Positions 1 to 64,000 of a DNA stretch of 64,000 nt are shown here, piece by piece. The notes under the pieces were generated by a model that saw only the letters and a program-made list of their open reading frames with translations, had not been told where the DNA came from and ran no database searches. The stretch spans positions 62,001-126,000 of the forward strand of contig NZ_JAHKQA010000041.1 in NCBI RefSeq assembly GCF_018860705.1, in the 5' to 3' direction. The DNA is from Citreicella sp. C3M06. Lineage in GTDB: Bacteria > Pseudomonadota > Alphaproteobacteria > Rhodobacterales > Rhodobacteraceae. Within the stretch, counting starts at the first letter, position 1. The number at the start of each line of letters is the position of its first letter. A program made the position numbers and the translations under genes.

Positions 1-147
1 CCGACCGATCGCGTGCGCCCGCCCACCGAATCCGAACTGTTCCTGTTCGGCAAGACCTCGGGCAGCAGCAAACGGCCGACCAGCGGCGGGGCAGCCGAGG
101 TTGCAAAGCAGGATTTCACGGGCTCTTATGGCTATGTGATGGACTGA
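1..147 (+). CDS. cpaC: Tad/Flp pilus secretin, C-terminal end (partial)
   Basis: Only the last 48 codons and the stop are in the window; the gene begins before base 1. The visible tail reads PTDRVRPPTESELFLFGKTS and ends in GSYGYVMD. The D-R-x-x-P-T-E-x-E-L-F-L-x-G segment is typical of the C-terminus of CpaC/RcpA, the outer-membrane secretin that forms the exit pore of the tad pilus machine. The position directly upstream of an OmpA-like lipoprotein and cpaE-cpaF-tadBC fits the usual tad gene order. The identification is an inference from a short tail plus strong context. Confidence 0.8.
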   Translation, partial: PTDRVRPPTESELFLFGKTSGSSKRPTSGGAAEVAKQDFTGSYGYVMD

Positions 148-187
148 CGTGACACGCAGCACACAGACGATGCGAGGGCTTGGGACA

Positions 188-841
188 ATGATCAGGAACA
201 GCGTGGCCATTGCCGCCCTCGGGCTCGCCGCAGCTTGCGGCGCGCCGCAGGATGGCGCCCTCTACAGCCAGTTCTGGTCCGAGGCCGGCGCCATCGCCGA
301 TTCCGGCGATTTTGGCAACGCCACCATGAACAACACCATGGCGATGCGGAACCCGCAATCCTATGCGCTCGATCTGGGCCGCCGCTTTGCACAGGATGTC
401 CCGAGCACGGTGAACTTTGCCTTCAACAGCGCGGTTCTGGATGCCGGGGCGATGAACACCCTGCGCGAACAGGCGCGGTGGATTCGCCAGTTCCCCGAAG
501 TGCGCTTCCGCGTCTACGGGCACACCGACCTTGTCGGCTCGAATGCCTATAACAAGAGGCTTGGCATGGCCCGCGCCCGCGCCGTGGTTGCCTACCTCGC
601 CAGCCAGGGCATCTCGACCGCGCGGCTAGAGGCGGTGGTGTCCTTTGGCGAGACCCAGCCGCTGATCGCCACACCCGGGCAGGAACGCCGCAACCGGCGG
701 ACCGTGACCGAGGTGTCGGGATTTGTTCAAGACAATCCGATGGTTCTAGATGGGCGCTACGCCGAAGTGGTGTACCGCGAATACATCCGCAGCGCAGAGC
801 CCACGACCGCGCTTGGCGGCCTGTCCGGCGACAGCGAATAA
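188..841 (+). CDS. OmpA-family lipoprotein of the tad locus
   Basis: This 217-residue protein starts with a lipoprotein signal: hydrophobic residues 5-16 lead to a lipobox LAAC with Cys17. Residues about 80-200 form an OmpA/MotB-type peptidoglycan-binding domain, with GHTD (residues 117-120) and the NKRLGMARARAVVAYL helix. ATG at 188 is preferred because a GAGGG stretch lies about 10 nt upstream and the signal peptide then begins at residue 1. A GTG at 149 would add 13 residues. It occupies the slot between secretin and cpaE where many tad loci carry an OmpA or CpaD-like lipoprotein. The likely role is anchoring the secretin to peptidoglycan and outer membrane, which is an inference. Confidence 0.85.
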   Translation: MIRNSVAIAALGLAAACGAPQDGALYSQFWSEAGAIADSGDFGNATMNNTMAMRNPQSYALDLGRRFAQDVPSTVNFAFNSAVLDAGAMNTLREQARWIRQFPEVRFRVYGHTDLVGSNAYNKRLGMARARAVVAYLASQGISTARLEAVVSFGETQPLIATPGQERRNRRTVTEVSGFVQDNPMVLDGRYAEVVYREYIRSAEPTTALGGLSGDSE

Positions 842-846
842 GACCT

Positions 847-884
847 GATACCCGCCTTCGGGTCGGGTATCGTCCGGCGATACC
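847..884 (+). promoter_or_regulatory. Two mutually exclusive hairpins before cpaE
   Basis: GATACCCG (847-854) can pair with CGGGTATC (864-871). GGTATCG (866-872) can instead pair with CGATACC (878-884). The two stems share 866-871, so only one can form at a time. A third short stem, CATGCC/GGCATG, lies at 953-974. There is no T-run directly after any of them. The arrangement resembles an attenuator or RNA-processing region in the 230-nt gap before cpaE. A regulatory function is inference. Confidence 0.4.
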
Positions 885-1071
885 GCACAATTTCGGCTTT
901 TCGGCCAAAATGTTGCCCACATTGTAGGCGACTCTGCCCCTGAACGGAGATCCATGCCGCACCACCTTGGCATGGGGGAACCAGACCACGGGCAGATCCG
1001 GGCGTGTCGCGCCCTCTTTCCTGTCCGCGCGTTTCGGGAACCCTTCCCAAGCAGCGATAGGATAGAAGGCC

Positions 1072-2316
1072 ATGAGCAAGTCCGCAGCGCATAACGATCC
1101 AGCACCGATCATAGCCTGCACCATCAGCCGGAACGTGCAGAATTTTGACCTGCTGATCGAAGACATGGAGATGCTGCTTGGCGAAGGCTGGGGCGATCTG
1201 GGCTTTGGCGAGGCGCTTGCTTTTCTGAACCAGCCCGATGCCGAAGCGCTTGAATTCGTTGCCATGGCCATTGACGAGGAAGACGAGGATCAGCTTGGCC
1301 TGCTGTCCGAGCTGATCGGCGCCGCCAAGGCGCGCGGCGTCAAGGTGATCCTGATCGCCGAAGACGTCACCCCCGCCGCGCTGCACCAACTGCTGCGCGG
1401 GGGTGCCGACGAATTTGTCCCCTATCCGCTGCCCGAAGGCGAGCTGCGCGCCGCCGTCGAGCGGCTCGAGCGGGTGCGCGCCCCCGAAGCGCCACAACCG
1501 GGGCAGCGCGCCGGTGACAAGGTCAAGCTCAAGGGCGGCGGCGATGGCGTTCTGATTGCCACTCAGGGCATGTGCGGCGGCTGCGGCGCCACCACCTTTG
1601 CGGTCAACCTCGCGTGGGAATTGGCGAATGTGACCAAGGACAAGCCACCACGGGTCTGCCTGCTGGATTTCGGCCTGCAGTTCGGATCGATCGCCACCTA
1701 CCTTGACCTGCCCCGCCGCGAGGCGGTGATGGAACTGCTGTCCGACATCGAATCGATGGACGGGGACAGTTTTGGTCAGGCGCTGGTGACCCATGGCGAA
1801 AAGCTGCAGGTGCTGACCTCGCCGTCGGATGTCATACCCCTCGACCTGATCGGCCCCGAAGATGTGACCAAGATCCTTGGCGTGGCCCGCGAACATTTCG
1901 ATTTCGTCATCGTCGACATGCCCTCGGCCCTGACCGGCTGGACCGACACCGTGCTGACGCAATCGCAGATCTATTTCGCGCTGATCGAGCTGGACATGCG
2001 CTCGGCCCAGAACACGCTGCGGCTCAAGCGGGCGCTTCAGGCCGAGGATCTGCCGTTTGACAAGATCCGCTTTGCCGTCAATCGCGCCCCCAAGTTTACC
2101 GATCTGCAAGGCAAGAGCCGTATCAAGCGCATGTCCGAAAGCCTTGGCATCGACCTGCGGCTTCAGCTGTCGGACGGGGGTCGTCAGGTTGCCACCTCTT
2201 GCGATCATGGCGAGCCGCTTGCGACCCATGCCCCCAAGAACCCGTTGCGTAAAGACATCGCCAAGCTTGCGGCGGAACTTTACGCCATCGGCCTGTCCGC
2301 CGCACAAGCCGCCTGA
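1072..2316 (+). CDS. cpaE: Tad pilus localization ATPase-like protein CpaE/TadZ
   Basis: The protein has 414 residues. Residues about 10-135 form an atypical receiver-like domain, and residues about 155-400 form a MinD/ParA-type P-loop domain. TadZ/CpaE proteins localize the tad machine, often to a cell pole. The expected deviant Walker A (KGGxGK[ST]) is replaced by QGMCGGCGATTF at 165-176: both lysines are absent and two cysteines are present. The later ParA-like segments LLDFGLQFGS and FVIVDMPS are kept. TadZ proteins often have altered P-loops, so this fits a structural rather than catalytic ATPase. It starts with ATG 230 nt after the OmpA gene and is followed 15 nt later by cpaF. Confidence 0.9.
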   Translation: MSKSAAHNDPAPIIACTISRNVQNFDLLIEDMEMLLGEGWGDLGFGEALAFLNQPDAEALEFVAMAIDEEDEDQLGLLSELIGAAKARGVKVILIAEDVTPAALHQLLRGGADEFVPYPLPEGELRAAVERLERVRAPEAPQPGQRAGDKVKLKGGGDGVLIATQGMCGGCGATTFAVNLAWELANVTKDKPPRVCLLDFGLQFGSIATYLDLPRREAVMELLSDIESMDGDSFGQALVTHGEKLQVLTSPSDVIPLDLIGPEDVTKILGVAREHFDFVIVDMPSALTGWTDTVLTQSQIYFALIELDMRSAQNTLRLKRALQAEDLPFDKIRFAVNRAPKFTDLQGKSRIKRMSESLGIDLRLQLSDGGRQVATSCDHGEPLATHAPKNPLRKDIAKLAAELYAIGLSAAQAA

Positions 2317-2331
2317 TCAGGAGCCCGCGCC

Positions 2332-3759
2332 ATGTTCTCCCGCTACAAGAAGCCGACCGGCAAGGAAGCTCCCGCCGCGGCGGCGCCGTCTTCGGCCGCC
2401 AGCGCCGCGCCCAGCAAGCCGTCGATGCGAAAACCTCAGATCGCCGCAATCGCCGACGCCGCCCCGCAGGATCGCGAGAAGAAACGCAAGGAGCGGCTGG
2501 GCGACATCAAGCTGGAACTGCACCGGGCGCTGCTCGACAACCTGAACCTTGCGGCGATCGACGCCGCCTCCGAAAAGGATCTGCGCGAAGAGATCAGCGC
2601 CATCGTGTCGGAAAACCTGTCGGAAAAGGGCATCGTCCTGAACCGCGAGGACCGGCAGACCGTCAATCAGGAGCTGTATGACGAGGTCAAGGGTCTTGGC
2701 CCTCTCGAAACCCTGCTCAAAGACGACACGGTGTCGGATATTCTGGTCAACGGCCCGCACCAGATCTTTGTGGAACGCGGCGGCAAACTGCAGATGTCCG
2801 ACGTGGTGTTCAAGGATGAACGCCACCTGATGCGTATCATCGACAAGATCGTGTCCGCCGTGGGCCGCCGGGTCGATGAATCCAACCCCTATGTCGACGC
2901 CCGCCTTGCGGACGGCTCGCGCTTCAACGCCATGGTGCCGCCCATCGCCGTCGATGGCAGCCTTGTATCCATCCGGAAATTCAAGAAAGACAAGCTGTCG
3001 ATCGACGATCTGATCAGCTTTGGCGCCTTTACCGAGGAAATGGCGGTCTATCTTCAGGCCGCCGTGTCGACCCGCCTGAACGTCATCGTCTCGGGCGGGA
3101 CCGGGTCAGGCAAGACCACCACGCTCAACGCGCTGTCCTCGTTCATCGACGATGCCGAACGCATCCTGACCATCGAGGATACGGCGGAACTTCAGCTGCA
3201 ACAGTCCCATGTGGGACGCATGGAAAGCCGCCCCCCCAATGTCGAGGGCAAGGGCGCCGTCACCCCGCGCGACTGTCTCAAGAATGCGCTGCGGATGCGC
3301 CCTGACCGTATCATCGTCGGCGAGACGCGCGGCGAGGAAGTCATCGACATGTTGCAGGCGATGAACACCGGCCATGACGGGTCGATGACCACGATCCACG
3401 CCAACAACGCCCGCGACGGTATTTCACGCCTTGAAAACATGATTGCCATGGCCGGCATCGAAATGCCGCTCAAGGCGATGCGCAGCCAGATTTCCTCGGC
3501 TGTAAACCTGATCGTGCAGGCCAGCCGTTTGCAGGACGGCTCGCGCCGGATGACCTCGATCACCGAGATCACCGGCATGGAAGGCGACGTGATCTCGATG
3601 CAGGAGCTGTTCCGCTTTCAGCGCGTCGGCCTGACCCCCGACAACAAGATCATCGGGCATTACACCGCCACCGGCGTGCGCAGCCACTATTCTGAACGTT
3701 TCAAGATGTGGGGCTTCGATATCCCTCCGTCGATCTACGAACCCTTCCGCCCGGAGTAA
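2332..3759 (+). CDS. cpaF: Tad pilus secretion ATPase CpaF/TadA
   Basis: This 475-residue type II/IV secretion ATPase powers assembly of Flp pili from the cytoplasmic face. The first 55 residues are an Ala/Pro/Lys-rich low-complexity tail. The N-terminal domain covers about 60-230. The RecA-like motor has Walker A GGTGSGKT at 255-262, an Asp box around [12 protein letters not shown], and the Walker B/His-box region [12 protein letters not shown] followed by [17 protein letters not shown] 2332 is preceded by AGGAG in the gap after cpaE. It lies 6 nt upstream of tadB, so the genes are clearly cotranscribed. Length and motifs are normal for CpaF. Confidence 0.97.
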
Positions 3760-3765
3760 CGCCCC

Positions 3766-4731
3766 ATGTTTTCCGCAGAACTGATCATCTACGGCCTGAT
3801 CTTCCTTGGCGTGTTCGTCTTGGTCGAGGGCGTCTATCTTGTCGCTTTCGGCAAGTCGATCCGGCTCAACAGCCGGGTGAACCGCCGTCTCGAAATGATC
3901 GAGAAGACATCGAACCGCGAAGAGGTGCTTGCCAAGCTGCGCAAGGAGATGGACCAGCACCTGAAAAGCCGCGGCATTCCGCTGTATTCGCTGCTGGCCG
4001 ACCGGGCGCAGAAGGCGGCCATCGCCTTTACCCCCAACCAGCTGATCGCGATGATGGCCGGGGTCAGCGTCTTTGCCTTTTTCGGGCTGACCGTCGGCAC
4101 CGAGGCCAGCCTTCCGGTGCGCATCGTGCTCGGGCTCGCCATGGGCATCGGCGGCGTGTTCATGTGGGTCAGCAGCAAGGCCAAGAAGCGCCTCGCCCTG
4201 ATCGAGGAACAGCTGCCCGACGCGGTGGAGCTGATGGTGCGCAGCCTGCGCGTCGGCCATCCGTTCAGCTCGGCCATTTCGGTGGTGTCGCGCGAAATCA
4301 AGGACCCGCTGGCGACCGAATTCGGCGTGATCTCGGATGAATCGACCTATGGGCGCGACATTGGCGAAAGCCTCAAGCACATGGCCGAACGGCTTGATAT
4401 GCAGGATCTGCGCTTTCTGGCCGTTGCGGTGTCGATCCAGCAGCAATCGGGCGGCAACCTTGCGGAAATCCTCGACGGGCTTGCCAAGGTGATCCGCGCC
4501 CGCTTTCGCCTGTTCCGCCGCGTCAAGGCGATCACCGCCGAGGCGCAATGGTCCGGCAAGTTCCTGTCGGGCTTTCCGGTCGCCGTGCTGCTGGTGATTC
4601 AGGTCACCGACCCGCATTACTACGACGAAGTGCTCGACCACGAATGGTTCATCCCGGCCTGCTTCATCGTTGCGGTGTTTCTGGCTCTGAACCTGATGGT
4701 CATGCGCTTCCTCGTGAACATCAAGGTCTGA
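3766..4731 (+). CDS. tadB: Tad pilus inner-membrane platform protein TadB
   Basis: The protein has 321 residues. TadB and TadC form the inner-membrane platform on which the CpaF ATPase acts. Hydrophobic segments are seen near the N-terminus (about 3-25), around 90-140, and at the C-terminus (about 270-315). Between them is a GspF-type T2SSF domain, with the characteristic LPDAVELMVRSLRVGHPF around residues 149-166. It starts 6 nt after cpaF and is followed by tadC after 13 nt. The length is typical. Confidence 0.95.
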   Translation: MFSAELIIYGLIFLGVFVLVEGVYLVAFGKSIRLNSRVNRRLEMIEKTSNREEVLAKLRKEMDQHLKSRGIPLYSLLADRAQKAAIAFTPNQLIAMMAGVSVFAFFGLTVGTEASLPVRIVLGLAMGIGGVFMWVSSKAKKRLALIEEQLPDAVELMVRSLRVGHPFSSAISVVSREIKDPLATEFGVISDESTYGRDIGESLKHMAERLDMQDLRFLAVAVSIQQQSGGNLAEILDGLAKVIRARFRLFRRVKAITAEAQWSGKFLSGFPVAVLLVIQVTDPHYYDEVLDHEWFIPACFIVAVFLALNLMVMRFLVNIKV

Positions 4732-4744
4732 GAGGTCCATCCCG

Positions 4745-5716
4745 ATGCTTGACAATCTCAACGCCATGCTGACCGACATGCTTGGCCCGGCCGGGCCGCT
4801 GATGGCGGTGGCGGGGCTGGCCCTGCTGCTGATCCTTGCCGCGATCCCGCTGATGCTGGGCAGCAAGCCAGACCCGATGGACAAGCTGGCCAAATCCGGC
4901 CGCGCCCGCATCGACGCCGAGACCAAGGCGATCCTGCGCGACACCCGCCGCAACGCCAAGCTGAACAAATACGCCCAGTATCTGGAACCCAAAAGCGCCG
5001 AAGAGTTGGGGCAGGCCCGGCTCAAGCTGCTTCAGGCGGGCTATCGCACCCGTGACGCGGTGCGCCTGTTCTACCTTGCGCAGATGGTGCTGGGCATTGG
5101 CCTGCTGGCGGCAGGCACGGTGTATTACTTCATGGTCATCGACGGACCGACGGCAACGATGCAGCAAAAGCTGATGTACATCCTGTTGCCCGGCGCCGCT
5201 GGCTACTTGGCGCCGAAATACTGGGTGCAAAAGCGCATCGAAGAGCGCCGCAAGCAGATCGAGGAAGGCTTCCCCGACGCGCTGGACATGATGCTGGTCT
5301 GCGTCGAAGCCGGTCAGGCACTGGATCAGGCCATCGTACGGGTGGCGGCCGAATTGCACGCCTCCTACCCCGCGCTTGCCGATGAATTCGAGATCATCAG
5401 CCACGAAATGAAGGCGGGCAAGGACAAGGCGGCAGTGCTTAACGACATGGGCGAGCGCTGCGGCGTGCAGGACGTTGCCTCTTTTGTCACCGTTCTCAAT
5501 CAGGCGGCGAGCTTTGGCACCTCGATTGCCGATGCGCTGCGGGTCTACGCCTCGGAAATGCGTGACAAAAGGGTCATGCGCGCCGAAGAAAAGGCCAACA
5601 AACTGCCGACAAAGATGACCCTCACCACTATGATGTTCACGGTGCCGCCGTTGCTGATCATCCTTGTTGGTCCGTCCATCGTCGGCATCACGCAACTTGG
5701 CGCCATCTCCCCGTAA
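4745..5716 (+). CDS. tadC: Tad pilus inner-membrane platform protein TadC
   Basis: This 323-residue paralog of TadB completes the platform. It has an N-terminal membrane segment (about 15-40), a membrane pair in the middle (about 115-160) and a C-terminal helix (about 292-318). The T2SSF domain contains FPDALDMMLVCVEAGQALDQ around residues 176-195. TadB and TadC are distinguished by gene order and by the longer N-terminal cytoplasmic segment of TadC. The ORF has a clean ATG and is followed 24 nt later by tadD. Confidence 0.95.
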   Translation: MLDNLNAMLTDMLGPAGPLMAVAGLALLLILAAIPLMLGSKPDPMDKLAKSGRARIDAETKAILRDTRRNAKLNKYAQYLEPKSAEELGQARLKLLQAGYRTRDAVRLFYLAQMVLGIGLLAAGTVYYFMVIDGPTATMQQKLMYILLPGAAGYLAPKYWVQKRIEERRKQIEEGFPDALDMMLVCVEAGQALDQAIVRVAAELHASYPALADEFEIISHEMKAGKDKAAVLNDMGERCGVQDVASFVTVLNQAASFGTSIADALRVYASEMRDKRVMRAEEKANKLPTKMTLTTMMFTVPPLLIILVGPSIVGITQLGAISP

Positions 5717-5740
5717 CCGGGCCCCGAACACAGGACCATC

Positions 5741-6301
5741 ATGCGCATCGGCCTTGCCGCCTGCCTGACCACGCTCTTTCTGGCCGCCTGTGGAGACACC
5801 GGCGGCCATGCCATCGAGGACGGGCAGGTCTATGCCCCATCGCTTGACCCCAAGGGCCAGTCGGTCGACGGGCTGCTGGTCGGCCACCGCCTGATGGCCG
5901 CGGGCGAACACGAACTGGCGCTCGAGGCCTATCTGCGCGCCGCCGGACAAGACGGGCTTGACGGCGAGGTGCTGACCTCGCTCGGCTCGGCGAACCTCGC
6001 GCTCGGGCGGCTTGGTCAGGCGGAACATTTGCTGCGCCAAGCGATCAAACTCGCACCGGACTGGCCCGAGGCATGGAACAACCTCGGCGTGGTGCTGATG
6101 GAAGCGGGCAAGGTGTCCGAAGCGTCCGAAGTGTTCCGTCGCGCCTATGCGCTGGACAATGGCCAAAGCGACGCAATCCGCGACAATCTGCGCTTGGCGC
6201 TCGCAAAACTGGAAAATCCGGGCTATTCTGCTGCCGAGCAAGAGGATTTTCAGCTGATCCGCGAGGGAACGAGCACCTACCTCATCCAGCGGCACGACTG
6301 A
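5741..6301 (+). CDS. tadD: TPR lipoprotein TadD
   Basis: The protein has 186 residues. A lipoprotein signal ends in LAAC with Cys17. Residues about 45-150 are tetratricopeptide repeats, for example LGSANLALGRLGQAEHLLRQ and WNNLGVVLMEAGKVSEASEV. TadD is an outer-membrane-associated pilotin-like lipoprotein that helps the secretin assemble; this function is known from Actinobacillus tad loci. The position directly after tadC is canonical. A second TPR lipoprotein follows. Confidence 0.92.
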   Translation: MRIGLAACLTTLFLAACGDTGGHAIEDGQVYAPSLDPKGQSVDGLLVGHRLMAAGEHELALEAYLRAAGQDGLDGEVLTSLGSANLALGRLGQAEHLLRQAIKLAPDWPEAWNNLGVVLMEAGKVSEASEVFRRAYALDNGQSDAIRDNLRLALAKLENPGYSAAEQEDFQLIREGTSTYLIQRHD

Positions 6302-6368
6302 ACCGACAATAAGATGGCCGGCAATGATCGGCCGCGTGACGAGGCAAGAGCAGTAAAGGACGCACCGA

Positions 6369-7229
6369 ATGCGCCATTCCATTCTCGTGGCCCTCTGCAT
6401 TGCGGGGGCCTTCGGTCTTTCGGCCTGTGACAGGAAAATCGACGCCGACGCGGTGAACCGCGAGTTCACCGACGTCAATGTCATCGACGGCACCGGGCTG
6501 AACGATGTGATGCTCAGGGCTTCCGATCCCACGGCGGCAGTGACCTATTTCGCCCGCGCCGGAGAGCTCGAGCCGGGACGCATCGATCTGATGCGCGGCC
6601 TTGCCACATCGCTGGTGCGCGCAAAACGCTCCCGCGAGGCGGCGATCGCCTGGGCCGAGGTGGTGGCGCATGCGGAGTCCAGCGACGAAGACAAGGTGCA
6701 ACTGGCCGACGCGCTGATCCGCGACAACCAGTGGGACAAGGCGGAACAGGTGCTGAGTGCGATCCCGCCGACCCATGAATCCTACATGCGCTACCGGCTC
6801 GAAGCGATGGTGGCCGACAGCAACAAGCAATGGGACAAAGCCGACAGCTTTTACGAGATCGCCGCCGGGCTGACCACCCAGCCAGCATCGGTGCTGAACA
6901 ACTGGGGCTATTCCAAGCTCTCGCGCGGCGATGCGGCCGGGGCGGAAAAGCTGTTCTACGAAACCCTGCGCCACGATAGCACCCTGTTCACCGCCAAGAA
7001 CAACCTTGTGCTGGCGCGCGGTGCGCAGGGCAATTACAGCCTGCCGGTGCTGGACATGACCCAGACCGAGCGCGCCGATCTGACTTACACGCTGGCGCTT
7101 TCGGCGATCAAGCGCGGCGATGTGAAGATCGGTAAGGGCCTGCTGGAAGACGCCATCGAGACCCATCCGCAGCATTTCGAGGCAGCATCCACCGCGCTGG
7201 CTGCTCTCGAGAATGGCAGTGCAAGCTGA
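6369..7229 (+). CDS. Second TPR lipoprotein of the tad locus
   Basis: The protein has 286 residues. The signal peptide ends in LSAC with Cys20. The rest is helical, with degenerate TPR-like repeats (about 55-280) such as VLNNWGYSKLSRGDAAGAEK. It is about 100 residues longer than the preceding TadD and is probably a diverged homolog, a common arrangement in alphaproteobacterial tad loci. Its 3' end overlaps the likely start of the prepilin peptidase gene by 17 nt, which suggests coupled translation. A role in secretin or pilus assembly at the outer membrane is inference. Confidence 0.85.
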   Translation: MRHSILVALCIAGAFGLSACDRKIDADAVNREFTDVNVIDGTGLNDVMLRASDPTAAVTYFARAGELEPGRIDLMRGLATSLVRAKRSREAAIAWAEVVAHAESSDEDKVQLADALIRDNQWDKAEQVLSAIPPTHESYMRYRLEAMVADSNKQWDKADSFYEIAAGLTTQPASVLNNWGYSKLSRGDAAGAEKLFYETLRHDSTLFTAKNNLVLARGAQGNYSLPVLDMTQTERADLTYTLALSAIKRGDVKIGKGLLEDAIETHPQHFEAASTALAALENGSAS

Positions 7230-7731
7230 TCCGATGCTGTCGATATCCGCCATGGCCGCAAGCTGGTTCCTGCCCCTCGTGCTGCCGATCTGCCTGTATG
7301 TCTGCTACACCGACATGCGCGAGCTGCGCATCACCAACGCGGCGAACATTGCCCTGCTGATGGTCTTTGTCGTGGTCGGGTTGATGGTGCTGCCGCTTGA
7401 TGCCTACCTGTGGCGCTACACCCATCTTGCGGTGGCGCTGGTGGTCGGCATGGCATTGAACGCTGGCGGCGTGATGGGCGCGGGCGATGCCAAGTTCATC
7501 GCTGCGGCCGCGCCGTTCGTGCACCTCGCGGACCTGCGGTTCCTGATGGCGCTGCTGGCGGCAAGCCTGATCGGCGCCTTCGTCACCCACAGGCTGATCA
7601 AATTCTCACCCCTGCGCCGCCTTGCGCCAGACTGGAAGAGCTGGACCAGCGGCAAGCGCTTTCCCATGGGCATGGCGCTTAGCGCGGCGCTGACCGCCTA
7701 TCTGATCTTTGGCTATCGCTACGGCAGCTGA
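7213..7731 (+). CDS. cpaA: Prepilin peptidase CpaA/TadV
   Basis: This 172-residue A24-family aspartic protease is embedded in the inner membrane and removes the leader of Flp prepilin. The two catalytic aspartates lie in YTD (about residues 33-35) and in the signature GAGDAKF (about residues 93-99). Hydrophobic segments cover nearly the whole protein. The ATG used here overlaps the previous gene by 17 nt. An in-frame ATG at 7234 (MLSIS) is an alternative start that avoids the overlap. It is the last gene of the tad run in this window. Confidence 0.92.
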   Translation: MAVQADPMLSISAMAASWFLPLVLPICLYVCYTDMRELRITNAANIALLMVFVVVGLMVLPLDAYLWRYTHLAVALVVGMALNAGGVMGAGDAKFIAAAAPFVHLADLRFLMALLAASLIGAFVTHRLIKFSPLRRLAPDWKSWTSGKRFPMGMALSAALTAYLIFGYRYGS

Positions 7732-7745
7732 CGGTGCTGAAAGGT

Positions 7746-7952
7746 CTACGGCGCCTCGCCGCGAGGGCGCAGGCAGGTGGTGGGCGTCTGGCCCGGCACG
7801 CCTTCGGTGCTGGCGCCGCAGTGCACACAGGTCCATGTCGTGCCGCCATTCTGGCGATACTCGCGCCAGCGGCACAGCCTGCGATCCTTGTTCTTCCTGT
7901 TCCAGAACAACAGGATGATAAAAGCAATGACGAAGCCGGCAGCGAAGATCAC
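7746..7952 (-). CDS. Small membrane-anchored zinc-ribbon-like protein
   Basis: This ORF of about 68 residues runs opposite to the tad operon. It has one N-terminal membrane helix (IFAAGFVIAFIILLFW), then a basic stretch, then a CxxC...C segment in WTCVHCGASTEGVPG and TTCLRPR that looks like a half zinc ribbon. The CRWR plus WxCxxCG layout is one I recognise from short conserved Rhodobacterales proteins of unknown function. GTG at 7952 has GAGG upstream. A TTG at 8012 would give 88 residues but has no clear ribosome-binding site. Function unknown. Confidence 0.6.
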   Translation of the reverse strand: MIFAAGFVIAFIILLFWNRKNKDRRLCRWREYRQNGGTTWTCVHCGASTEGVPGQTPTTCLRPRGEAP

Positions 7953-8026
7953 GGCCGGCCTCGGGAATGTATGGAACGTGTCATGAGCATGGACCTGTAG
8001 CGCGCTGCACAAAGGTCAAGACAGGC

Positions 8027-8191
8027 TCAGGCAGCGCGGTAGTAGGCAAAGCCGTCCAGATCGTCGTTGAGGTCATCCACAACGTTTGCGCTGTTGTCCT
8101 GCACGAGAACGGGTTCGGGTTGGTAATAGCCATATGCCTGCTCGAGGGCGGCGAGGGCCTGCTTCGGGTCGATTTTGCTCTGCTCGGTCAT
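8027..8191 (-). CDS. Small conserved hypothetical protein (54 aa)
   Basis: The longer open frame to 8347 has unconvincing composition, but the ATG at 8191 gives a compact acidic protein. It begins MTEQSKIDPKQALAALEQAY, continues with Y/E/D-rich sequence and ends FAYYRAA. The pattern (KIDP.QALAALEQAYGYY) is one I recognise from short Rhodobacteraceae proteins. No membrane segment or catalytic motif is visible. It lies downstream of the sdh operon terminator, so it is probably a separate transcript. Function unknown. Confidence 0.65.
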   Translation of the reverse strand: MTEQSKIDPKQALAALEQAYGYYQPEPVLVQDNSANVVDDLNDDLDGFAYYRAA

Positions 8192-8347
8192 CGGGTGGGC
8201 CTTTCGGTATCTTATCGGTCCGTCACTTCCCCCCTGCCCTTGCAGATAGCCCTTGCTGCAGCGCAGCACACCCCCCAGCACATGCAAGGACGGTCTGCGC
8301 TTATTGCAACTGTCGCAGGGTAAGCTTTCGCCCCTTTGCCAATGCAA

Positions 8348-8375
8348 AGCGCCGCCCCCTTGCGGAAGCGGCGCT
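8348..8375 (-). terminator. Terminator of the sdh operon
   Basis: AGCGCCGC (8348-8355) and GCGGCGCT (8368-8375) form a perfect 8-bp GC stem. Read on the minus strand it is followed by TTTGCATT. It starts 22 nt after the sdhB stop. Confidence 0.7.
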
Positions 8376-8397
8376 CGTTTCGCGATCTGCAGCAGGA

Positions 8398-9177
8398 TCA
8401 GACGTGCCGGTTCAGCAGCATCTTCTTGATCTCGGCAATGGATTTCGCCGGGTTCAGACCTTTGGGGCAGGTCTTGGTGCAGTTCATGATGGTGTGGCAG
8501 CGATAAAGCTTGAAGGGGTCTTCAAGCGCATCCAGACGCTCGGGCGTGGCTTCATCGCGGCTGTCGATGATCCAGCGATAGGCGTGCAGCAGCGCGGCCG
8601 GGCCAAGATAGCGGTCAGAGTTCCACCAGTAGCTCGGGCAGGCGGTCGAGCAGGAGGCGCACATCACGCATTCATACAGGCCGTCCAGCTTCTTGCGATC
8701 TTCGATGGACTGCTTCCATTCCTTTTCAGGACGGTTGGTCTTGGTTTCGAGCCACGGCATGATCGACGCGTGCTGCGCGTAGAACAGGTTGAGGTCGGGG
8801 ATAAGATCCTTGACCACCGGCATGTGCGGCAGCGGGTAGATCTTGACGTCGCCCTTGACCTCGTCGAGCCCGTAGATACAGGCCAGCGTGTTGATGCCGC
8901 CGATGTTCATCGCGCAGGATCCGCAAATGCCCTCGCGGCAGGACCGGCGGAAGGTCAGGGTCGGATCGACCTCGTTCTTGATCTTGATCAGCGCGTCCAG
9001 AACCATCGGGCCGCATTTGTCCATATCAAGGTGATAGGTGTCGATCCGGGGGTTCTCGCCATCCTCGGGGTTCCAGCGATAGATCTTGAACGCCCGGACA
9101 TTGGTCGCGCCGGTCGGCTTGGGCCAGGTCTTGCCGGTGCGGATCTTCGAGTTCTTTGGCAGGGTAAATTGAACCAT
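8398..9177 (-). CDS. sdhB: Succinate dehydrogenase iron-sulfur subunit
   Basis: This 259-residue subunit of complex II carries electrons from the SdhA flavin to ubiquinone through three Fe-S clusters. The 2Fe-2S ligands are visible as C80, C85, C88 and C100 ([13 protein letters not shown]...LAC). The 4Fe-4S and 3Fe-4S region contains C170, C173, C176 and C180 ([13 protein letters not shown]), then [15 protein letters not shown]. It is the last gene of the sdh operon, separated from sdhA by two small lipoprotein genes. Length and motifs are standard for alphaproteobacteria. Confidence 0.98.
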
Positions 9178-9186
9178 GGGTCTCTC

Positions 9187-9501
9187 CTATCGGATGAGCG
9201 CCGGCAGCCCCTCGGCGGCCAGGCAGGTCAGTGTCTCGGGCTTCGAGACGATCACGGTGACGATCTCGACGCTCGATTGCGTGGGACCGGTGACAGATTC
9301 AGAGGCCAGCGCGTAGATCTGCTGCGCGTTGGCATTGTCGATGACGCAGTTCAGTGCCGGTTCGACCGGCACGCTGGGATAGCGTTGCAGCACCACCTTG
9401 TTTACCGTCGAGCGCGCGGCGTTGCGGGCGATCTGATCTTGGGTCGCGGCGTCACAGGACGCCAGAACCGGCAGCAGGGCGAGAAAGACAAGCTTGCGCA
9501 A
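9187..9501 (-). CDS. Small lipoprotein A inside the sdh operon (TTG start)
   Basis: The protein has 104 residues when started at TTG 9501, which has TAGGAG about 10 nt upstream. The resulting signal peptide (RKLVFLALLPVLASC) ends in lipobox LASC with Cys16. The mature part aligns by eye with the next upstream protein: NAARS...PALNCVIDNANAQQIYALA against NAAGP...KALACLFEHAQPGQIQALA, with a second shared Cys near the C-terminus. The two are therefore tandem paralogs. Function unknown. The position between sdhA and sdhB suggests coexpression with complex II. Confidence 0.75.
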   Translation of the reverse strand: MRKLVFLALLPVLASCDAATQDQIARNAARSTVNKVVLQRYPSVPVEPALNCVIDNANAQQIYALASESVTGPTQSSVEIVTVIVSKPETLTCLAAEGLPALIR

Positions 9502-9512
9502 ACCGTGGGCTC

Positions 9513-9866
9513 CTATCCGAACAGCCAATAGATCGGACCCCCGCGCAGGCAAAAGCGGATGTCCTCGTCATAAAGGATATCGAGCACGATATCGTCGTTA
9601 AGCTCGGGCTGCCCCAGAGCAGAATTGCGGGCCAGCGCCTGAATCTGCCCCGGCTGGGCGTGTTCGAACAGGCAGGCCAGCGCCTTGTCGCTCGGCACGC
9701 CGGGCGCCAGCCGGGTCAGGATCGGACCGGCGGCGTTGGCGGCCACCTGTTCGGTGAACCCCAGCGGCTTGGGCGAGAGCACCTGAAGCTGCCCGGCCTT
9801 GCGCGGCACCATGTCGGCGCAGCCCATGACGGGCAGCGCCAGAAGCAAAGCGATCAGCGCTCGCAA
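9513..9866 (-). CDS. Small lipoprotein B inside the sdh operon (TTG start)
   Basis: The protein has 117 residues. TTG 9866 is preferred because a perfect AGGAGG lies about 7 nt upstream and it places the hydrophobic signal at the N-terminus, ending in lipobox VMGC. A nearby ATG at 9872 is out of frame. The mature domain is paralogous to lipoprotein A downstream (shared NAA, C-x6-7-A-x2-QI-x-ALA and a C-terminal Cys). The two genes are separated by 11 nt. Being in the sdh operon, it may serve the envelope or complex II assembly, but no function is known to me. Confidence 0.75.
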   Translation of the reverse strand: MRALIALLLALPVMGCADMVPRKAGQLQVLSPKPLGFTEQVAANAAGPILTRLAPGVPSDKALACLFEHAQPGQIQALARNSALGQPELNDDIVLDILYDEDIRFCLRGGPIYWLFG

Positions 9867-9975
9867 AGCATGTCCTCCTCGGCGGGCACGCATGGCACGC
9901 AGCGCGACACAGGTGCAGACCTGTGCGCGTCACGTGCCGCAAGCGCCGACCATGAAAGGAGGCAGGCCAGACGCA

Positions 9976-11781
9976 TCAGAACGTCCGGGCCTTCGGTGCG
10001 ATCTTGGCAAGGCTGATGCCGCCGACCTCTTCGGTGGTCAGTGGATCGACGATCACCGGCCGGTGCGTCAGCGTGACCTCGGTGCCGTTGACGCGGCTGA
10101 TGGTGTGCACGCGCCAGTTCTCGTCGTCGCGGGTCGGATAATCCTCGTGGGCATGCGCCCCGCGGCTTTCCTTGCGAGCCTCGGCGCCGACGATGGTGGC
10201 AAGCGCGTTGGGCATCAGGTTGGTCAGCTCAAGCGTTTCCATCAGGTCCGAGTTCCAGATCAGCGTGTGATCGGTGACCTTGATATCCGACATTTTGCCA
10301 GCGACGGCGGTCATCTTTTCGACACCTTCGATCAGGGTCTTGTCGGTGCGGAACACGGCGGCATCCGATTGCATGGTGCGCTGCATCTCAAGGCGCAGCT
10401 CGGCGGTCGGCGTGTCACCATCGGCATAGCGCAGCCCGTCGAACCGGTCGAACGCCTTGTCGACGGACGGCTGGTTCAGCGTGTGCGGCGATGCTTCACG
10501 ATCGACAACCTCACCGGCGCGGATTGCGGCAGCGCGGCCAAAGACCACGAGGTCGATCAGCGAGTTCGAGCCAAGGCGGTTGGCCCCGTGCACCGACGCA
10601 CAGCCTGCCTCGCCCACGGCCATCAGGCCCGGCACGATGGCATTGGGGTTGTCGGCGGTCGGGTTCAGCACTTCGCCCCAGTAGTTGGTGGGAATGCCGC
10701 CCATGTTGTAATGCACCGTCGGCAGAACCGGGATCGGTTCCTTGGTCACATCGACACCGGCAAAGATCCTGGCCGATTCCGAAATGCCAGGCAGCCGTTC
10801 GGCCAGCGCCTCGGGCGGCAGGTGCGACAGATTGAGGTGGATGTGATCGCCATGCTCGCCCACACCGCGCCCTTCGCGGATTTCCATGGTCATCGAGCGG
10901 CTGACATAGTCGCGCGGGGCCAGATCCTTGTAGGTCGGGGCGTAGCGTTCCATGAACCGCTCGCCTTCGGAGTTGGTGAGGTAACCGCCCTCGCCCCGTG
11001 CGCCTTCGGTGATCAGGCAGCCCGAACCGTAGATGCCGGTGGGGTGGAACTGCACGAATTCCATGTCCTGCAGTGCAAGCCCTGCGCGCGCCACCATGCC
11101 GCCACCGTCGCCGGTGCAGGTGTGGGCCGAGGTCGCCGAGAAATAGGCCCGGCCATAGCCGCCGGTCGCCAGAACCACGGTCTTGGCGCGGAAGATGTGG
11201 AAGGTGCCGTCTTCGAGCCTCCAGCAGACGACGCCCTGACAGACACCATCATCGCTCATCACCAGATCGATGGCGAAATATTCGATGTAGAATTCGGCAT
11301 TGTGCTTGAGCGACTGGCCATACAGCGTGTGCAGGATGGCGTGGCCGGTGCGGTCGGCGGCGGCGCAGGTGCGCTGCACGGGCGGGCCTTCGCCGAATTC
11401 GGTGGTGTGGCCACCAAACGGGCGCTGGTAAATCTTGCCCTCGTCGGTGCGGCTGAACGGAACGCCGTAATGTTCCAGCTCGTACACGGCGGCGGGCGCC
11501 GAGCGCGCGAGGTATTCCATCGCGTCGGTGTCGCCCAGCCAATCCGAGCCCTTGACGGTGTCGTACATGTGCCACTGCCAGTTGTCGGGGCCCATGTTGG
11601 ACAGCGACGCGGCGATGCCACCCTGCGCCGCCACGGTGTGCGAGCGGGTCGGGAAGACCTTGGTCACGCAAGCGGTGCGCAGGCCCTGCTCGGCCATGCC
11701 GAGGGTGGCGCGCAGACCGGCGCCGCCGGCCCCCACGACCACGACGTCAAACGTATGCGTCTCGTATTCGTATGCTGCCAT
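9976..11781 (-). CDS. sdhA: Succinate dehydrogenase flavoprotein subunit
   Basis: This 601-residue subunit oxidizes succinate to fumarate with covalently bound FAD. The N-terminal Rossmann motif [15 protein letters not shown] is at about 14-28. The flavinylation segment [10 protein letters not shown] holds the FAD-linked His. The substrate-site region [20 protein letters not shown] and the C-terminal THRPV segment are present. Length is typical. It follows sdhD by 18 nt in the order sdhC-sdhD-sdhA, and is followed by the two small lipoproteins and sdhB. Confidence 0.98.
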
Positions 11782-11799
11782 TTTTCCGGTCTTTCTGTC

Positions 11800-12171
11800 T
11801 CAGAGCGCGATCTTGACGAGCGCGAACAGCCCGCAGGCGATCATCACGTAGGAAAAGCCCGTATAGGCCATGATCAGCAGCTTGCGGGTGGTGCCTTGGG
11901 TGTAATCCTCGATCATCACGCGGCCACCCTTGTTGAAGTGCAGCATGCCGACAATCAGCACCAGCGCGGTCAGGATCGCCGGGAACGGGCGCGACATGGT
12001 CGCCAGCGACGCCTCGTAGCCAGAGCCCAGCGCGTTGCCGAAGATGTAGATCCAGGTCGGGATCATGCAGGCCAGCGCAACCGAGCTGACGATCATGAAC
12101 CAGTGATGTTCGGCGCCCGAATGGGCAGAGCCCTTGCCTACGGCGCGCTTGCGGTCGGTCTGGTAGTGCAT
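11800..12171 (-). CDS. sdhD: Succinate dehydrogenase membrane anchor subunit
   Basis: The protein has 123 residues with three membrane helices. Together with SdhC it anchors SdhAB and binds heme b and ubiquinone. The segment MLHFNKGGRVMIEDY matches the family's heme-ligand region (H...EDY). The gap to sdhC is 15 nt and to sdhA 18 nt, so the genes form one operon. Sequence conservation in SdhD is low, so the call leans on position, hydropathy and this motif. Confidence 0.93.
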   Translation of the reverse strand: MHYQTDRKRAVGKGSAHSGAEHHWFMIVSSVALACMIPTWIYIFGNALGSGYEASLATMSRPFPAILTALVLIVGMLHFNKGGRVMIEDYTQGTTRKLLIMAYTGFSYVMIACGLFALVKIAL

Positions 12172-12186
12172 GTGTCTATGCCTCCC

Positions 12187-12582
12187 TCAGAGCCAGATGA
12201 CGATGACGGTCAGAACGGTCAGCACGACAGAGCCGTAGACGCAGATCCAACCCAGCTTTTCGGCGGTCTCGATTTCCAGCCCCTTGCCGGCGTCAAAGAT
12301 CAGGTGACGCAGCCCGCCAAGGTAGTGATACCAGACGGCCCAGAGCATGAAGAACCAGAACAGATCGAAGATGAAGCTGGTCAGCCACCATTCGACGGTT
12401 TCAAAGGCCTCCGGCCCCGAGGCAAGCGCCAGCAGCCAGACGATCAGAAAGAAGACCGCCGCCATCATCGCGTTGCCGGTGATGCGGATCATCACCGACG
12501 TCACAGCGGTGAGCTGTAGCCGGTAATACTGCACAAACATGAAGGGGGAGAGCGGGCGCTCGATTCTTTTCGCTTCGGCCAT
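12187..12582 (-). CDS. sdhC: Succinate dehydrogenase cytochrome b556 subunit
   Basis: The protein has 131 residues with three membrane helices. The N-terminal signature RPLSPFMFVQYYR replaces the usual RPLSPH (His to Phe), followed by SVMIRITG, the quinone-site region. The heme-ligand His is in GLRHLIFDAGKG. It is the first gene of the sdh operon. The 228-nt upstream region holds the tandem GTGATCAC sites. Confidence 0.95.
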   Translation of the reverse strand: MAEAKRIERPLSPFMFVQYYRLQLTAVTSVMIRITGNAMMAAVFFLIVWLLALASGPEAFETVEWWLTSFIFDLFWFFMLWAVWYHYLGGLRHLIFDAGKGLEIETAEKLGWICVYGSVVLTVLTVIVIWL

Positions 12583-12700
12583 GGCTAGTCCTTTCGGTTC
12601 CCTTGGACGGGTTCTAGCGGGTTTCCTTGACCCGTGTCACTGTCTCGCAGTTGCAGCAGGCATGTTTTTTGGTCGCAGTTCGGAAAAAATATCGAAGTTT

Positions 12701-12732
12701 GTGATCACGGCGTAAAAACTGTGATCACAAAC
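12701..12732. promoter_or_regulatory. Tandem GTGATCAC palindromes upstream of sdhC
   Basis: Two copies of the perfect palindrome GTGATCAC lie at 12701-12708 and 12721-12728, with centres 20 bp apart (about two DNA turns). The second extends to CTGTGATCACAAAC and the first is preceded by GTTT. They lie 119-146 bp upstream of the sdhC start. The same two-site arrangement recurs upstream of sucC (17,841-17,875). This is most simply a pair of dimer-binding operators for one transcription factor. The factor is not identified here. Confidence 0.65.
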
Positions 12733-12810
12733 CTCTCCTGTTAGCGCCCGCATTGTAATATCAGGGTTTTTGTCAGGTATTCTGAGCGGCCGCGCACCCG
12801 AGTCGATGGC

Positions 12811-13014
12811 TCAGAGCGGGAAGCCCAGCTTGCGCAATGCGCGCGCACCGCTGCTCTGGCGCGTCGGATCAGCAGATTGCAGATCATGGTGGATCTGGCG
12901 CATCAGAGCGCTGAATTCGCGGCGATGGACCAGCGCGCTGATGATATCGGGAACATCCGCAGTGGGCATTTCAAGCACATCGCGCGCGTCTTGCGGCAGG
13001 GCTGTGACAGACAT
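12811..13014 (-). CDS. Small conserved hypothetical protein (67 aa)
   Basis: The short protein starts at an ATG with CAGGAG about 8 nt upstream. It is mostly helical and polar (MSVTALPQDARDVLEM at the start, RALRKLGFPL at the end) with no membrane segment. It is transcribed in the same direction as mch upstream of it, after a 99-nt gap. I do not recognise the family. Good start signals and codon usage like the neighbouring genes make it likely to be real. Confidence 0.6.
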   Translation of the reverse strand: MSVTALPQDARDVLEMPTADVPDIISALVHRREFSALMRQIHHDLQSADPTRQSSGARALRKLGFPL

Positions 13015-13113
13015 GGCGCTTTCTCCTGAGTGGTTGCGACTCTCCCCATCGCCGCCAAGCCTATCCGAGCCGGGGCGCAGATGATAACGAAACCGCCCCT
13101 CCGGGCCTGCGAC

Positions 13114-14160
13114 CTATCGCGGCATCAGCGCCCAGTAATCGAGATCGAGCAACACATCGGGCAGGTACTTGCCATCTTCGCCCCGCAGCGCAAAGGGTGC
13201 GCCGCCCTTGGTCGCCACCAGCCGCAGGCGGATCGCGCCGACGCCGGGGGCCGGGGTTTCCGCCTTGTCCAGCACCTCGCTCCAGGCCTTGACGGTATCG
13301 CCCGAGAAACAGGGGTTGGCATGCGCCCCCCCGTTCAGGCCGACGATCATCTGCGCATTGGCCAGACCGTTGAACGACAGCGCCCGCGCCATCGACATGA
13401 CATGACCGCCATAGATCAGACGCTGGCCATCCGGGCGGAAGGTGGCGTCGAAATGCACCTTGGCGGTGTTCTGCCACAGGCGCGTGGCCAGCATGTGCTC
13501 GGCTTCCTCGATGGTGACACCGTCGACATGGTCGATGGTCTCCCCCACCTCGTAATCGCCCCAGCGATGCGGCTCGCCCGCCAGCGTGAAGTCGTAAGTG
13601 CTGAAATCCAGCCCCTCGGGCAGGGTCAGATCGTCGACCGTGAGCGCTTTCTTTAGGTCCGGCACCACCGCGGCAGGTGCAGGCGCCTCGACATCGCCTT
13701 TGCGCACCATCACCCAGCGGCAATATTCCAGCACGGTCTCGCCGCGCTGGTTGCTGCCGCGGGTGCGCACATAGACCACCCCGGTCTTGCCGTTGGAATT
13801 CTGCTTGAGCCCGATCACCTCGGACGACGCGCGCAGCGTATCCCCAAGATAGACCGGCGCCAGCCAGCGCCCCTCGGCATAGCCAAGGTTCGCCACAGCG
13901 TTCAGCGACACGTCGGGCACGGTCTTGCCAAACACAACGTGAAACGCCGCGAGATCATCCAGCGGCGCGCCCGGCAGCCCGCAGCTGCGCGCGAATTCAT
14001 CCGAAGAATAGAGCGCGTGGCGGGCCGGATACAGCGCATGGTACAACGCCCGCTCGCCCTGCCCCACGGTGCGCGGCACGGCGTGCTCGATCACCTGCCC
14101 AACGGCGTAATCCTCGAAGAAACGCCCCGGGTTGGTCTTGGCTTGGGTGGCCCTGCCCAT
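13114..14160 (-). CDS. mch: Mesaconyl-CoA hydratase (MaoC-like)
   Basis: This 348-residue protein has two hot-dog (MaoC-dehydratase) halves. It reversibly hydrates mesaconyl-C1-CoA to beta-methylmalyl-CoA in the ethylmalonyl-CoA pathway for acetate assimilation. The N-terminus GRFFEDYAVGQVIEHAVPRT and the second-half segment WGDYEVGETIDH are MaoC hallmarks. The ATG at 14160 is chosen because sequence further upstream belongs to the DUF1737 gene in another frame; the two overlap by 1 nt (TGATG). Length is near that of known Rhodobacter Mch (about 343). The nearby mcl2 supports the pathway assignment. Confidence 0.9.
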   Translation of the reverse strand: MGRATQAKTNPGRFFEDYAVGQVIEHAVPRTVGQGERALYHALYPARHALYSSDEFARSCGLPGAPLDDLAAFHVVFGKTVPDVSLNAVANLGYAEGRWLAPVYLGDTLRASSEVIGLKQNSNGKTGVVYVRTRGSNQRGETVLEYCRWVMVRKGDVEAPAPAAVVPDLKKALTVDDLTLPEGLDFSTYDFTLAGEPHRWGDYEVGETIDHVDGVTIEEAEHMLATRLWQNTAKVHFDATFRPDGQRLIYGGHVMSMARALSFNGLANAQMIVGLNGGAHANPCFSGDTVKAWSEVLDKAETPAPGVGAIRLRLVATKGGAPFALRGEDGKYLPDVLLDLDYWALMPR

Positions 14161-14363
14161 CACTGCGCTCCGAGCTTGATGTCGGGGGTGTAGGTGCCAG
14201 CGACCTCCTTGGTCACCGCCTGCCCGCAGCGCATCACGCCATTGGCCGCATCGAAGGCATAGGTCGGATCGCCATGCAGCTCCCATCCGGCGTTCAGCGC
14301 GGCGGTGACCTTGTGGCAAAAGGCCGAGGTGTCGTCCTCGGACAAAAAGCGATAGAGTTTCAT
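14160..14363 (-). CDS. DUF1737-family small protein
   Basis: The 67-residue protein begins MKLYRFLSEDDTSAFCHKVT and contains GWELHG and GQAVTKEV, the features I associate with DUF1737. No function is established for this family. Its stop overlaps the mch start by 1 nt and its start is 5 nt from the nnrU-like gene, so it sits inside the mcl2-nnrU-mch operon. Confidence 0.85.
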   Translation of the reverse strand: MKLYRFLSEDDTSAFCHKVTAALNAGWELHGDPTYAFDAANGVMRCGQAVTKEVAGTYTPDIKLGAQ

Positions 14364-14368
14364 GTGTC

Positions 14369-14914
14369 TTATCCGAATGTTGGGTAGCCAAGCGAGGTGT
14401 GGATCAGACCGATGACCAGCAGCAGCACGACGCTGATCGCGGCAAACATCGCATCCTTGGCGATGCTGCCCTTGGCGGGCGGGGTCCAGCCGGGCTCGGC
14501 ACGGTTGATGACGATGATTTCGGTGATGGCCCAAAGGCCCAGCCCGCCGAACAGCACGAAGGACGGCACATCGCCGTTCACCAGAAGATGCGCGACGGTC
14601 CACAGCAGGAAGCCGGTCAGCATCGGGTGGCGCATCCGGTAGAGCAGCGCGCCTTTCTTGGGGCCGGGCGAGGTCAGGTACAGCGCCACGAGCATCATCA
14701 GGTTGTTGATGCCCACGGTGGCCGGGTGGCGCCCCCAGAACACCGCACCGTCGGCGGCCTTGTAGCCAAAGATCATCAGCAGGATCGAAACGGCAAGCGC
14801 CAGCGCCACGACGCCCTTGCCCTTGGCGCCCATGGCGGCGCGCTGCGCCGGGGCAACGCGCTTGAACAGATGCGCGCCCCACCAGAGCGCCACGCCGAGG
14901 ATAAGCAGGATCAT
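14369..14914 (-). CDS. NnrU-family membrane protein
   Basis: The 181-residue integral membrane protein has about five hydrophobic helices (near 1-18, 34-50, 70-85, 105-135, 155-175). The NnrU family is recognised from WGAHLFKRVAP and the RHPMLTGFLLWTVAHLLVNGD segment. The family is related to isoprenylcysteine methyltransferase-like proteins and has been linked to nitrite/NO metabolism, but the biochemical role is unclear. It lies between mcl2 and DUF1737-mch, suggesting cotranscription rather than a shared reaction. Confidence 0.85.
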   Translation of the reverse strand: MILLILGVALWWGAHLFKRVAPAQRAAMGAKGKGVVALALAVSILLMIFGYKAADGAVFWGRHPATVGINNLMMLVALYLTSPGPKKGALLYRMRHPMLTGFLLWTVAHLLVNGDVPSFVLFGGLGLWAITEIIVINRAEPGWTPPAKGSIAKDAMFAAISVVLLLVIGLIHTSLGYPTFG

Positions 14915-14974
14915 GAAAGGTCTCCCTGTATGGTCCGGGCCACCCTGCGGGCAATCGCGCGGGGCGGCAACCGA

Positions 14975-15826
14975 TTAGCGCGCCATTTCGGCGATGGCAT
15001 CGGCCTTGGCGAGGATGCTTCTGGCCGTCACCACGTGCAGGTTCTCGACGATCTTGCCATCGACGACGGCCACCCCCTGCCCCGCGGCCTCGGCATCTTC
15101 AAAGGCGGCGATCTGGCGCTTGGCAGTGTCGATCTCGGCCTCACTCGGCGCAAAGGCGGCGTTGGCGATGTCGACCTGCGCCGGGTGGATCAGGGTCTTG
15201 CCGTCAAAGCCCATGTCGCGGCCCTGATCGCATTCCGCCTTCAGGCCGCCTTCGTCCTTGAAGGCATTATAGACACCATCGACGATGACGCAGCCGGTGG
15301 CCTTGGCGGCCAGCAGGCACAGCGACAGCGAGGTGATCATCGGCAGACGATCGGCGCGGAACCGGGTGCTGAGCTCTTTTGCAAGGTCGTTGGTGCCCAT
15401 CACCATGCCGCACAGCTGCGGATGCGCGCCAATCGCTGCGGCGTTCAGCATACCGCGCGGGGTTTCCATCATCGCCCAGAGCGGCTTGGTCGTAAGCTTT
15501 GCCAGCGCGTCAAGCTGTTCGGGGCTTTCGACCTTGGGCAGCAGCAGCACGTCGCAATCCATCGCCTCGGCCGCGCGCGCATCCGCTTCGCCCCACTCGG
15601 TATCAAGCCCGTTGATCCGCACGATCCGGGTACGATTGCCATAGCCGCCGCTGGCCAGCGCCTCCGCCAGCGTCTCGCGTGCGGCGGGCTTTTCACCGGG
15701 GGACACCGCGTCTTCGAGATCGAAGATGATCGCATCGACCGGCAGGCTGCGCGCCTTGTCCAGCGCACGATCCTTGGAGCCGGGAATGTACAGCACAGAT
15801 CGGAAGGGGCGGGTTTGCAGATCCAT
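14975..15826 (-). CDS. mcl2: (3S)-malyl-CoA thioesterase (CitE-like, Mcl2)
   Basis: The 283-residue protein belongs to the CitE/malyl-CoA lyase TIM-barrel family: SVLYIPGSKDRALDKARSL at the N-terminus, FDLEDAVSPGEK (metal/CoA site), LLLPKVESPEQL, and KTLIHPAQVDIAN. Rhodobacter has two paralogs: Mcl1 (about 318 residues, lyase) and Mcl2 (about 285, thioesterase, encoded near mch). Length and the mch neighbourhood favour Mcl2, which cleaves malyl-CoA to malate and CoA. ATG 15826 has GAGGAGG upstream. A citrate-lyase-beta or Mcl1-like activity cannot be excluded from sequence alone. Confidence 0.82.
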   Translation of the reverse strand: MDLQTRPFRSVLYIPGSKDRALDKARSLPVDAIIFDLEDAVSPGEKPAARETLAEALASGGYGNRTRIVRINGLDTEWGEADARAAEAMDCDVLLLPKVESPEQLDALAKLTTKPLWAMMETPRGMLNAAAIGAHPQLCGMVMGTNDLAKELSTRFRADRLPMITSLSLCLLAAKATGCVIVDGVYNAFKDEGGLKAECDQGRDMGFDGKTLIHPAQVDIANAAFAPSEAEIDTAKRQIAAFEDAEAAGQGVAVVDGKIVENLHVVTARSILAKADAIAEMAR

Positions 15827-16123
15827 GGGCTTCCTCCTCGATGGGTAATAATGTTGCGCGTTAAAGGGCATTTATTTGCGAATGATGCAAGATGATTTGC
15901 GCCGCATCGCAGAAAAAAGCCGCACGTAACCGCGCTGTTGCGCGAATCCACGCTGCCAAGGGCAGGTCGTTAACCTTTCTTCAGCATATGACTCGCAAGC
16001 TTTCCCTAGAGGCAGGCCAGAAATTGACTGCCCGGGAGCGGAGGCCAGCGGACACCGAGGGCACGACAGACGCAGCGGCGCGGAAAGGCGCAGACAGCTG
16101 CGTCACAGCCGAAAGGGCACAAG
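15827..16123. other. Intergenic region between divergent mcl2 and a periplasmic protein gene
   Basis: This 297-nt region between oppositely directed genes presumably holds both promoters. It contains an AT-richer core near 15,840-15,900 and a TTAACC at 15,970. I see no GTGATCAC palindrome, terminator or convincing small ORF. Confidence 0.5.
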
Positions 16124-16444
16124 ATGAAACAGACGATTGCATCCATGGCACTTCTGGCGGCCGCCACCGCCGTCCTGATCGCGGGTCCGGCCCGCGCCCG
16201 ACAGCCAAACGCCTGCGCCCCGCGCCAGCAGGTGGTCGAAAAGCTTGCGCAGAAATACGGCGAGACCCAACGCAGCATCGGCCTTGGGTCGAACAATGCA
16301 GTGATGGAGGTGTTTGCCTCTGAACAAACCGGCACCTGGACAATCACGGTCACCACAACCGCAGGAATGACCTGCCTCGTCGCCAGCGGTCAGGCGTTCG
16401 AGACCATGGCCGAGATGCTCTCCACTCCGGAACAAGATGCCTGA
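16124..16444 (+). CDS. Putative periplasmic protein of unknown function
   Basis: The 106-residue protein has a Sec signal (about residues 1-25, ending near GPARARQ). The mature part has two Cys (CAPRQQVVEKLAQKYGE and GMTCLVASG), likely forming a disulfide, and a WTITVT strand. I recognise the pattern (QVVEKLA.KYGET..SIGLG) from Rhodobacteraceae hypothetical proteins. No catalytic motif is seen. It stands alone between mcl2 (divergent) and mdh and is followed by its own terminator. Confidence 0.8.
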   Translation: MKQTIASMALLAAATAVLIAGPARARQPNACAPRQQVVEKLAQKYGETQRSIGLGSNNAVMEVFASEQTGTWTITVTTTAGMTCLVASGQAFETMAEMLSTPEQDA

Positions 16445-16523
16445 TCGGGGTGCCGCCCCCCAAGAATCGTGATCGCAGCCCTGCCGCAGCGATGCCAAAA
16501 CGCCCTGAAACAGCGCCATGACG

Positions 16524-16554
16524 GCCCCGCCACGCGAAAACGGCGGGGCTTTTT
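16524..16554 (+). terminator. Rho-independent terminator
   Basis: GCCCCGCC (16524-16531) pairs with GGCGGGGC (16542-16549), followed by TTTTT. It lies 80 nt after the periplasmic protein gene and about 170 nt before mdh. Confidence 0.85.
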
Positions 16555-16598
16555 CATCCGCATCGACCACTGTAACGCTTGGATTTGGTTGTCTTTAG

Positions 16599-17684
<1,086 letters not shown>

Positions 17685-17704
17685 TCCGTTTCGAATGACT
17701 GACA

Positions 17705-17736
17705 AGCCGGGGTGCGCCAGCGCGCCCCGGCTTTTT
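17705..17736 (+). terminator. Rho-independent terminator of mdh
   Basis: AGCCGGGGTGCG (17705-17716) pairs with CGCGCCCCGGCT (17721-17732) with one T-G wobble and a 4-nt loop, followed by TTTTT. Confidence 0.92.
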
Positions 17737-17842
17737 CGTACCTGTCGTTCGCCATCGAACTGACGTCGAAATGGGCAGCGGATGGCGCAATGAGTGATTC
17801 GCGGCCGGGTGCGCTAACATCGGCAACAGCTCGCCGACACTT

Positions 17843-17875
17843 GTGATCACACGTCCAAAACCTGTGATCACAAAC
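17843..17875. promoter_or_regulatory. Tandem GTGATCAC palindromes upstream of sucC
   Basis: GTGATCAC occurs at 17843-17850 and 17864-17871, with centres 21 bp apart, 115-143 bp before the sucC start. The pair matches the one upstream of sdhC, including the leading TTGTGATCAC, an A-rich spacer and the trailing TGTGATCACAAAC. This is the only other place in the window where I see the pair. A shared operator for TCA-cycle genes is the simplest reading. The rest of the 300-nt mdh-sucC gap holds the mdh terminator and presumably the suc promoter. Confidence 0.65.
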
Positions 17876-17985
17876 CGCAGAAAACCCTCGCAATTGGTGC
17901 TTTCTAACGATATTTCCACTGACGGGAGCGGGGAACCCTGCGTATACCCGGCAACGAAATCGCAGCAAGACGGGAAGAGTCTTCC

Positions 17986-19179
17986 ATGAACATCCACGAA
18001 TATCAGGCGAAAGCGCTTCTGCGCGACTATGGCTGCCCGGTCTCGGACGGCCGTGTCGTGCTGAGTGCGAACGAAGCCAAGGCGGCGGCTGGCGAACTGG
18101 ACGGACCTCTGTGGGTCGTAAAGGCCCAGATTCACGCGGGTGGCCGCGGCAAGGGCAGCTTCAAGGAAGCCGGCGCTGGCGAAAAGGGCGGTGTCCGTCT
18201 GGCCAAGTCGGTCGAAGAGGCCGCCGAGGAAGCCAATCGCATGCTCGGCCACACGTTGGTCACGCACCAGACCGGCCCGGCGGGCAAGCAGGTCAACCGC
18301 ATCTACATCGAAGACGGCTCGGACATCACCTCCGAATTCTACCTCGCGCTGCTGGTCGATCGCGTCAGCTCGCGGGTGTCGATCGTCTGCTCGACCGAAG
18401 GCGGCATGGACATCGAGGAAGTCGCGGACAAGACCCCCGAGAAGATCCTCAGCTTCGAGGTCGACCCGGCCATCGGCTATCAGGGCTACCACGGTCGCCG
18501 CGTCGCGTTCGAGCTGGGCCTGACCGGCAAGGCCGTGCGCCAGTGCACCACCCTGATCGGCAACCTGTATCGCATGTTCGTCGACAAGGACATGGAGATG
18601 CTGGAAATCAACCCGCTGATCCTGACCACCGACGGCGACCTGAAGTGCCTCGACTGCAAGGCCGGCTTCGATTCCAACGCGCTCTACCGTCATTCCGACA
18701 TCATGGGCCTGCGCGACGAATCCGAGGAAGACCCCAAGGAGCTCGCCGCCAGCCAGCACGATCTGAACTACATCGCGCTTGACGGCGAAATCGGCTGCAT
18801 GGTGAACGGCGCGGGCCTTGCCATGGCGACGATGGACATCATCAAGCTGTATGGCGCAGAGCCTGCCAACTTCCTCGACGTTGGCGGCGGCGCCACCAAG
18901 GAAAAGGTGACCGAGGCGTTCAAGATCATCACCTCTGACCCGAACGTCAAAGGCATCCTCGTGAACATCTTCGGCGGCATCATGCGCTGCGACGTCATCG
19001 CCGAAGGCGTGATCGCCGCGGTGAAAGAGGTCGGTCTCAAGGTTCCGCTGGTTGTGCGTCTTGAAGGCACCAACGTCGATCTGGGCAAGAAGATCATCAA
19101 CGAGTCCGGCCTGGACGTGATCGCGGCGGACAACCTGTCCGACGGCGCCGAGAAGATCGTGAAAGCCGTGAAGGGCTGA
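17986..19179 (+). CDS. sucC: Succinyl-CoA synthetase beta subunit (ADP-forming)
   Basis: The 397-residue ATP-grasp subunit pairs with SucD to make succinate and ATP/GTP from succinyl-CoA. The N-terminus [19 protein letters not shown] is canonical. The nucleotide-binding region has [15 protein letters not shown], and the C-terminal CoA-ligase half has [15 protein letters not shown]. It is the first gene of the suc/odh operon. SucD is separated from it by an unrelated small gene. Confidence 0.98.
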
Positions 19180-19183
19180 ACGG

Positions 19184-19606
19184 ATGGCACTGATCGCGAA
19201 AATCGACCCTCCGCTCACCGTCGCTGACGGGCGCGCGCAGATCCATGCGCGCCCCTACAAGCAGGCGGCGGTGGCCGAGGGGGATGAAATTTTCGTCTGG
19301 ACGTCAGAGACGTCCGGCGGGCACGGTCTGGCCGCCTTCGGGACCATCGCCGCGGCCCGGATCGAAAGCTTTCCGAACAAGACAGGATCGGGCGAGCACA
19401 AGGAACTGGTGCTCGATGTTCAGATCGTCAGCGGCGCGCCTGCGCGGTCGCTGACACTGGCGCAGCTTGCCGTCCATCGCGACAGCGACGAGGCGGGCCC
19501 CGAAGCCCCTGTCGGCAAGACCCTTTACACACACGCACTCAACAAGATTACCTCGATAGAGTCCGACGATGCGGACTTTGTCAGGTCGCACTTCGAGGAA
19601 CATTGA
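19184..19606 (+). CDS. Hypothetical EVE/PUA-like protein between sucC and sucD
   Basis: The 140-residue protein starts 4 nt after sucC and ends 1 nt before the sucD start, so it is an integral part of the operon. The segment [20 protein letters not shown] followed by [12 protein letters not shown] resembles the opening of EVE/PUA-like beta-barrel domains, which bind modified bases or nucleotides in other proteins. The C-terminus ([12 protein letters not shown]...DADFVRSHF) is helical. The fold guess is inference; a fold-level comparison would settle it. No enzymatic motif is visible. Confidence 0.7.
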
Positions 19607-19607
19607 A

Positions 19608-20492
19608 ATGTCCGTACTCGTAGACAAGAATACCAAAGTCATCTGCCAGGGCTTCACCGGCTCGCAGGGGACTTTCCACTCGGAACAGGCCATCGCCTAT
19701 GGCACCCGGATGGTCGGCGGCGTGACCCCCGGCAAGGGCGGTCAGGAACACCTCGGCCTGCCGGTCTTCAACTCGGTCCACGAAGCCGTGGCCAAGACCG
19801 AAGCCAACGCTTCGGTGATCTATGTGCCGCCGCCCTTCGCGGCCGACTCGATCCTTGAAGCCATCGATGCCAAGATCCCGCTGATCGTCTGCATCACCGA
19901 GGGCATTCCCGTTCTCGACATGATGCGCGTCAAGCGCACGCTGGTGAACAGCTCGTCGCGCCTGATCGGGCCGAACTGCCCCGGCGTCATCACCCCCGAT
20001 GAATGCAAGATCGGCATCATGCCCGGCCACATCCACATGCGCGGCAAGGTCGGCGTCGTGTCCCGCTCGGGCACGCTGACCTATGAGGCGGTCAAGCAGA
20101 CCACCGATCTGGGTCTGGGCCAGTCGACGGCTGTCGGCATCGGCGGCGACCCCATCAAGGGCACCGAGCACATCGACGTGCTGAACATGTTCCTTGATGA
20201 CCCAGAAACCGAATCCATCATCATGATCGGTGAAATCGGCGGTTCCGCCGAAGAAGAGGCCGCCGAGTTCATCGCCGAGCAGAAGAAAAAGGGCCGCTGG
20301 AAGCCGATCGCCGGTTTCATCGCGGGCCGCACGGCCCCTCCGGGCCGCCGCATGGGCCATGCGGGCGCGATCGTCGCCGGCGGCAAGGGCGATGCGGAAT
20401 CCAAGATCGAGGCGATGAAATCCGCCGGGATCGTGGTTGCCGACAGCCCCGCAACGCTGGGCGAAGCCGTTGTTAAGGCGATGGAAGCTTAA
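19608..20492 (+). CDS. sucD: Succinyl-CoA synthetase alpha subunit
   Basis: The 294-residue subunit binds CoA and carries the phospho-His. The N-terminus [20 protein letters not shown] is typical, the CoA-binding Rossmann domain follows, and the active-site His is in [12 protein letters not shown]. It starts 1 nt after the preceding small gene stop, which argues for translational coupling. Confidence 0.98.
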
Positions 20493-20541
20493 GCAGTGCT
20501 TCCTTGCGGCGGTCGCTTGCGTCCGCCGCGGTCAGGATTAT

Positions 20542-20574
20542 GTGGAAGGGCAAGGGAAGATCTTGCCCTTCCAC
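20542..20574 (+). promoter_or_regulatory. Perfect 13-bp hairpin between sucD and sucA
   Basis: GTGGAAGGGCAAG (20542-20554) and CTTGCCCTTCCAC (20562-20574) form a perfect stem with a 7-nt loop. No T-run follows, so it is unlikely to be a simple terminator. It may be an mRNA processing or stability element, or a protein-binding site, in the 187-nt sucD-sucA gap. Confidence 0.6.
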
Positions 20575-20679
20575 GAAGAAGGCAGAGCATCGCGACAGGG
20601 GCCTTGTGCAAAAGGGTCTCTCTCCCGTTGCTAAACGGCCAGTCCGCGATGGGCCCCGGCCAAACCAAGGAAACGTGCG

Positions 20680-23649
20680 ATGACGGATCAAAGCCCGAAC
20701 GACCAGTTTCACGCCTCGAGCTTCCTGCAGGGTGTGAATGCCGAATACCTCGAACAGATGTATGCGCGGTACGCCAACGACCCCGCAGCCGTCGATGAGG
20801 CATGGGCGGATTTCTTCAAGGCTCTGGGCGATGACGAGACCAACGTGAAGGCCGAGGCGGCAGGCGCGTCGTGGCAGCGCGCCGACTGGCCGCCCGCACC
20901 GACCGACGACATCACCGCCGCGCTGACCGGCGAATGGCCGGTGATGCCCATCGCCGAAGCCAAGGGCGCCGGCAAGAAGATCGCCGACAAGGCCGCCGCC
21001 ACCGGGGTCAAGGTTTCCGACGACCAGATCAAGCGCGCCGTGCTGGATTCGATCCGGGCGCTGATGATCATTCGCGCCCACCGCATCCGGGGCCACCTTG
21101 CTGCCGATCTCGATCCGCTGGGCCTGCACGGCCGCGAGCCGCACCCCGAGCTTGACCCAAAGGCCTATGGTTTCACCGAGGCCGACATGGACCGGCCGAT
21201 CTTCATCGACAACGTGCTGGGCCTTCAGGTCGCGTCGATGCGCGAGATCATGGGCGTGCTCAAGCGCACCTATTGCGGCACCTTCGCGCTGCAATACATG
21301 CATATTTCCGACCCTGAGCAATCGGCTTGGCTGAAAGAACGGATCGAAGGCTACGGTCGCGAGATCAAGTTCACCCGCGAGGGGCGCCGCGCCATTCTCA
21401 ACAAGCTGGTCGAGGCCGAGGGCTTTGAAAAGTTCCTGCATGTCAAGTACATGGGCACCAAGCGCTTTGGCCTTGATGGCGGGGAATCCCTGATCCCGGC
21501 GATGGAGCAGATCATCAAGCGCGGCGGCAACCTTGGCGTGACCGAGATCGTCATGGGCATGCCGCACCGGGGCCGTCTGTCGGTTCTGGCCAACGTGCTG
21601 AACAAGCCCTACCGCGCGATTTTCAACGAATTTCAGGGCGGCAGCTTCAAACCGGACGATGTGGATGGCTCGGGCGATGTGAAATATCACCTCGGCGCTT
21701 CGTCGGACCGTGAATTCGATGGTCACCCGGTGCACCTGTCGCTGACCGCCAACCCCAGCCACCTCGAGGCGGTGAACCCGGTGGTTCTGGGCAAGGTCCG
21801 CGCCAAGCAGGACCAGCTTGGCGATGTCGAGCGCACCAAGGTTCTGCCGATCCTGCTGCACGGCGATGCGGCCTTTGCCGGTCAGGGCGTGGTGGCGGAA
21901 TGCTTCGCGCTGTCGGGCCTGCGCGGTCACCGCACCGGCGGCACCATCCATATCGTGGTGAACAACCAGATCGGCTTCACCACCGCGCCGCATTTCTCGC
22001 GCTCCTCGCCCTACCCCACCGACAACGCGCTGGTGGTCGAGGCACCGATCTTCCACGTCAACGGCGATGACCCCGAAGCGGTTGTGCACGCAGCCAAGGT
22101 CGCGACCGAGTATCGCCAGAAGTTCGGCAACGACGTGGTCATCGACATCTTCTGCTACCGTCGTTTTGGTCACAACGAGGGCGACGAGCCCATGTTCACC
22201 AACCCGCTCATGTACAAGAAGATCAAGCAGCAAAAGACCACGCTGACGCTGTACACTGACCGCCTCGTCAAGGACGGCCTCATCCCCGAGGGCGAGATCG
22301 AGGATATGAAGGCGCAGTTCCAAGCCCACCTGAACAGCGAATTCGAGGCTGGCAAGACCTACAAGCCCAACAAGGCCGACTGGCTCGATGGGCGCTGGTC
22401 GCATCTCGACCGGCAGAAGGAAGGCAACTACCAGCGCGGCGAAACCGCGATCAAGCCCGAGACCATGGCGGAAATCGGCAAGGGCCTGACCACCCCGCCC
22501 GAAGGCTTCCCGCTGCACAAGACCATCGGCCGCTTCCTTGATGCGCGCTCCAAGATGTTCGAAACCGGACAGGGCTTTGACTGGGCCACCGGCGAAGCGC
22601 TGGCCTTTGGCTCGCTGCTGACCGAAGGTTACCCGGTGCGCCTGTCCGGTCAGGACAGCACCCGTGGCACTTTCTCGCAGCGCCATTCCGGGCTGGTGAA
22701 TCAGGACACCGAAGAGCGTTACTACCCGCTCAACAATATCCGCGAGGGTCAGGCCCGCTACGAGGTGATCGACTCGGCGCTGTCGGAATACGCGGTGTCT
22801 GGGTTTGAATATGGCTATTCGCTGGCCGAACCCAACGCGCTGACCCTGTGGGAAGCGCAGTTCGGTGATTTCGCCAATGGCGCGCAGATCATGTTCGACC
22901 AGTTCATCAGCTCGGGCGAATCCAAATGGCTGCGGATGTCCGGGCTTGTCTGCCTGCTGCCGCACGGCTTCGAAGGTCAGGGCCCGGAACACAGCTCGGC
23001 CCGTCTGGAGCGCTTCCTGCAGCAATGCGGGCAGGACAACTGGATCGTGGCGAACTGCACGACCCCGGCGAACTATTTCCACATCCTGCGCCGCCAGCTG
23101 CACCGCAGCTACCGCAAGCCGCTGATCCTGATGACGCCGAAATCGCTGCTGCGTCACAAGCTCGCGGTGTCCAAGGCCGAGGATTTCGTCACCGGGTCGA
23201 GCTTCCACCGCGTTCTCTGGGACGATGCGGAAAAGGGCAGCTCGCAGACCAAGCTCAAGCCCAATGCCGAGATCAAGCGCGTGGTGATGTGTTCTGGCAA
23301 AGTCTATTACGACCTGCTCGAAGAGCGCGATGCGCGCGGCATTGATGATGTCTACCTGCTGCGGGTCGAGCAATTCTACCCGTTCCCGGCGCTCAGCCTC
23401 GTCAAGGAGCTGGAACGCTTCTCCGGCGCCGAGATGATCTGGTGTCAGGAAGAGCCCAAGAACCAGGGCGCATGGACCTTCATCGAACCGAACATCGAAT
23501 GGGTGCTGGGCCGCATCGACGCAACCCACAAGCGGCCGCGTTACGTGGGCCGCGCCACCTCGGCTTCGCCCGCAACGGGTCTGGCCAGCCAGCACAAGGC
23601 ACAACAACAGGCGCTCGTCGACGAAGCGCTGACCATCGAAGGGAACTGA
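20680..23649 (+). CDS. sucA: 2-oxoglutarate dehydrogenase E1 component
   Basis: The 989-residue thiamine-diphosphate enzyme decarboxylates 2-oxoglutarate and passes the succinyl group to E2. The N-terminal [19 protein letters not shown] segment, which docks to other subunits, is present. The ThDP-binding region has [13 protein letters not shown] and later NNQIGFTT. The transketolase pyrimidine-domain segments [16 protein letters not shown] and [16 protein letters not shown] follow. Length and motifs are typical. It is followed 4 nt later by sucB. Confidence 0.98.
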
Positions 23650-23653
23650 ACAG

Positions 23654-25162
23654 ATGACGACCGAAGTGCGCGTCCCCACGCTCGGGGAATCCGTAACCGA
23701 GGCGACCGTGGCGACCTGGTTCAAGAAACCGGGCGACTCGGTGGCGGTTGACGAGATGCTCTGCGAGCTGGAAACCGACAAGGTCACCGTCGAGGTGCCC
23801 TCGCCGGTCGAAGGCATCCTCGAAGACATCGTGGCCCAGGAAGGCGACACCGTCGGTGTCGACGCCCTGCTCGCCAATGTCGCCCCGGCCGGCGAAGCCG
23901 GTTCGGCCGATGTCGAACTGCGGCCCTCCTCGACCAAGCCCGCGCCCGCAGCCGAATCCGGCTCTGCAGCGCCGGTCGATGTGATGGTCCCGACCTTGGG
24001 TGAATCGGTGTCCGAGGCAACCGTCTCGACATGGTTCAAGAAGGTCGGCGACAGCGTCACTCAGGACGAGATGCTCTGCGAGCTGGAAACCGACAAGGTG
24101 TCGGTCGAGGTTCCGGCCCCCGCGTCGGGCACCCTGACCGAAATCCTCGCCCCCGAGGGTGACACCGTCGAAGCTGGCGGCAAGCTGGCGATCCTGTCCA
24201 GTGGCGCTGGCGCAGCCGCTGCCCCCGCACCCAGCCCCGCACCGGCAGCCGAGCCGTCGAAGTCGGGCCGCTCTGATGTCGAGGATGCGCCCTCCGCCAA
24301 AAAGGCGATGGCCGAGGCCGGTCTGTCGTCGTCGCAGGTGCAGGGCACCGGCAAGGATGGCCGCGTGATGAAGGCCGATGTCGGCGCCGCCATCGCCGCC
24401 GCGAAAGCCACCCCCGCCGCACCGGCAGCCGCGCCGCGCGCGCCCTCGCCCGCCGAGGATGCGGCCCGCGAAGAGCGCGTCAAGATGACCCGCCTGCGCC
24501 AGACCATCGCCCGGCGTCTCAAGGATGCGCAGAACACCGCCGCCATGCTCACCACCTATAACGAGGTGGACATGACCGAGACGATGGCGCTGCGCAGCCA
24601 GTACAAGGACCTGTTCGAAAAGAAGCACGGCGTGCGCCTTGGCTTCATGTCGTTCTTCACCAAGGCCTGCGTGCACGCTCTGAAAGAGGTCCCCGAGGTC
24701 AACGCCGAGATCGACGGCACCGATGTGGTCTACAAGAACTTCGTGCACATGGGCATCGCCGCTGGCACGCCGCAGGGCCTCGTGGTTCCGGTTCTGCGCG
24801 ACGTCGACAAGAAGTCCTTTGCCGAGATCGAAGGCGAGATTGCCGAAAAGGGCAAGCGCGCCCGTGACGGCAAGCTGTCGATGGCGGAAATGCAGGGCGG
24901 CACCTTCACCATCTCGAACGGCGGTGTGTACGGCTCGCTGATGTCCTCGCCGATCCTGAACCCGCCGCAGTCGGGTATCCTCGGGATGCACAAGATCCAG
25001 GACCGCCCGATGGTCATCAATGGCGAAATCAAGATCCGCCCGATGATGTATCTCGCACTGTCCTACGATCACCGCATCGTCGACGGCAAAGGCGCCGTGA
25101 CCTTCCTCGTGCGCGTCAAGGAAGCGCTCGAAGATCCGCGCCGCCTGCTGATGGATCTGTGA
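23654..25162 (+). CDS. sucB: 2-oxoglutarate dehydrogenase E2 (dihydrolipoyl succinyltransferase) with two lipoyl domains
   Basis: The protein has 502 residues, about 100 longer than one-lipoyl OdhB. Two lipoyl domains are visible, each with ETDKV: Lys43 (residues about 3-77) and Lys148 (about 108-182). They are separated by an Ala/Pro linker. A peripheral-subunit-binding domain follows (about 215-255: [20 protein letters not shown]), then the catalytic acyltransferase domain ending with [16 protein letters not shown]. It transfers the succinyl group to CoA. The extra lipoyl domain is a real family variant, not an assembly duplication, because the two copies differ at many positions. Confidence 0.96.
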
Positions 25163-25217
25163 TCCGGCGTCCCGGGCGGTATCGCCCGCCCGGGATCCCC
25201 CCTTCGGAGAAGGCTCC

Positions 25218-25484
25218 ATGCCGCGCCGTGCCCGCATCCAGATCATCGAAGACCTCCAAAAGCTGAGCGATGGCTTCGATGCGGCGCCTGGAGCGCTCGA
25301 TGGGCTCGCCGCAGACCGCTCGGCATCGTCGCAGCTCATGGCAGGGGCGCAGACGGCGCTCAGGGACATGATGCGCAACCGAGCGATGGCCGATGCGTTG
25401 TGCCACTGTCGCGACGCCGCGATCCGGCAAGGTTTCATCGAAGACACCGCCCGGCACCCGTCCATACCGGAGATCACCGCATGA
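25218..25484 (+). CDS. Small hypothetical protein between sucB and lpd
   Basis: The 88-residue helical protein starts at an ATG with GGAGAAGG upstream. The N-terminus RARIQIIEDLQKLSDGFDAA faintly recalls BMFP/UbiK-type accessory proteins, but the match is too weak to name. It has two Cys near residue 62. Its stop overlaps the next ATG (ATGA). It is likely cotranscribed with the odh operon. Confidence 0.55.
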   Translation: MPRRARIQIIEDLQKLSDGFDAAPGALDGLAADRSASSQLMAGAQTALRDMMRNRAMADALCHCRDAAIRQGFIEDTARHPSIPEITA

Positions 25485-25717
25485 GCATCCAGCTTCTCAC
25501 CCAGCACATGACCTTCGACACCGCCCATTTCGACGCCGACGCGGAAAACCGCGCCAATGCCGGCCTCACCCTGCTGCAACGCTGGACCGAGTCCGAAGGC
25601 AACGCCACTTGGCTGCTGTTCGAAGTCAACGACCCGGCCAAGGCCAAATCCTGGCTGACCAAGGCCGGATCGCTCGGCCACGCCCCCAGCGCGACCCATT
25701 TCCTGAGGACGGCATGA
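25481..25717 (+). CDS. Small conserved hypothetical protein (78 aa)
   Basis: The ATG at 25481 overlaps the previous stop by 4 nt (ATGA). The protein contains MTFDTAHFDADAENRANAGL, LLFEVNDPAKAKSWL and GHAPSATHFL. I recognise this layout from Rhodobacteraceae proteins located in this operon. No membrane helix or catalytic motif is seen. Its own stop again overlaps an ATG (25714), forming a chain of coupled small genes. Function unknown. Confidence 0.75.
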   Translation: MSIQLLTQHMTFDTAHFDADAENRANAGLTLLQRWTESEGNATWLLFEVNDPAKAKSWLTKAGSLGHAPSATHFLRTA

Positions 25718-25834
25718 CCCGCCCACTCGCTTTACCAGCCCGCCTACGCCCTTGCTTGGGAGCCACGGCGCTCGCTTATCGTCACGGCTGGGCTCGGATG
25801 CTGCCTTGCCATGATCCTGCTGAACTTTGCCTGA
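25714..25834 (+). pseudogene. Frameshifted small single-helix membrane protein
   Basis: The ATG at 25714 overlaps the previous stop (ATGA). Read straight, it gives a poor 42-residue product. Removing one T from the TTT at 25731-25733 turns it into MTRPLAYQPAYALAWEPRRS followed by a hydrophobic helix LIVTAGLGCCLAMILLNFA. This stops at 25832-25834, 4 nt before the MAPEG gene. The corrected frame has no start codon of its own. Either a one-base insertion broke the gene or the base call is wrong. The corrected 39-residue protein has a plausible helix and good operon spacing. Not seen otherwise and not named. Confidence 0.55.
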
Positions 25835-25838
25835 CACC

Positions 25839-26228
25839 ATGACCCCGGAACTCACAGCCCTGACCCTCGCCGCACTATTGCAGATCCTGCAAATGGGCCT
25901 GTTTTCCGTGCTGGCGCAGCGTCAGGTCGGCGCGCATTACGCTGCATCACCACGCGACGAAGGGCTGGGGCTGACCGGGGCCGCCGGGCGCGCCCAACGG
26001 GCCATGAACAACCATTTCGAAGGCCTGATCCTGTTCTCGATCGCCGTCTTCACCGTCACATGGGCCGACAGGGGCGACGGCCTGACCGCCGCCGCCGCCG
26101 CCCTCTACCTGATGGCCCGCCTTCTCTATATCCCCGCCTATCTCTTCGGCTGGGCGCCATGGCGCTCACTGATCTGGATGGTCGGGTTTCTCGCCACCGC
26201 GATCATGCTGGTCGCGGCACTCTTCTAG
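25839..26228 (+). CDS. MAPEG-family membrane protein
   Basis: The 129-residue protein has four hydrophobic helices. The MAPEG motif is visible in [18 protein letters not shown] (R-x2-R-A-x2-N-x2-E) and [18 protein letters not shown] proteins include glutathione S-transferase-like membrane enzymes; bacterial members like this one have no assigned substrate. ATG 25839 is used rather than the TTG at 25827. It lies just upstream of lpd with an intergenic repeat between. Confidence 0.9.
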
Positions 26229-26230
26229 GC

Positions 26231-26292
26231 CTCTTCTGGCCAAAAAATATCCCGGGGGAGTCCGCGGCACGCGGACGGGGGCAGCGCCCCCT
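26231..26292. repeat. Rhodobacterales-type intergenic repeat with two hairpins
   Basis: The sequence CTCTTCTGGCCAAAAAATAT leads into CCCGGGGGAG, then a small hairpin TCCGCG/CGCGGA (26261-26275) and GGGGGC/GCCCCC (26277-26291). I recognise this TCTGGCCAAAAATAT-CCGGGGGAG-GGGGGC...GCCCCC module as a common intergenic element in this family. A related module occurs at 53,394-53,454. It sits directly in front of lpd. Confidence 0.65.
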
Positions 26293-26323
26293 CCCAGACA
26301 GAACACAAAGGAAAGGACATCCC

Positions 26324-27718
26324 ATGGCAGAGTACGACGTCATCGTCATCGGCGCAGGCCCCGGCGGCTACGTGGCCGCCATCCGCTGCGCCCAGCTGGG
26401 TCTCAAGACCGCCTGCGTCGAAGGGCGTGAGACCCTCGGCGGCACCTGCCTCAACGTCGGCTGCATCCCGTCCAAAGCGCTGCTTCACGCCAGCCATCAG
26501 CTGCACGAAGCCCAGCACAATTTTGCCGCCATGGGCCTGAACGCCGATGCGCCCTCCGTCGACTGGGCCAAGATGCTGTCCTACAAGGATGACGTCATCG
26601 GTCAGAACACCAAGGGCATCGAATTCCTGTTCAAGAAGAACAAGATCGACTGGCTCAAGGGCTGGGCGTCCATCCCCGAGGCCGGCAAGGTCGCCGTCGG
26701 CGACGAGACCCATAGCGCCAAGAACATCATCATCGCTTCCGGCTCTGCCCCGGCGTCGGTGCCCGGTGCGGATGTCACCATCGACGAGGAAACCATCGTC
26801 ACCTCGACCGGTGCCCTGACGCTGGGCGAGATCCCCAAGAAGATGATCGTCATCGGCGCGGGTGTCATCGGGCTGGAAATGGGCTCGGTCTACGCCCGCC
26901 TTGGCGCCGAGGTCGAGGTGATCGAATATCTCGACGCCATCACCCCCGGTATGGACCCCGAGGTTCAGCGCACGCTTCAGAAGATGCTCACCAAGCAGGG
27001 GCTGAAATTCACCCTTGGCGCAGCGGTCTCGAACGTCGAAAAATCCGATGCCGGCGCAACGGTCACCTACAAACTGCGCAAGGATGACAGCGAGCATACC
27101 GCCGACGCCGATGTGGTGCTGGTCGCCACCGGTCGCAAGCCCTACACCGAAGGCCTTGGCCTCGACGCGCTTGGCATTGCCACCACCGACCGCGGCCAGA
27201 TCAAGACCGACGGCCACTGGCAAACCTCGGTCAAGGGCATCTACGCCATCGGCGATGCCATCACCGGCCCGATGCTCGCCCATAAGGCCGAAGATGAAGG
27301 CATGGCCTGCGCCGAAGTCATCGCGGGCAAGCATGGCCACGTCAATTACGACGTGATCCCCGGCGTGATCTACACTTGGCCCGAAGTGGCATCGGTCGGC
27401 AAGACCGAGACCGATCTCAAGAACGAGGGCCACGCCTACAAGGTTGGCAAGTTCTCGTTCATGGGCAATGGCCGCGCCAAGGCGGTGTTCGCGGGCGAAG
27501 GGTTCGTCAAGATCCTTGTCGACAAGGAGACCGACCGCATCCTTGGTTGCCACATCATCGGCCCGTCGGCGGGCGATCTCATCCATGAGGTCTGCGTGAC
27601 GATGGAATACGGCGGCTCGGCCGAAGATCTGGCGCTGACCTGCCACGCCCACCCGACGTTCTCGGAAGCGGTGCGCGAGGCGGCGCTGGCCTGCGGCGAC
27701 GGCGCCATCCACGCCTGA
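26324..27718 (+). CDS. lpdA: Dihydrolipoyl dehydrogenase (E3)
   Basis: The 464-residue FAD/NAD disulfide oxidoreductase reoxidizes the lipoyl groups of the E2 subunit. The FAD motif is [18 protein letters not shown], the redox disulfide [16 protein letters not shown], the NAD motif [18 protein letters not shown], and the catalytic His-Glu pair [14 protein letters not shown] at the C-terminus. ATG 26324 has AAAGGAAAGGAC upstream and matches the normal family start; the open frame further upstream is not coding. A strong terminator follows, closing the sucC-lpd gene run. Confidence 0.98.
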
Positions 27719-27734
27719 TCGCGACAGTGACGGA

Positions 27735-27769
27735 AAAGGCCTCGATCCAACCCGGATCGGGGCCTTTTT
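27735..27769 (+). terminator. Rho-independent terminator of lpd
   Basis: AAAGGCCTCGATCC (27735-27748) pairs with GGATCGGGGCCTTT (27754-27767) with one T-G wobble, a 5-nt loop and a run of T. It also lies between the convergent PPOX gene and lpd and may serve both. Confidence 0.92.
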
Positions 27770-27801
27770 ATCTTAGGCCTGCGGGAAAAAAGCGCCGGCG
27801 C

Positions 27802-28404
27802 TTACCAGAGCGTGCTGCGCGCCCGGTCGGGGTAATCGCGATCCCAGGCGCTGGCGTCGATCTCACCGCTGGTCATTTCCGACAGGATATCGCCTAGGCT
27901 CGGCACCTCGGCGCTGTCATCGCGCCCCCAAAGCCCGGATCGCAGCAGCGATTTGGGGCATTGCGCATAGACTTCGCCGATCTCGATGACGATCACCGTG
28001 ACCGGGTGCCGCCCCGCCTGCTCAAAGCGTGCGCACAGATCCGCGTCGTCGGTCAGCCACGCCCGGCCATTCACCCGCACCACCACATTGTCACCGGGCA
28101 CCATGAACATCAGCGCAATTCGCCCGTCGCGCACGATATTGCGCAAGCTGTCGAGCCGGTTGTTGCCGCGCCAGTCGGGCAGTGCCAGCGTGCCAGCGTC
28201 AAGTTCCAGCGCCACCGGGCCATCATCGCCGCGGGGGCTGGCGTCCATCCCCTCGGGGCCGCAGGTGGCCAGAACGCAGAACCGCGACGCCGCGATCCAG
28301 CGCCGGTAGGCCGGGGTCAGCCGCCCTGCGACCTTGCGCAGCGCCGCGCCGCCCGGAGCGGCGTAAAGCGCCTCGAGCGCGGCGATGTCGTCAACGCGCC
28401 GCAT
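27802..28404 (-). CDS. PPOX-class FMN-dependent flavoprotein (MSMEG_1061-like)
   Basis: The 200-residue protein is of the pyridoxamine-phosphate-oxidase split-barrel fold. Visible features are FCVLATCGPEGMDASPRGD (FMN phosphate site) and LPDWRGNNRLDSLRNIVRDG with LMFMVPG. Members are flavin or F420 oxidoreductases without assigned substrates. The gene start overlaps the plsC stop by 14 nt, and the two are cotranscribed downstream of ftsEX. The C-terminus (AWDRDYPDRARSTLW) is typical for the subgroup. Confidence 0.87.
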   Translation of the reverse strand: MRRVDDIAALEALYAAPGGAALRKVAGRLTPAYRRWIAASRFCVLATCGPEGMDASPRGDDGPVALELDAGTLALPDWRGNNRLDSLRNIVRDGRIALMFMVPGDNVVVRVNGRAWLTDDADLCARFEQAGRHPVTVIVIEIGEVYAQCPKSLLRSGLWGRDDSAEVPSLGDILSEMTSGEIDASAWDRDYPDRARSTLW

Positions 28405-29116
28405 CGCGTGCCTCTTTCAGCAGACGGTCGCTGGCGGTCTCGACCACCTCTTCGAGATGGCTCAGGAATTCCGCCTTTGTCACTTCGGGACCGATGGGGG
28501 GCAGGAACTCGACCACCGCAAGGCCGGGTTTGCGATAGACCCCAAGGCGCGGCCAGAAATGCCCGACATTGGTGGCCGCCGGAATGCAGGTCTGTTTGAG
28601 ATAGCCATGCAGAAGCGACGCGCCGACCTTGTAGGGCGCCTTGACGTCCGGCGCCACGCGGGTGCCCTGCGGATAGATGATCAGCTGCCCGGGATGCGCC
28701 TCGTTGCTGGCCTTGGCGGCGCGCAGCATCCCGGCAATCGCCGCGCCCTTCTTGCCGCGATCCACCGGAACGCAGCCGATGCGCGTGGCGTATTGCCCGA
28801 CGACCGGGGTGAACAGAAGCTCGCGCTTCATGATGAACTTGGCCGCCGGAACCGCGTCGAAGATGATGATGATATCGAGAAAGCTCTGGTGCTTGGAGGC
28901 GATCAGCACCTCTCCGGTCGGGATTTCGCCGCGCACTTCGGTCTTCAGCCCGACCATCCACGAGGCGCACCACAGCGTCCAGCGGCACCAGATCTTGGCG
29001 ACGCGGCGGGCGGCGTGTTCCGAGGTCAGCGCCCATGGGAACAGCCCCAGCCCGATGACCGCCATCCCCCCGTACATGGCGATGAGAAACGCATAGGATC
29101 GAATCCATTGCAACAT
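28391..29116 (-). CDS. plsC: 1-acyl-sn-glycerol-3-phosphate acyltransferase
   Basis: The 241-residue enzyme acylates lysophosphatidic acid to phosphatidic acid at the inner membrane. The catalytic H-x4-D motif is HQSFLD in ASKHQSFLDIIII. The substrate-binding VPVDRGKKG and YPQGTRVAPD blocks follow. One N-terminal membrane segment (about 6-28) is seen. It starts 1 nt from the ftsX stop, so ftsE-ftsX-plsC-PPOX form one operon. Confidence 0.95.
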   Translation of the reverse strand: MLQWIRSYAFLIAMYGGMAVIGLGLFPWALTSEHAARRVAKIWCRWTLWCASWMVGLKTEVRGEIPTGEVLIASKHQSFLDIIIIFDAVPAAKFIMKRELLFTPVVGQYATRIGCVPVDRGKKGAAIAGMLRAAKASNEAHPGQLIIYPQGTRVAPDVKAPYKVGASLLHGYLKQTCIPAATNVGHFWPRLGVYRKPGLAVVEFLPPIGPEVTKAEFLSHLEEVVETASDRLLKEARDAAR

Positions 29117-29117
29117 G

Positions 29118-30023
29118 TCAGCTTAGTCCTGCTAGTACGCGCCGCGCGGCGACGGCGGTTGCGACAAAGGCCACGACACCGGCCAGCGGCGGCACCAGAA
29201 GCGGCACGCCCCAATGCCAGCCCTGAAAGCCCAGCCCGGTCAGAAAGCCCGATGTTTCGCCCCCCGACGGCATCAGCATCACCGCCAGCACGCCAAGCGC
29301 CGTGCCCGCAGCCGCGCCCATCAGCGCACGCAGGGCAAAGCGGCGCACAAAGGCGCGAGCGATGTAATTGTCGGTGGCCCCCACAAGGCGCAGCACCGCG
29401 ATGACCTGTGCATTGGCCGCAAGCGCGGCGTTTGCGGCCAGCGTCACCATGGCGCCCACCGCCGCTGCGATCAACAGCGCTGCGCCCCAGCCCAGCAGGT
29501 TCAGCCGAGACGCCGCCTGCGCCAGAGGCTTGCGCCAGCGGGCGTGATCATCCAGCACCGCGCCTGGCACTTCGGCCTGAAGCCGCAGGCGCAGCCCCGC
29601 CGGATCATAGCCCCGCGCGGTCTCCTGCACTTCGATCAGCTGCGGCACCGGCAACTGGTCAACCGGCACGTCCGGGCCGAACCACGGCTCGAGCAGTGCC
29701 TGCTGTTCGGCCTCGCTCAGCGCGCGGGCCGACTCGATGCCGGGGGTCTGCTGAAGCAGCCGCAGCGCCGCCGAGGTCTGCGCCGCCAATTGCCCCGCCG
29801 GGGCAGAGATACGCACGGTCGAAGAGCGCGCCAGCTCGTTACCCCAGCTGGTCGCCAGCCGGCCCGCCGCCAGCGACAACGCCAGCGCAAACACCGCAAG
29901 GAACGCCATCGCCGCGGCGACGAACAGCGTCAGCCGCGCGGTAAACCCGGTCGGCGGCACCACCCGGTCCGCGGCGCTGTCGCCCCGTGCCAGCGCACGC
30001 AAGGTCTGCAGGGTCAGGTTCAC
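29118..30023 (-). CDS. ftsX: Cell division ABC transporter permease FtsX
   Basis: The 301-residue protein has the FtsX topology: a cytoplasmic N-terminus, one helix (about 28-55), a periplasmic domain (about 60-170), then three helices (about 175-200, 225-250, 270-295). The segment AVLRLVGATDNYIARAFVRR is characteristic of the FtsX/MacB permease family. With FtsE it regulates peptidoglycan hydrolysis at the septum. Its ATG overlaps the ftsE stop by 4 nt. Confidence 0.93.
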   Translation of the reverse strand: MNLTLQTLRALARGDSAADRVVPPTGFTARLTLFVAAAMAFLAVFALALSLAAGRLATSWGNELARSSTVRISAPAGQLAAQTSAALRLLQQTPGIESARALSEAEQQALLEPWFGPDVPVDQLPVPQLIEVQETARGYDPAGLRLRLQAEVPGAVLDDHARWRKPLAQAASRLNLLGWGAALLIAAAVGAMVTLAANAALAANAQVIAVLRLVGATDNYIARAFVRRFALRALMGAAAGTALGVLAVMLMPSGGETSGFLTGLGFQGWHWGVPLLVPPLAGVVAFVATAVAARRVLAGLS

Positions 30024-30697
30024 AGGTCGGCCCCCGCAGCGGTGATGCGCCGGTTGGCAATGCGCAGCACCCGCGCCTGAACCTGACTTTTGGCGGCGCG
30101 GATCAGCGACAGGTCATGGGTTGCGATCAGAATGGTCTTGCCCATGCGGTTCAGCTCGATCAGCAGCTGCAACAGGCGCTGCGACATCTCCCAGTCGACG
30201 TTGCCGGTCGGCTCGTCGGCAAGGATCACCTCGGGCGACATGATCACCGCGCGGGCCAGCGCGGCGCGCTGACGCTCGCCCCCCGACAGCTCGGGCGGTA
30301 GCGCGTTGGCGCGTTCGGTCAGCCCGACCCAAGCCAGCAATTCGCGCAGGTTCTCATCCTGCTGCGAAAAGCCCTCGCCCGAGACGGTCAGCGGCAGCGC
30401 CACGTTTTCATTCAGCGGAAGATGATCCAGAAAGGCGCAATCCTGATGCACCACGCCGATGCGGCGCCGGCTCATGGCGATGGCGTCGCGATCCATCTGC
30501 CGCACGTCCTGACCAAAGATCCGCGCCTGCCCCGCCGTCGGGCGCAGCGCGCCGTAACACAGTTTCAGCAATGTGGTCTTGCCCGCGCCGGACGGGCCGG
30601 TCAGGAAATGGAACGAGCCGGGGGCAAGCTGTAGCGAGAGTTCGCTCAGCAGCTCTGCGCCGCCATAGCTGTACGCCACGTTCTCCAGCTCGATCAC
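30020..30697 (-). CDS. ftsE: Cell division ATP-binding protein FtsE
   Basis: The 225-residue ABC ATPase partners FtsX. Walker A is GPSGAGKTTLLKL, the signature LSGGERQRAALARA, Walker B VILADEPTGNVD, and the switch His is in ATHD. A GTG at 30697 gives the normal FtsE N-terminus (IELENVAYSYGG); the open frame continues far upstream but is not coding there. It is the first gene of the ftsE-ftsX-plsC-PPOX operon and is divergent from the zinc-ribbon gene. Confidence 0.93.
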   Translation of the reverse strand: MIELENVAYSYGGAELLSELSLQLAPGSFHFLTGPSGAGKTTLLKLCYGALRPTAGQARIFGQDVRQMDRDAIAMSRRRIGVVHQDCAFLDHLPLNENVALPLTVSGEGFSQQDENLRELLAWVGLTERANALPPELSGGERQRAALARAVIMSPEVILADEPTGNVDWEMSQRLLQLLIELNRMGKTILIATHDLSLIRAAKSQVQARVLRIANRRITAAGADL

Positions 30698-30892
30698 GGT
30701 GTGTCGTCCTGCCCCTGCGGCCCGCACCCCGGTCTGCGGGGCGGGGCGAAAACCACGGCCTGTTGTGCATGAGCCGCGCCACATATGCAATCCGCCGGGG
30801 GTGTGGAAATTGGGCTTTCCCCGCTTTGGGCGGCAACCTAGTGTTTGCAAAGGAACATGGCGCCGCTGGGCGCGCAGCAACATGGGGACCAG

Positions 30893-31708
30893 ATGCGGCT
30901 GATTTGCCCGAATTGCGATGCGCAGTACGAGGTACCGACCAACGTCATCCCTGCGGGCGGGCGCGATGTGCAATGTTCGAACTGCGGGCACACCTGGTTT
31001 CAGGATCCTCCCGACAAGCTGCCTGCCGACGCCACCTCCACCGACGACAGCTGGGACAGCGGGCCTGAGCCTGCACAAGGCCCAGAACCCCAAACCGACT
31101 TCGCCCCAGAGCCGGAGGCGCAGCGCCAGCCGCGCAGCCTTGACCCATCCGTGCTCGAAGTGCTGCGCGAAGAGGCCGAACGCGAACAGCGTCAGCGCAT
31201 CGCCGAAGCGGAATCTCTGGAAACCCAGCCCGACCTTGGGCTGAGCCAACCGGACGAAGACGAGCCCACCCGCCGCGCCCGCGAGTCGCGCGAGCGGATG
31301 GCGCAGATCAAGGGCGAAGCCCCCGCCGCCAGCACCGCCGTCCATTCGCGGCGCGACCTGTTGCCCGACATCGAAGAAATCAACCAGACCCTGCGCGCGA
31401 CCCCGGAGCGACGCACAAGCGGCGGGCACGACATGTCGACTCCGCAGGGCCGGGCCGCCCTCGCGGAAGACATGAGCGCCGAGCGCGACGGCTTTGGCAA
31501 AGGCTTCAGGCTGGCGATTGTCGCCGTGATGCTTGCGGTCCTGCTTTACGCGATCGCACCGACAGTGATCGCCATGGTGCCCGCGCTTGGCGCGGTGCTT
31601 GATCCTTATGTCGGGGCGATCACGGGCCTGCGGCACTGGCTCGACGGGCAGATCGTCGCGCTGTTGCAGATGCTCGACGGCATGAGTTCGGAAGCGTCTG
31701 CACTGTAG
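30893..31708 (+). CDS. Zinc-ribbon domain membrane protein (MJ0042-type finger)
   Basis: The 271-residue protein begins with a zinc ribbon, MRLICPNCDAQYEVP...VQCSNCGHTWFQ (two CxxC pairs, residues about 5-32). A long acidic, Pro/Glu-rich low-complexity region follows (about 35-200). A membrane helix near residues 210-235 precedes a short tail. This is the MJ0042-family finger architecture common in alphaproteobacteria, where function is unknown. ATG 30893 is chosen so the finger starts at residue 1. It is divergent from ftsE, with about 195 nt between them. Confidence 0.88.
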   Translation: MRLICPNCDAQYEVPTNVIPAGGRDVQCSNCGHTWFQDPPDKLPADATSTDDSWDSGPEPAQGPEPQTDFAPEPEAQRQPRSLDPSVLEVLREEAEREQRQRIAEAESLETQPDLGLSQPDEDEPTRRARESRERMAQIKGEAPAASTAVHSRRDLLPDIEEINQTLRATPERRTSGGHDMSTPQGRAALAEDMSAERDGFGKGFRLAIVAVMLAVLLYAIAPTVIAMVPALGAVLDPYVGAITGLRHWLDGQIVALLQMLDGMSSEASAL

Positions 31709-31938
31709 CGCGCGGGCGTCCGCCCCTGCACAAGAACAGCACCATCGCGCGCCCGCCCGAACCACCCTGTCCGGGCGGGTCTGGATCATTTGCCTGCAAG
31801 CGCCGCGTAGCGCAGCAAACCTGCCGTGCATCGCGGAAATTCCCCGCCCGCGGTGTTGCGTCTTTCCGGCAAAGCTGTGCTATCATCGCGCCCGAACCGG
31901 CGGCAGCGCCGGCAAGGCCCATTCCCGGAGACAACAGC

Positions 31939-33339
31939 ATGGACGGCACCCGCACCCAGAACGACCTCAGCCACGTGGTGGAGGCCGACAAGGCCCACGT
32001 CTGGCACCATCTCGTGCAGCACAAGGCGTTTGAAACCAGCGACCCGCGCATCATCGTCGAGGGCAAGGGCCTGCGGGTCTGGGATCAGAACGGGCGCGAA
32101 TTCATCGACGCGGTGTCCGGCGCGGTCTGGACCGTCAACGTCGGCTACGGGCGGCAAACCATCGTTGATGCCATGTCCGAGCAACTGATGAAGGTGAATT
32201 ATTTCGCCGCCGCCGCCGGGTCCATCCCCGGTGCGCTTTTCGCGGAAAAGCTGATCGCCAAGATGCCGGGGATGAGCCGGGTCTATTACACCAGTTCGGG
32301 ATCCGAGGCGAACGAGAAGGCGTTCAAGATGGTGCGCCAGATCGCCCACAAGCGCTATGGCGGCAAGAAGCACAAGATCCTCTATCGCAACCGCGATTAC
32401 CACGGGAGCACCATCGGCACGATGTCGGCGGGCGGGCAGACCGAACGCAACGTGCAATACGGCCCCTTTGCGCCCGGCTTTGTCGAGGTGCCGCATTGCC
32501 TTGAATACCGCGCCGCCGATCAGGGCTGGGGCGATCTGTCGGGCGAGGCTTATGGCCGCCGCGCCGCCGATGCCATCGAAGAGGTGATCCTGCGCGAAGG
32601 CCCCGACACTGTCGGCGCGCTGTGCCTCGAGCCGATCACCGCAGGCGGCGGCGTCATCGTGCCGCCCGAAGGCTACTGGCCCCGCGTGCAGGAAATCTGC
32701 CGCAAATATGACATTCTGCTGCACATCGACGAGGTCGTCTGCGGCATCGGGCGCACCGGCACCCATTGGTTCGGCTACCAGCATTACGGCATCGAGCCCG
32801 ATTTCGTGACCATGGCCAAGGGCGTCGCTTCGGGCTATGCCGCCATCGCCTGCTGCGTGACCAGTGAAAAGGTCTTTGACCTGTTCAAGGACAACGCCAG
32901 CGATCCGCTTGACCATTTCCGCGACATCTCGACCTTTGGCGGCTGCACCGGCGGCCCGGCGGCGGCGCTGGAGAACATGCGCATCATCGAAGACGAGAAC
33001 CTGCTGGAGAATTGCGCCGAGATGGGCGCCTACATGCTTGGCAAGTTCGAAGCGCTGAAGGAAAAGCACGCGGTTGTCGGCGACGTGCGTGGCAAGGGGC
33101 TGTTCCTCGGCATCGAGCTGGTCAAGGACCGCGATACCAAAGAGCCCGTGAGCGAAGCGCAGATCGGCGCGGTGGTTGCCGGCTGCGGCGCCGAAGGTGT
33201 GATCATCGGCGCGTCGAACCGCTCCTGCCCCGGCCTGAACAACGTGCTGTGCTTTGCGCCGCCGCTGATCATCAAACCCGAAGAGGTCGACGCCATCGTT
33301 GCCGCAGTCGACGTGAGCCTCGGCAAGGTCTTCGGATGA
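31939..33339 (+). CDS. Class III aminotransferase, taurine--pyruvate type
   Basis: The 466-residue PLP enzyme closely resembles roseobacter taurine:pyruvate aminotransferase (Tpa) along its whole length: HVWHHLVQHKAFETSDPRII, VYYTSSGSEANEK, CLEPITAGGGVIVPPEGYW, LHIDEVVCGIGRTG. The PLP-binding Lys is in MAKGVASGY. Tpa transfers the amino group of taurine to pyruvate. However, no xsc, tauR or taurine transporter gene is nearby, so the substrate is uncertain and this could be a Tpa paralog acting on another amine. Its stop overlaps the GNAT gene start (ATGA). Confidence 0.8.
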   Translation: MDGTRTQNDLSHVVEADKAHVWHHLVQHKAFETSDPRIIVEGKGLRVWDQNGREFIDAVSGAVWTVNVGYGRQTIVDAMSEQLMKVNYFAAAAGSIPGALFAEKLIAKMPGMSRVYYTSSGSEANEKAFKMVRQIAHKRYGGKKHKILYRNRDYHGSTIGTMSAGGQTERNVQYGPFAPGFVEVPHCLEYRAADQGWGDLSGEAYGRRAADAIEEVILREGPDTVGALCLEPITAGGGVIVPPEGYWPRVQEICRKYDILLHIDEVVCGIGRTGTHWFGYQHYGIEPDFVTMAKGVASGYAAIACCVTSEKVFDLFKDNASDPLDHFRDISTFGGCTGGPAAALENMRIIEDENLLENCAEMGAYMLGKFEALKEKHAVVGDVRGKGLFLGIELVKDRDTKEPVSEAQIGAVVAGCGAEGVIIGASNRSCPGLNNVLCFAPPLIIKPEEVDAIVAAVDVSLGKVFG

Positions 33340-34034
33340 GCCTGAGCCGGATGAACGATTTCGGGCAGCCGGTCGGCACGCCGGTGGCGGGAGTGTTTCC
33401 CCGCCCCCGGCCAAGCCGCAGCGCACTGCCCGGCGCCTTCGTCCGGCTTGAGCCACTGACCCCCGATCACGCCCCGGCCCTGTTCGAGGCCTTTGCCGAA
33501 GACCGCGACGGGCGCGGCTGGACCTATCTGCCGCGCGGCCCGTTCAAAGACCACGCCGATGCCGCCGCATGGGCCGCGCAGGCCAGCGCCAGCGAAGATC
33601 CGCTGTATTTCGCCATCTGCGCGCCGGATGGCACGCCGCTGGGCTTTTGTTCCTACCTGCGGATCGACCCGGCCAATGGCGCGATCGAAGTCGGCTTCAT
33701 CCACATGTCGCCGCGCCTGCAACGCACCCCCGCCGCCACCGAGGCGATGTTCCTGATGATGGCCAATGCCTTTGATACGCTGGGATATCGCCGCTACGAA
33801 TGGAAATGCGACGCGCTGAACACGCCGTCGCGCCGGGCGGCGCAGCGGCTGGGCTTCAGCTACGAAGGCACGTTCCGGCAGGCGGTCATCGTCAAGGGGC
33901 GCAACCGCGACACCGCGTGGTTCTCGGTGATCGACAGCGAATGGCCGGCGCTCAAGGCGCGGTTCGAACACTGGCTCGACCCGGCGAATTTCGACGCGGA
34001 CGGCTATCAGATCACCGCGCTCGGGCGGATCTGA
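33336..34034 (+). CDS. GNAT-family N-acetyltransferase
   Basis: The 232-residue protein has a RimJ/RimL-like GNAT domain: VRLEPLTPDHAPALFEAF, the beta-strand region IEVGFIHMSPRLQRTPAATEAM with the CoA-loop-like LQRTPAA, and NTPSRRAAQRLGF near the end. The ATG at 33336 overlaps the aminotransferase stop (ATGA), so the two are translationally coupled. The substrate is unknown. A bidirectional terminator follows. Confidence 0.88.
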   Translation: MSLSRMNDFGQPVGTPVAGVFPRPRPSRSALPGAFVRLEPLTPDHAPALFEAFAEDRDGRGWTYLPRGPFKDHADAAAWAAQASASEDPLYFAICAPDGTPLGFCSYLRIDPANGAIEVGFIHMSPRLQRTPAATEAMFLMMANAFDTLGYRRYEWKCDALNTPSRRAAQRLGFSYEGTFRQAVIVKGRNRDTAWFSVIDSEWPALKARFEHWLDPANFDADGYQITALGRI

Positions 34035-34050
34035 CATCCGCTACAAATGC

Positions 34051-34079
34051 AAAAGGACCGCCCGGGGGCGGTCCTTTTT
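34051..34079. terminator. Bidirectional terminator between GNAT and HU genes
   Basis: AAAAGGACCGCC (34051-34062) pairs with GGCGGTCCTTTT (34067-34078) with a 4-nt loop. The A-run and T-run on both sides let it work on either strand between the convergent genes. Confidence 0.92.
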
Positions 34080-34103
34080 CTGTCTGCGGGACCGCTTGGC
34101 GGA

Positions 34104-34391
34104 TCAACCGTTGACGCTGTCTTTCAGAGCCTTGGCGATGGTCACCTTGACCTGCTTGTCGGCGTCTTTCTTGAACTGCTCGCCGGTGGCGGGGTTGCGC
34201 ACCATACGCTCGGGGCGCTCTTTGCAATAGATCTTGCCAACGCCCGGAAGGGTCACGGCGCCACCTTCGGCAACGGCCTTGGTGATGATGCCGGTGATCG
34301 CATCGATCGCAGCGGAAGCGGTTTTCTTGTCCGCGTCCATCTCGGTGGCCAGAGCGGCCACGAGCTCGGTCTTGGTCATCGGTTTCGCCAT
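34104..34391 (-). CDS. hup: HU-family DNA-binding protein
   Basis: The 95-residue histone-like protein has the N-terminal helices MTKTELVAALATEM and the DNA-binding beta arm GVGKIYCKERPERMVRNPATGE. The arm is somewhat divergent from canonical HU (KERPERMVRNP instead of RxRxGRNP). HU bends and compacts DNA. GGAGACC precedes the ATG. It is monocistronic by position. Confidence 0.92.
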   Translation of the reverse strand: MAKPMTKTELVAALATEMDADKKTASAAIDAITGIITKAVAEGGAVTLPGVGKIYCKERPERMVRNPATGEQFKKDADKQVKVTIAKALKDSVNG

Positions 34392-34534
34392 TTCATGGTC
34401 TCCTTGACTGCCCGTAGTGGTTGGGGGCTTCTTATTAGAATAGTCATCATGTCGTGTTCAAACACAATGGAATGGGGCGGTTTGCAAGGGGAAAACACAG
34501 ATTTTCGCCCATGAAAGCCGCGATCTCAGCCGAT

Positions 34535-36019
34535 CTAGAGGAAAGCTGTTTCCTGAAAGCTGCGCAGCTTGCGACTGTGCAACCGTTCGAGCGGCATTCC
34601 GCGCAGACGCTCCATCGCGCGAATGCCGATCATCAGGTGCCGCGCGACCTGCGTCTTGTAGAAATCAGACGCCATTCCAGGCAGTTTCAGCTCTCCGTGC
34701 AAGGGTTTATCGGATACGCACAGCAGCGTGCCATAGGGCACCCGGAAACGAAATCCGTTCGCCGCGATGGTGGCGCTTTCCATGTCCAGCGCCACGGCGC
34801 GCGACTGGCTGAGCCGTTGCACCGGGCCGGACTGATCGCGCAATTCCCAGTTCCGGTTGTCGACGGACGCCACGGTGCCGGTGCGCATGATCCGCTTCAG
34901 ATCATAGCCATCCAGCTGGGTTTCCTGCGCCACCGCCTGTTCCAGCGCCACCTGAATTTCCGCCAGCGCGGGAATCGGCACCCAGACCGGCAGGTCGTCA
35001 TCCAGCACCTTGTCCTCGCGCAGATAGGCATGGGCCAGCACGAAATCCCCCAGAGATTGCGAGGCGCGCAGACCGGCGCAATGCCCCACCATCAGCCACG
35101 CATGCGGGCGCAGCACGGCGATGTGGTCGGTCGCGGTTTTGGCATTCGACGGCCCCACCCCGATGTTGACCAGCGTGATGCCGTTCCCATTCGCCCGCTT
35201 GAGATGATAGGTCGGCATCTGCGGCATCTTGAGGCTGGGCGGGATCACCGCCTCGGGGTCGGTGATCTCGACATTGCCGGTCGAGACAAAACTGGTGTAG
35301 CCGCTCGCCGGGTCGGCCAGCTGGGCGCGGGCGTAGGATTCAAACTCGCTGACGTAGAACTGGTAGTTGGTGAACAGCACGTGGTTCTGGAAATGGCCCG
35401 GATCGGTGGCGGTGTAATGCGCCAGCCGCGCAAGGCTGTAATCGATGCGCTGCGCGGTGAACGGTGCCAGCGGCTCTGCCCCGTCGGGCGCGGGCAGCGC
35501 CACGCCGTTGACGATATCGTCGTTGGTGATGTTCAGGTCCGGCACATCGAAGACATCGCGCAGGATGAATTCGGATGCCCCCTCCTGCGGCACCGCGATA
35601 TCGGGATAGTTCGACACCGCGAAATGCACCGGCATCGGCGTATCCGAGATCCCCACCTGCACCGGCACCTGATGGCTTTCCATCAGCAGCGCAATCTGCT
35701 GCCTCAGGTAATGCCGGAACAGGTCTGGTCGGGTGATCCCGGTGGCATAGGTGCCCGGCGCCGAAACGTGGCCAAAGCTCAGGCGGCTGTCGACCTTGGC
35801 ATAGGAATTGGTGGTGATGCGGATTTCCGGGTAATAGGCCCGGATGCGGGTGCCCGGATGGCCGCTCGCCATCGCCTCCAGAAAGCGATCATGCAAGAAG
35901 CCGATGGCCAGATCGTATAGCGCGCACAACCGATCGACAGCGGCATCCGCGTCGGTGAACAGCTCGGGCGCGGGGGCCTGCGGCGTGACGATCTTCAGCG
36001 GTTGCGTGGTGTCCTGCAT
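34535..36019 (-). CDS. amn: AMP nucleosidase
   Basis: The 494-residue enzyme hydrolyses AMP to adenine and ribose 5-phosphate in purine salvage. The N-terminal Amn-specific domain contains YYPEIRITTNSYAKVDSRLS and FGHVSAPGTYATGITRPDLF. The C-terminal half is a nucleoside-phosphorylase-like domain: LVNIGVGPSNAKTATDHIAV, LMVGHCAGLR and DMESATIAANGFR. The ATG at 36019 has an AGAAGGG site upstream and gives a length close to the E. coli enzyme (484). Confidence 0.95.
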   Translation of the reverse strand: MQDTTQPLKIVTPQAPAPELFTDADAAVDRLCALYDLAIGFLHDRFLEAMASGHPGTRIRAYYPEIRITTNSYAKVDSRLSFGHVSAPGTYATGITRPDLFRHYLRQQIALLMESHQVPVQVGISDTPMPVHFAVSNYPDIAVPQEGASEFILRDVFDVPDLNITNDDIVNGVALPAPDGAEPLAPFTAQRIDYSLARLAHYTATDPGHFQNHVLFTNYQFYVSEFESYARAQLADPASGYTSFVSTGNVEITDPEAVIPPSLKMPQMPTYHLKRANGNGITLVNIGVGPSNAKTATDHIAVLRPHAWLMVGHCAGLRASQSLGDFVLAHAYLREDKVLDDDLPVWVPIPALAEIQVALEQAVAQETQLDGYDLKRIMRTGTVASVDNRNWELRDQSGPVQRLSQSRAVALDMESATIAANGFRFRVPYGTLLCVSDKPLHGELKLPGMASDFYKTQVARHLMIGIRAMERLRGMPLERLHSRKLRSFQETAFL

Positions 36020-36118
36020 CGTGCGCCCTTCTCTGGTGTTACCGGGCAAACTGGCATCGCAGGCGAGGGCGTACAAGGCAGGAAACGCGCCCCCGCGATC
36101 GGGGGCGCGATGGTCCGC

Positions 36119-36988
36119 TCAGGCGCGCACCAGCTTTTCGTAGGTGTCGAGGATATCCAGCGTCAGCGCGCCGACCTCGAAATTGTAATCGCGGATCGAA
36201 CCGACCGGGGTGACCTCGGCGGCGGTTCCGGTCAGCCAGCATTGCTCGAAGCTTTCCAGCTCTTCGGGCATGATGTGCCGCTCGTGCACGGTGATGCCCT
36301 TTTCCTTCAGCAGCTTGATGACCGTCTGCCGGGTCAGGCCGTTGAGGAAGCAATCCGCCAGCGGGGTGTGCACTTCGCCGTTCTTGACGAAGAAGATGTT
36401 CGCCCCGGTCGCCTCGGCCACATAGCCGCGATAATCCATGAACAGCGCATCAGAGCAGCCCCGCGCCTCGGCTTCGTGCTTGGACATGGTGCAGATCATG
36501 TACAGACCGGCGGCCTTGGCGTGCACCGGGATGGTCTCGGGCGACGGGCGCTTCCAGCGCGCGATGTCCAGCTTGGCGCCCTTGAGCTTGGCGTCGCCGT
36601 AGTAGTTGCCCCACTCCCACGCGGCGATCGCCATGCGGACGGGGTTGCGCGAAGAGGCAACGCCCATGTCGGGGCCAGCGCCGCGCCACGCCACGGCGCG
36701 GACATAAGCGTTGGTAAAGCCGTTTGCCTGCAGCACGGCTTCCTTGGCGGCGTCGATTTCTTCGGCGCTGTAGGGGATCTCGAAATCCAGCTCGCCAGCG
36801 GAAAACCGCAGGCGCTTGGAATGCTCGTGCCCAAGGAAGATCTTGCCATCATAGCAGCGCTCGCCCTCGAACACCGAAGAGGCGTAATGCAGAGCGTGGG
36901 TCAGTACGTGCACCTGCGCCTTGCGCCAATCCACCAGCGCGCCGTCCAGCCAGATCTTGCCGTCGCGGTCGTCATATGCACCTTCCAT
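36119..36988 (-). CDS. ilvE: Branched-chain amino acid aminotransferase
   Basis: The 289-residue class IV PLP aminotransferase makes Leu, Ile and Val from their keto acids. Features are MEGAYDDRDGKIWLDGALVD, HALHYASSVFEGERCYDG, the region around GYVAEATGANIFFVKNGEV, and LTGTAAEVTPVGSIRDY. ATG 36988 is preferred over the upstream in-frame start because the family begins close to this point. It is divergent from petP, with 184 nt of AT-richer DNA between. Confidence 0.95.
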   Translation of the reverse strand: MEGAYDDRDGKIWLDGALVDWRKAQVHVLTHALHYASSVFEGERCYDGKIFLGHEHSKRLRFSAGELDFEIPYSAEEIDAAKEAVLQANGFTNAYVRAVAWRGAGPDMGVASSRNPVRMAIAAWEWGNYYGDAKLKGAKLDIARWKRPSPETIPVHAKAAGLYMICTMSKHEAEARGCSDALFMDYRGYVAEATGANIFFVKNGEVHTPLADCFLNGLTRQTVIKLLKEKGITVHERHIMPEELESFEQCWLTGTAAEVTPVGSIRDYNFEVGALTLDILDTYEKLVRA

Positions 36989-37172
36989 CGCTCTATCTCC
37001 TTTGGCGTGGTATATGTCGTGTGGCATCGTTCGAATTTACGTTTATTGCGAAGAAGCACCCGGTTTGGATATTTAATTTCGCAAAAACTGCGCCTCGCTA
37101 GCAGTTGGGTCTTGGAATGTCAATAAGGCTGACTTAAACTCCGTGCTAAACCTGATGAAGGATGAGGCAAAG

Positions 37173-37682
37173 ATGGCGGATCTGCCGGGAACGCAAGGGC
37201 ATGTGGGGGAATCCCTGCTCTTTCTCACCGACGAACAGCTGCGCCAGGGCATCGAGGCGATGTTCTTTGCCTATCGCGGCTTTACCGCCGATCCCGACCG
37301 CATCTTGTCGACGCTGCAATACGGGCGCGCGCATCATCGGGCAATCCATTTCATCAACATCGTGCCCGGCACCACGGTGAACAACCTGCTGTCGATCCTT
37401 GGCGTCACCAAGCAATCGCTCAACCGCGTGCTGCGCACCCTGATCGAAGACGGCCTTGTCGAAAGCCGCGTCGGACGCGCCGACAAGCGCGAGCGGCACC
37501 TGTTCCTCACCGCTGATGGGCGCGAGCTGGAACACCGGCTGTCGGATGCGCAGCGGGCGCGGATGCGCGCCGCCTACCGTCAGGCTGGCCCCGATGCGGT
37601 CGCTGGATTTCGCAAGGTTCTCGAAGCGATGATGGACCCGGATCTGCAACGGCATTATTCAGGCCTGAGGGAGACCCGCTGA
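37173..37682 (+). CDS. petP: MarR-family regulator, PetP-like
   Basis: The 169-residue protein has a winged helix: TTVNNLLSILGVTKQSLNRV (recognition helix) and GLVESRVGRADKRERHLFLT (wing). In Rhodobacter capsulatus petP (MarR type) and petR (response regulator) are adjacent and petR is needed for cytochrome bc1 expression. The same pairing is seen here, with a 1-nt overlap. ATG 37173 has GATGAGG upstream; ATG 37155 and GTG 37143 are alternatives. The call to petP rests on family plus partner, not on a measured alignment. Confidence 0.8.
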   Translation: MADLPGTQGHVGESLLFLTDEQLRQGIEAMFFAYRGFTADPDRILSTLQYGRAHHRAIHFINIVPGTTVNNLLSILGVTKQSLNRVLRTLIEDGLVESRVGRADKRERHLFLTADGRELEHRLSDAQRARMRAAYRQAGPDAVAGFRKVLEAMMDPDLQRHYSGLRETR

Positions 37683-38383
37683 TGGCCGAACCAGACGCCC
37701 ATATTCTTGTTGTCGATGACGACGAGCGCATCCGCCAGCTGTTGCAGAAATTTCTGATCCGCAACGGCTTTCTTGTCACGGCGGCCCGCGATGCCGCCCA
37801 TGCGCGGCGCATTCTCAAGGGGCTCGATTTCGACATGATCGTGCTTGATGTGATGATGCCCGGCGAGGATGGCGTCAGCCTGACCCGCGCGATCCGCGAA
37901 ACCAGCACCACGCCGATCATGCTGCTGACCGCCCGCGGCGAGACCGAGGACCGCATCAAGGGCTACGAGGCCGGGGCCGACGATTACCTGCCCAAGCCCT
38001 TCGAACCCAAGGAGTTGCTGCTGCGCCTCGCCGCGATCCTGCGCCGGATGCCCGAGCCGCCCAGCGATGCCTCGGCCCCCAAGCTGCTGACGCTTGGGCC
38101 GATCCGCTATGACATCGACCGGGGCGAGATGTGGCAGGGCGACGATCTGGTGCGACTGACCGCCACCGAAAGCCAGCTGATGCGGATCTTTTCCGCCAAG
38201 CCCGGCGTTGCGCTGACCCGGAGCGAGCTGGTCGAGGAGCTGGGCCGCGACAAGGGGCAGGCGCAGGAACGCGCCGTCGATGTGCAGATCACCCGCCTGC
38301 GGCGCAAGCTTGAATCCGACCCCAAACAACCGCGCTATCTTCAGACGGTGCGCGGCGCGGGCTACATGCTGGCCCCCGACTAG
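37682..38383 (+). CDS. petR: OmpR-type response regulator PetR
   Basis: The 233-residue protein has a receiver domain with the acidic cluster VDDDE (11-15), phospho-Asp56 in VLDVMMPGEDG, and Lys105 in YLPKPFEP. A C-terminal winged-helix DNA-binding domain carries ERAVDVQITRLRRKLESDP and YLQTVRGAGYML. The petP overlap supports PetR. No sensor kinase gene is nearby. In R. capsulatus petPR lies upstream of the bc1 operon; here a deacetylase-xseB-ispA-dxs run follows instead. Confidence 0.85.
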   Translation: MAEPDAHILVVDDDERIRQLLQKFLIRNGFLVTAARDAAHARRILKGLDFDMIVLDVMMPGEDGVSLTRAIRETSTTPIMLLTARGETEDRIKGYEAGADDYLPKPFEPKELLLRLAAILRRMPEPPSDASAPKLLTLGPIRYDIDRGEMWQGDDLVRLTATESQLMRIFSAKPGVALTRSELVEELGRDKGQAQERAVDVQITRLRRKLESDPKQPRYLQTVRGAGYMLAPD

Positions 38384-38452
38384 GGATTCCCTGTTGTTCG
38401 ACTCCCGGCTCTGCGGTTTCATCGCGATAGCGCCGATCAGGGAGGGATCGAC

Positions 38453-39379
38453 ATGACCACCGCACTCATCAGCCATTCCGATTGTCTGAACCATGTCACG
38501 CCAGAGGGCCACCCCGAGCGGGTGGCGCGGCTTGAACACCTGCTGCATGCGCTGGCACCGCTGGATCTGCTGCGCCTTGCCGCGCCGCCGGCCAGCGATG
38601 CCGACATCGGCCGCATTCATCCGCAGCGCTACATCGAAAGGATCGCCGCCGCCGAACCAGCCAAGGGCGAGACGCAGCTGGATGGCGATACCTGGATGTC
38701 GCCCGGCTCGATGCAGGCTGCGCGCCGCGCCGCCGGGTCGGTGATCCGCGCCGTGGATGCGGTGATCTCACGCGAGGTGTCCAATGCCTTCTGCGGCGTG
38801 CGCCCGCCCGGCCATCACGCCGAACGCGAAACCCCGATGGGCTTTTGCATCTTTGGCAATGCGGCGCTGGCGGCGCAATACGCGCTGGACCATCACGGGC
38901 TGAGCCGCGTCGCCATTGTGGATTTCGATGTGCATCACGGCAATGGCACGCAGGATCTGATCTGGGACGAAGACCGCGTGCTGTTCATTTCCTTGCACCA
39001 GTCCCCACTGTGGCCCGGCACCGGCGATGCCACCGAAACAGGTGGGCACGGCAATGTGCTCAACATCCCCCTGCCTCCCGGCAGCGACGGGGCCGAGATG
39101 CGCGCCGCCTACGAGGCGCAGGTGTTTCCACGGCTGAACGCCTTTGCCCCCGATCTGCTGATCCTGTCCGCCGGGTTCGACGCCCACACCGACGACCCGC
39201 TGGCCCAGCTGGACTGGAACACCGAAGATTTCCGCTGGCTGACCCATGCGCTGTGCCAGATCGCGGCGAAACACTGCCGGGGGCGGCTGGTCTCGGTTCT
39301 CGAAGGCGGCTATGATCTGGCGGCGCTTGCGGCTTCGGGCCGCGCGCATGTGGAAGAACTGATCGAGGCAGGAAAATGA
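38453..39379 (+). CDS. Histone-deacetylase-family (acetoin utilization/acetylpolyamine-like) hydrolase
   Basis: The 308-residue zinc-dependent deacylase is of the arginase/deacetylase fold. Key residues appear in RPPGHHAERETPMGFC (paired His), VDFDVHHGNGTQDL (zinc Asp/His), and LSAGFDAHTDDPL (zinc Asp). Bacterial members deacetylate small acetyl-amines or proteins; the substrate is unknown here. The stop overlaps the xseB start by 4 nt (ATGA), an arrangement repeated in many alphaproteobacteria. Confidence 0.93.
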   Translation: MTTALISHSDCLNHVTPEGHPERVARLEHLLHALAPLDLLRLAAPPASDADIGRIHPQRYIERIAAAEPAKGETQLDGDTWMSPGSMQAARRAAGSVIRAVDAVISREVSNAFCGVRPPGHHAERETPMGFCIFGNAALAAQYALDHHGLSRVAIVDFDVHHGNGTQDLIWDEDRVLFISLHQSPLWPGTGDATETGGHGNVLNIPLPPGSDGAEMRAAYEAQVFPRLNAFAPDLLILSAGFDAHTDDPLAQLDWNTEDFRWLTHALCQIAAKHCRGRLVSVLEGGYDLAALAASGRAHVEELIEAGK

Positions 39380-39618
39380 GCGACGCGCCCGTCGAGGACA
39401 TGACATTCGAACAGGCTATGGCCGAACTGGAACAGGTGGTCGGTAAGCTGGAACGCGGTGACGTGCCGCTTGAAGCGTCGATCGAGCTGTACAAGCGCGG
39501 CGATGCGCTGAAAAAGCACTGCGAAGCCAAGCTGAACAGCGCCGAGGAAAAGGTCGCGCAGATCCAGCTTGATGCTGGCGGCGAGCCTGCCGGGCTGAAA
39601 ACCGTCGAGGGGCTGTAA
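39376..39618 (+). CDS. xseB: Exodeoxyribonuclease VII small subunit
   Basis: The 80-residue helical protein contains MTFEQAMAELEQVVGKLERG and LEASIELYKRGDALKKHCE, the XseB signature. It joins XseA in an enzyme that degrades single-stranded DNA. The ATG overlaps the deacetylase stop. ispA begins 6 nt after its stop, matching the common xseB-ispA-dxs order. Confidence 0.95.
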   Translation: MSDAPVEDMTFEQAMAELEQVVGKLERGDVPLEASIELYKRGDALKKHCEAKLNSAEEKVAQIQLDAGGEPAGLKTVEGL

Positions 39619-39624
39619 GCCCTG

Positions 39625-40494
39625 ATGTTCCGCGACAGTCTGGGCAGCGGCGCACGCGCCGTGGAGGCCCATTTCGACGCCGTTCTGAGCGGGTTCCAGG
39701 ACCTGCCCGTCAGCCAAGCGATGCGCTATGCGGTCGGCGGCGGCAAGGGTCTGCGTGGCTGGCTGGTGCTGGAATCGGCGCGTCTGCACGATGTGCCGCA
39801 GGATCGCGCGCTCTGGCCCGCCTCTGCCATCGAGGCGATCCATGCCTATTCGCTGGTGCATGACGATCTGCCCTGCATGGATGACGACGACCTGCGCCGG
39901 GGCCAGCCCACGGTGCACCGTAAATGGGACGAGGCCACCGCCGTTCTGGCCGGCGACGCGCTGCAGGCGCTTGGCTTCGAACTGGTTGCCGATCCACGCT
40001 GTCACCCGCTGCCCGAGGTGCGCGCCGATCTGACGCTGTCGCTGGCGCGGGCGGCCGGGGCGCGCGGCATGGTGCTGGGTCAGGCGCTGGATATGGCGGC
40101 GGAAACCGCCGGCAGCCCGCTGACACTGGAGCAGATCACCGCCTTGCAGAACGGCAAGACCGGCGCGCTGATCACGTGGTCGGCCACGGCGGGGGCACGG
40201 TTGGCGCAGGCCGATCTTGCACCGCTGACCGCCTATGCCGACCGGCTTGGCCTTGCCTTCCAGATCGCCGACGACATTCTTGATGTCACCGGCGACGCCG
40301 CAACCGTCGGCAAGGCCGTCGGCAAGGACGAGGGGCGCGGCAAGGCGACCTTTGTCTCCCTGCTTGGCCTTGACGGTGCGCAGGCGCGCGCGCAAAGCCT
40401 CGTGACCGAAGCCTGCGACGCGCTATGCTCTTATGGGGCAAAGGCCGATGCCTTGCGGGACGCCGCCCGCTTCGTTATCTCCCGCCAGAACTGA
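39625..40494 (+). CDS. ispA: Farnesyl/geranyl diphosphate synthase
   Basis: The 289-residue polyprenyl synthase condenses IPP with allylic diphosphates. The first Asp-rich motif is in [18 protein letters not shown], and the second is in [13 protein letters not shown]. The KGLR block ([10 protein letters not shown]) is near residue 40. Length and the xseB-ispA-dxs order favour the short-chain (C15) enzyme. Confidence 0.94.
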
Positions 40495-40508
40495 TTGCGA
40501 GTAGATTG

Positions 40509-42434
40509 ATGACCACCAACCCCGACACCCCGCTTCTTGACCGCGTGACCTCTCCGGCGGACCTCAAGCGGATGTCGGATGCCGAGCTGGAACAGCTCGC
40601 GCATGAGCTGCGGGCGGAAACCATCGCGGCGGTGTCGCAGACCGGCGGCCATCTGGGGGCCGGGCTTGGCGTCATCGAGCTGACCGTGGCGCTGCACGCG
40701 GTGTTCGACACGCCGCGCGACAAGCTGATCTGGGACGTGTCGCATCAGGCCTATCCGCACAAGATCCTGACTGGGCGGCGCGACCGCATCCGCACCCTGC
40801 GCATGGAAGGCGGACTGTCGGGCTTCACCAAGCGATCCGAGTCGCCCTATGATTGCTTTGGTGCCGGGCATAGCTCGACCTCGATCTCGGCGGCGCTCGG
40901 TTTTGCCGTGGCGCGCGATCTGGGCGGCACCACCGACACCGGCGCGGGCGATGCCATCGCGGTGATCGGCGATGGGTCGATGTCGGCGGGCATGGCCTAT
41001 GAGGCGATGAACAACGCCGGCCACCTTGGCAAGCGGCTGATCGTCATCCTCAACGACAATGAAATGTCCATCGCCCCGCCCACCGGTGCGATGTCATCCT
41101 ACCTGTCGCGGCTTTATGCCGAAGCGCCGTTTCACGATCTCAAGGCCGCCGCCAAGGGCGCGGTTTCGCTGCTGCCCCCGCCCCTGCGCGAAGGCGCGAA
41201 GCGGGCGAAGGAGATGCTCAAGGGCATGGCCGTTGGCGGCACCCTGTTCGAGGAGCTGGGCTTCAGCTACATCGGCCCGATCGACGGGCACGACCTGCCC
41301 CAGCTGCTGCCGGTGCTGCGCACCGTGCGCGACCGCGCCACCGGGCCGATCCTGATCCATGCGCTGACCCGCAAGGGCAAGGGCTATGCCCCCGCCGAAG
41401 GCGCCGCCGACCGTGGCCATGCCCGCGCGAAATTCGACGTCGCCACCGGCGAGCAGAAGAAAGCACCGTCGAACGCGCCCGCCTATACCAAGGTCTTTGC
41501 CAAGGAACTGACCCGTCTGGCCGAGGTCGATCCGCGGATCTGCGCCGTCACCGCCGCCATGCCCGACGGCACCGGGCTTGACCTGATGGCCGAGCGGTTT
41601 CCCTCGCGCGTGTTCGATGTCGGCATCGCCGAGCAGCATGGCGTGACCTTTGCCGCCGGGCTGGCGGCGGGCGGGCTGCGGCCCTTCTGCGCGATGTACT
41701 CGACCTTTCTGCAACGCGGCTACGATCAGCTGGTGCATGACGTGGCGATCCAGCGGCTTCCGGTGCGCTTTGCCATCGACCGCGCCGGGCTGGTCGGCGC
41801 GGATGGGGCGACCCATGCCGGGGCCTTCGACATCGCCTTCATGACGAACCTGCCGGGCATGGTGGTGATGGCCGCCGCCGATGAGGCCGAGCTCAAGCAC
41901 ATGGTCGCCACCGCCGCCGCTCATGACAGCGGCCCGATCGCGTTCCGCTATCCGCGCGGCGAAGGGCTTGGCGTCGACATGCCCGAAACGGGCGAAATCC
42001 TCGAGATCGGCAAGGGCCGGATGATTCAAGAGGGCAAGCGCGTCGCGATCCTCAGCTTTGGCACCCGTCTGGGCGAGGTGATGGCCGCCGCTGAAAAGCT
42101 TCATGCGCGCGGCATCACCCCCAGCATTGCCGATGCGCGCTTTGCCAAACCGCTCGACCGCGATCTGATCCTGCGGCTGGCCCGCGACCACGAGGCGCTG
42201 ATCACCATCGAGGAAGGCGCAATCGGCGGCTTTGGCAGCCATGTGGCGCAATTGCTGGCCGACGAAGCCGTGTTCGACCACGGGCTGAAATTCCGCTCGA
42301 TGGTGCTGCCCGATACCTTCATCGACCACGCCAGCCCCGATGCGATGTACCGCAGCGCCGGGCTGGACGCCGCGCAGATCGAGGCAAAGGTGCTCAGCCT
42401 GCTTGGGGTCGAGGTGCTGAGCCGCAAGGCCTGA
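40509..42434 (+). CDS. dxs: 1-deoxy-D-xylulose-5-phosphate synthase
   Basis: The 641-residue thiamine-diphosphate enzyme makes DXP from pyruvate and glyceraldehyde 3-phosphate, the first step of the MEP isoprenoid pathway. The ThDP site has [18 protein letters not shown]. The segments HGHDLPQLL-like (IDGHDLPQL), [18 protein letters not shown] and the C-terminal [14 protein letters not shown] are present. ATG 40509 gives the usual N-terminus ([17 protein letters not shown]). It is convergent with the SDR gene, 3 nt apart. Confidence 0.97.
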
Positions 42435-42437
42435 CGG

Positions 42438-43286
42438 TTACGCGCCCTGCAGCGCGCGCAGCCCGGCGCTGTAGTCGGGGTAGATCAGCTGCACGCCCAG
42501 TTCTTCCTTGATCCGGCGATTCGAAACGCGCTTGCTTTCGGCATAGAAACTGCGTGCCATCGGGGTCAGTTCGGCTGTGTCGAATGCCTCTTCTTCGGGC
42601 AGCGGAACGCCCAGCAAAGCGGCAGCAAATTCGATCACCTCTTGCGGCGGGGCCGGATCATCGTCGCACAGATTGTAGATCGCGCCAGGATTGGGCTGAC
42701 GGATCGACGCGTCGAGCGTCTGCGCAATGTCCTCGACATGGATACGGCTGAACACCTGACCGGGCTTGATGATGCGCCGCGCGGTGCCCCGGCGCAGCTT
42801 TTCGAACGGCCCGCGGCCCGGACCGTAGATCCCGGCAAGGCGGAAGATATGCAGCGGCAGATCCGGGATCGCCTGCCACGCCGCCTCGGCGGCAACGCGC
42901 ATCTGGCCGCGGCGGGTGCTCGGGTCTGGCGGGGTCGTCTCGTCGACCCAGCCGCCCGCCTGATCACCGTAAACCCCGGTGGTGGAAAGATAACCGACCC
43001 ACGCCAGCGACGATGCCCGCCGCGCGATCGCCTGCGGGGCAAGGCGCAGCGCCGGATCGCCCACGGCATCCGGCCCGGCCGAGACCAGCAGATGCGTGGC
43101 TTGCGCAAGTGCGTCTTCGACGGCTTGCGGCGTCCAGTCCACCGGCACGACCCCGGCAGAGCGCAGACGTTCGGCCTTTGACGCATCGCGGGTGGTGCCA
43201 AGCACCGTCCAGCCTTGCGGCAGCAACCGCTGAGCCAGAGCCTGCGCCGAATAGCCATGTCCAAGAGAGAGCAGCACGTTTTTCAT
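42438..43286 (-). CDS. SDR-type NAD(P)-dependent epimerase/reductase (YeeZ-like)
   Basis: The 282-residue atypical extended SDR has a nucleotide-binding region NVLLSLGHGYSAQALAQRLL, where GxGYxA replaces the usual GxxGxxG. The catalytic-type segment YLSTTGVYGDQAGGWVDE and PLHIFRLAGIYGPGRGPFEK follow. YeeZ-like proteins have no assigned substrate. ATG 43286 is used because upstream residues have no family similarity. It is convergent with dxs. Confidence 0.88.
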   Translation of the reverse strand: MKNVLLSLGHGYSAQALAQRLLPQGWTVLGTTRDASKAERLRSAGVVPVDWTPQAVEDALAQATHLLVSAGPDAVGDPALRLAPQAIARRASSLAWVGYLSTTGVYGDQAGGWVDETTPPDPSTRRGQMRVAAEAAWQAIPDLPLHIFRLAGIYGPGRGPFEKLRRGTARRIIKPGQVFSRIHVEDIAQTLDASIRQPNPGAIYNLCDDDPAPPQEVIEFAAALLGVPLPEEEAFDTAELTPMARSFYAESKRVSNRRIKEELGVQLIYPDYSAGLRALQGA

Positions 43287-43429
43287 GCGCAAATCCTGAC
43301 CGTCGCCGCGCCGGGATGCAAGGGGCGGCGCATGGGCGAAGACACGCCGACGCAAATCCTCGCGTCTGGCCGGATTGCGGCGGGTGCGCTAAGGCCGATT
43401 GCAGGCGTTTGACAGCATACCGAGGATCC

Positions 43430-43915
43430 ATGACCCCGATTTCCCGCCGAGGCGTCCTTGCGCTCATTCCCGGCGCCCTTGCCGCCTGCAGCATGTCTCC
43501 CCAGCAGGCCGAAGCCCCCAAGGCGATGAATTTCAACCCGCCGCTTTATCCGAATGAAACGCCGGAGTTGCGCAGGCTGATCAACAAGTGGTCGGACAAT
43601 TACGAGGTGCCCCGCGAACTTGTGCATCGCCTTGCGATCCGCGAAAGCACCCACACCCCCGAGGCCCGCAACGGCCCCTATTACGGCCTGCTACAGATCC
43701 TGCCAGCAACCGCCCGCAGCATGGGGTTTCAGGGCAGCGCGCCGGAACTTCTGAACCCGGATACCAACCTGCGATACGGCGTGAAATATCTTCGCGGCGC
43801 GTGGCTGGTGTCCGACGGCAGTCAGGACCGCGCCATTTCATGGTACGCGAAGGGCTATTACTACGAGGCCAAGCGGCGCGGCATGCTGATCGCCACCGGG
43901 CTGCGCAGCGCCTGA
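43430..43915 (+). CDS. Lytic transglycosylase (SLT domain) lipoprotein with Tat-like signal
   Basis: The 161-residue protein begins MTPISRRGVLALIPGALAAC: a twin-Arg SRRGVLAL followed by a lipobox LAAC (Cys20), suggesting a Tat-exported lipoprotein. The soluble-lytic-transglycosylase domain has the catalytic Glu in LAIRESTHTPEARNGPYYGL, then LQILPATARSMGF and YGVKYLRGAW. It cleaves peptidoglycan glycan strands. The short length is typical for this small SLT subgroup. A CGAGGA site precedes the ATG. Confidence 0.92.
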   Translation: MTPISRRGVLALIPGALAACSMSPQQAEAPKAMNFNPPLYPNETPELRRLINKWSDNYEVPRELVHRLAIRESTHTPEARNGPYYGLLQILPATARSMGFQGSAPELLNPDTNLRYGVKYLRGAWLVSDGSQDRAISWYAKGYYYEAKRRGMLIATGLRSA

Positions 43916-43965
43916 GCCAGTTGCACCGGATTCGGATGGGCAGCACCCTCCGCTTTTCCAACGCA

Positions 43966-43995
43966 GAACGCGGGCAGAGATTTCCGCCCGCGTTC
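43966..43995. terminator. Hairpin between convergent transglycosylase and permease genes
   Basis: GAACGCGGGC (43966-43975) and GCCCGCGTTC (43986-43995) make a perfect 10-bp stem with a 10-nt loop. No long T-run is present. It probably ends or protects the transcripts of the two convergent genes. Confidence 0.6.
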
Positions 43996-44020
43996 CAGAT
44001 ATGTGCCGATTTCGGCGAGT

Positions 44021-45211
44021 TCAGCGCGGGGTCATCCCCCGCAGCCGTTCAGAGCGGCGGCGCAGCATCTCGACCACCGTCAGCAGCAGGATCGAGATCC
44101 CCACAAGGATCGTCGCGGCCGCAAGGATCGTCGGCGAGATCTGCTCGCGCAGGCCGGTGAACATCTGCCACGGCAGCGTCTGCAATTCGGCGGAACCGAT
44201 GAACAGCACCACCACCACCTCGTCGAACGAGGTGATGAAGGCGAACAGCCCGCCCGAAATCACCCCCGGAAGTATCAGCGGCATCTGCACCCGGAAGAAG
44301 GTGGTCACCGGGTTCGCCCCCATGTTCGCCGCCGCCCGCGTCAGCGAGCGATCAAAGCCCACCAGCGTCGCGGTCACGGTGATGATGACAAAGGGAATGC
44401 CCAGCACCGCATGCGCCAGCACCACGCCCCAATAAGTGCCCACGAGACCGATCTTCGAGTAGAAGAAATACATCCCGGTGGCCGAGATGATCAGCGGCAC
44501 GATCATCGGCGAAATCAGGATCGCCATGATCGCCCGCTTGCCCGGCACGTGGCTTTGCGACAGGCCGATGGCCGCCAGCGTGCCCAGCGAGACCGAAATC
44601 ACCGTCGCCACCGGCGCGATCAGCAACGAATTCTCGACCGCGCGGGTCCATTCCGGGTTGGTCAGGAAGTCGCGGTAGTGACGCAGGCTGTAGCCGGCAG
44701 GATCGAAGCTCAGCATTTCCGGGGTGAAGGTAAAGAAGCTTTCGGCGTTGAAGCTTAGCGGCATCACCACGAGGATCGGTGTGATCAGGAACACGAAGAT
44801 CGCGCCGCAGATCACCCGGAAGGTGTAATGCCACAGCACCTGCCCAGAGGTCAGGTAGGGCACCAGCGGCGTCCGGTAACGGCCAAAGCCGATCCAGTAA
44901 GCGAACCAGCCAAAGAACCAGCCGAACAGCCCGCCGACGACCAGCCCCGGCGTGCCGCTCAGCAGCAGGCCGACCACCGCGAACAGCGCGACCAGCCCAA
45001 GACGGGCGAGCTTTTCCAGCCCCTCGCCTAGCAGTTTGACCAGCACATAGGCGATGCCCGCCATGACGATGGCGCCGCCGATGACCCCAAGCAGAGACGA
45101 GCCGTTGGCCGCGCCGATAAAGATCCCGGCGACAGCGCCTGCCGCCGCCAGAACCCCAAGGGTGAACCCCAGCGGCTTTTCCCCTGCGGGTGTGAGAATG
45201 ACGTCGTTCAT
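44021..45211 (-). CDS. PotC-like ABC transporter permease with N-terminal membrane extension
   Basis: The 396-residue permease has a C-terminal core (about 130-390) of the PotC/spermidine-putrescine type, with AAANMGANPVTTFFRVQMPL containing the EAA-loop equivalent, and SPMIVPLIISATGMYF. The first 125 residues are an extra Gly-rich segment with about three or four hydrophobic stretches (17-34, 40-62, 70-84, 88-108); PotC normally lacks this. It is preceded by the PotB-like gene with a 4-nt gap. The substrate is likely a polyamine or similar cation, by family only. Confidence 0.88.
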   Translation of the reverse strand: MNDVILTPAGEKPLGFTLGVLAAAGAVAGIFIGAANGSSLLGVIGGAIVMAGIAYVLVKLLGEGLEKLARLGLVALFAVVGLLLSGTPGLVVGGLFGWFFGWFAYWIGFGRYRTPLVPYLTSGQVLWHYTFRVICGAIFVFLITPILVVMPLSFNAESFFTFTPEMLSFDPAGYSLRHYRDFLTNPEWTRAVENSLLIAPVATVISVSLGTLAAIGLSQSHVPGKRAIMAILISPMIVPLIISATGMYFFYSKIGLVGTYWGVVLAHAVLGIPFVIITVTATLVGFDRSLTRAAANMGANPVTTFFRVQMPLILPGVISGGLFAFITSFDEVVVVLFIGSAELQTLPWQMFTGLREQISPTILAAATILVGISILLLTVVEMLRRRSERLRGMTPR

Positions 45212-45215
45212 AGCC

Positions 45216-46853
45216 TTATCCCAGCTTCACGTTGTCGATGCCGACGATCCGGTCGTAGGCCCAGTAGAGTATGAGAACCACTGCCAGCAGGATCGCCCCC
45301 AGCGCCGCCGCAAGCCCCCAGTTGAGCGAGCTTGAGATATGATAGGCGATGCGGTTCGAGATGAACGTGCCGGTGGTGCCGCCGACGATTTCCGGGGTGA
45401 TGTAATAGCCGATGGACAGGATGAACACGAGGATCGACCCCGCCCCGATGCCCGGAATGGACTGCGGGAAATACACCCGCCAGAACGTCGTCCAGTTGGT
45501 TGCGCCCAGCGATTTCGCCGCCCGCACATAGGTTGGCGGGATGGTCGACATCACCGAATACATCGGCAGGATCATGAACGGCAGCAGGATGTGGGTCATC
45601 GCCACGATGGTGCCGAACTGGTTGTTGATCATCACAAGGCGGCTGTCATCGGCAATCAGCCCCAGCCAGACCAGCACATCGTTGATCACGCCCTGCTGTT
45701 GCAGCATCACCTTCCACGCCGAGGTGCGCACCAGAAGCGATGTCCAGAACGGCAGCAGCACGAGGATCATCAGCAGGTTGGCCTGACGCGATGGCAGGTT
45801 CGACAGGATATAGGCCACCGGATAGGCCAGCAGGATGCACGAGCCGGTGATGACCAGCGACATGAAGATCGTGCGCTTGAACAGCAGGATGTAGATGCGC
45901 TCGTTCTCGGGGCGCATTTCCACACCCTCCGGCGTCAGTTGCATGTCGACCGAGTTCAGGAAATACCCGGAGGTGTAATCCGGCGCGTATAGCTTGATGG
46001 TCTTCCAGATCTCGGGCTGCGCCCAGTCCTCGTCCATCTCGACGAAGCCATCGGCAAAGGACACGGTCTCGAAGTCAGGGCTGTCTACCAGCGCATCGGC
46101 GGCGATCAGCATCTCGGCGCGCGGGCCGGTATAGCCCGACAGATCGCCCGCCTTCAGATCCTCGTACAGCGCGGTGTGCACGGCGGACCACGGCTCTTCC
46201 TTGAGCGGGCTCTTGGCCTCTTCCTCTTGCTGGTAGAGCGCGAAGGCCTCGTATTGCTCGGCGGTCTTGGGCAGCAGGTCGGCGATGCCATCGCGCAGGG
46301 TGAATTTGGGCATGCGATCGCCCTTTTCCCACGCGGCCTGATCGGTCAGCCACTCGGGGTCGCCCATCAGCTCGGCCCAAGGCTGCGCCTCGTCCCAGTT
46401 CTTGTCCAAGTCTTCGAACTGGTCCTGATAGACCTCGCCGATATCATCAAGCCCGCGGCCCGATTTGCGCATCAGCGACGAGGCGCCGGTCATCTCGTAG
46501 TTCAGCCGCGTGCCAAGCCGGGTGTGCTCCTTGCGCTCGGCGGCCATGTAGAGGTCGTAAAAGGCGTCTTCATAGACCCCCTCGGGCGGCAGGCCCTGCC
46601 CATCCCAATCGGCCAGCGCGGCGGTGGTGCGCGGCAGGGTCTCTGAAACGATCTCGTTCTCGACAGAGCGGAACAGCATATCGGCGATCGGCGCGATGAA
46701 GGTCACGAGCACGAAAAGCAAAAGCGGCGCGATCAGCATCAGCGCGCGCATCTTTTGCAGGCGCAATGCACGCGCGAGGCTTTTTTTCAGAGGCGTGCCA
46801 TCGGCGGCCAGCATCGGGCCGGAGGCGTCGCCTTCTGCGCTTGCTTGGGTCAT
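45216..46853 (-). CDS. PotB-like ABC transporter permease with large inserted domain
   Basis: The 545-residue protein is nearly twice the usual PotB length (about 285-300). Membrane helix 1 (about 38-60) is followed by a hydrophilic, Trp/Asp/Glu-rich segment of about 255 residues (65-320), then the remaining permease helices with SLGATNWTTFWRVYFPQSIP as EAA loop. By topology the insert lies outside the membrane, on the periplasmic side. It contains WDEAQPWAELMGDPEWLTDQ and PDYTSGYFLNSVD. It may interact with the binding protein; this is inference. The ATG at 46853 is used. It lies just downstream of a hairpin after the binding-protein gene. Confidence 0.9.
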   Translation of the reverse strand: MTQASAEGDASGPMLAADGTPLKKSLARALRLQKMRALMLIAPLLLFVLVTFIAPIADMLFRSVENEIVSETLPRTTAALADWDGQGLPPEGVYEDAFYDLYMAAERKEHTRLGTRLNYEMTGASSLMRKSGRGLDDIGEVYQDQFEDLDKNWDEAQPWAELMGDPEWLTDQAAWEKGDRMPKFTLRDGIADLLPKTAEQYEAFALYQQEEEAKSPLKEEPWSAVHTALYEDLKAGDLSGYTGPRAEMLIAADALVDSPDFETVSFADGFVEMDEDWAQPEIWKTIKLYAPDYTSGYFLNSVDMQLTPEGVEMRPENERIYILLFKRTIFMSLVITGSCILLAYPVAYILSNLPSRQANLLMILVLLPFWTSLLVRTSAWKVMLQQQGVINDVLVWLGLIADDSRLVMINNQFGTIVAMTHILLPFMILPMYSVMSTIPPTYVRAAKSLGATNWTTFWRVYFPQSIPGIGAGSILVFILSIGYYITPEIVGGTTGTFISNRIAYHISSSLNWGLAAALGAILLAVVLILYWAYDRIVGIDNVKLG

Positions 46854-46927
46854 GGGGGTCCCCGTTGTCGGTTGTTCTGGTGCGGTCTCTTGCGGACGCG
46901 CTGTCACGGGCGAATGCCCTTTGCAGA

Positions 46928-46952
46928 GGGGGCGGACCAATGGCCCGCCCCC
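46928..46952 (-). terminator. Intercistronic hairpin after the binding-protein gene
   Basis: GGGGGCGG (46928-46935) and CCGCCCCC (46945-46952) form a GC-rich stem 9 nt beyond the binding-protein stop, in the gap to the permease gene. Such hairpins usually lower downstream expression and protect the abundant binding-protein mRNA. Confidence 0.7.
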
Positions 46953-46960
46953 AAGCGTGT

Positions 46961-48067
46961 TTACTGCGCCAGCCAGGCCTGGAACTTCGCGTCGATATCG
47001 TCGCGATAGTCAGCCCAGAACTCGTAGTTGTAGAGCAGCGTGTTCTTGGAGTTCTCGGGATCGGTCGGCATGTGCGGCGCCATGTCGATGCCCAGATCGG
47101 CGTGTTGACCGACCAGCGGAGCCGAGCTCATGCGCGCGGGACCGTACGAGATGTACTTGGCCTGATCCGCAAGGCGCTGCGTGTCGGTCGCGAAGTAGAC
47201 AAAATCCTTGACGCGAGCGAGCGCTTCGTCCGACAGGCCGGTCGGGATGATCCAGCCGTCAAGATCGAACACCTGCATATCCCAGAGCATGCCAACGGGC
47301 TGATCCTGTTCCTCGATCACCGAGAACAGACGACCGTTGTAGGTCGAGCCCATCACGACTTCGCCGTCGGCCAGCAGCTGCGGCGTGTCGGCACCAGCAG
47401 ACCACCAGACCACCTGATCCTTGATGGTATCAAGCTTGGCGAGCGCCTGGTCCTGGCCCTCGGGGGTTTCCAGCACATCGTAGATATCGTCCTTGGCGAC
47501 ACCGTCGCAGTACAGGGCCCATTCCATGTTGTTGATCGGGCGCTTTTCAAGCGCGCGCTTGCCCGGATAGGCATCCATGTCGAACAGGGCGCAGATCTCG
47601 GTCGGGGGGGTGTCGCCCACCAGATCAGTGCGATAGCCCACGGTGGTCGAATAGACGATCTGCGGGATGAAGCAATCCGACACGATCAGGTCACCGAAAT
47701 CATCCGAGGCATCGGTGCCATCGTCGGCGGGGGCCAGAAGCTCGTCCGGGTCGTATTCCATCGCGAGGCCTTCGTCGCACAGACGGATGGCGTCCGCAGC
47801 GACCACATCCACGAGATCCCAGGTGATGTTGCCGGCCTCGTTCATGGCGCGCAGCTTGGCGACGGCCTCGTTCGAGGATTCATCCCAGGACACGGTGACG
47901 TCGGGGTGCTCGGCCACATAGGGCTGGGCATAGGCCTTGTCCTGGCTTGCCTGGTAGGCGCCGCCCCAGGAGACGAGCGTCATGCTGTCCGCCATGTCCT
48001 GCGCGAATGCCGAGCCAGCAGCGACGGTGAGCGCCGTCGAGGCCAGGAGGGTCTTGGTCAGTTTCAT
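46961..48067 (-). CDS. PotD-like extracellular solute-binding protein
   Basis: The 368-residue periplasmic protein has a Sec signal peptide (1-23, ending GSAFAQ) followed by MADSMTLVSWGGAYQASQ, the typical start of PotD/PotF-family binding proteins. The body contains WDLVDVVAADAIRLCDEGL, WWSAGADTPQLLADGEVVMG and GWIIPTG. Two or more Cys suggest a disulfide. It should capture the substrate (likely a polyamine-like compound) for the two permeases downstream. ATG 48067 follows a GGGAGC site. Confidence 0.93.
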   Translation of the reverse strand: MKLTKTLLASTALTVAAGSAFAQDMADSMTLVSWGGAYQASQDKAYAQPYVAEHPDVTVSWDESSNEAVAKLRAMNEAGNITWDLVDVVAADAIRLCDEGLAMEYDPDELLAPADDGTDASDDFGDLIVSDCFIPQIVYSTTVGYRTDLVGDTPPTEICALFDMDAYPGKRALEKRPINNMEWALYCDGVAKDDIYDVLETPEGQDQALAKLDTIKDQVVWWSAGADTPQLLADGEVVMGSTYNGRLFSVIEEQDQPVGMLWDMQVFDLDGWIIPTGLSDEALARVKDFVYFATDTQRLADQAKYISYGPARMSSAPLVGQHADLGIDMAPHMPTDPENSKNTLLYNYEFWADYRDDIDAKFQAWLAQ

Positions 48068-48172
48068 TGATTGCTCCCTGGTGTTGTACCCGTTTTGTCG
48101 AAAGGGCGCGTCCACGGGTTCGGGTCCGGGCCCTGTAAAGAAGCAGGCAGCCTGTCGCCGCCCGCCCCGGTC

Positions 48173-49273
48173 TTAATCTGCATCAAGCGCGCGGCAATCC
48201 TCGGGCAGCCAGCCGATGTTGACTTCCTGCCCCGGCTTCAGGCGTTCCTGATCCGCACGGTTGCGCGTCTTGATGACGAATTCTCGGTTCCCCGCCACCT
48301 CGAGCCGGGTGCGGAAAATATCGCCCATATAGACGAATTCCAGCACCTTGGCCTTCAGCGTATGCGCATCGGGGCCAAGCTCGGGGTTGACCTCGACCCG
48401 CTCGGGGCGGATCGAAACGCGGGTCTTCTGGCCAACCTCGGTGACGTTGACCGGCTTGGCGTCGATCATCGCACCGTTTTCAAGCTGCACGGTGCAGTGA
48501 TCGCCCTTCAACTGGGTCACGGTGCCTTCGAGCGTGTTGTTCTCGCCGATGAACTGGGCCACGAAGCTGTTGCTGGGCGCCTCATACAGCTCGTCCGGCG
48601 GGGCCAGCTGCTGAATGCGCCCGTCGTTGAAAACCGCGACGCGGTCGGACATGGTCAGCGCTTCGGTCTGATCGTGGGTGACGTAAACCGTGGTGATGCC
48701 AAGGCTGTGCGCGAGATTGGTGATCTCGAACTGCATCTTCTCGCGCAGCTGCTTGTCGAGCGCGCCGAGCGGTTCGTCCATCAACACCAGCTCGGGTTCG
48801 AACACCAGCGCGCGGGCCAGTGCGATCCGCTGTTGCTGACCGCCCGACAGCTGCGCCGGGCGGCGGCTGCCGAAATCGCCCATCTCGACCATGTCGAGCG
48901 CGCGCTTGACCTTGGCCTCGCGGTCCGATTTGCCGATCTTGCGCACTTCGAGCGGGAAGGCGAGATTCTCGGCCACCGTCATATGCGGAAACAGCGCGTA
49001 GTTCTGGAACACCATGCCGATGCCGCGCTTGTGCGGCGGGATGTTGTTGATGCTGACCCCGTCGAGCTTGATCTCGCCATGGGTCGCGGTTTCGAAACCC
49101 GCAAGCATCATCAGGCAGGTGGTCTTGCCCGACCCGGACGGGCCAAGCATGGTCAGGAACTCGCCCTTGGGCAGGCTCAGGTTCAGATCCTTCACGACGA
49201 GCGTCTCGCCGTCATAGCTTTTCTGTACGCGTTCGAACGCGACAAATGCGTCGCTTGCTCCGGTATCTGGCAA
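48173..49273 (-). CDS. PotA-like ABC transporter ATP-binding protein
   Basis: The 366-residue ATPase has Walker A LGPSGSGKTTCLMMLAGFE, signature LSGGQQQRIALARALV, Walker B LVLMDEPLGALD, and the switch His in VTHDQTEALTMSD. The C-terminal TOBE domain (about 280-360) contains SIRPERVEVNPELG. The order ATPase, binding protein, permease, permease is common for roseobacter PotABCD-like importers. It is the first gene of the operon and is divergent from argE. Confidence 0.94.
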   Translation of the reverse strand: MPDTGASDAFVAFERVQKSYDGETLVVKDLNLSLPKGEFLTMLGPSGSGKTTCLMMLAGFETATHGEIKLDGVSINNIPPHKRGIGMVFQNYALFPHMTVAENLAFPLEVRKIGKSDREAKVKRALDMVEMGDFGSRRPAQLSGGQQQRIALARALVFEPELVLMDEPLGALDKQLREKMQFEITNLAHSLGITTVYVTHDQTEALTMSDRVAVFNDGRIQQLAPPDELYEAPSNSFVAQFIGENNTLEGTVTQLKGDHCTVQLENGAMIDAKPVNVTEVGQKTRVSIRPERVEVNPELGPDAHTLKAKVLEFVYMGDIFRTRLEVAGNREFVIKTRNRADQERLKPGQEVNIGWLPEDCRALDAD

Positions 49274-49728
49274 ATCCGGCTCCCCGTTGATAGATCGCGA
49301 ATTTGTCTTCGCTGTATTGTAGGCAAACTAAACCGCGCCCTGCCCCATGTTGCAACCGGATACACGGCTTGAAATGATCACAAGCCTAAACACGGGATAT
49401 TTCCTTGTGATATGCCGGAACTACAGGCGAAACGGCCAATATTATCCGGTATGCAGGATATTTCACCGCGCCATCTGGGGGCTCCTGCGCCCTGAACTGG
49501 ATGTACACAGATGTTTTTCAGGCTCAGAATCGCGCAAACCGGGCAAAACCGGCATGACAAGTGCCGTTTTCTCTGGCAGATGCACCGAAATTCACCACCC
49601 CCAAACCAGCTTGCCCGTTGCGAGCTATCCGGGCGCGGCTGGCCCTTCCAACGGGCGCGCAAGCGGCTAGCCCATGGGCAGGGGCACCGATCCGACTCGC
49701 CCGCCATGCCACAGGAGCCGCAGCCGAC
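49274..49728. other. 455-nt region between divergent ABC ATPase and argE
   Basis: No supportable gene. It likely holds both promoters. It contains an 8-bp inverted repeat ATCACAAG (49377-49384) and CTTGTGAT (49404-49411), and a direct repeat GGATATTTC (49395-49403 and about 49454-49462). The inverted repeat resembles half of the GTGATCAC motif of the sdh and suc promoters, but less well. Confidence 0.45.
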
Positions 49729-50883
49729 ATGCTTGAGACCACCGAAGACATCCTCGCGCGGCTGATCGCCTTTCCCACCGTGTCGAGCGAAAGCAATCTC
49801 GAGATGATGCGCTGGATCGCCGATTTGCTCGATCCGCTGGGCGCCAAGGTCGAGCTTTTCGAGGACGCCAGCGGCACCAAGGCCAACATGTTCGCCACCC
49901 TCGGGCCGGACATCCCCGGCGGCATCGTGCTGTCAGGCCATACCGACGTGGTGCCGGTAACCGATCAGGCATGGAGCAGCGATCCCTTCGAGATGGTGGC
50001 CCGCGACGGGCTGCTGTACGGGCGCGGCACCTGCGACATGAAGGGCTTCATCGCGGCGACGCTGGCGCTGGCCGGATCGCTGTCGCGCCGCACCCTGACG
50101 CGCCCGGTGCACCTGTGCTTCACCCATGACGAAGAGGTCGGCTGTATGGGTGCCCGCGCGCTGGTGCCCGAACTCAAACGGCGCGGTTATGCGCCCAGCA
50201 TGGCCATCATCGGTGAGCCGACGGAAATGCGCATCATCGAGGGCCACAAGGGCTGCTGCGAATACACCTGCCGCTTCCACGGGCTGGAAGGCCACGGCTC
50301 GGCGCCCGAGCGCGGAGTCAACGCCGTGGGCTACGCGGTGCGCTATGTCACCCGGCTGATGCAACTGGCCGAGGCGCTGAAGGGCCGCGCGCCGCTCGAC
50401 TCGCGCTTCGATCCGCCATGGACGACGGTGAGCGTCGGGCGTCTGCACGGCGGCGTGGCGCATAATGTCATTCCCGGCCTCGCCGAACTGGAATGGGAAA
50501 TGCGCCCGGTTCAGGCCGGCGACGCCGGTTTCGTCAAGGATGCGCTGAACGCTTTTGTCGAAACCGAACTGCTGCCCGAAATGCGCCGGATCCATCCCGA
50601 GGCACGCATCGACACGCAGGTGATCGGCGAGGTCGCCGGGCTTGAGCCGATGAGCGACAACGCCGCCCGCGATCTGGTGGCGCATCTGACCGGCAGCAAC
50701 GCCTGCGACGTAGTGCCCTTTGGCACCGAGGCGGGGCTGTTTCAGGAAATGGGCCTGTCGGTGGTGGTCTGCGGGCCGGGTTCGATCGCGCAGGCGCACA
50801 AGCCGGATGAATTCATCGCCCGCACCCAGCTGGCCGAATGTATCGGGATGCTGGAAGGCGTGGCACGCAGCGTCAGCGCCTAG
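49729..50883 (+). CDS. argE: Acetylornithine deacetylase (M20 family)
   Basis: The 384-residue di-zinc hydrolase converts N-acetylornithine to ornithine in arginine synthesis. Metal ligands and motifs are in VLSGHTDVVPV, YGRGTCDMKGF, FTHDEEVGCMGAR (catalytic EE), GEPTEMRIIEGHKG and the C-terminal VVCGPGSIAQAHKPDEF. ATG 49729 has ACAGGAG about 10 nt upstream; the 56 residues of open frame before it are not coding-like. Related M20 amidases cannot be fully excluded, but the motif set fits ArgE of the alpha-proteobacterial type. Confidence 0.92.
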   Translation: MLETTEDILARLIAFPTVSSESNLEMMRWIADLLDPLGAKVELFEDASGTKANMFATLGPDIPGGIVLSGHTDVVPVTDQAWSSDPFEMVARDGLLYGRGTCDMKGFIAATLALAGSLSRRTLTRPVHLCFTHDEEVGCMGARALVPELKRRGYAPSMAIIGEPTEMRIIEGHKGCCEYTCRFHGLEGHGSAPERGVNAVGYAVRYVTRLMQLAEALKGRAPLDSRFDPPWTTVSVGRLHGGVAHNVIPGLAELEWEMRPVQAGDAGFVKDALNAFVETELLPEMRRIHPEARIDTQVIGEVAGLEPMSDNAARDLVAHLTGSNACDVVPFGTEAGLFQEMGLSVVVCGPGSIAQAHKPDEFIARTQLAECIGMLEGVARSVSA

Positions 50884-50889
50884 CGTGCT

Positions 50890-51378
50890 TTAGCCCGGAA
50901 CGATCAGCCGCGTTCCGGGGGCCGCCAGCGCCGCAATTGCTCTCAGATGATCGCGGCGAAAGGCGATGCAGCCTTCGGTCGGATAGCCGGGCCGGCGCCA
51001 CTGGTGCAAAAAGATCGCCGAGCCGCGCCCCGGCACCGCATCCGGCCAGTTCCAGTCGGTCAGCAGCACGATGTCATACAGCGGATCAGCGCGGCGCATC
51101 CGCTCGTGGCTATGGGCATAGGGTGCCCGGACGGCGTGGTTGTAATCGGCATCGCCTTCGGCATCAGACCACAGATCTCCGGGCAGGATCGGCTGCGCCC
51201 AAGGCGCGGGCGGCGCGACGCGGTCGGGCCGGTAGAGCGTGCCGACGATGCGATGCGCGCCCTTGGGCGTTGCGCCATCGCCTTCTCGCTTGTCCGCCCG
51301 GATTCCGCCCTTGCCGATCGAACAGGGCCAGACCCTCCCGGCAAAGCGCAGCCCCATCGGCGTCAGCACCATGCTCAT
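50890..51378 (-). CDS. L,D-transpeptidase (YkuD) family protein
   Basis: The 162-residue protein carries the YkuD catalytic block with His in IFLHQWRRPGYPTEGCIAF and the active Cys in TEGCIAF. The N-terminal part has DKREGDGATPKGAHRI, where the conserved G-x-TP-x-G lies. No signal peptide is obvious, so it may act at the membrane or be exported in an unusual way. The ATG overlaps the ribA stop by 4 nt (ATGA). Members cross-link peptidoglycan or cut it; which applies here is unknown. Confidence 0.9.
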   Translation of the reverse strand: MSMVLTPMGLRFAGRVWPCSIGKGGIRADKREGDGATPKGAHRIVGTLYRPDRVAPPAPWAQPILPGDLWSDAEGDADYNHAVRAPYAHSHERMRRADPLYDIVLLTDWNWPDAVPGRGSAIFLHQWRRPGYPTEGCIAFRRDHLRAIAALAAPGTRLIVPG

Positions 51379-52463
51379 AGCAGATGCCCCGACTTGGCAG
51401 CCTTGGTAGCCAGATAGGCCTCGTTGAACGGGTTCTCGCCCACTTTCAGCGGCACACGCTCGCTCACCGCGATGCCGCAACGTTCCATCATGGCGATCTT
51501 GGCGGGGTTGTTGGTCAGCAGCCGCACCGCGCCAAAGCCCATCTTGCGCAGGATCTCGGCCCCAAGGCGGAAATCGCGTTCGTCATCCTCGAACCCCAGC
51601 CGATGGTTGGCCTCGACGGTATCAAAGCCCTGATCCTGCAAGGCATAGGCGCGCATCTTGTTGGCAAGGCCAATGCCGCGCCCCTCCTGATTGAGATACA
51701 GCAAGACGCCGCTGCCCTCCTGCCCCATCTTTGCCAGCGCCGCGTTCAGCTGCGGGCCGCAATCGCATTTCAACGAGCCCAGAAGATCGCCCGTGAAACA
51801 GGCCGAATGCAGCCGCGCAAGCACCGGGGCAGCGCGGTCGGGGCGGCCGATCTCGATGGCGTAATGCTCATCCGATCCATCCTCGGGGCGGAAGATATGC
51901 AGACGGGCGTTCTCGGCGGCGCGTAGCGGTACGCGCGCCGACACCACGTGATCGAGATTCGCCAGCGCCAGCAGCCACGGCGCGGCCTCGTTGCCGTCGA
52001 TCAGGGTCAGGCGTTCGTCGCGGGCCAGCGCCTCGGGCGATTCCAGAGGCATCACTAGCGCCGCCGGTAACAGACGCGCCGATTTCGCCAGCGTGATCGC
52101 CAGCCGATGCAGCGCCGCGTTGCCCTCGCGCCGCGTGGCAAGCGGGCCCTTCATCGGCGCCGACAGATCGTCCTTGGGATCGGCGATGGCCAGAACCCAG
52201 CCGATATCGGCGCCCTTGGGCAGCACCACCCGCGCGACATCGCCATCATAGGCCCGCGCCTTGAGCGTCTCGGCCCGGCGCGCGGTCAGCACCAGATCGG
52301 GCGCGCCCCGCGCCAGCATCTCTGCCAGCCGCTCTGGCGCGCCAGTCTCGGCCGCCAGCATCAGAACCCCACCCTCGCCGCCGGTCAGCACCACCGGCAC
52401 CCCCATGCGCAGATCGGCCCGCGCGCGGGCAAGAAGTTCCATAAGGCTTGGAGCAAGGGGCAT
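51375..52463 (-). CDS. ribA: GTP cyclohydrolase II with degenerate N-terminal domain
   Basis: The 362-residue enzyme converts GTP to the first riboflavin precursor. The C-terminal half holds the zinc Cys ligands in HSACFTGDLLGSLKCDCGPQ, LYLNQEGRGIGLANKMRAY and LTNNPAKIAMM. The first 160 residues resemble the place of a RibB (DHBP synthase) domain in RibBA fusions but lack its usual acidic DDE-x-E-x-EGDL site, so it is probably a relic or structural domain. It starts at ATG 52463 and overlaps the L,D-transpeptidase gene. Confidence 0.92.
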   Translation of the reverse strand: MPLAPSLMELLARARADLRMGVPVVLTGGEGGVLMLAAETGAPERLAEMLARGAPDLVLTARRAETLKARAYDGDVARVVLPKGADIGWVLAIADPKDDLSAPMKGPLATRREGNAALHRLAITLAKSARLLPAALVMPLESPEALARDERLTLIDGNEAAPWLLALANLDHVVSARVPLRAAENARLHIFRPEDGSDEHYAIEIGRPDRAAPVLARLHSACFTGDLLGSLKCDCGPQLNAALAKMGQEGSGVLLYLNQEGRGIGLANKMRAYALQDQGFDTVEANHRLGFEDDERDFRLGAEILRKMGFGAVRLLTNNPAKIAMMERCGIAVSERVPLKVGENPFNEAYLATKAAKSGHLL

Positions 52464-52622
52464 GCGAGTCTTCCAGATCAGAGGCGGCACTGCAACAAAT
52501 CAGCCCGGATCCTGTAACAAAAGCCCTAGCGCAACACGAGGGCGTGAGACAGTTGCAGTAAAACTTGCCCACACGCAACGGTGTTTCCATGTGAGGGGAA
52601 ACGAGACAAGGAAGACCGAGAC

Positions 52623-53309
52623 ATGCCCCAGATCAAGAACATCCTGCTGGTGGACGACGACGACGACCTGCGCGAGGCGCTGGCCGAACAGCTGGTGATG
52701 ACCGAAGACTTCGAGGTGTTCGAAGCCGACAACGGCACCGGGGCCATGGGCCGGGTCAAGGAACAAAATTACGAGCTGATCATTCTCGACGTCGGCCTGC
52801 CCGACACCGACGGTCGCGAGCTGTGCAAGCTGATGCGCAAGCAGGGAGTCAAGGCGCCGATCATCATGCTGACCGGCCACGATACCGACGCAGACACCAT
52901 TCTCGGTCTCGACGCCGGGGCGAACGACTACGTCACCAAGCCCTTCAAATTTCCGGTACTGCTGGCCCGCATCCGCGCCCAGCTGCGCCAGCATGAGCAA
53001 TCCGAGGATGCCGTGTTCACCGTCGGCCCGTATACATTCAAACCCGCAATGAAGCTGCTGGTGACCGAGGAGGATCGCAAGATCCGCCTCACCGAAAAAG
53101 AGACCAGCATCCTGAAGTACCTCTATCGCTCGACCGAAGGCGTGGTGCCTCGCGATGTCCTGCTGCACGAGGTCTGGGGGTATAATGCGGGCGTCACGAC
53201 CCACACGCTGGAAACCCACATCTACCGCCTGCGTCAAAAGATCGAGCCCGATCCTTCGAACGCGCGCATCCTTGTGACTGAATCCGGCGGCTATCGTCTA
53301 GTCTCCTGA
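52623..53309 (+). CDS. cenR: Response regulator CenR
   Basis: The 228-residue OmpR-type regulator begins KNILLVDDDDDLREALAEQL. Phospho-Asp56 is in LDVGLPDTDGRE, and Lys106 is in YVTKPFKF. The DNA-binding domain contains VWGYNAGVTTHTLETHIYRL. The N-terminal VDDDDDLREALAEQL and the THTLETHIYRLRQKIE segment match Caulobacter and Rhodobacter CenR, an essential regulator of envelope integrity. No sensor kinase is adjacent, as is usual for CenR. It is divergent from ribA, with a 159-nt gap. Confidence 0.9.
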   Translation: MPQIKNILLVDDDDDLREALAEQLVMTEDFEVFEADNGTGAMGRVKEQNYELIILDVGLPDTDGRELCKLMRKQGVKAPIIMLTGHDTDADTILGLDAGANDYVTKPFKFPVLLARIRAQLRQHEQSEDAVFTVGPYTFKPAMKLLVTEEDRKIRLTEKETSILKYLYRSTEGVVPRDVLLHEVWGYNAGVTTHTLETHIYRLRQKIEPDPSNARILVTESGGYRLVS

Positions 53310-53314
53310 TGCAA

Positions 53315-53346
53315 AGGCAGGCCTGGCCGCAATGCCCGGCCTGCCT
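53315..53346 (+). terminator. Hairpin just after cenR
   Basis: AGGCAGGCC (53315-53323) and GGCCTGCCT (53338-53346) pair perfectly, 6 nt after the cenR stop. The T-run is weak, so it may act with the following repeat hairpins, including ACAGGG/CCCTGT-TTTT at 53464-53480. Confidence 0.6.
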
Positions 53347-53352
53347 CCGGCG

Positions 53353-53480
53353 GGAGTTTATCCGGCAAGATGAAGCAGGGCGCTGCGCCTTACCTTCATC
53401 TTGCCGGATAAACTCCGGGGGGAGCGCGTAGCGCGGGGGGGCTGGCCCCCCTCTGCCCCTGAGACAGGGTGCCCTGTTTT
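53353..53480. repeat. 23-bp perfect inverted repeat plus GC-rich module
   Basis: The 23-nt arm at 53353-53375 is the exact reverse complement of 53394-53416, with an 18-nt loop. The right arm (ending GCCGGATAAACTCC) continues into GGGGGGAGCGCG and a GGGGGG/CCCCCC hairpin (near 53434-53451). This is a Rhodobacterales-type intergenic module related to the one before lpd. It ends with a small ACAGGG/CCCTGT-TTTT terminator (53464-53480). A palindrome AAAGCGTTTCGCTTT follows at 53482-53496. Confidence 0.75.
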
Positions 53481-53563
53481 TAAAGCGTTTCGCTTTGAAC
53501 CTGAGACACGGGGAATTCTTTTGATACGACAGATGTGATTCATCCATCTTGGAAGGGCGGATC

Positions 53564-54368
53564 ATGTCAGAACCTTCGCCATCTGCCCTGCGAGCGCGGT
53601 TTCAGAGATACATTGAAGAAGGGTTAAGCGGGCGGGCGGCGGCTTTTCGTCTGAAGTTGTCTGCGGCACGGGTGCGCGGTGGGCACGTTGGGTTCGGACC
53701 AAGGGCAATGCGGAACCCGCCCCTCAGATCCTACCACGCCGCAGGGAGAAACTGGCCCCGCATCAGGCTTTCCTTGAAAATTTCATCGGCCGGGACACCG
53801 CATAGCGCTCTTCGAACCGCCCGATGCGATGCCAGAGGCAGGGGGCGGGTGGGCTCATCCCTCTTCCATCGCCAAGTTGCTGATCCGGCTTGGCTACACG
53901 TTCAAAAAAGTCGATGGTCGCAACCGAGCGCCATCGAGCCAAGGTAAGACAGCAGCGCGCCGATTGGTTCAGGCATCGAGGTCCAGCCGTCACGGCCTAG
54001 ATATAACACTTTGTTTTTACTTTTAAAAATTTAGTTAAGATGAGCCTGGCCCGCCTGCGCAGCAGGGCCAAGCGAGGGAGTGGCTGACCATGGACGCCCC
54101 CTTTGGCTGCTAGGGAGCGAAGACATTGATCACGGGCCTGCCCCAAGACGCGCTGCCCCCCGTGGGTCATCAAAGGGAGACTGGATGGCTCCGTGTTTGC
54201 CGCCTGCCTCCGCAAAGTGCTGGTGCCTGAGATCCCCCCCGGCACGGTCGTCGCCCGTGGCAACCTGGCCACGCACCGGAACACGGAAGCCGCCGAGGCC
54301 TTGCGCGACCATGGCTGCTGGTTCCTTTACCTGCCGCCATACCCGCCAAACCTGAACCCCATCGAACT
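53564..54368 (+). pseudogene. Degenerate IS630-family transposase, truncated
   Basis: Fragments of an IS630-type transposase in several frames can be read. There is an N-terminal helix-turn-helix (RFQRYIEEGLSGRAAAFRLK), then SSIAKLLIRLGYTFKK shifting frame into VATERHRAKVRQQRADWFRH and a stop near 53,999. After an AT-rich gap come LITGLPQDAL, WVIKGRLDGSVFAACLRKVL, NLATHRNTEAAEALRDHG and LPPYPPNLNPIELA. Here the IS630 reading stops at 54,368, where a new terminal repeat begins. Frameshifts, stops and missing central parts show it is dead. Confidence 0.85.
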
Positions 54369-54474
54369 GGCTTTGTTGCACAGATCGGGTGGTGGCCTAT
54401 TTCGTTGAAAAACTCTCGCTTGATTGAAGGACCGTCGGCTGATTCAATTCCTACATTGGGTAGGAGGATTGGCG

Positions 54475-55089
54475 ATGATGGGACCGGGGCGGGAGGCGCA
54501 ACCGGCGCTGTTCTACGAGTTTTCGCTTGAGGATTATGTCCCGCAGAACCACCTACTGCGCTCAATCGATCGGTTCGTCGACCTGTCCGGGATCCGCACC
54601 TACCTTGCCGATTTCTACAGCCATACCGGGCGGCCTTCGGTCGATCCTGAACTCCTCATACGGATGCTGCTGGTGGGCTATTGCTTCGGTATCCGGGCAG
54701 AGCGGAGGCTCTGCGAAGAGGTGCATCTGAACCTGGCTTATCGCTGGTTCGGCCGCATGGACCTCAGCGACCGGGTGCCCGACCATTCCACGTTTTCTAA
54801 GAACCGACATGGGCATTTACGCGACAGCGAGTTGCTCCGCCACCTCTTCGAGACCACAGTAGCCCGCTGTATCGAAGTAGGCCTGGTCAGCGGACAGCGC
54901 ATGGCGGTGGATGCCAGTCTGATCGAGGCTGATGTCAACAAGCAGAACTCGACGCCCAAGGAGGAGTGGGACGCGAAGCAGATTGATCTCTCCGACGCGC
55001 CAAGGGCCGTTCGCGAGTATCTCGCCACCCTGGATGAGGCAGCCTTCGGTGCCGCCAGCGAGGTCCAGCCCAAGTTTACGTCCCATTCC
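54475..55089 (+). pseudogene. IS1182-family transposase, 5' part
   Basis: About 205 residues of an IS1182 transposase: LEDYVPQNHLLRSIDRFVDL, YSHTGRPSVDPELLIRMLLV, LCEEVHLNLAYRWFGRMDLS, VPDHSTFSKNRHGHLRDSEL, GQRMAVDASLIEADVNKQNS. The reading breaks at CATTCC (55084-55089), where the IS256-type element begins. It resumes after 56463 (HSDPASQWTAARKGPAFFSY). The gene is therefore disrupted. Confidence 0.88.
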
Positions 55090-56462
55090 TTGGGGAGTTT
55101 CCTGAACTTTGTGTATCCGTGCCGATCCATGCGGTTTTGGATACTCAAGCGTCGAAGCGCTCACCGAACATTATGGCGAACTGATTGCGGGCTGCAAACC
55201 ATTCCCTGACGTTTCGGCCATCCCTCTCGAAGTTGCGGATGGCGAGGTAGATCAGCTTGGTCGCGGCCTCGTCGGTTGGGAACGAGCCCCGTGTCTTGAT
55301 GGATTTCCGGATGACGCGGTTCAGACTTTCTATGGCATTCGTGGTGTAGATGATCTTGCGGATCGCGGGATCGAAACCAAAGAACGGGATCGCCTCCTGC
55401 CATGCCCGGCGCCAGGCCGGGGCGATGGAGGCGTATTTCCCGGCCCATTTCTCCTCGAAGGCATCGAGCTCGGCCTCGGCCATATCGGCGGTCGGGGCGC
55501 TGTAAACCCGGCGCAGGTCGGCCGCCACCATCTTCCGGTCCTTCCAGGAGCAGAAGTTCAGGCTGTGGCGCAGCAGATGCACGATGCATGTCTGGACCAT
55601 GGCCTCCGGGAAGGCGGCGGTGATGGCCTCGGGGAAGCCCTTCAGGCCGTCCACGACCGCGATCAGGATGTCCTGGGTACCGCGGTTCTTCAGCTCGTTC
55701 ATCACTGCCAGCCAGAATTTGGCGCCTTCATTTTCGGCGATCCAGAGGCCAAGAACCTCGCGCTGGCCATCGCGGGTAACGCCCAAGGCGACATACACAG
55801 CCTTGTTCTTCACCGTCCGGCTGTCGGCATCGCGGATCTTCACCCGTAGCGCGTCGAAGATCACAATCGGATACATCCGCTCCAGCGCCCGGCTCTGCCA
55901 TTCCCGGACCTCGTCCAGAACGGCGTCGGTCACGCGGCTGATCAGGTCGGGCGAGACCTTCAGGCCGTAGATCTCGAGCAGATGAGCTTGGATATCCCGC
56001 ACCGTCAGCCCGGCGGCATAAAGCCCGATGATCTTGTCATCCATCCCGTCGATCCGGGTCTGGCCCTTCTTCACCAGTTCGGGCTCGAAGCTGCTGTCGC
56101 GGTCGCGGGGCACCGCCACCGGCATCTCTCCGTCCTGCCCTTTCAGCACCTTGGTCGAGGTGCCGTTCCGGCGGTTGCCCTGGCCCGGTGGAACCTCCTG
56201 GCCCTCTTCATAGCCCACCCTTTTCGGGATATTGCTATGCAATACCCTGCCGGGCAGTGGATGCGCGGTCAGCTCGGCGCCCAGCATCCGCTCCATGAGC
56301 TCGATCTTCAGCTCTTTCATCAACCCGGCCTCGCCGAGCAGGTCCTCAGGACGCTCCACGCACTTCAGCAGTTCATCCAGTAGTTCCCTGGAGATCGTCA
56401 TGCATGCTTCCTTTCGAAGAAGCATGCACCGGATCGCTCATACACAGAAGATCTGACACTCT
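55090..56462. mobile_element. IS256-family insertion sequence
   Basis: This insert of about 1.37 kb splits the IS1182 transposase. The hexamer CATTCC is found on both sides (55084-55089 and 56463-56468), as expected for part of a target-site duplication. Imperfect inverted ends are visible: GGGAGTTTCCTGAACTTTGT (near 55093) against GAGAGTGTCAGATCTTCTGT (reverse complement of the right end). Exact ends need comparison with related elements. Confidence 0.8.
55145..56401 (-). CDS. IS256-family transposase (intact)
   Basis: The 418-residue full-length DDE transposase starts MTISRELLDELLKCVE. Catalytic Asp residues are in IVIFDALRVKIRD and IAVVDGLKGFPEA, and the Glu is in TNAIESLNRVIRKSIKTRG. ATG 56401 has AAAGGAAG 6 nt upstream; an upstream in-frame ATG at 56425 would add 8 residues. 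No stop or frameshift is seen, so the element may still be mobile. Confidence 0.95.
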   Translation of the reverse strand: MTISRELLDELLKCVERPEDLLGEAGLMKELKIELMERMLGAELTAHPLPGRVLHSNIPKRVGYEEGQEVPPGQGNRRNGTSTKVLKGQDGEMPVAVPRDRDSSFEPELVKKGQTRIDGMDDKIIGLYAAGLTVRDIQAHLLEIYGLKVSPDLISRVTDAVLDEVREWQSRALERMYPIVIFDALRVKIRDADSRTVKNKAVYVALGVTRDGQREVLGLWIAENEGAKFWLAVMNELKNRGTQDILIAVVDGLKGFPEAITAAFPEAMVQTCIVHLLRHSLNFCSWKDRKMVAADLRRVYSAPTADMAEAELDAFEEKWAGKYASIAPAWRRAWQEAIPFFGFDPAIRKIIYTTNAIESLNRVIRKSIKTRGSFPTDEAATKLIYLAIRNFERDGRNVREWFAARNQFAIMFGERFDA

Positions 56463-57239
56463 CATTCCGACCCGGCCAGCCAGTGGACGGCGGCGCGCAA
56501 GGGTCCGGCATTCTTCAGCTATTCCGACAACTACCTGATCGATACGGACCATGGCGTCATCGTGGACGTGGAAGCGACGCGGTCCATCCGGCAGGCTGAA
56601 GTGGGCTCGACGAAGACCATGCTCAAGCGCGTGAAGGCCAGGTTCGACCTCCACCCCGAGCGCCTGATTGCCGGCACCGCCTATGGCACGGCCCCGATGC
56701 TCGGCTGGTTGGTCGACCAACAGATTGCTCCTCACATCCGGTCTTGGACGAGTCTGGGCGCAGCGACGGCACTGGGACCCGCGCCGACTTCGAATGGGAC
56801 GCCGAGAACAACCAGTACATCTGCCCTGAGAGGCACGAGCTGATGCAATTCCGTCGCAACTACTCCGATCCCAATCGCGGTCCGACCGGCAAGGGCGTCG
56901 CCAAATACCGGTGTCTGAAGCACACCTGTCAGGCCTGTCCCTTGAAGGCACGCTGCTGCCCGAATATGAATTTCCGCTCGGTCACCCGCGAGGAACATGA
57001 GGACGCCCGGCAGGTCGTCCGCGATATCGCCAAAACCGAGCAATAGGTCATCTCGATGAAGCTGCGAAAGAAGGTCGAGATGCTCTTTACTCACCTCAAA
57101 CGGATCCTTGGCCTGAACCGGCTCCGATCACGTGGACCCTGCGGTGCGAATGACGAATTCCTCCTCGCCGCAGTCGCCCAAAACTTCCGGAAACTGGCCA
57201 AGATCTTTCCTGCACCGCAGCATTCGCGAAAAGCCTGAT
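56463..57239 (+). pseudogene. IS1182-family transposase, 3' part (frameshift and stop)
   Basis: The reading continues from the IS256 junction: ASQWTAARKGPAFFSYSDNY, DVEATRSIRQAEVGSTKTML and LVDQQIAPHI. Then a one-base loss near 56,738 shifts to DESGRSDGTGTRADFEWDAE with the Cys-rich YRCLKHTCQACPLKARCC. A TAG at 57044-57046 interrupts the end, after which KLRKKVEMLFTHLKRILGLN continues to 57,239. The order matches IS1182 transposases. At least three lesions make it non-functional. Confidence 0.87.
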
Positions 57240-57567
57240 AAGAGAGGCACTTGCGGTCTCGTCACCGGGTAGAATCCTGCATCAGCGAGCGCGTGTTTTT
57301 CCACGGAATCGGCCAAATCCCCCCTTTCGCCGGACTCATCCCACGGTTCTCGTGAGATTTCTTTGCAACGCGCGCCCTTCATCCCGGTCGGTCAGTGGAG
57401 GCTCTGCCTGAAACGGATGGAGCAATCTCTCATGGCACGGAGGTTCGACCGCCAATTCGCAGAAATCCAACTCCGTATCGCCGCGCTCGACCGCTATTGC
57501 GCGCATGGCATAGCTGTCAGCGTGCGCTTAGGGTAAACCCTTATGGGGTAAGAAAAAGAACGCCCGT
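57240..57567. other. Region between IS1182 remnant and right terminal repeat
   Basis: There is no supportable gene. A short ORF at 57431-57538 (MARRFDRQFAEIQLRIAALD...) has a protein-like composition but no family I can name; it could be the remnant of another element. Confidence 0.4.
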
Positions 57568-57737
57568 CACCCGATTTGTGCGACAAAGCTGGCAGAGTGA
57601 AGATGGTTGCAAGACGCAGCGCACCTTATCTTTGGATGGAAACGTAGGTGCCCTGCCCCGGTTCCTGAGAACGGGTGGAAACCTTTGCTGCAACGCGGCG
57701 GCGGCGGTCAGATTGACGACAGGCGGAATTCCGCCTT

Positions 57738-57766
57738 TTGACAGTGCAAACGGGCATTGTACAAAT
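57738..57766 (+). promoter_or_regulatory. Sigma70-type promoter of the candidate small RNA
   Basis: A consensus -35 TTGACA at 57738-57743 is followed after 16 nt by TACAAA (57760-57765), or after 17 nt by ACAAAT. Transcription would start near 57772. Confidence 0.6.
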
Positions 57767-57771
57767 ACCTT

Positions 57772-57868
57772 TGAGTATTAGATAAGGGCTGTCCCGTTGC
57801 ATGTGCGGGTTCTCACATGCACCTCCCTGTTGGACTTGGCCGGGCGTCATTGCCCGGCCCTTTTTTTT
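57772..57868 (+). ncRNA. Candidate small RNA with CCTCCC motif and intrinsic terminator
   Basis: Downstream of the promoter at 57738 lies a stem TGCATGTG/CACATGCA (57798-57805 with 57814-57821), directly followed by ACCTCCCT (57821-57828), then a terminator GGCCGGGC/GCCCGGCC (57838-57859) and eight T. The transcript would be about 97 nt and has no plausible coding ORF. CCTCC-type stretches match the anti-Shine-Dalgarno sequence, and Rhodobacter sRNAs of the cuckoo type use CCUCCUCCC. Whether this is one of them is inference. Confidence 0.5.
57838..57868 (+). terminator. Strong rho-independent terminator
   Basis: A perfect 8-bp stem GGCCGGGC/GCCCGGCC with a 6-nt loop, followed by C and eight T. 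No protein gene lies upstream for it to terminate, which supports an RNA gene. Confidence 0.9.
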
Positions 57869-58221
57869 GCTGCCGCCAGCAACGCCAAGGCTGTTGTCGG
57901 GCCGCGCCGAACCCGCGCCAGCAAGAGCTGGTTTTGCAACGTAATGCCTGCAATTCGGGTCCGGACATCACATTGCATCGCAAGCGCAGCGCCGGGAACT
58001 TGCATCCCGCCATGAGATCAGCGCTTTTCAAGAATAGACTGGGCCCCGGGATATCCCGCCCCGGGACCCATTGGCTGGCGTTAGGTCCGTGAGTGGCGCC
58101 GCCGTATTTGCATTTGCTAGCATCCAATCATGCAGACATTAACAAATTGGTAATTTCCTTGATGACAAGGTCGACGCCAGCATTTCCATCGCACCTTTAT
58201 TCAAACGGACCCGGCAAAATG
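57869..58221. other. Intergenic region before the pnp terminator
   Basis: There is no supportable gene. A GC palindrome lies near 58,040-58,070 (CCCCGGGATATCCCG followed by CCCCGGG). An AT-rich patch is present at 58,130-58,170. Confidence 0.4.
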
Positions 58222-58249
58222 AAAACACCCCGACCTTTCGGTCGGGGTG
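58222..58249 (-). terminator. Terminator of pnp
   Basis: CACCCCGACC (58226-58235) and GGTCGGGGTG (58240-58249) form a perfect 10-bp stem with a TTTC/GAAA loop. Read on the minus strand it is followed by TTTT. It lies 28 nt after the pnp stop. Confidence 0.92.
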
Positions 58250-58276
58250 CTGACATGACGGTCGAATGGCGATGCC

Positions 58277-60418
58277 TTATTCGGCGTCTTCCTTGTTCTT
58301 TTCGGGGGCCAGCTCTTCGCCGGTCGCCTGATCCACCATCTTCATCGCGAGGCGCACCTTGCCGCGATCGTCAAAGCCCAGAAGCTTGACATAGACTTCC
58401 TGGCCTTCCTTCAGAACGTCCGAAGGATGGTTCAGGCGGCGGTTTTCGATCTGGCTGACATGCACGAGGCCGTCACGCTTGCCAAAGAAGTTCACGAAGG
58501 CGCCGAAATCGACGATCTTCACGACCTTACCCTTGTAGACCTTGTTTTCCTCGGGCTCGGCCACGATCGAATAGATCATGTCATAGGCCTTCTGGATGGC
58601 TTCACCGTTCGGCGAGGCGATCTTGATCACGCCATCGTCGTTGATGTCGACCTTGGCGCCCGACACTTCGACGATCTCGCGGATGACCTTACCGCCCGAG
58701 CCGATCACTTCACGGATCTTGTCGGTGGGGATGTTCATGGTCTCGATGCGCGGCGCATGTTCAGAGAACTCGCCCGCCTCGGTCAGCGCCTTGGACATCT
58801 CGCCCAGAATGTGCAGACGGCCGGCCTTGGCCTGCGCCAGCGCCTGCTTCATGATCTCGGGGGTGATGCCCGCGACCTTGATGTCCATCTGCAGCGAGGT
58901 GATGCCGTTTTCGGTGCCCGCAACCTTGAAATCCATGTCGCCGAGGTGATCCTCGTCGCCAAGGATATCCGACAGGACCGCCCATTCGCCATCGTCCTCA
59001 AGCACGAGACCCATGGCCACACCGGCCACCGGCGCCTTGAGCGGAACGCCCGCGTCCATCATCGACAGCGAACCGCCGCAGACCGACGCCATCGACGACG
59101 AGCCGTTGGATTCGGTGATCTCGGACACGATGCGGATGGTGTAGGGGAAATCCGTCGCCGCCGGCAGAACCGCCTGCAGCGCGCGCCATGCCAGCTTGCC
59201 GTGGCCGATTTCGCGGCGGCCCGGACCGGACACACGACCCACTTCGCCGACCGAATAGGGCGGGAAGTTGTAGTGCAGCATGAAGTTGGATTTGAAGTTG
59301 CCGTGCAGCGCGTCGATGAACTGTTCGTCATCGCCGGTGCCCAGCGTGGTCACGACCAGCGCCTGGGTTTCACCGCGGGTGAACAGCGCAGAACCGTGGG
59401 TGCGCGGCAGAACCTTGGTTTCCGACACGATCGAGCGGATCTCGTCAAGCGCACGACCATCGATGCGGCGCTTGTTCTTCACCACATCGGCGCGCAGAAC
59501 GGTCGATTCTAGCTTCTTCAGGGCGGAGCCGAGGTTGGCATCCTCAAGCTGCTCTTCGGAGAGCTGCGCCTTGATGTCTTCCTTGGCGGCCGACACGGCG
59601 GCAACACGTGCCTGCTTGTCGGAGATCGCATAGGCGGCGCGCATCTTGTCTTCGCCAAGGCCCTTCACAACGCCGAACAGCTCGGAATAATCCGGTGCCT
59701 GGAAGTCGAACGGCTCTTTCGCGGCGTCTTCTGCCAGCGAGATGATCAGGTCGATGACCGGCTGGATCTGCTCGTGAGCAAAGACCACGGCGCCGAGCAT
59801 CTCGTCTTCGGTCAGCTCGTAAGCTTCCGATTCGACCATCATCACGGCTTCTTTGGTGCCGGCGACAACCAGATCGAGACGCTGCTCGGGGTTGTTGCGC
59901 AGCCCCTGCATATCATCGACGGTCGGGTTCAGCACGTATTCGCCATCCTCAAAACCGACGCGAGCGCCAGCGATCGGGCCCATGAAGGGCACGCCGGAGA
60001 TGGTCAGCGCGGCGGAAGCGGCGATCATTGCGACGATATCGGGGTCGTTGACCAGATCGTGCGACAGCACGGTGCACATCACCAGCACTTCGTGCTTGAA
60101 GCCGGACACGAACAGCGGGCGGATCGGACGGTCGATCAGGCGGGCGGTCAGCGTTTCCTTTTCGGTCGGCCGCGCCTCGCGCTTGAAGAACCCGCCGGGA
60201 ACCTTGCCCGCAGCGTAGTATTTTTCCTGATAGTGGACGGTCAGCGGAAAGAAGTCCTGACCCGGCTTCGGCTCTTTCGCGAAGGTCACGTTGGCCATGA
60301 CCGAGGTCTCGCCCAGCGTGGCGATGACGGTGCCGTCAGCCTGGCGGGCAACCTTGCCCGTTTCCAGGGTGAGGGTCTCTTCGCCCCACTGCATGGATTT
60401 CTTGGAGATGTTGAACAT
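58277..60418 (-). CDS. pnp: Polyribonucleotide nucleotidyltransferase
   Basis: The 713-residue 3'-5' exoribonuclease is a core of RNA turnover. Two RNase PH domains are seen ([20 protein letters not shown] and [17 protein letters not shown]), with [12 protein letters not shown] and [17 protein letters not shown]. Then a KH domain ([20 protein letters not shown]) and an S1 domain ([20 protein letters not shown]) follow. The start [12 protein letters not shown] is the family norm; an ATG at 60430 is an alternative. It follows rpsO in the same direction, the usual order. Confidence 0.98.
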
Positions 60419-60747
60419 TTGCGTATGCATATCCTGTAGGGGAGCCTCGCGGGCCCTCCCGCGTCTCCCATTTTGCGTGGCGGCCCCATTGCCGCCGCCC
60501 CCTTCATCCTCTTGCACGCGCCCGGGGGCTATCGGCGTCACGTCTCAGATGGGGCCGCCCATATAGTGTTTTGCCACAGATTGAAAGAAAAACCCGAGAT
60601 CCTGCTGCCGCGCCCCCATAGCGACGGAGCGGGCCAGCCAAGGCCCCCTGCCCCTGCCACCGGGCCTGGCGCGGCCATCCTGTCCGCGCTGCCCGCGACC
60701 CCTGCCATGACTTGCCCACGGCCTTGCGCAGGGGCCGAAAACGCGAA
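60419..60747. other. rpsO-pnp intergenic region with pnp leader hairpin
   Basis: This 329-nt region separates the rpsO terminator from pnp. A strong hairpin at 60440-60469 (outer GGGAG/CTCCC, inner CGCGGG/CCCGCG) lies 22 nt upstream of the pnp ATG. In E. coli a pnp leader hairpin is cut by RNase III and allows PNPase to repress its own mRNA. A similar role here is inference. No other gene is seen. Confidence 0.55.
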
Positions 60748-60773
60748 ACGCCCGCTTCGGTGGAAGCGGGCGT
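60748..60773 (-). terminator. Terminator of rpsO
   Basis: ACGCCCGCTTC (60748-60758) pairs perfectly with GAAGCGGGCGT (60763-60773) with a 4-nt loop. On the minus strand it is followed by TTCGCGTTTTC. Confidence 0.8.
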
Positions 60774-60806
60774 CTACAAAACCGATGGGGCGCGATGCCC
60801 GTATGC

Positions 60807-60851
60807 TTAACGGCGGATGCCGAAGCGCTTAGCGGCGGATGCCGAGGCGCT
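60807..60851 (-). repeat. Tandem duplication of the rpsO 3' end
   Basis: Two 23-nt copies with a 22-nt period (60807-60829 and 60829-60851) agree at 21 of 23 positions. The upstream copy encodes the last residues and stop of S15; the second copy repeats the same sequence including a TAA just after it. Confidence 0.8.
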
Positions 60852-61098
60852 TGATGAGGTCGGTGTACCGAGCCTCTTCTTTCTTCTTGAGGTAATCCAG
60901 CAGCTTGCGGCGCTGAGCCACCATCATCAGAAGGCCACGACGCGAGTGGTTGTCCTTCTTGTGGGTCTTGAAGTGCTCGGTCAGCGTGGTGATGCGGCTG
61001 GTGAGGATGGCAACCTGAACTTCGGGCGAACCGGTGTCGCCTTCCTTGGTTGCGAATTCTTTCAGCAGGCGGTTCTTTTCTTCGACGGTGATCGACAT
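60829..61098 (-). CDS. rpsO: Small ribosomal subunit protein uS15
   Basis: The 89-residue S15 has the family start [20 protein letters not shown] and the rRNA-binding [20 protein letters not shown] block. It binds 16S rRNA early in 30S assembly. GGAGACC lies before the ATG at 61098. It is upstream of pnp in the common rpsO-pnp order, with its own terminator. Confidence 0.98.
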
Positions 61099-61239
61099 CG
61101 GGGTCTCCTTTGGGTTTGTGTGAATGGCGCAGGCCGGGATGTCGTCCAGCAAGGCCCGTGGAGATATCCACCCGGCAGGCCGGGGGATGTGCGCCTATAG
61201 GGCGATTCCACGCGTTTGGCAAAGGAAAAGGCCATGTGG

Positions 61240-61835
61240 TCAGACAGGCAGCCCTGCCGCGGCGCTTTCGCTGATCAGAACGATGCTGTCCGGCGGGGGC
61301 ACATCCGCCGCGGGCAGCGTGGCGACTGGCGCGCCATCCAGCAGGATATCGGTCATGCCCGGCGTCTTGGAAACGCGCAGACCCAGCAGCGGCGGCGCGC
61401 CGCCATCGCTGTGGTCCCAGACGATGACCATGTGTGCATCCGGCGCATCTGGGTCTGCGGGCGCCGGCCCCGCGTCGCCCCGGCCATCGTCCCAGTACGG
61501 CGGCGCGCCCTCGTCCAGCGCCTCGTCGGTCGTCTCGTCTGGGTCCGCCTTGGGGTCAGCACCCGGCCAGCGCGTTGCGACGACATCCGCCGGCGCGGCC
61601 GGATGGTCGGTGGCATCGCCGGGCAGGTGTTCGGCCAGCTCAGCGCCGGTTTGCGGCCCCGGCGACGGCAGATCGCCGCCCGGCGGCCATTCCGCGCGCA
61701 GAGCGACGACAGGGTCCGTCCTGCCGTCATCGTCAGGCAAGGCGCCGTCACCCGGCTCATCCCGCTGTCCTGCGTGCCAAAAACCGCCACCGATCCCAGC
61801 ACCATCATTCCCATCAGCCCAGCGAGCCAAAGCAT
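61240..61835 (-). pseudogene. Acidic membrane-anchored hypothetical protein, frameshifted
   Basis: ATG 61835 starts a membrane anchor MLWLAGLMGMMVLGSVAVFG, which I recognise from secreted or anchored acidic roseobacter proteins. After about 25 residues the frame is lost at a GGG run (61761-61763). One added G would join it to DEPGDGALPDDDGRTDPVVA and a Pro/Asp-rich tail ending at 61240. The corrected protein would have about 198 residues with residues such as HMVIVWDHSDGG near the C-terminus. It is either a broken gene or a sequencing error. Function unknown. Confidence 0.65.
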
Positions 61836-61908
61836 CTGCCATCCCTCGAAACGCGCTCGGCCCCTGCAAGACAGACAAAGGTAAACATGGCCCGAACGGC
61901 GGAGCGCC

Positions 61909-62409
61909 TTACGCGGGGCGCACCCATGGCAAGGGCGCAACCGCGTAAGGGACATAAAGCGGATGCCTCGGGTGCCCGTCGCGGGTCAGCCCGAGGTGAT
62001 GCAGCTCGCCGCAAAGCCCCGCCACTTGCGCAGCCCGCCCCAGATAGCTGCCATGCGTGCCCCATGCGGCAAGGGTCATCTCTGCCGCGCGGTGCCAGCG
62101 CAACAAGAGCGCGTCGTTTTCCGGCCCGACCGGCACCGGCGCGCGGCGCAGATCGGCAGGCCGCGTGGCACGAAAGGCAAAGAGATTGGCGATGCGCAAC
62201 GCGCCAAAACCCAGCGCCACGGCCCGGCGCTGACAGCGCTCGATGGTGGGATCGTTGCGCCGCTCGTCGGCGGTCGAGGGGTTGAGCATGATGAACAGCA
62301 GGCAGCCGCCCTCGCCCCAGCGCCGTTCGAGCCCGTAGCGGTACGTCTCGCAAGGCGAATAAAGCGCACGCGAGACAACGCCCGCCTCGATATGCTGCCG
62401 TTCGATCAT
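61909..62409 (-). CDS. DUF1643-family protein
   Basis: The 166-residue protein contains the DUF1643 core CLLFIMLNPSTADERRNDPT, RIANLFAFRATRP and DLRRAP. The family has no established function. It starts at ATG 62409. The divergent threonine-dehydratase-like gene begins 99 nt away. Confidence 0.9.
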   Translation of the reverse strand: MIERQHIEAGVVSRALYSPCETYRYGLERRWGEGGCLLFIMLNPSTADERRNDPTIERCQRRAVALGFGALRIANLFAFRATRPADLRRAPVPVGPENDALLLRWHRAAEMTLAAWGTHGSYLGRAAQVAGLCGELHHLGLTRDGHPRHPLYVPYAVAPLPWVRPA

Positions 62410-62507
62410 GGTGCGCAGATAGCCCTCGCCCCGCGCGCAGTGCAAGCGATTGACATGCCCGCGCCGCGGACGCAGGTTCCGCGCAAGAACAGCGCAAGGA
62501 CATCCCT

Positions 62508-63476
62508 ATGGACATCGCCCGCATCGACGCCGCCGCCGCGCGGCTGGCCGGTCACGCCCGCCGCACCCCTCTGCTCAGCTCGCCCTTTCTGGACGAGATC
62601 GCCGGAAGGCGCGTGCTGGTAAAGGCCGAATGCCTGCAACACACCGGCAGCTTCAAGTTTCGCGGCGCGTGGTCGGCGATTTCGGCGATGCCCCCCGAAA
62701 CGCGGGCGCGCGGCATCATCGCGTTTTCCTCGGGCAACCACGCGCAGGGCGTGGCGCTGGCGGCCAAGCTGCACGGGGTGCCGGCGGTGATCATCATGCC
62801 GTCCGATGCGCCCGCCGCCAAGGTCGCCGGCACGCGCGGACTTGGGGCCGAGGTGGTGCCCTATGATCGGGCCAGCGAAGACCGCGACGCGCTTGGGGAA
62901 AAGCTGTCGCAGGAACGCGGCCTCGTGCTGGTCAAGCCCTTTGACGAGCCCGAGGTGATCGCCGGGCAAGCCTCTTGCGGGCTGGAAATCGCCGAGCAGG
63001 CCGCCGAAGCGGGGGTTTCACAGGCTGACGTGCTGGTGTGTTGCGGCGGCGGCGGGCTGACCTCGGGCATCGCGCTGGCGCTGGAAGCCCGCGCGCCGGG
63101 GATGCGGGTGCGCCCGGCAGAACCCGAAGGCTTCGACGATGCCGCCCGCTCGCTCGCCTCTGGCAAGATCGAGCGTAACGTACGGCTGTCGGGCAATATC
63201 TGTGATGCGATCATCACGCCGCAGCCGGGGAACCTGACCTTTCCGATCATGAAGCGCCTGTGCGGGCCGGGCCTTGCGGTCAGCGAGGACGAGGCGCTGC
63301 GGGCGATGGCGCTGGCGTTCCGGCATCTCAAGATCGTGGCAGAGCCCGGCGGCGCGGTGGCCTTGGCGGCGGCGCTGTTCCGGGGCGCGGACATCGAAGG
63401 CGATGCGGTGATCTGCACCGTGTCCGGCGGCAACGTCGATCCGGCGATCTTTGCCCGCGCGCTGGAAACGCTCTAG
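62508..63476 (+). CDS. Threonine/serine dehydratase-like PLP enzyme
   Basis: The 322-residue fold-type II PLP enzyme has the Schiff-base Lys in [14 protein letters not shown], the substrate loop [15 protein letters not shown], and the glycine-rich phosphate cup [16 protein letters not shown]. No ACT regulatory domain is present, so it is a short catabolic-type threonine dehydratase, serine dehydratase/racemase or hydroxyaspartate ammonia-lyase. These cannot be told apart by eye. Its stop overlaps the dtd stop in a shared CTAG. Confidence 0.88.
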
Positions 63477-63928
63477 CTCTTGGCCCAGGTGTCGGTGTCG
63501 AGAGGGATCGTCACCGGCCCGTCATTGATCAGGCTCACCTGCATCTCGGCCGCGAAACGCCCCGTGCCGACGGGCACGCCCTGCGCTTGCAGCTGGGCCG
63601 CGAAATGCTCGTAAAGCCGCCGCCCCGTGTCTGGCGCGGCGGCGCTGGAAAAGCCGGGCCGGTTGCCGCTGCGGGTATCCGCCGAAAGCGTGAACTGGCT
63701 GACCACCAGCGCCGCCCCATGCACATCCAGCACCGAGCGGTTCATCTTGCCCGCCTCGTCGGCAAAAATCCGCAGCTTGGCGATCTTGGCCGCCAGTTTT
63801 TTCGATTCGGCCTCGGTGTCACCCTGCATGGCGCAGACAAGGATCATCAGTCCCGGCCCGACCTCGCCGATCACCGCGCCACCAACGCTGACCTGCGCCT
63901 GCGTGACGCGCTGAACGATGGCTCTCAC
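63473..63928 (-). CDS. dtd: D-aminoacyl-tRNA deacylase
   Basis: The 151-residue enzyme removes D-amino acids wrongly attached to tRNA. The family start [16 protein letters not shown], the [20 protein letters not shown] block (catalytic SQFTL and the cross-subunit proline motif region) and C-terminal [13 protein letters not shown] are present. The GTG at 63928 overlaps the preceding stop (GTGA); a GTG at 63943 is an alternative start. It is cotranscribed with the kinase-like gene upstream. Confidence 0.95.
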
Positions 63929-64000
63929 AATTCGTTGGCCCACGGCGGGTTGGCCCCCGCGCGCGAGACGGTCACCGCCGCCGCCGCCGCGCCAAGCGCC
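63925..64000 (-). CDS. Probable PfkB/ribokinase-family sugar kinase, C-terminal end (partial)
   Basis: The last 24 codons and stop are in the window; the gene continues past base 64000. The tail [22 protein letters not shown] resembles the C-terminus of ribokinase-family (PfkB) proteins, with an Ala-rich helix then a VTR/SRxGA turn. The call is tentative because the catalytic part is outside the window. The stop overlaps the dtd start (GTGA). Confidence 0.55.

Follow-up and report, generated by a model that had tools for sequence, protein, structure and literature searches.

Two short palindromes stand side by side upstream of the sdh operon, and the question is which protein reads them, and to what effect. 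The window, that is, the whole stretch of 64,000 nucleotides analysed here (G000:C49:62001-126000), is part of a 5.01 Mb assembly. An initial annotation had described two perfect palindromes 20 bp apart before the operon and a similar arrangement before sucC, and had ascribed them to an unrecognised regulator of the TCA cycle.

Paired palindromes before sdhC and sucC

The arrangement before sdhC is as described. It reads GTGATCAC-N12-GTGATCAC and spans 12701-12728, the site proximal to sdhC lying at 12701..12708 and the distal one at 12721..12728 (neither is assigned a strand); both palindromes are perfect and their centres are 20 bp apart. The pair is situated 118 bp from sdhC (start at 12582, minus strand), in the gap between this gene and a 67-codon ORF of the same strand that ends at 12811. 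The target operon sdhCDAB (8398..12582), named by NCBIfam, comprises sdhC (12187-12582), sdhD (11800-12171), sdhA (9976-11781) and sdhB (8398-9177), all on the minus strand; mdh was also named by NCBIfam in the window. No sigma-70 consensus promoter was found at 12560-12830. Adjoining the operon, positions 1072-7731 of the window hold genes that match MinD/CpaE-like and TadA-family ATPases, TPR proteins and, by a weak match, a prepilin peptidase, which suggests a Tad-type pilus cluster beside sdh.

The recurrence before sucC proved to be real, with a spacer of N13 instead of N12. This second pair, GTGATCAC-N13-GTGATCAC, occupies 17843-17871 (distal site 17843..17850, proximal site 17864..17871, again without strand), with centres 21 bp apart, and is separated by 114 bp from the start codon of sucC (17986). 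The putative target genes, all on the plus strand and named by NCBIfam, are sucC (17986-19179), a sucD frame (19569-20492) and sucA (20680-23649), together covering 17986..23649.

Both promoter regions (12561-12830 and 17691-18000) were searched for the sites of other regulators. There was no match to a CRP site (TGTGA-N6-TCACA), in agreement with the earlier judgement that the palindromes do not form a CRP dimer site, none resembling an FNR site, and none to the CceR site [A/G/T]GTT-N6-8-AAC[A/C/T], as given in an excerpt of PMC4344238.

Single GTGATCAC sites are unremarkable and common, with 209 copies in the whole assembly; the window holds four against 1.01 expected, a number that 2 of 100 shuffles reach. 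Exact pairs are another matter: with spacers of N10-16, those before sdhC and sucC are the only ones in the 5.0 Mb assembly, for about 0.06 expected by chance (a uniform estimate from the 209 sites). TTGTGATCAC occurs 15 times in this genome, four times within the two pairs and once before akgR, the regulatory gene discussed below, and the N10-16 search of the assembly found no pair of the sdhC/sucC kind at the remaining ten. One relaxed pair (TGATCAC...GTGATCA) lies on contig C2, and a lone TTTTGTGATCAC at G000:C36:64269-64278 (region L036, site at 1503) stands about 120 bp before the start of a protein that resembles ClpB by eye.

AkgR and the conservation of the pair

The regulator does have a name. 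In excerpts of two papers, from which both are cited throughout, GTGATCAC is among the reported binding sites of AkgR, which is termed an activator (PMC6365646), and the GntR-family protein RSP_0981 of R. sphaeroides is a predicted regulator of sdh, sucCD and sucAB, the last encoding 2-oxoglutarate dehydrogenase (PMC4344238). As far as these excerpts go, AkgR, its motif and its sdh and suc targets are already in print for R. sphaeroides, so that the annotation's view of an unnamed regulator falls.

An akgR orthologue was located in the window's genome by protein match to R. sphaeroides AkgR (G000:C8:30978-31625, minus strand). Its product is 75% identical to that protein, carries GntR (PF00392) and FCD (PF07729) domains, both above cut-off, and has its closest named relatives in Salipiger species (best 91%), so that the window probably comes from a Salipiger-like bacterium of the Rhodobacter/Roseobacter family. 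There are 39 FCD matches in this genome, none of them on the window's contig. Residues 137, 141, 184 and 206 of AkgR (numbering of the window's genome) are invariantly Asn, His, His and Asp in the alignment, at positions where we take the FCD-domain metal site to consist of Asp, His, His and His, and the pocket for the metal or ligand may thus be altered in AkgR.

R. sphaeroides 2.4.1 is represented by genome G051, in which the three ChIP motifs printed in the excerpt of PMC4344238 fall inside the printed peaks. It has pairs before both sdhC and sucC, each with N13. At E <= 1e-30 it contains a single match to AkgR, situated 4.7 kb beyond the start of sdhC. Its position next to sdh, and its being the only match at this threshold, indicate that this is probably RSP_0981. 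The window's genome thus presents the GTGATCAC operator, the orthologue in the same genome and sites before both sdh and suc that mark the AkgR regulon. We consider it very probable that the pair, a candidate AkgR operator, is indeed one.

A comparison across the Rhodobacter/Roseobacter family was carried out on 96 of 100 genomes in which an sdhC match was found (G019, G021, G061 and G098 gave none); the set consists of the upstream DNA of 94 genomes, the window and R. sphaeroides. Allowing at most one mismatch per site and up to 450 bp upstream, the sdhC pair was present in 80 of the 96, with a centre spacing of 21 bp in 70 genomes, 20 bp in nine and 19 bp in one. Exact pairs with a centre-to-centre distance of 18-24 bp were found within the same 450 bp in 72 of the 96. 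When all 256 palindromes of 8 bp were treated alike in the 96 genomes, one other was paired, in a single genome, and the remaining 254 in none, which excludes chance for the sdhC pair. A control with the reversed pattern was set aside, as this pattern includes CTAG, a tetranucleotide that occurs at low frequency in many bacteria. For sucC, covered by 58 of the 96 stretches, 57 had the pair upstream, spaced at 21 bp in 54 and at 20 bp in three. Most pairs lie more than 100 bp from the start codon. The annotation had proposed a scan of relatives near sdhC and sucC, with lack of conservation as the refuting outcome; the pair is kept at both genes. The annotation was right that a regulator of the TCA cycle is involved.

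The 13-bp spacers are all different, both at sdhC (70 of 70) and at sucC (54 of 54), with a median pairwise identity of 0.31 and 0.46, respectively. Hence, the spacing is kept more than the spacer sequence.

Eighteen further regions were fetched, 17 of them chosen for a listed pair. Twelve of these pairs stand before sucC (two, in G058 and G090, fall in stretches already examined), four are elsewhere, and one, in G042, is upstream of a fumarase-C-like frame. This last region (L257, G042:C16:226294-230294) contains GTGATCAC-N13-GTGATCAC, with sites at 2000 and 2021, upstream of a frame that matches Lyase_1 and FumaraseC_C. It is a possible extra AkgR target, in one genome, and would add a step of the TCA cycle.

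Beyond the family, an N12-14 pair was found in 17 of 187 genomes of the class, many with spacers that are G+C-rich by eye, and seven such regions gave no match to sdhC, sucC, mdh, sucD or sucA. One region from another alphaproteobacterial family (L274, G246:C189:1-3000) carries three of these sites at intervals of about 20 bp, at 992, 1013 and, as TGATCAC, 973, directly before a frame 27% identical to AkgR; multi-site arrays therefore occur with other GntR-like proteins.

We then compared the distribution of the pair with that of akgR. Orthologues were defined as the upper group of matches, with at least 188 bits, the lower group reaching at most 161 bits; the one exception to this gap is in G027, where the gene is divided between contigs and a fragment of it was matched. 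An orthologue was present in 88 of the 100 family genomes sampled, which extends AkgR well beyond R. sphaeroides, from which it was known. For the sdhC pair, 79 of the 96 genomes had both, seven akgR only, one the pair only and nine neither (Fisher P = 8e-8, shared ancestry being ignored). For the sucC pair the corresponding numbers in 58 genomes were 57, 0, 0 and 1, a weak association (P = 0.017, shared ancestry again ignored). The seven genomes with akgR and no sdhC pair are G007, G012, G030, G033, G085, G087 and G090; four of them (G033, G085, G087 and G090) do carry the sucC pair, and the contig begins about 500 bp (G007) and 355 bp (G030) upstream of sdhC in two others. The single genome with the sdhC pair and no akgR found, G096, is 77% complete. 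None of the 187 class genomes outside the family had an AkgR match at E <= 1e-48, a threshold that more diverged orthologues would escape.

Phased A/T content and the lone site before akgR

In the aligned sequences, the A/T content downstream of the pair oscillates between about 20% and 90%, repeating roughly every 10 bp. In the window, the stretches concerned are 12640..12700 (minus strand), between the pair and sdhC, and 17872..17935 (plus strand), downstream of the sucC pair; in both cases the phasing is a family-level signal. A column-permutation test of this periodicity yielded very low values on the upstream side of the pair too; it was too lenient, and was therefore replaced by a phase test in which the anchors were jittered. 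For a period of 10.3 bp, R values were 0.89 (70 sdhC sequences) and 0.86 (54 sucC sequences) with the phase counted from the pair, against 0.14 and 0.22 when counted from the start codon; the maxima with jittered anchors were 0.31 and 0.34. In subsets whose members share less than 50% identity, R was 0.86 (44 sdhC sequences) and 0.82 (27 sucC sequences). The A/T phase is tied to the pair, not to the start codon. Just upstream of the pair, R was 0.44 for sdhC and 0.27 for sucC, and further upstream 0.26 and 0.15; as the value of 0.44 slightly exceeds the jitter maximum of 0.31, the phasing is not strictly confined to the downstream side.

As calculated from the phase test, the distance of the A/T maxima from the proximal dyad is some 4.5-5 bp plus a whole number of turns. 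The maximum inside the spacer is out of the 10.3-bp phase. If the FCD dimer sits on the DNA as FadR does, the A/T-rich minor grooves would face the side of the dimer. For sucC, the profile suggests that transcription starts around position 112 and that the ribosome site is at 125-128. Relative to such a start, the dyads would fall close to -108 and -87, and the A/T maxima at about -42 to -82, a region in which the C-terminal domains of the RNA polymerase alpha subunits can bind. The fit of sdhC to such a promoter geometry is less clear.

The akgR gene itself presents a different layout. In the window's genome, one GTGATCAC lies 8 bp before its start codon. The exact site precedes akgR in 78 of 80 named loci, at most 55 bp from the start of the match (L093 and L105 lack it), and is near the start in 28 of the 30 family akgR loci fetched (not in L073 and L076). 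A scan of the named loci, not limited to akgR, for TTGAC followed by the site returned 78 stretches, of which 58 have a distance of 18 bp and 73 one of 17-19 bp; in 52 of the 78, the site is followed at 8-10 bp by the first ATG. If TTGAC is taken as the -35 element, the site would overlap the expected -10, and the akgR message may be leaderless. In R. sphaeroides (L080, 16300-16450), TTGAC is present and the 150 bp upstream of akgR contain no GTGATCAC within two mismatches, so that autoregulation would not be universal.

Proposed activation by AkgR and comparison with known systems

Taken as a whole, we think it highly probable that the sdhC and sucC pairs are AkgR operators from which two dimers would activate sdh and suc from upstream, a single dimer repressing akgR. 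One dimer would occupy each palindrome, and the two would share one DNA face at a distance of about two helical turns, some 80-110 bp upstream of the presumed transcription start. They would reach RNA polymerase over a stretch of DNA that turns its A/T-rich minor grooves to that same face, either by contact with the alpha subunits or through DNA curvature; the chances of this particular step are slightly less than even. At akgR, one dimer on the lone site, over the putative -10, would cause autorepression. A more specific proposal is put forward tentatively: a fixed-geometry array in which two dimers two turns apart are followed by four to five A/T-rich grooves, phased at 10.3 bp to the operator and not to the gene; these grooves would dock alpha subunits or bend the DNA, bringing a regulator 80-110 bp away within reach of the polymerase, AkgR being also an autorepressor through the lone -10 site of a possibly leaderless gene.

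Activation of sdh and suc, and not repression, is the likely effect of AkgR. That AkgR binds instead as a repressor of these operons, the A/T tracts being an unrelated promoter feature, is unlikely: the single akgR site does look repressive, but AkgR is called an activator in the excerpt of PMC6365646, most of the pairs are more than 100 bp from the start codon, and the A/T phase follows the pair and not the start codon. Quite improbable is a different GntR/FCD protein as reader of the pair, GTGATCAC then being common to several members of the family. PS417_07240 of Pseudomonas simiae, 32% identical to AkgR, is a proposed user of the same palindrome (PMC6365646, excerpt), the L274 array precedes another GntR-like frame, and the window's genome encodes 39 FCD proteins. 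Against this, the pair co-occurs with the AkgR orthologue group, the lone site stands before akgR, and the excerpts of PMC6365646 and PMC4344238 assign the motif and the targets to AkgR. That the pair is a site for CRP, FNR or CceR, or arose by chance, is extremely unlikely: TGTGA/TCACA resembles CRP half-sites and sdh of R. sphaeroides is a predicted CceR target (PMC4344238, excerpt), but neither promoter region has a matching motif and the 256-palindrome control excludes chance.

AkgR is now named as the most likely binder before sdhC and sucC, and with so conserved a layout, activation of central metabolism from far upstream can be put directly to the test. Among the papers listed in a literature search, which did not include a 2015 mBio paper that reportedly treats CceR and AkgR, no description was met of the two-turn (21-bp) spacing, of the phased A/T tracts or of the contrast at the akgR site.

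Among known systems, AkgR of R. sphaeroides (RSP_0981) is the closest, with the same motif, the same targets, an orthologous regulator and pairs before both sdhC and sucC. Two differences are that akgR adjoins sdh in R. sphaeroides and is on another contig in the window's genome, and that the site before akgR is present in the latter and absent in the former. PS417_07240 of P. simiae, a GntR-like regulator of deoxyribonate genes, shares the palindrome GTGATCAC, but its operator, in the excerpt of PMC6365646, is a single conserved palindrome that occupies -47 to -40 relative to the start codon of catabolic genes, unlike the fixed pair before TCA genes. Among solved structures, the best match of AkgR is the GntR/FCD protein McbR (PDB 4p9f; profile positions 18-209 of 216, 83.9 bits), a distant similarity that concerns the protein sequence and not the operator.
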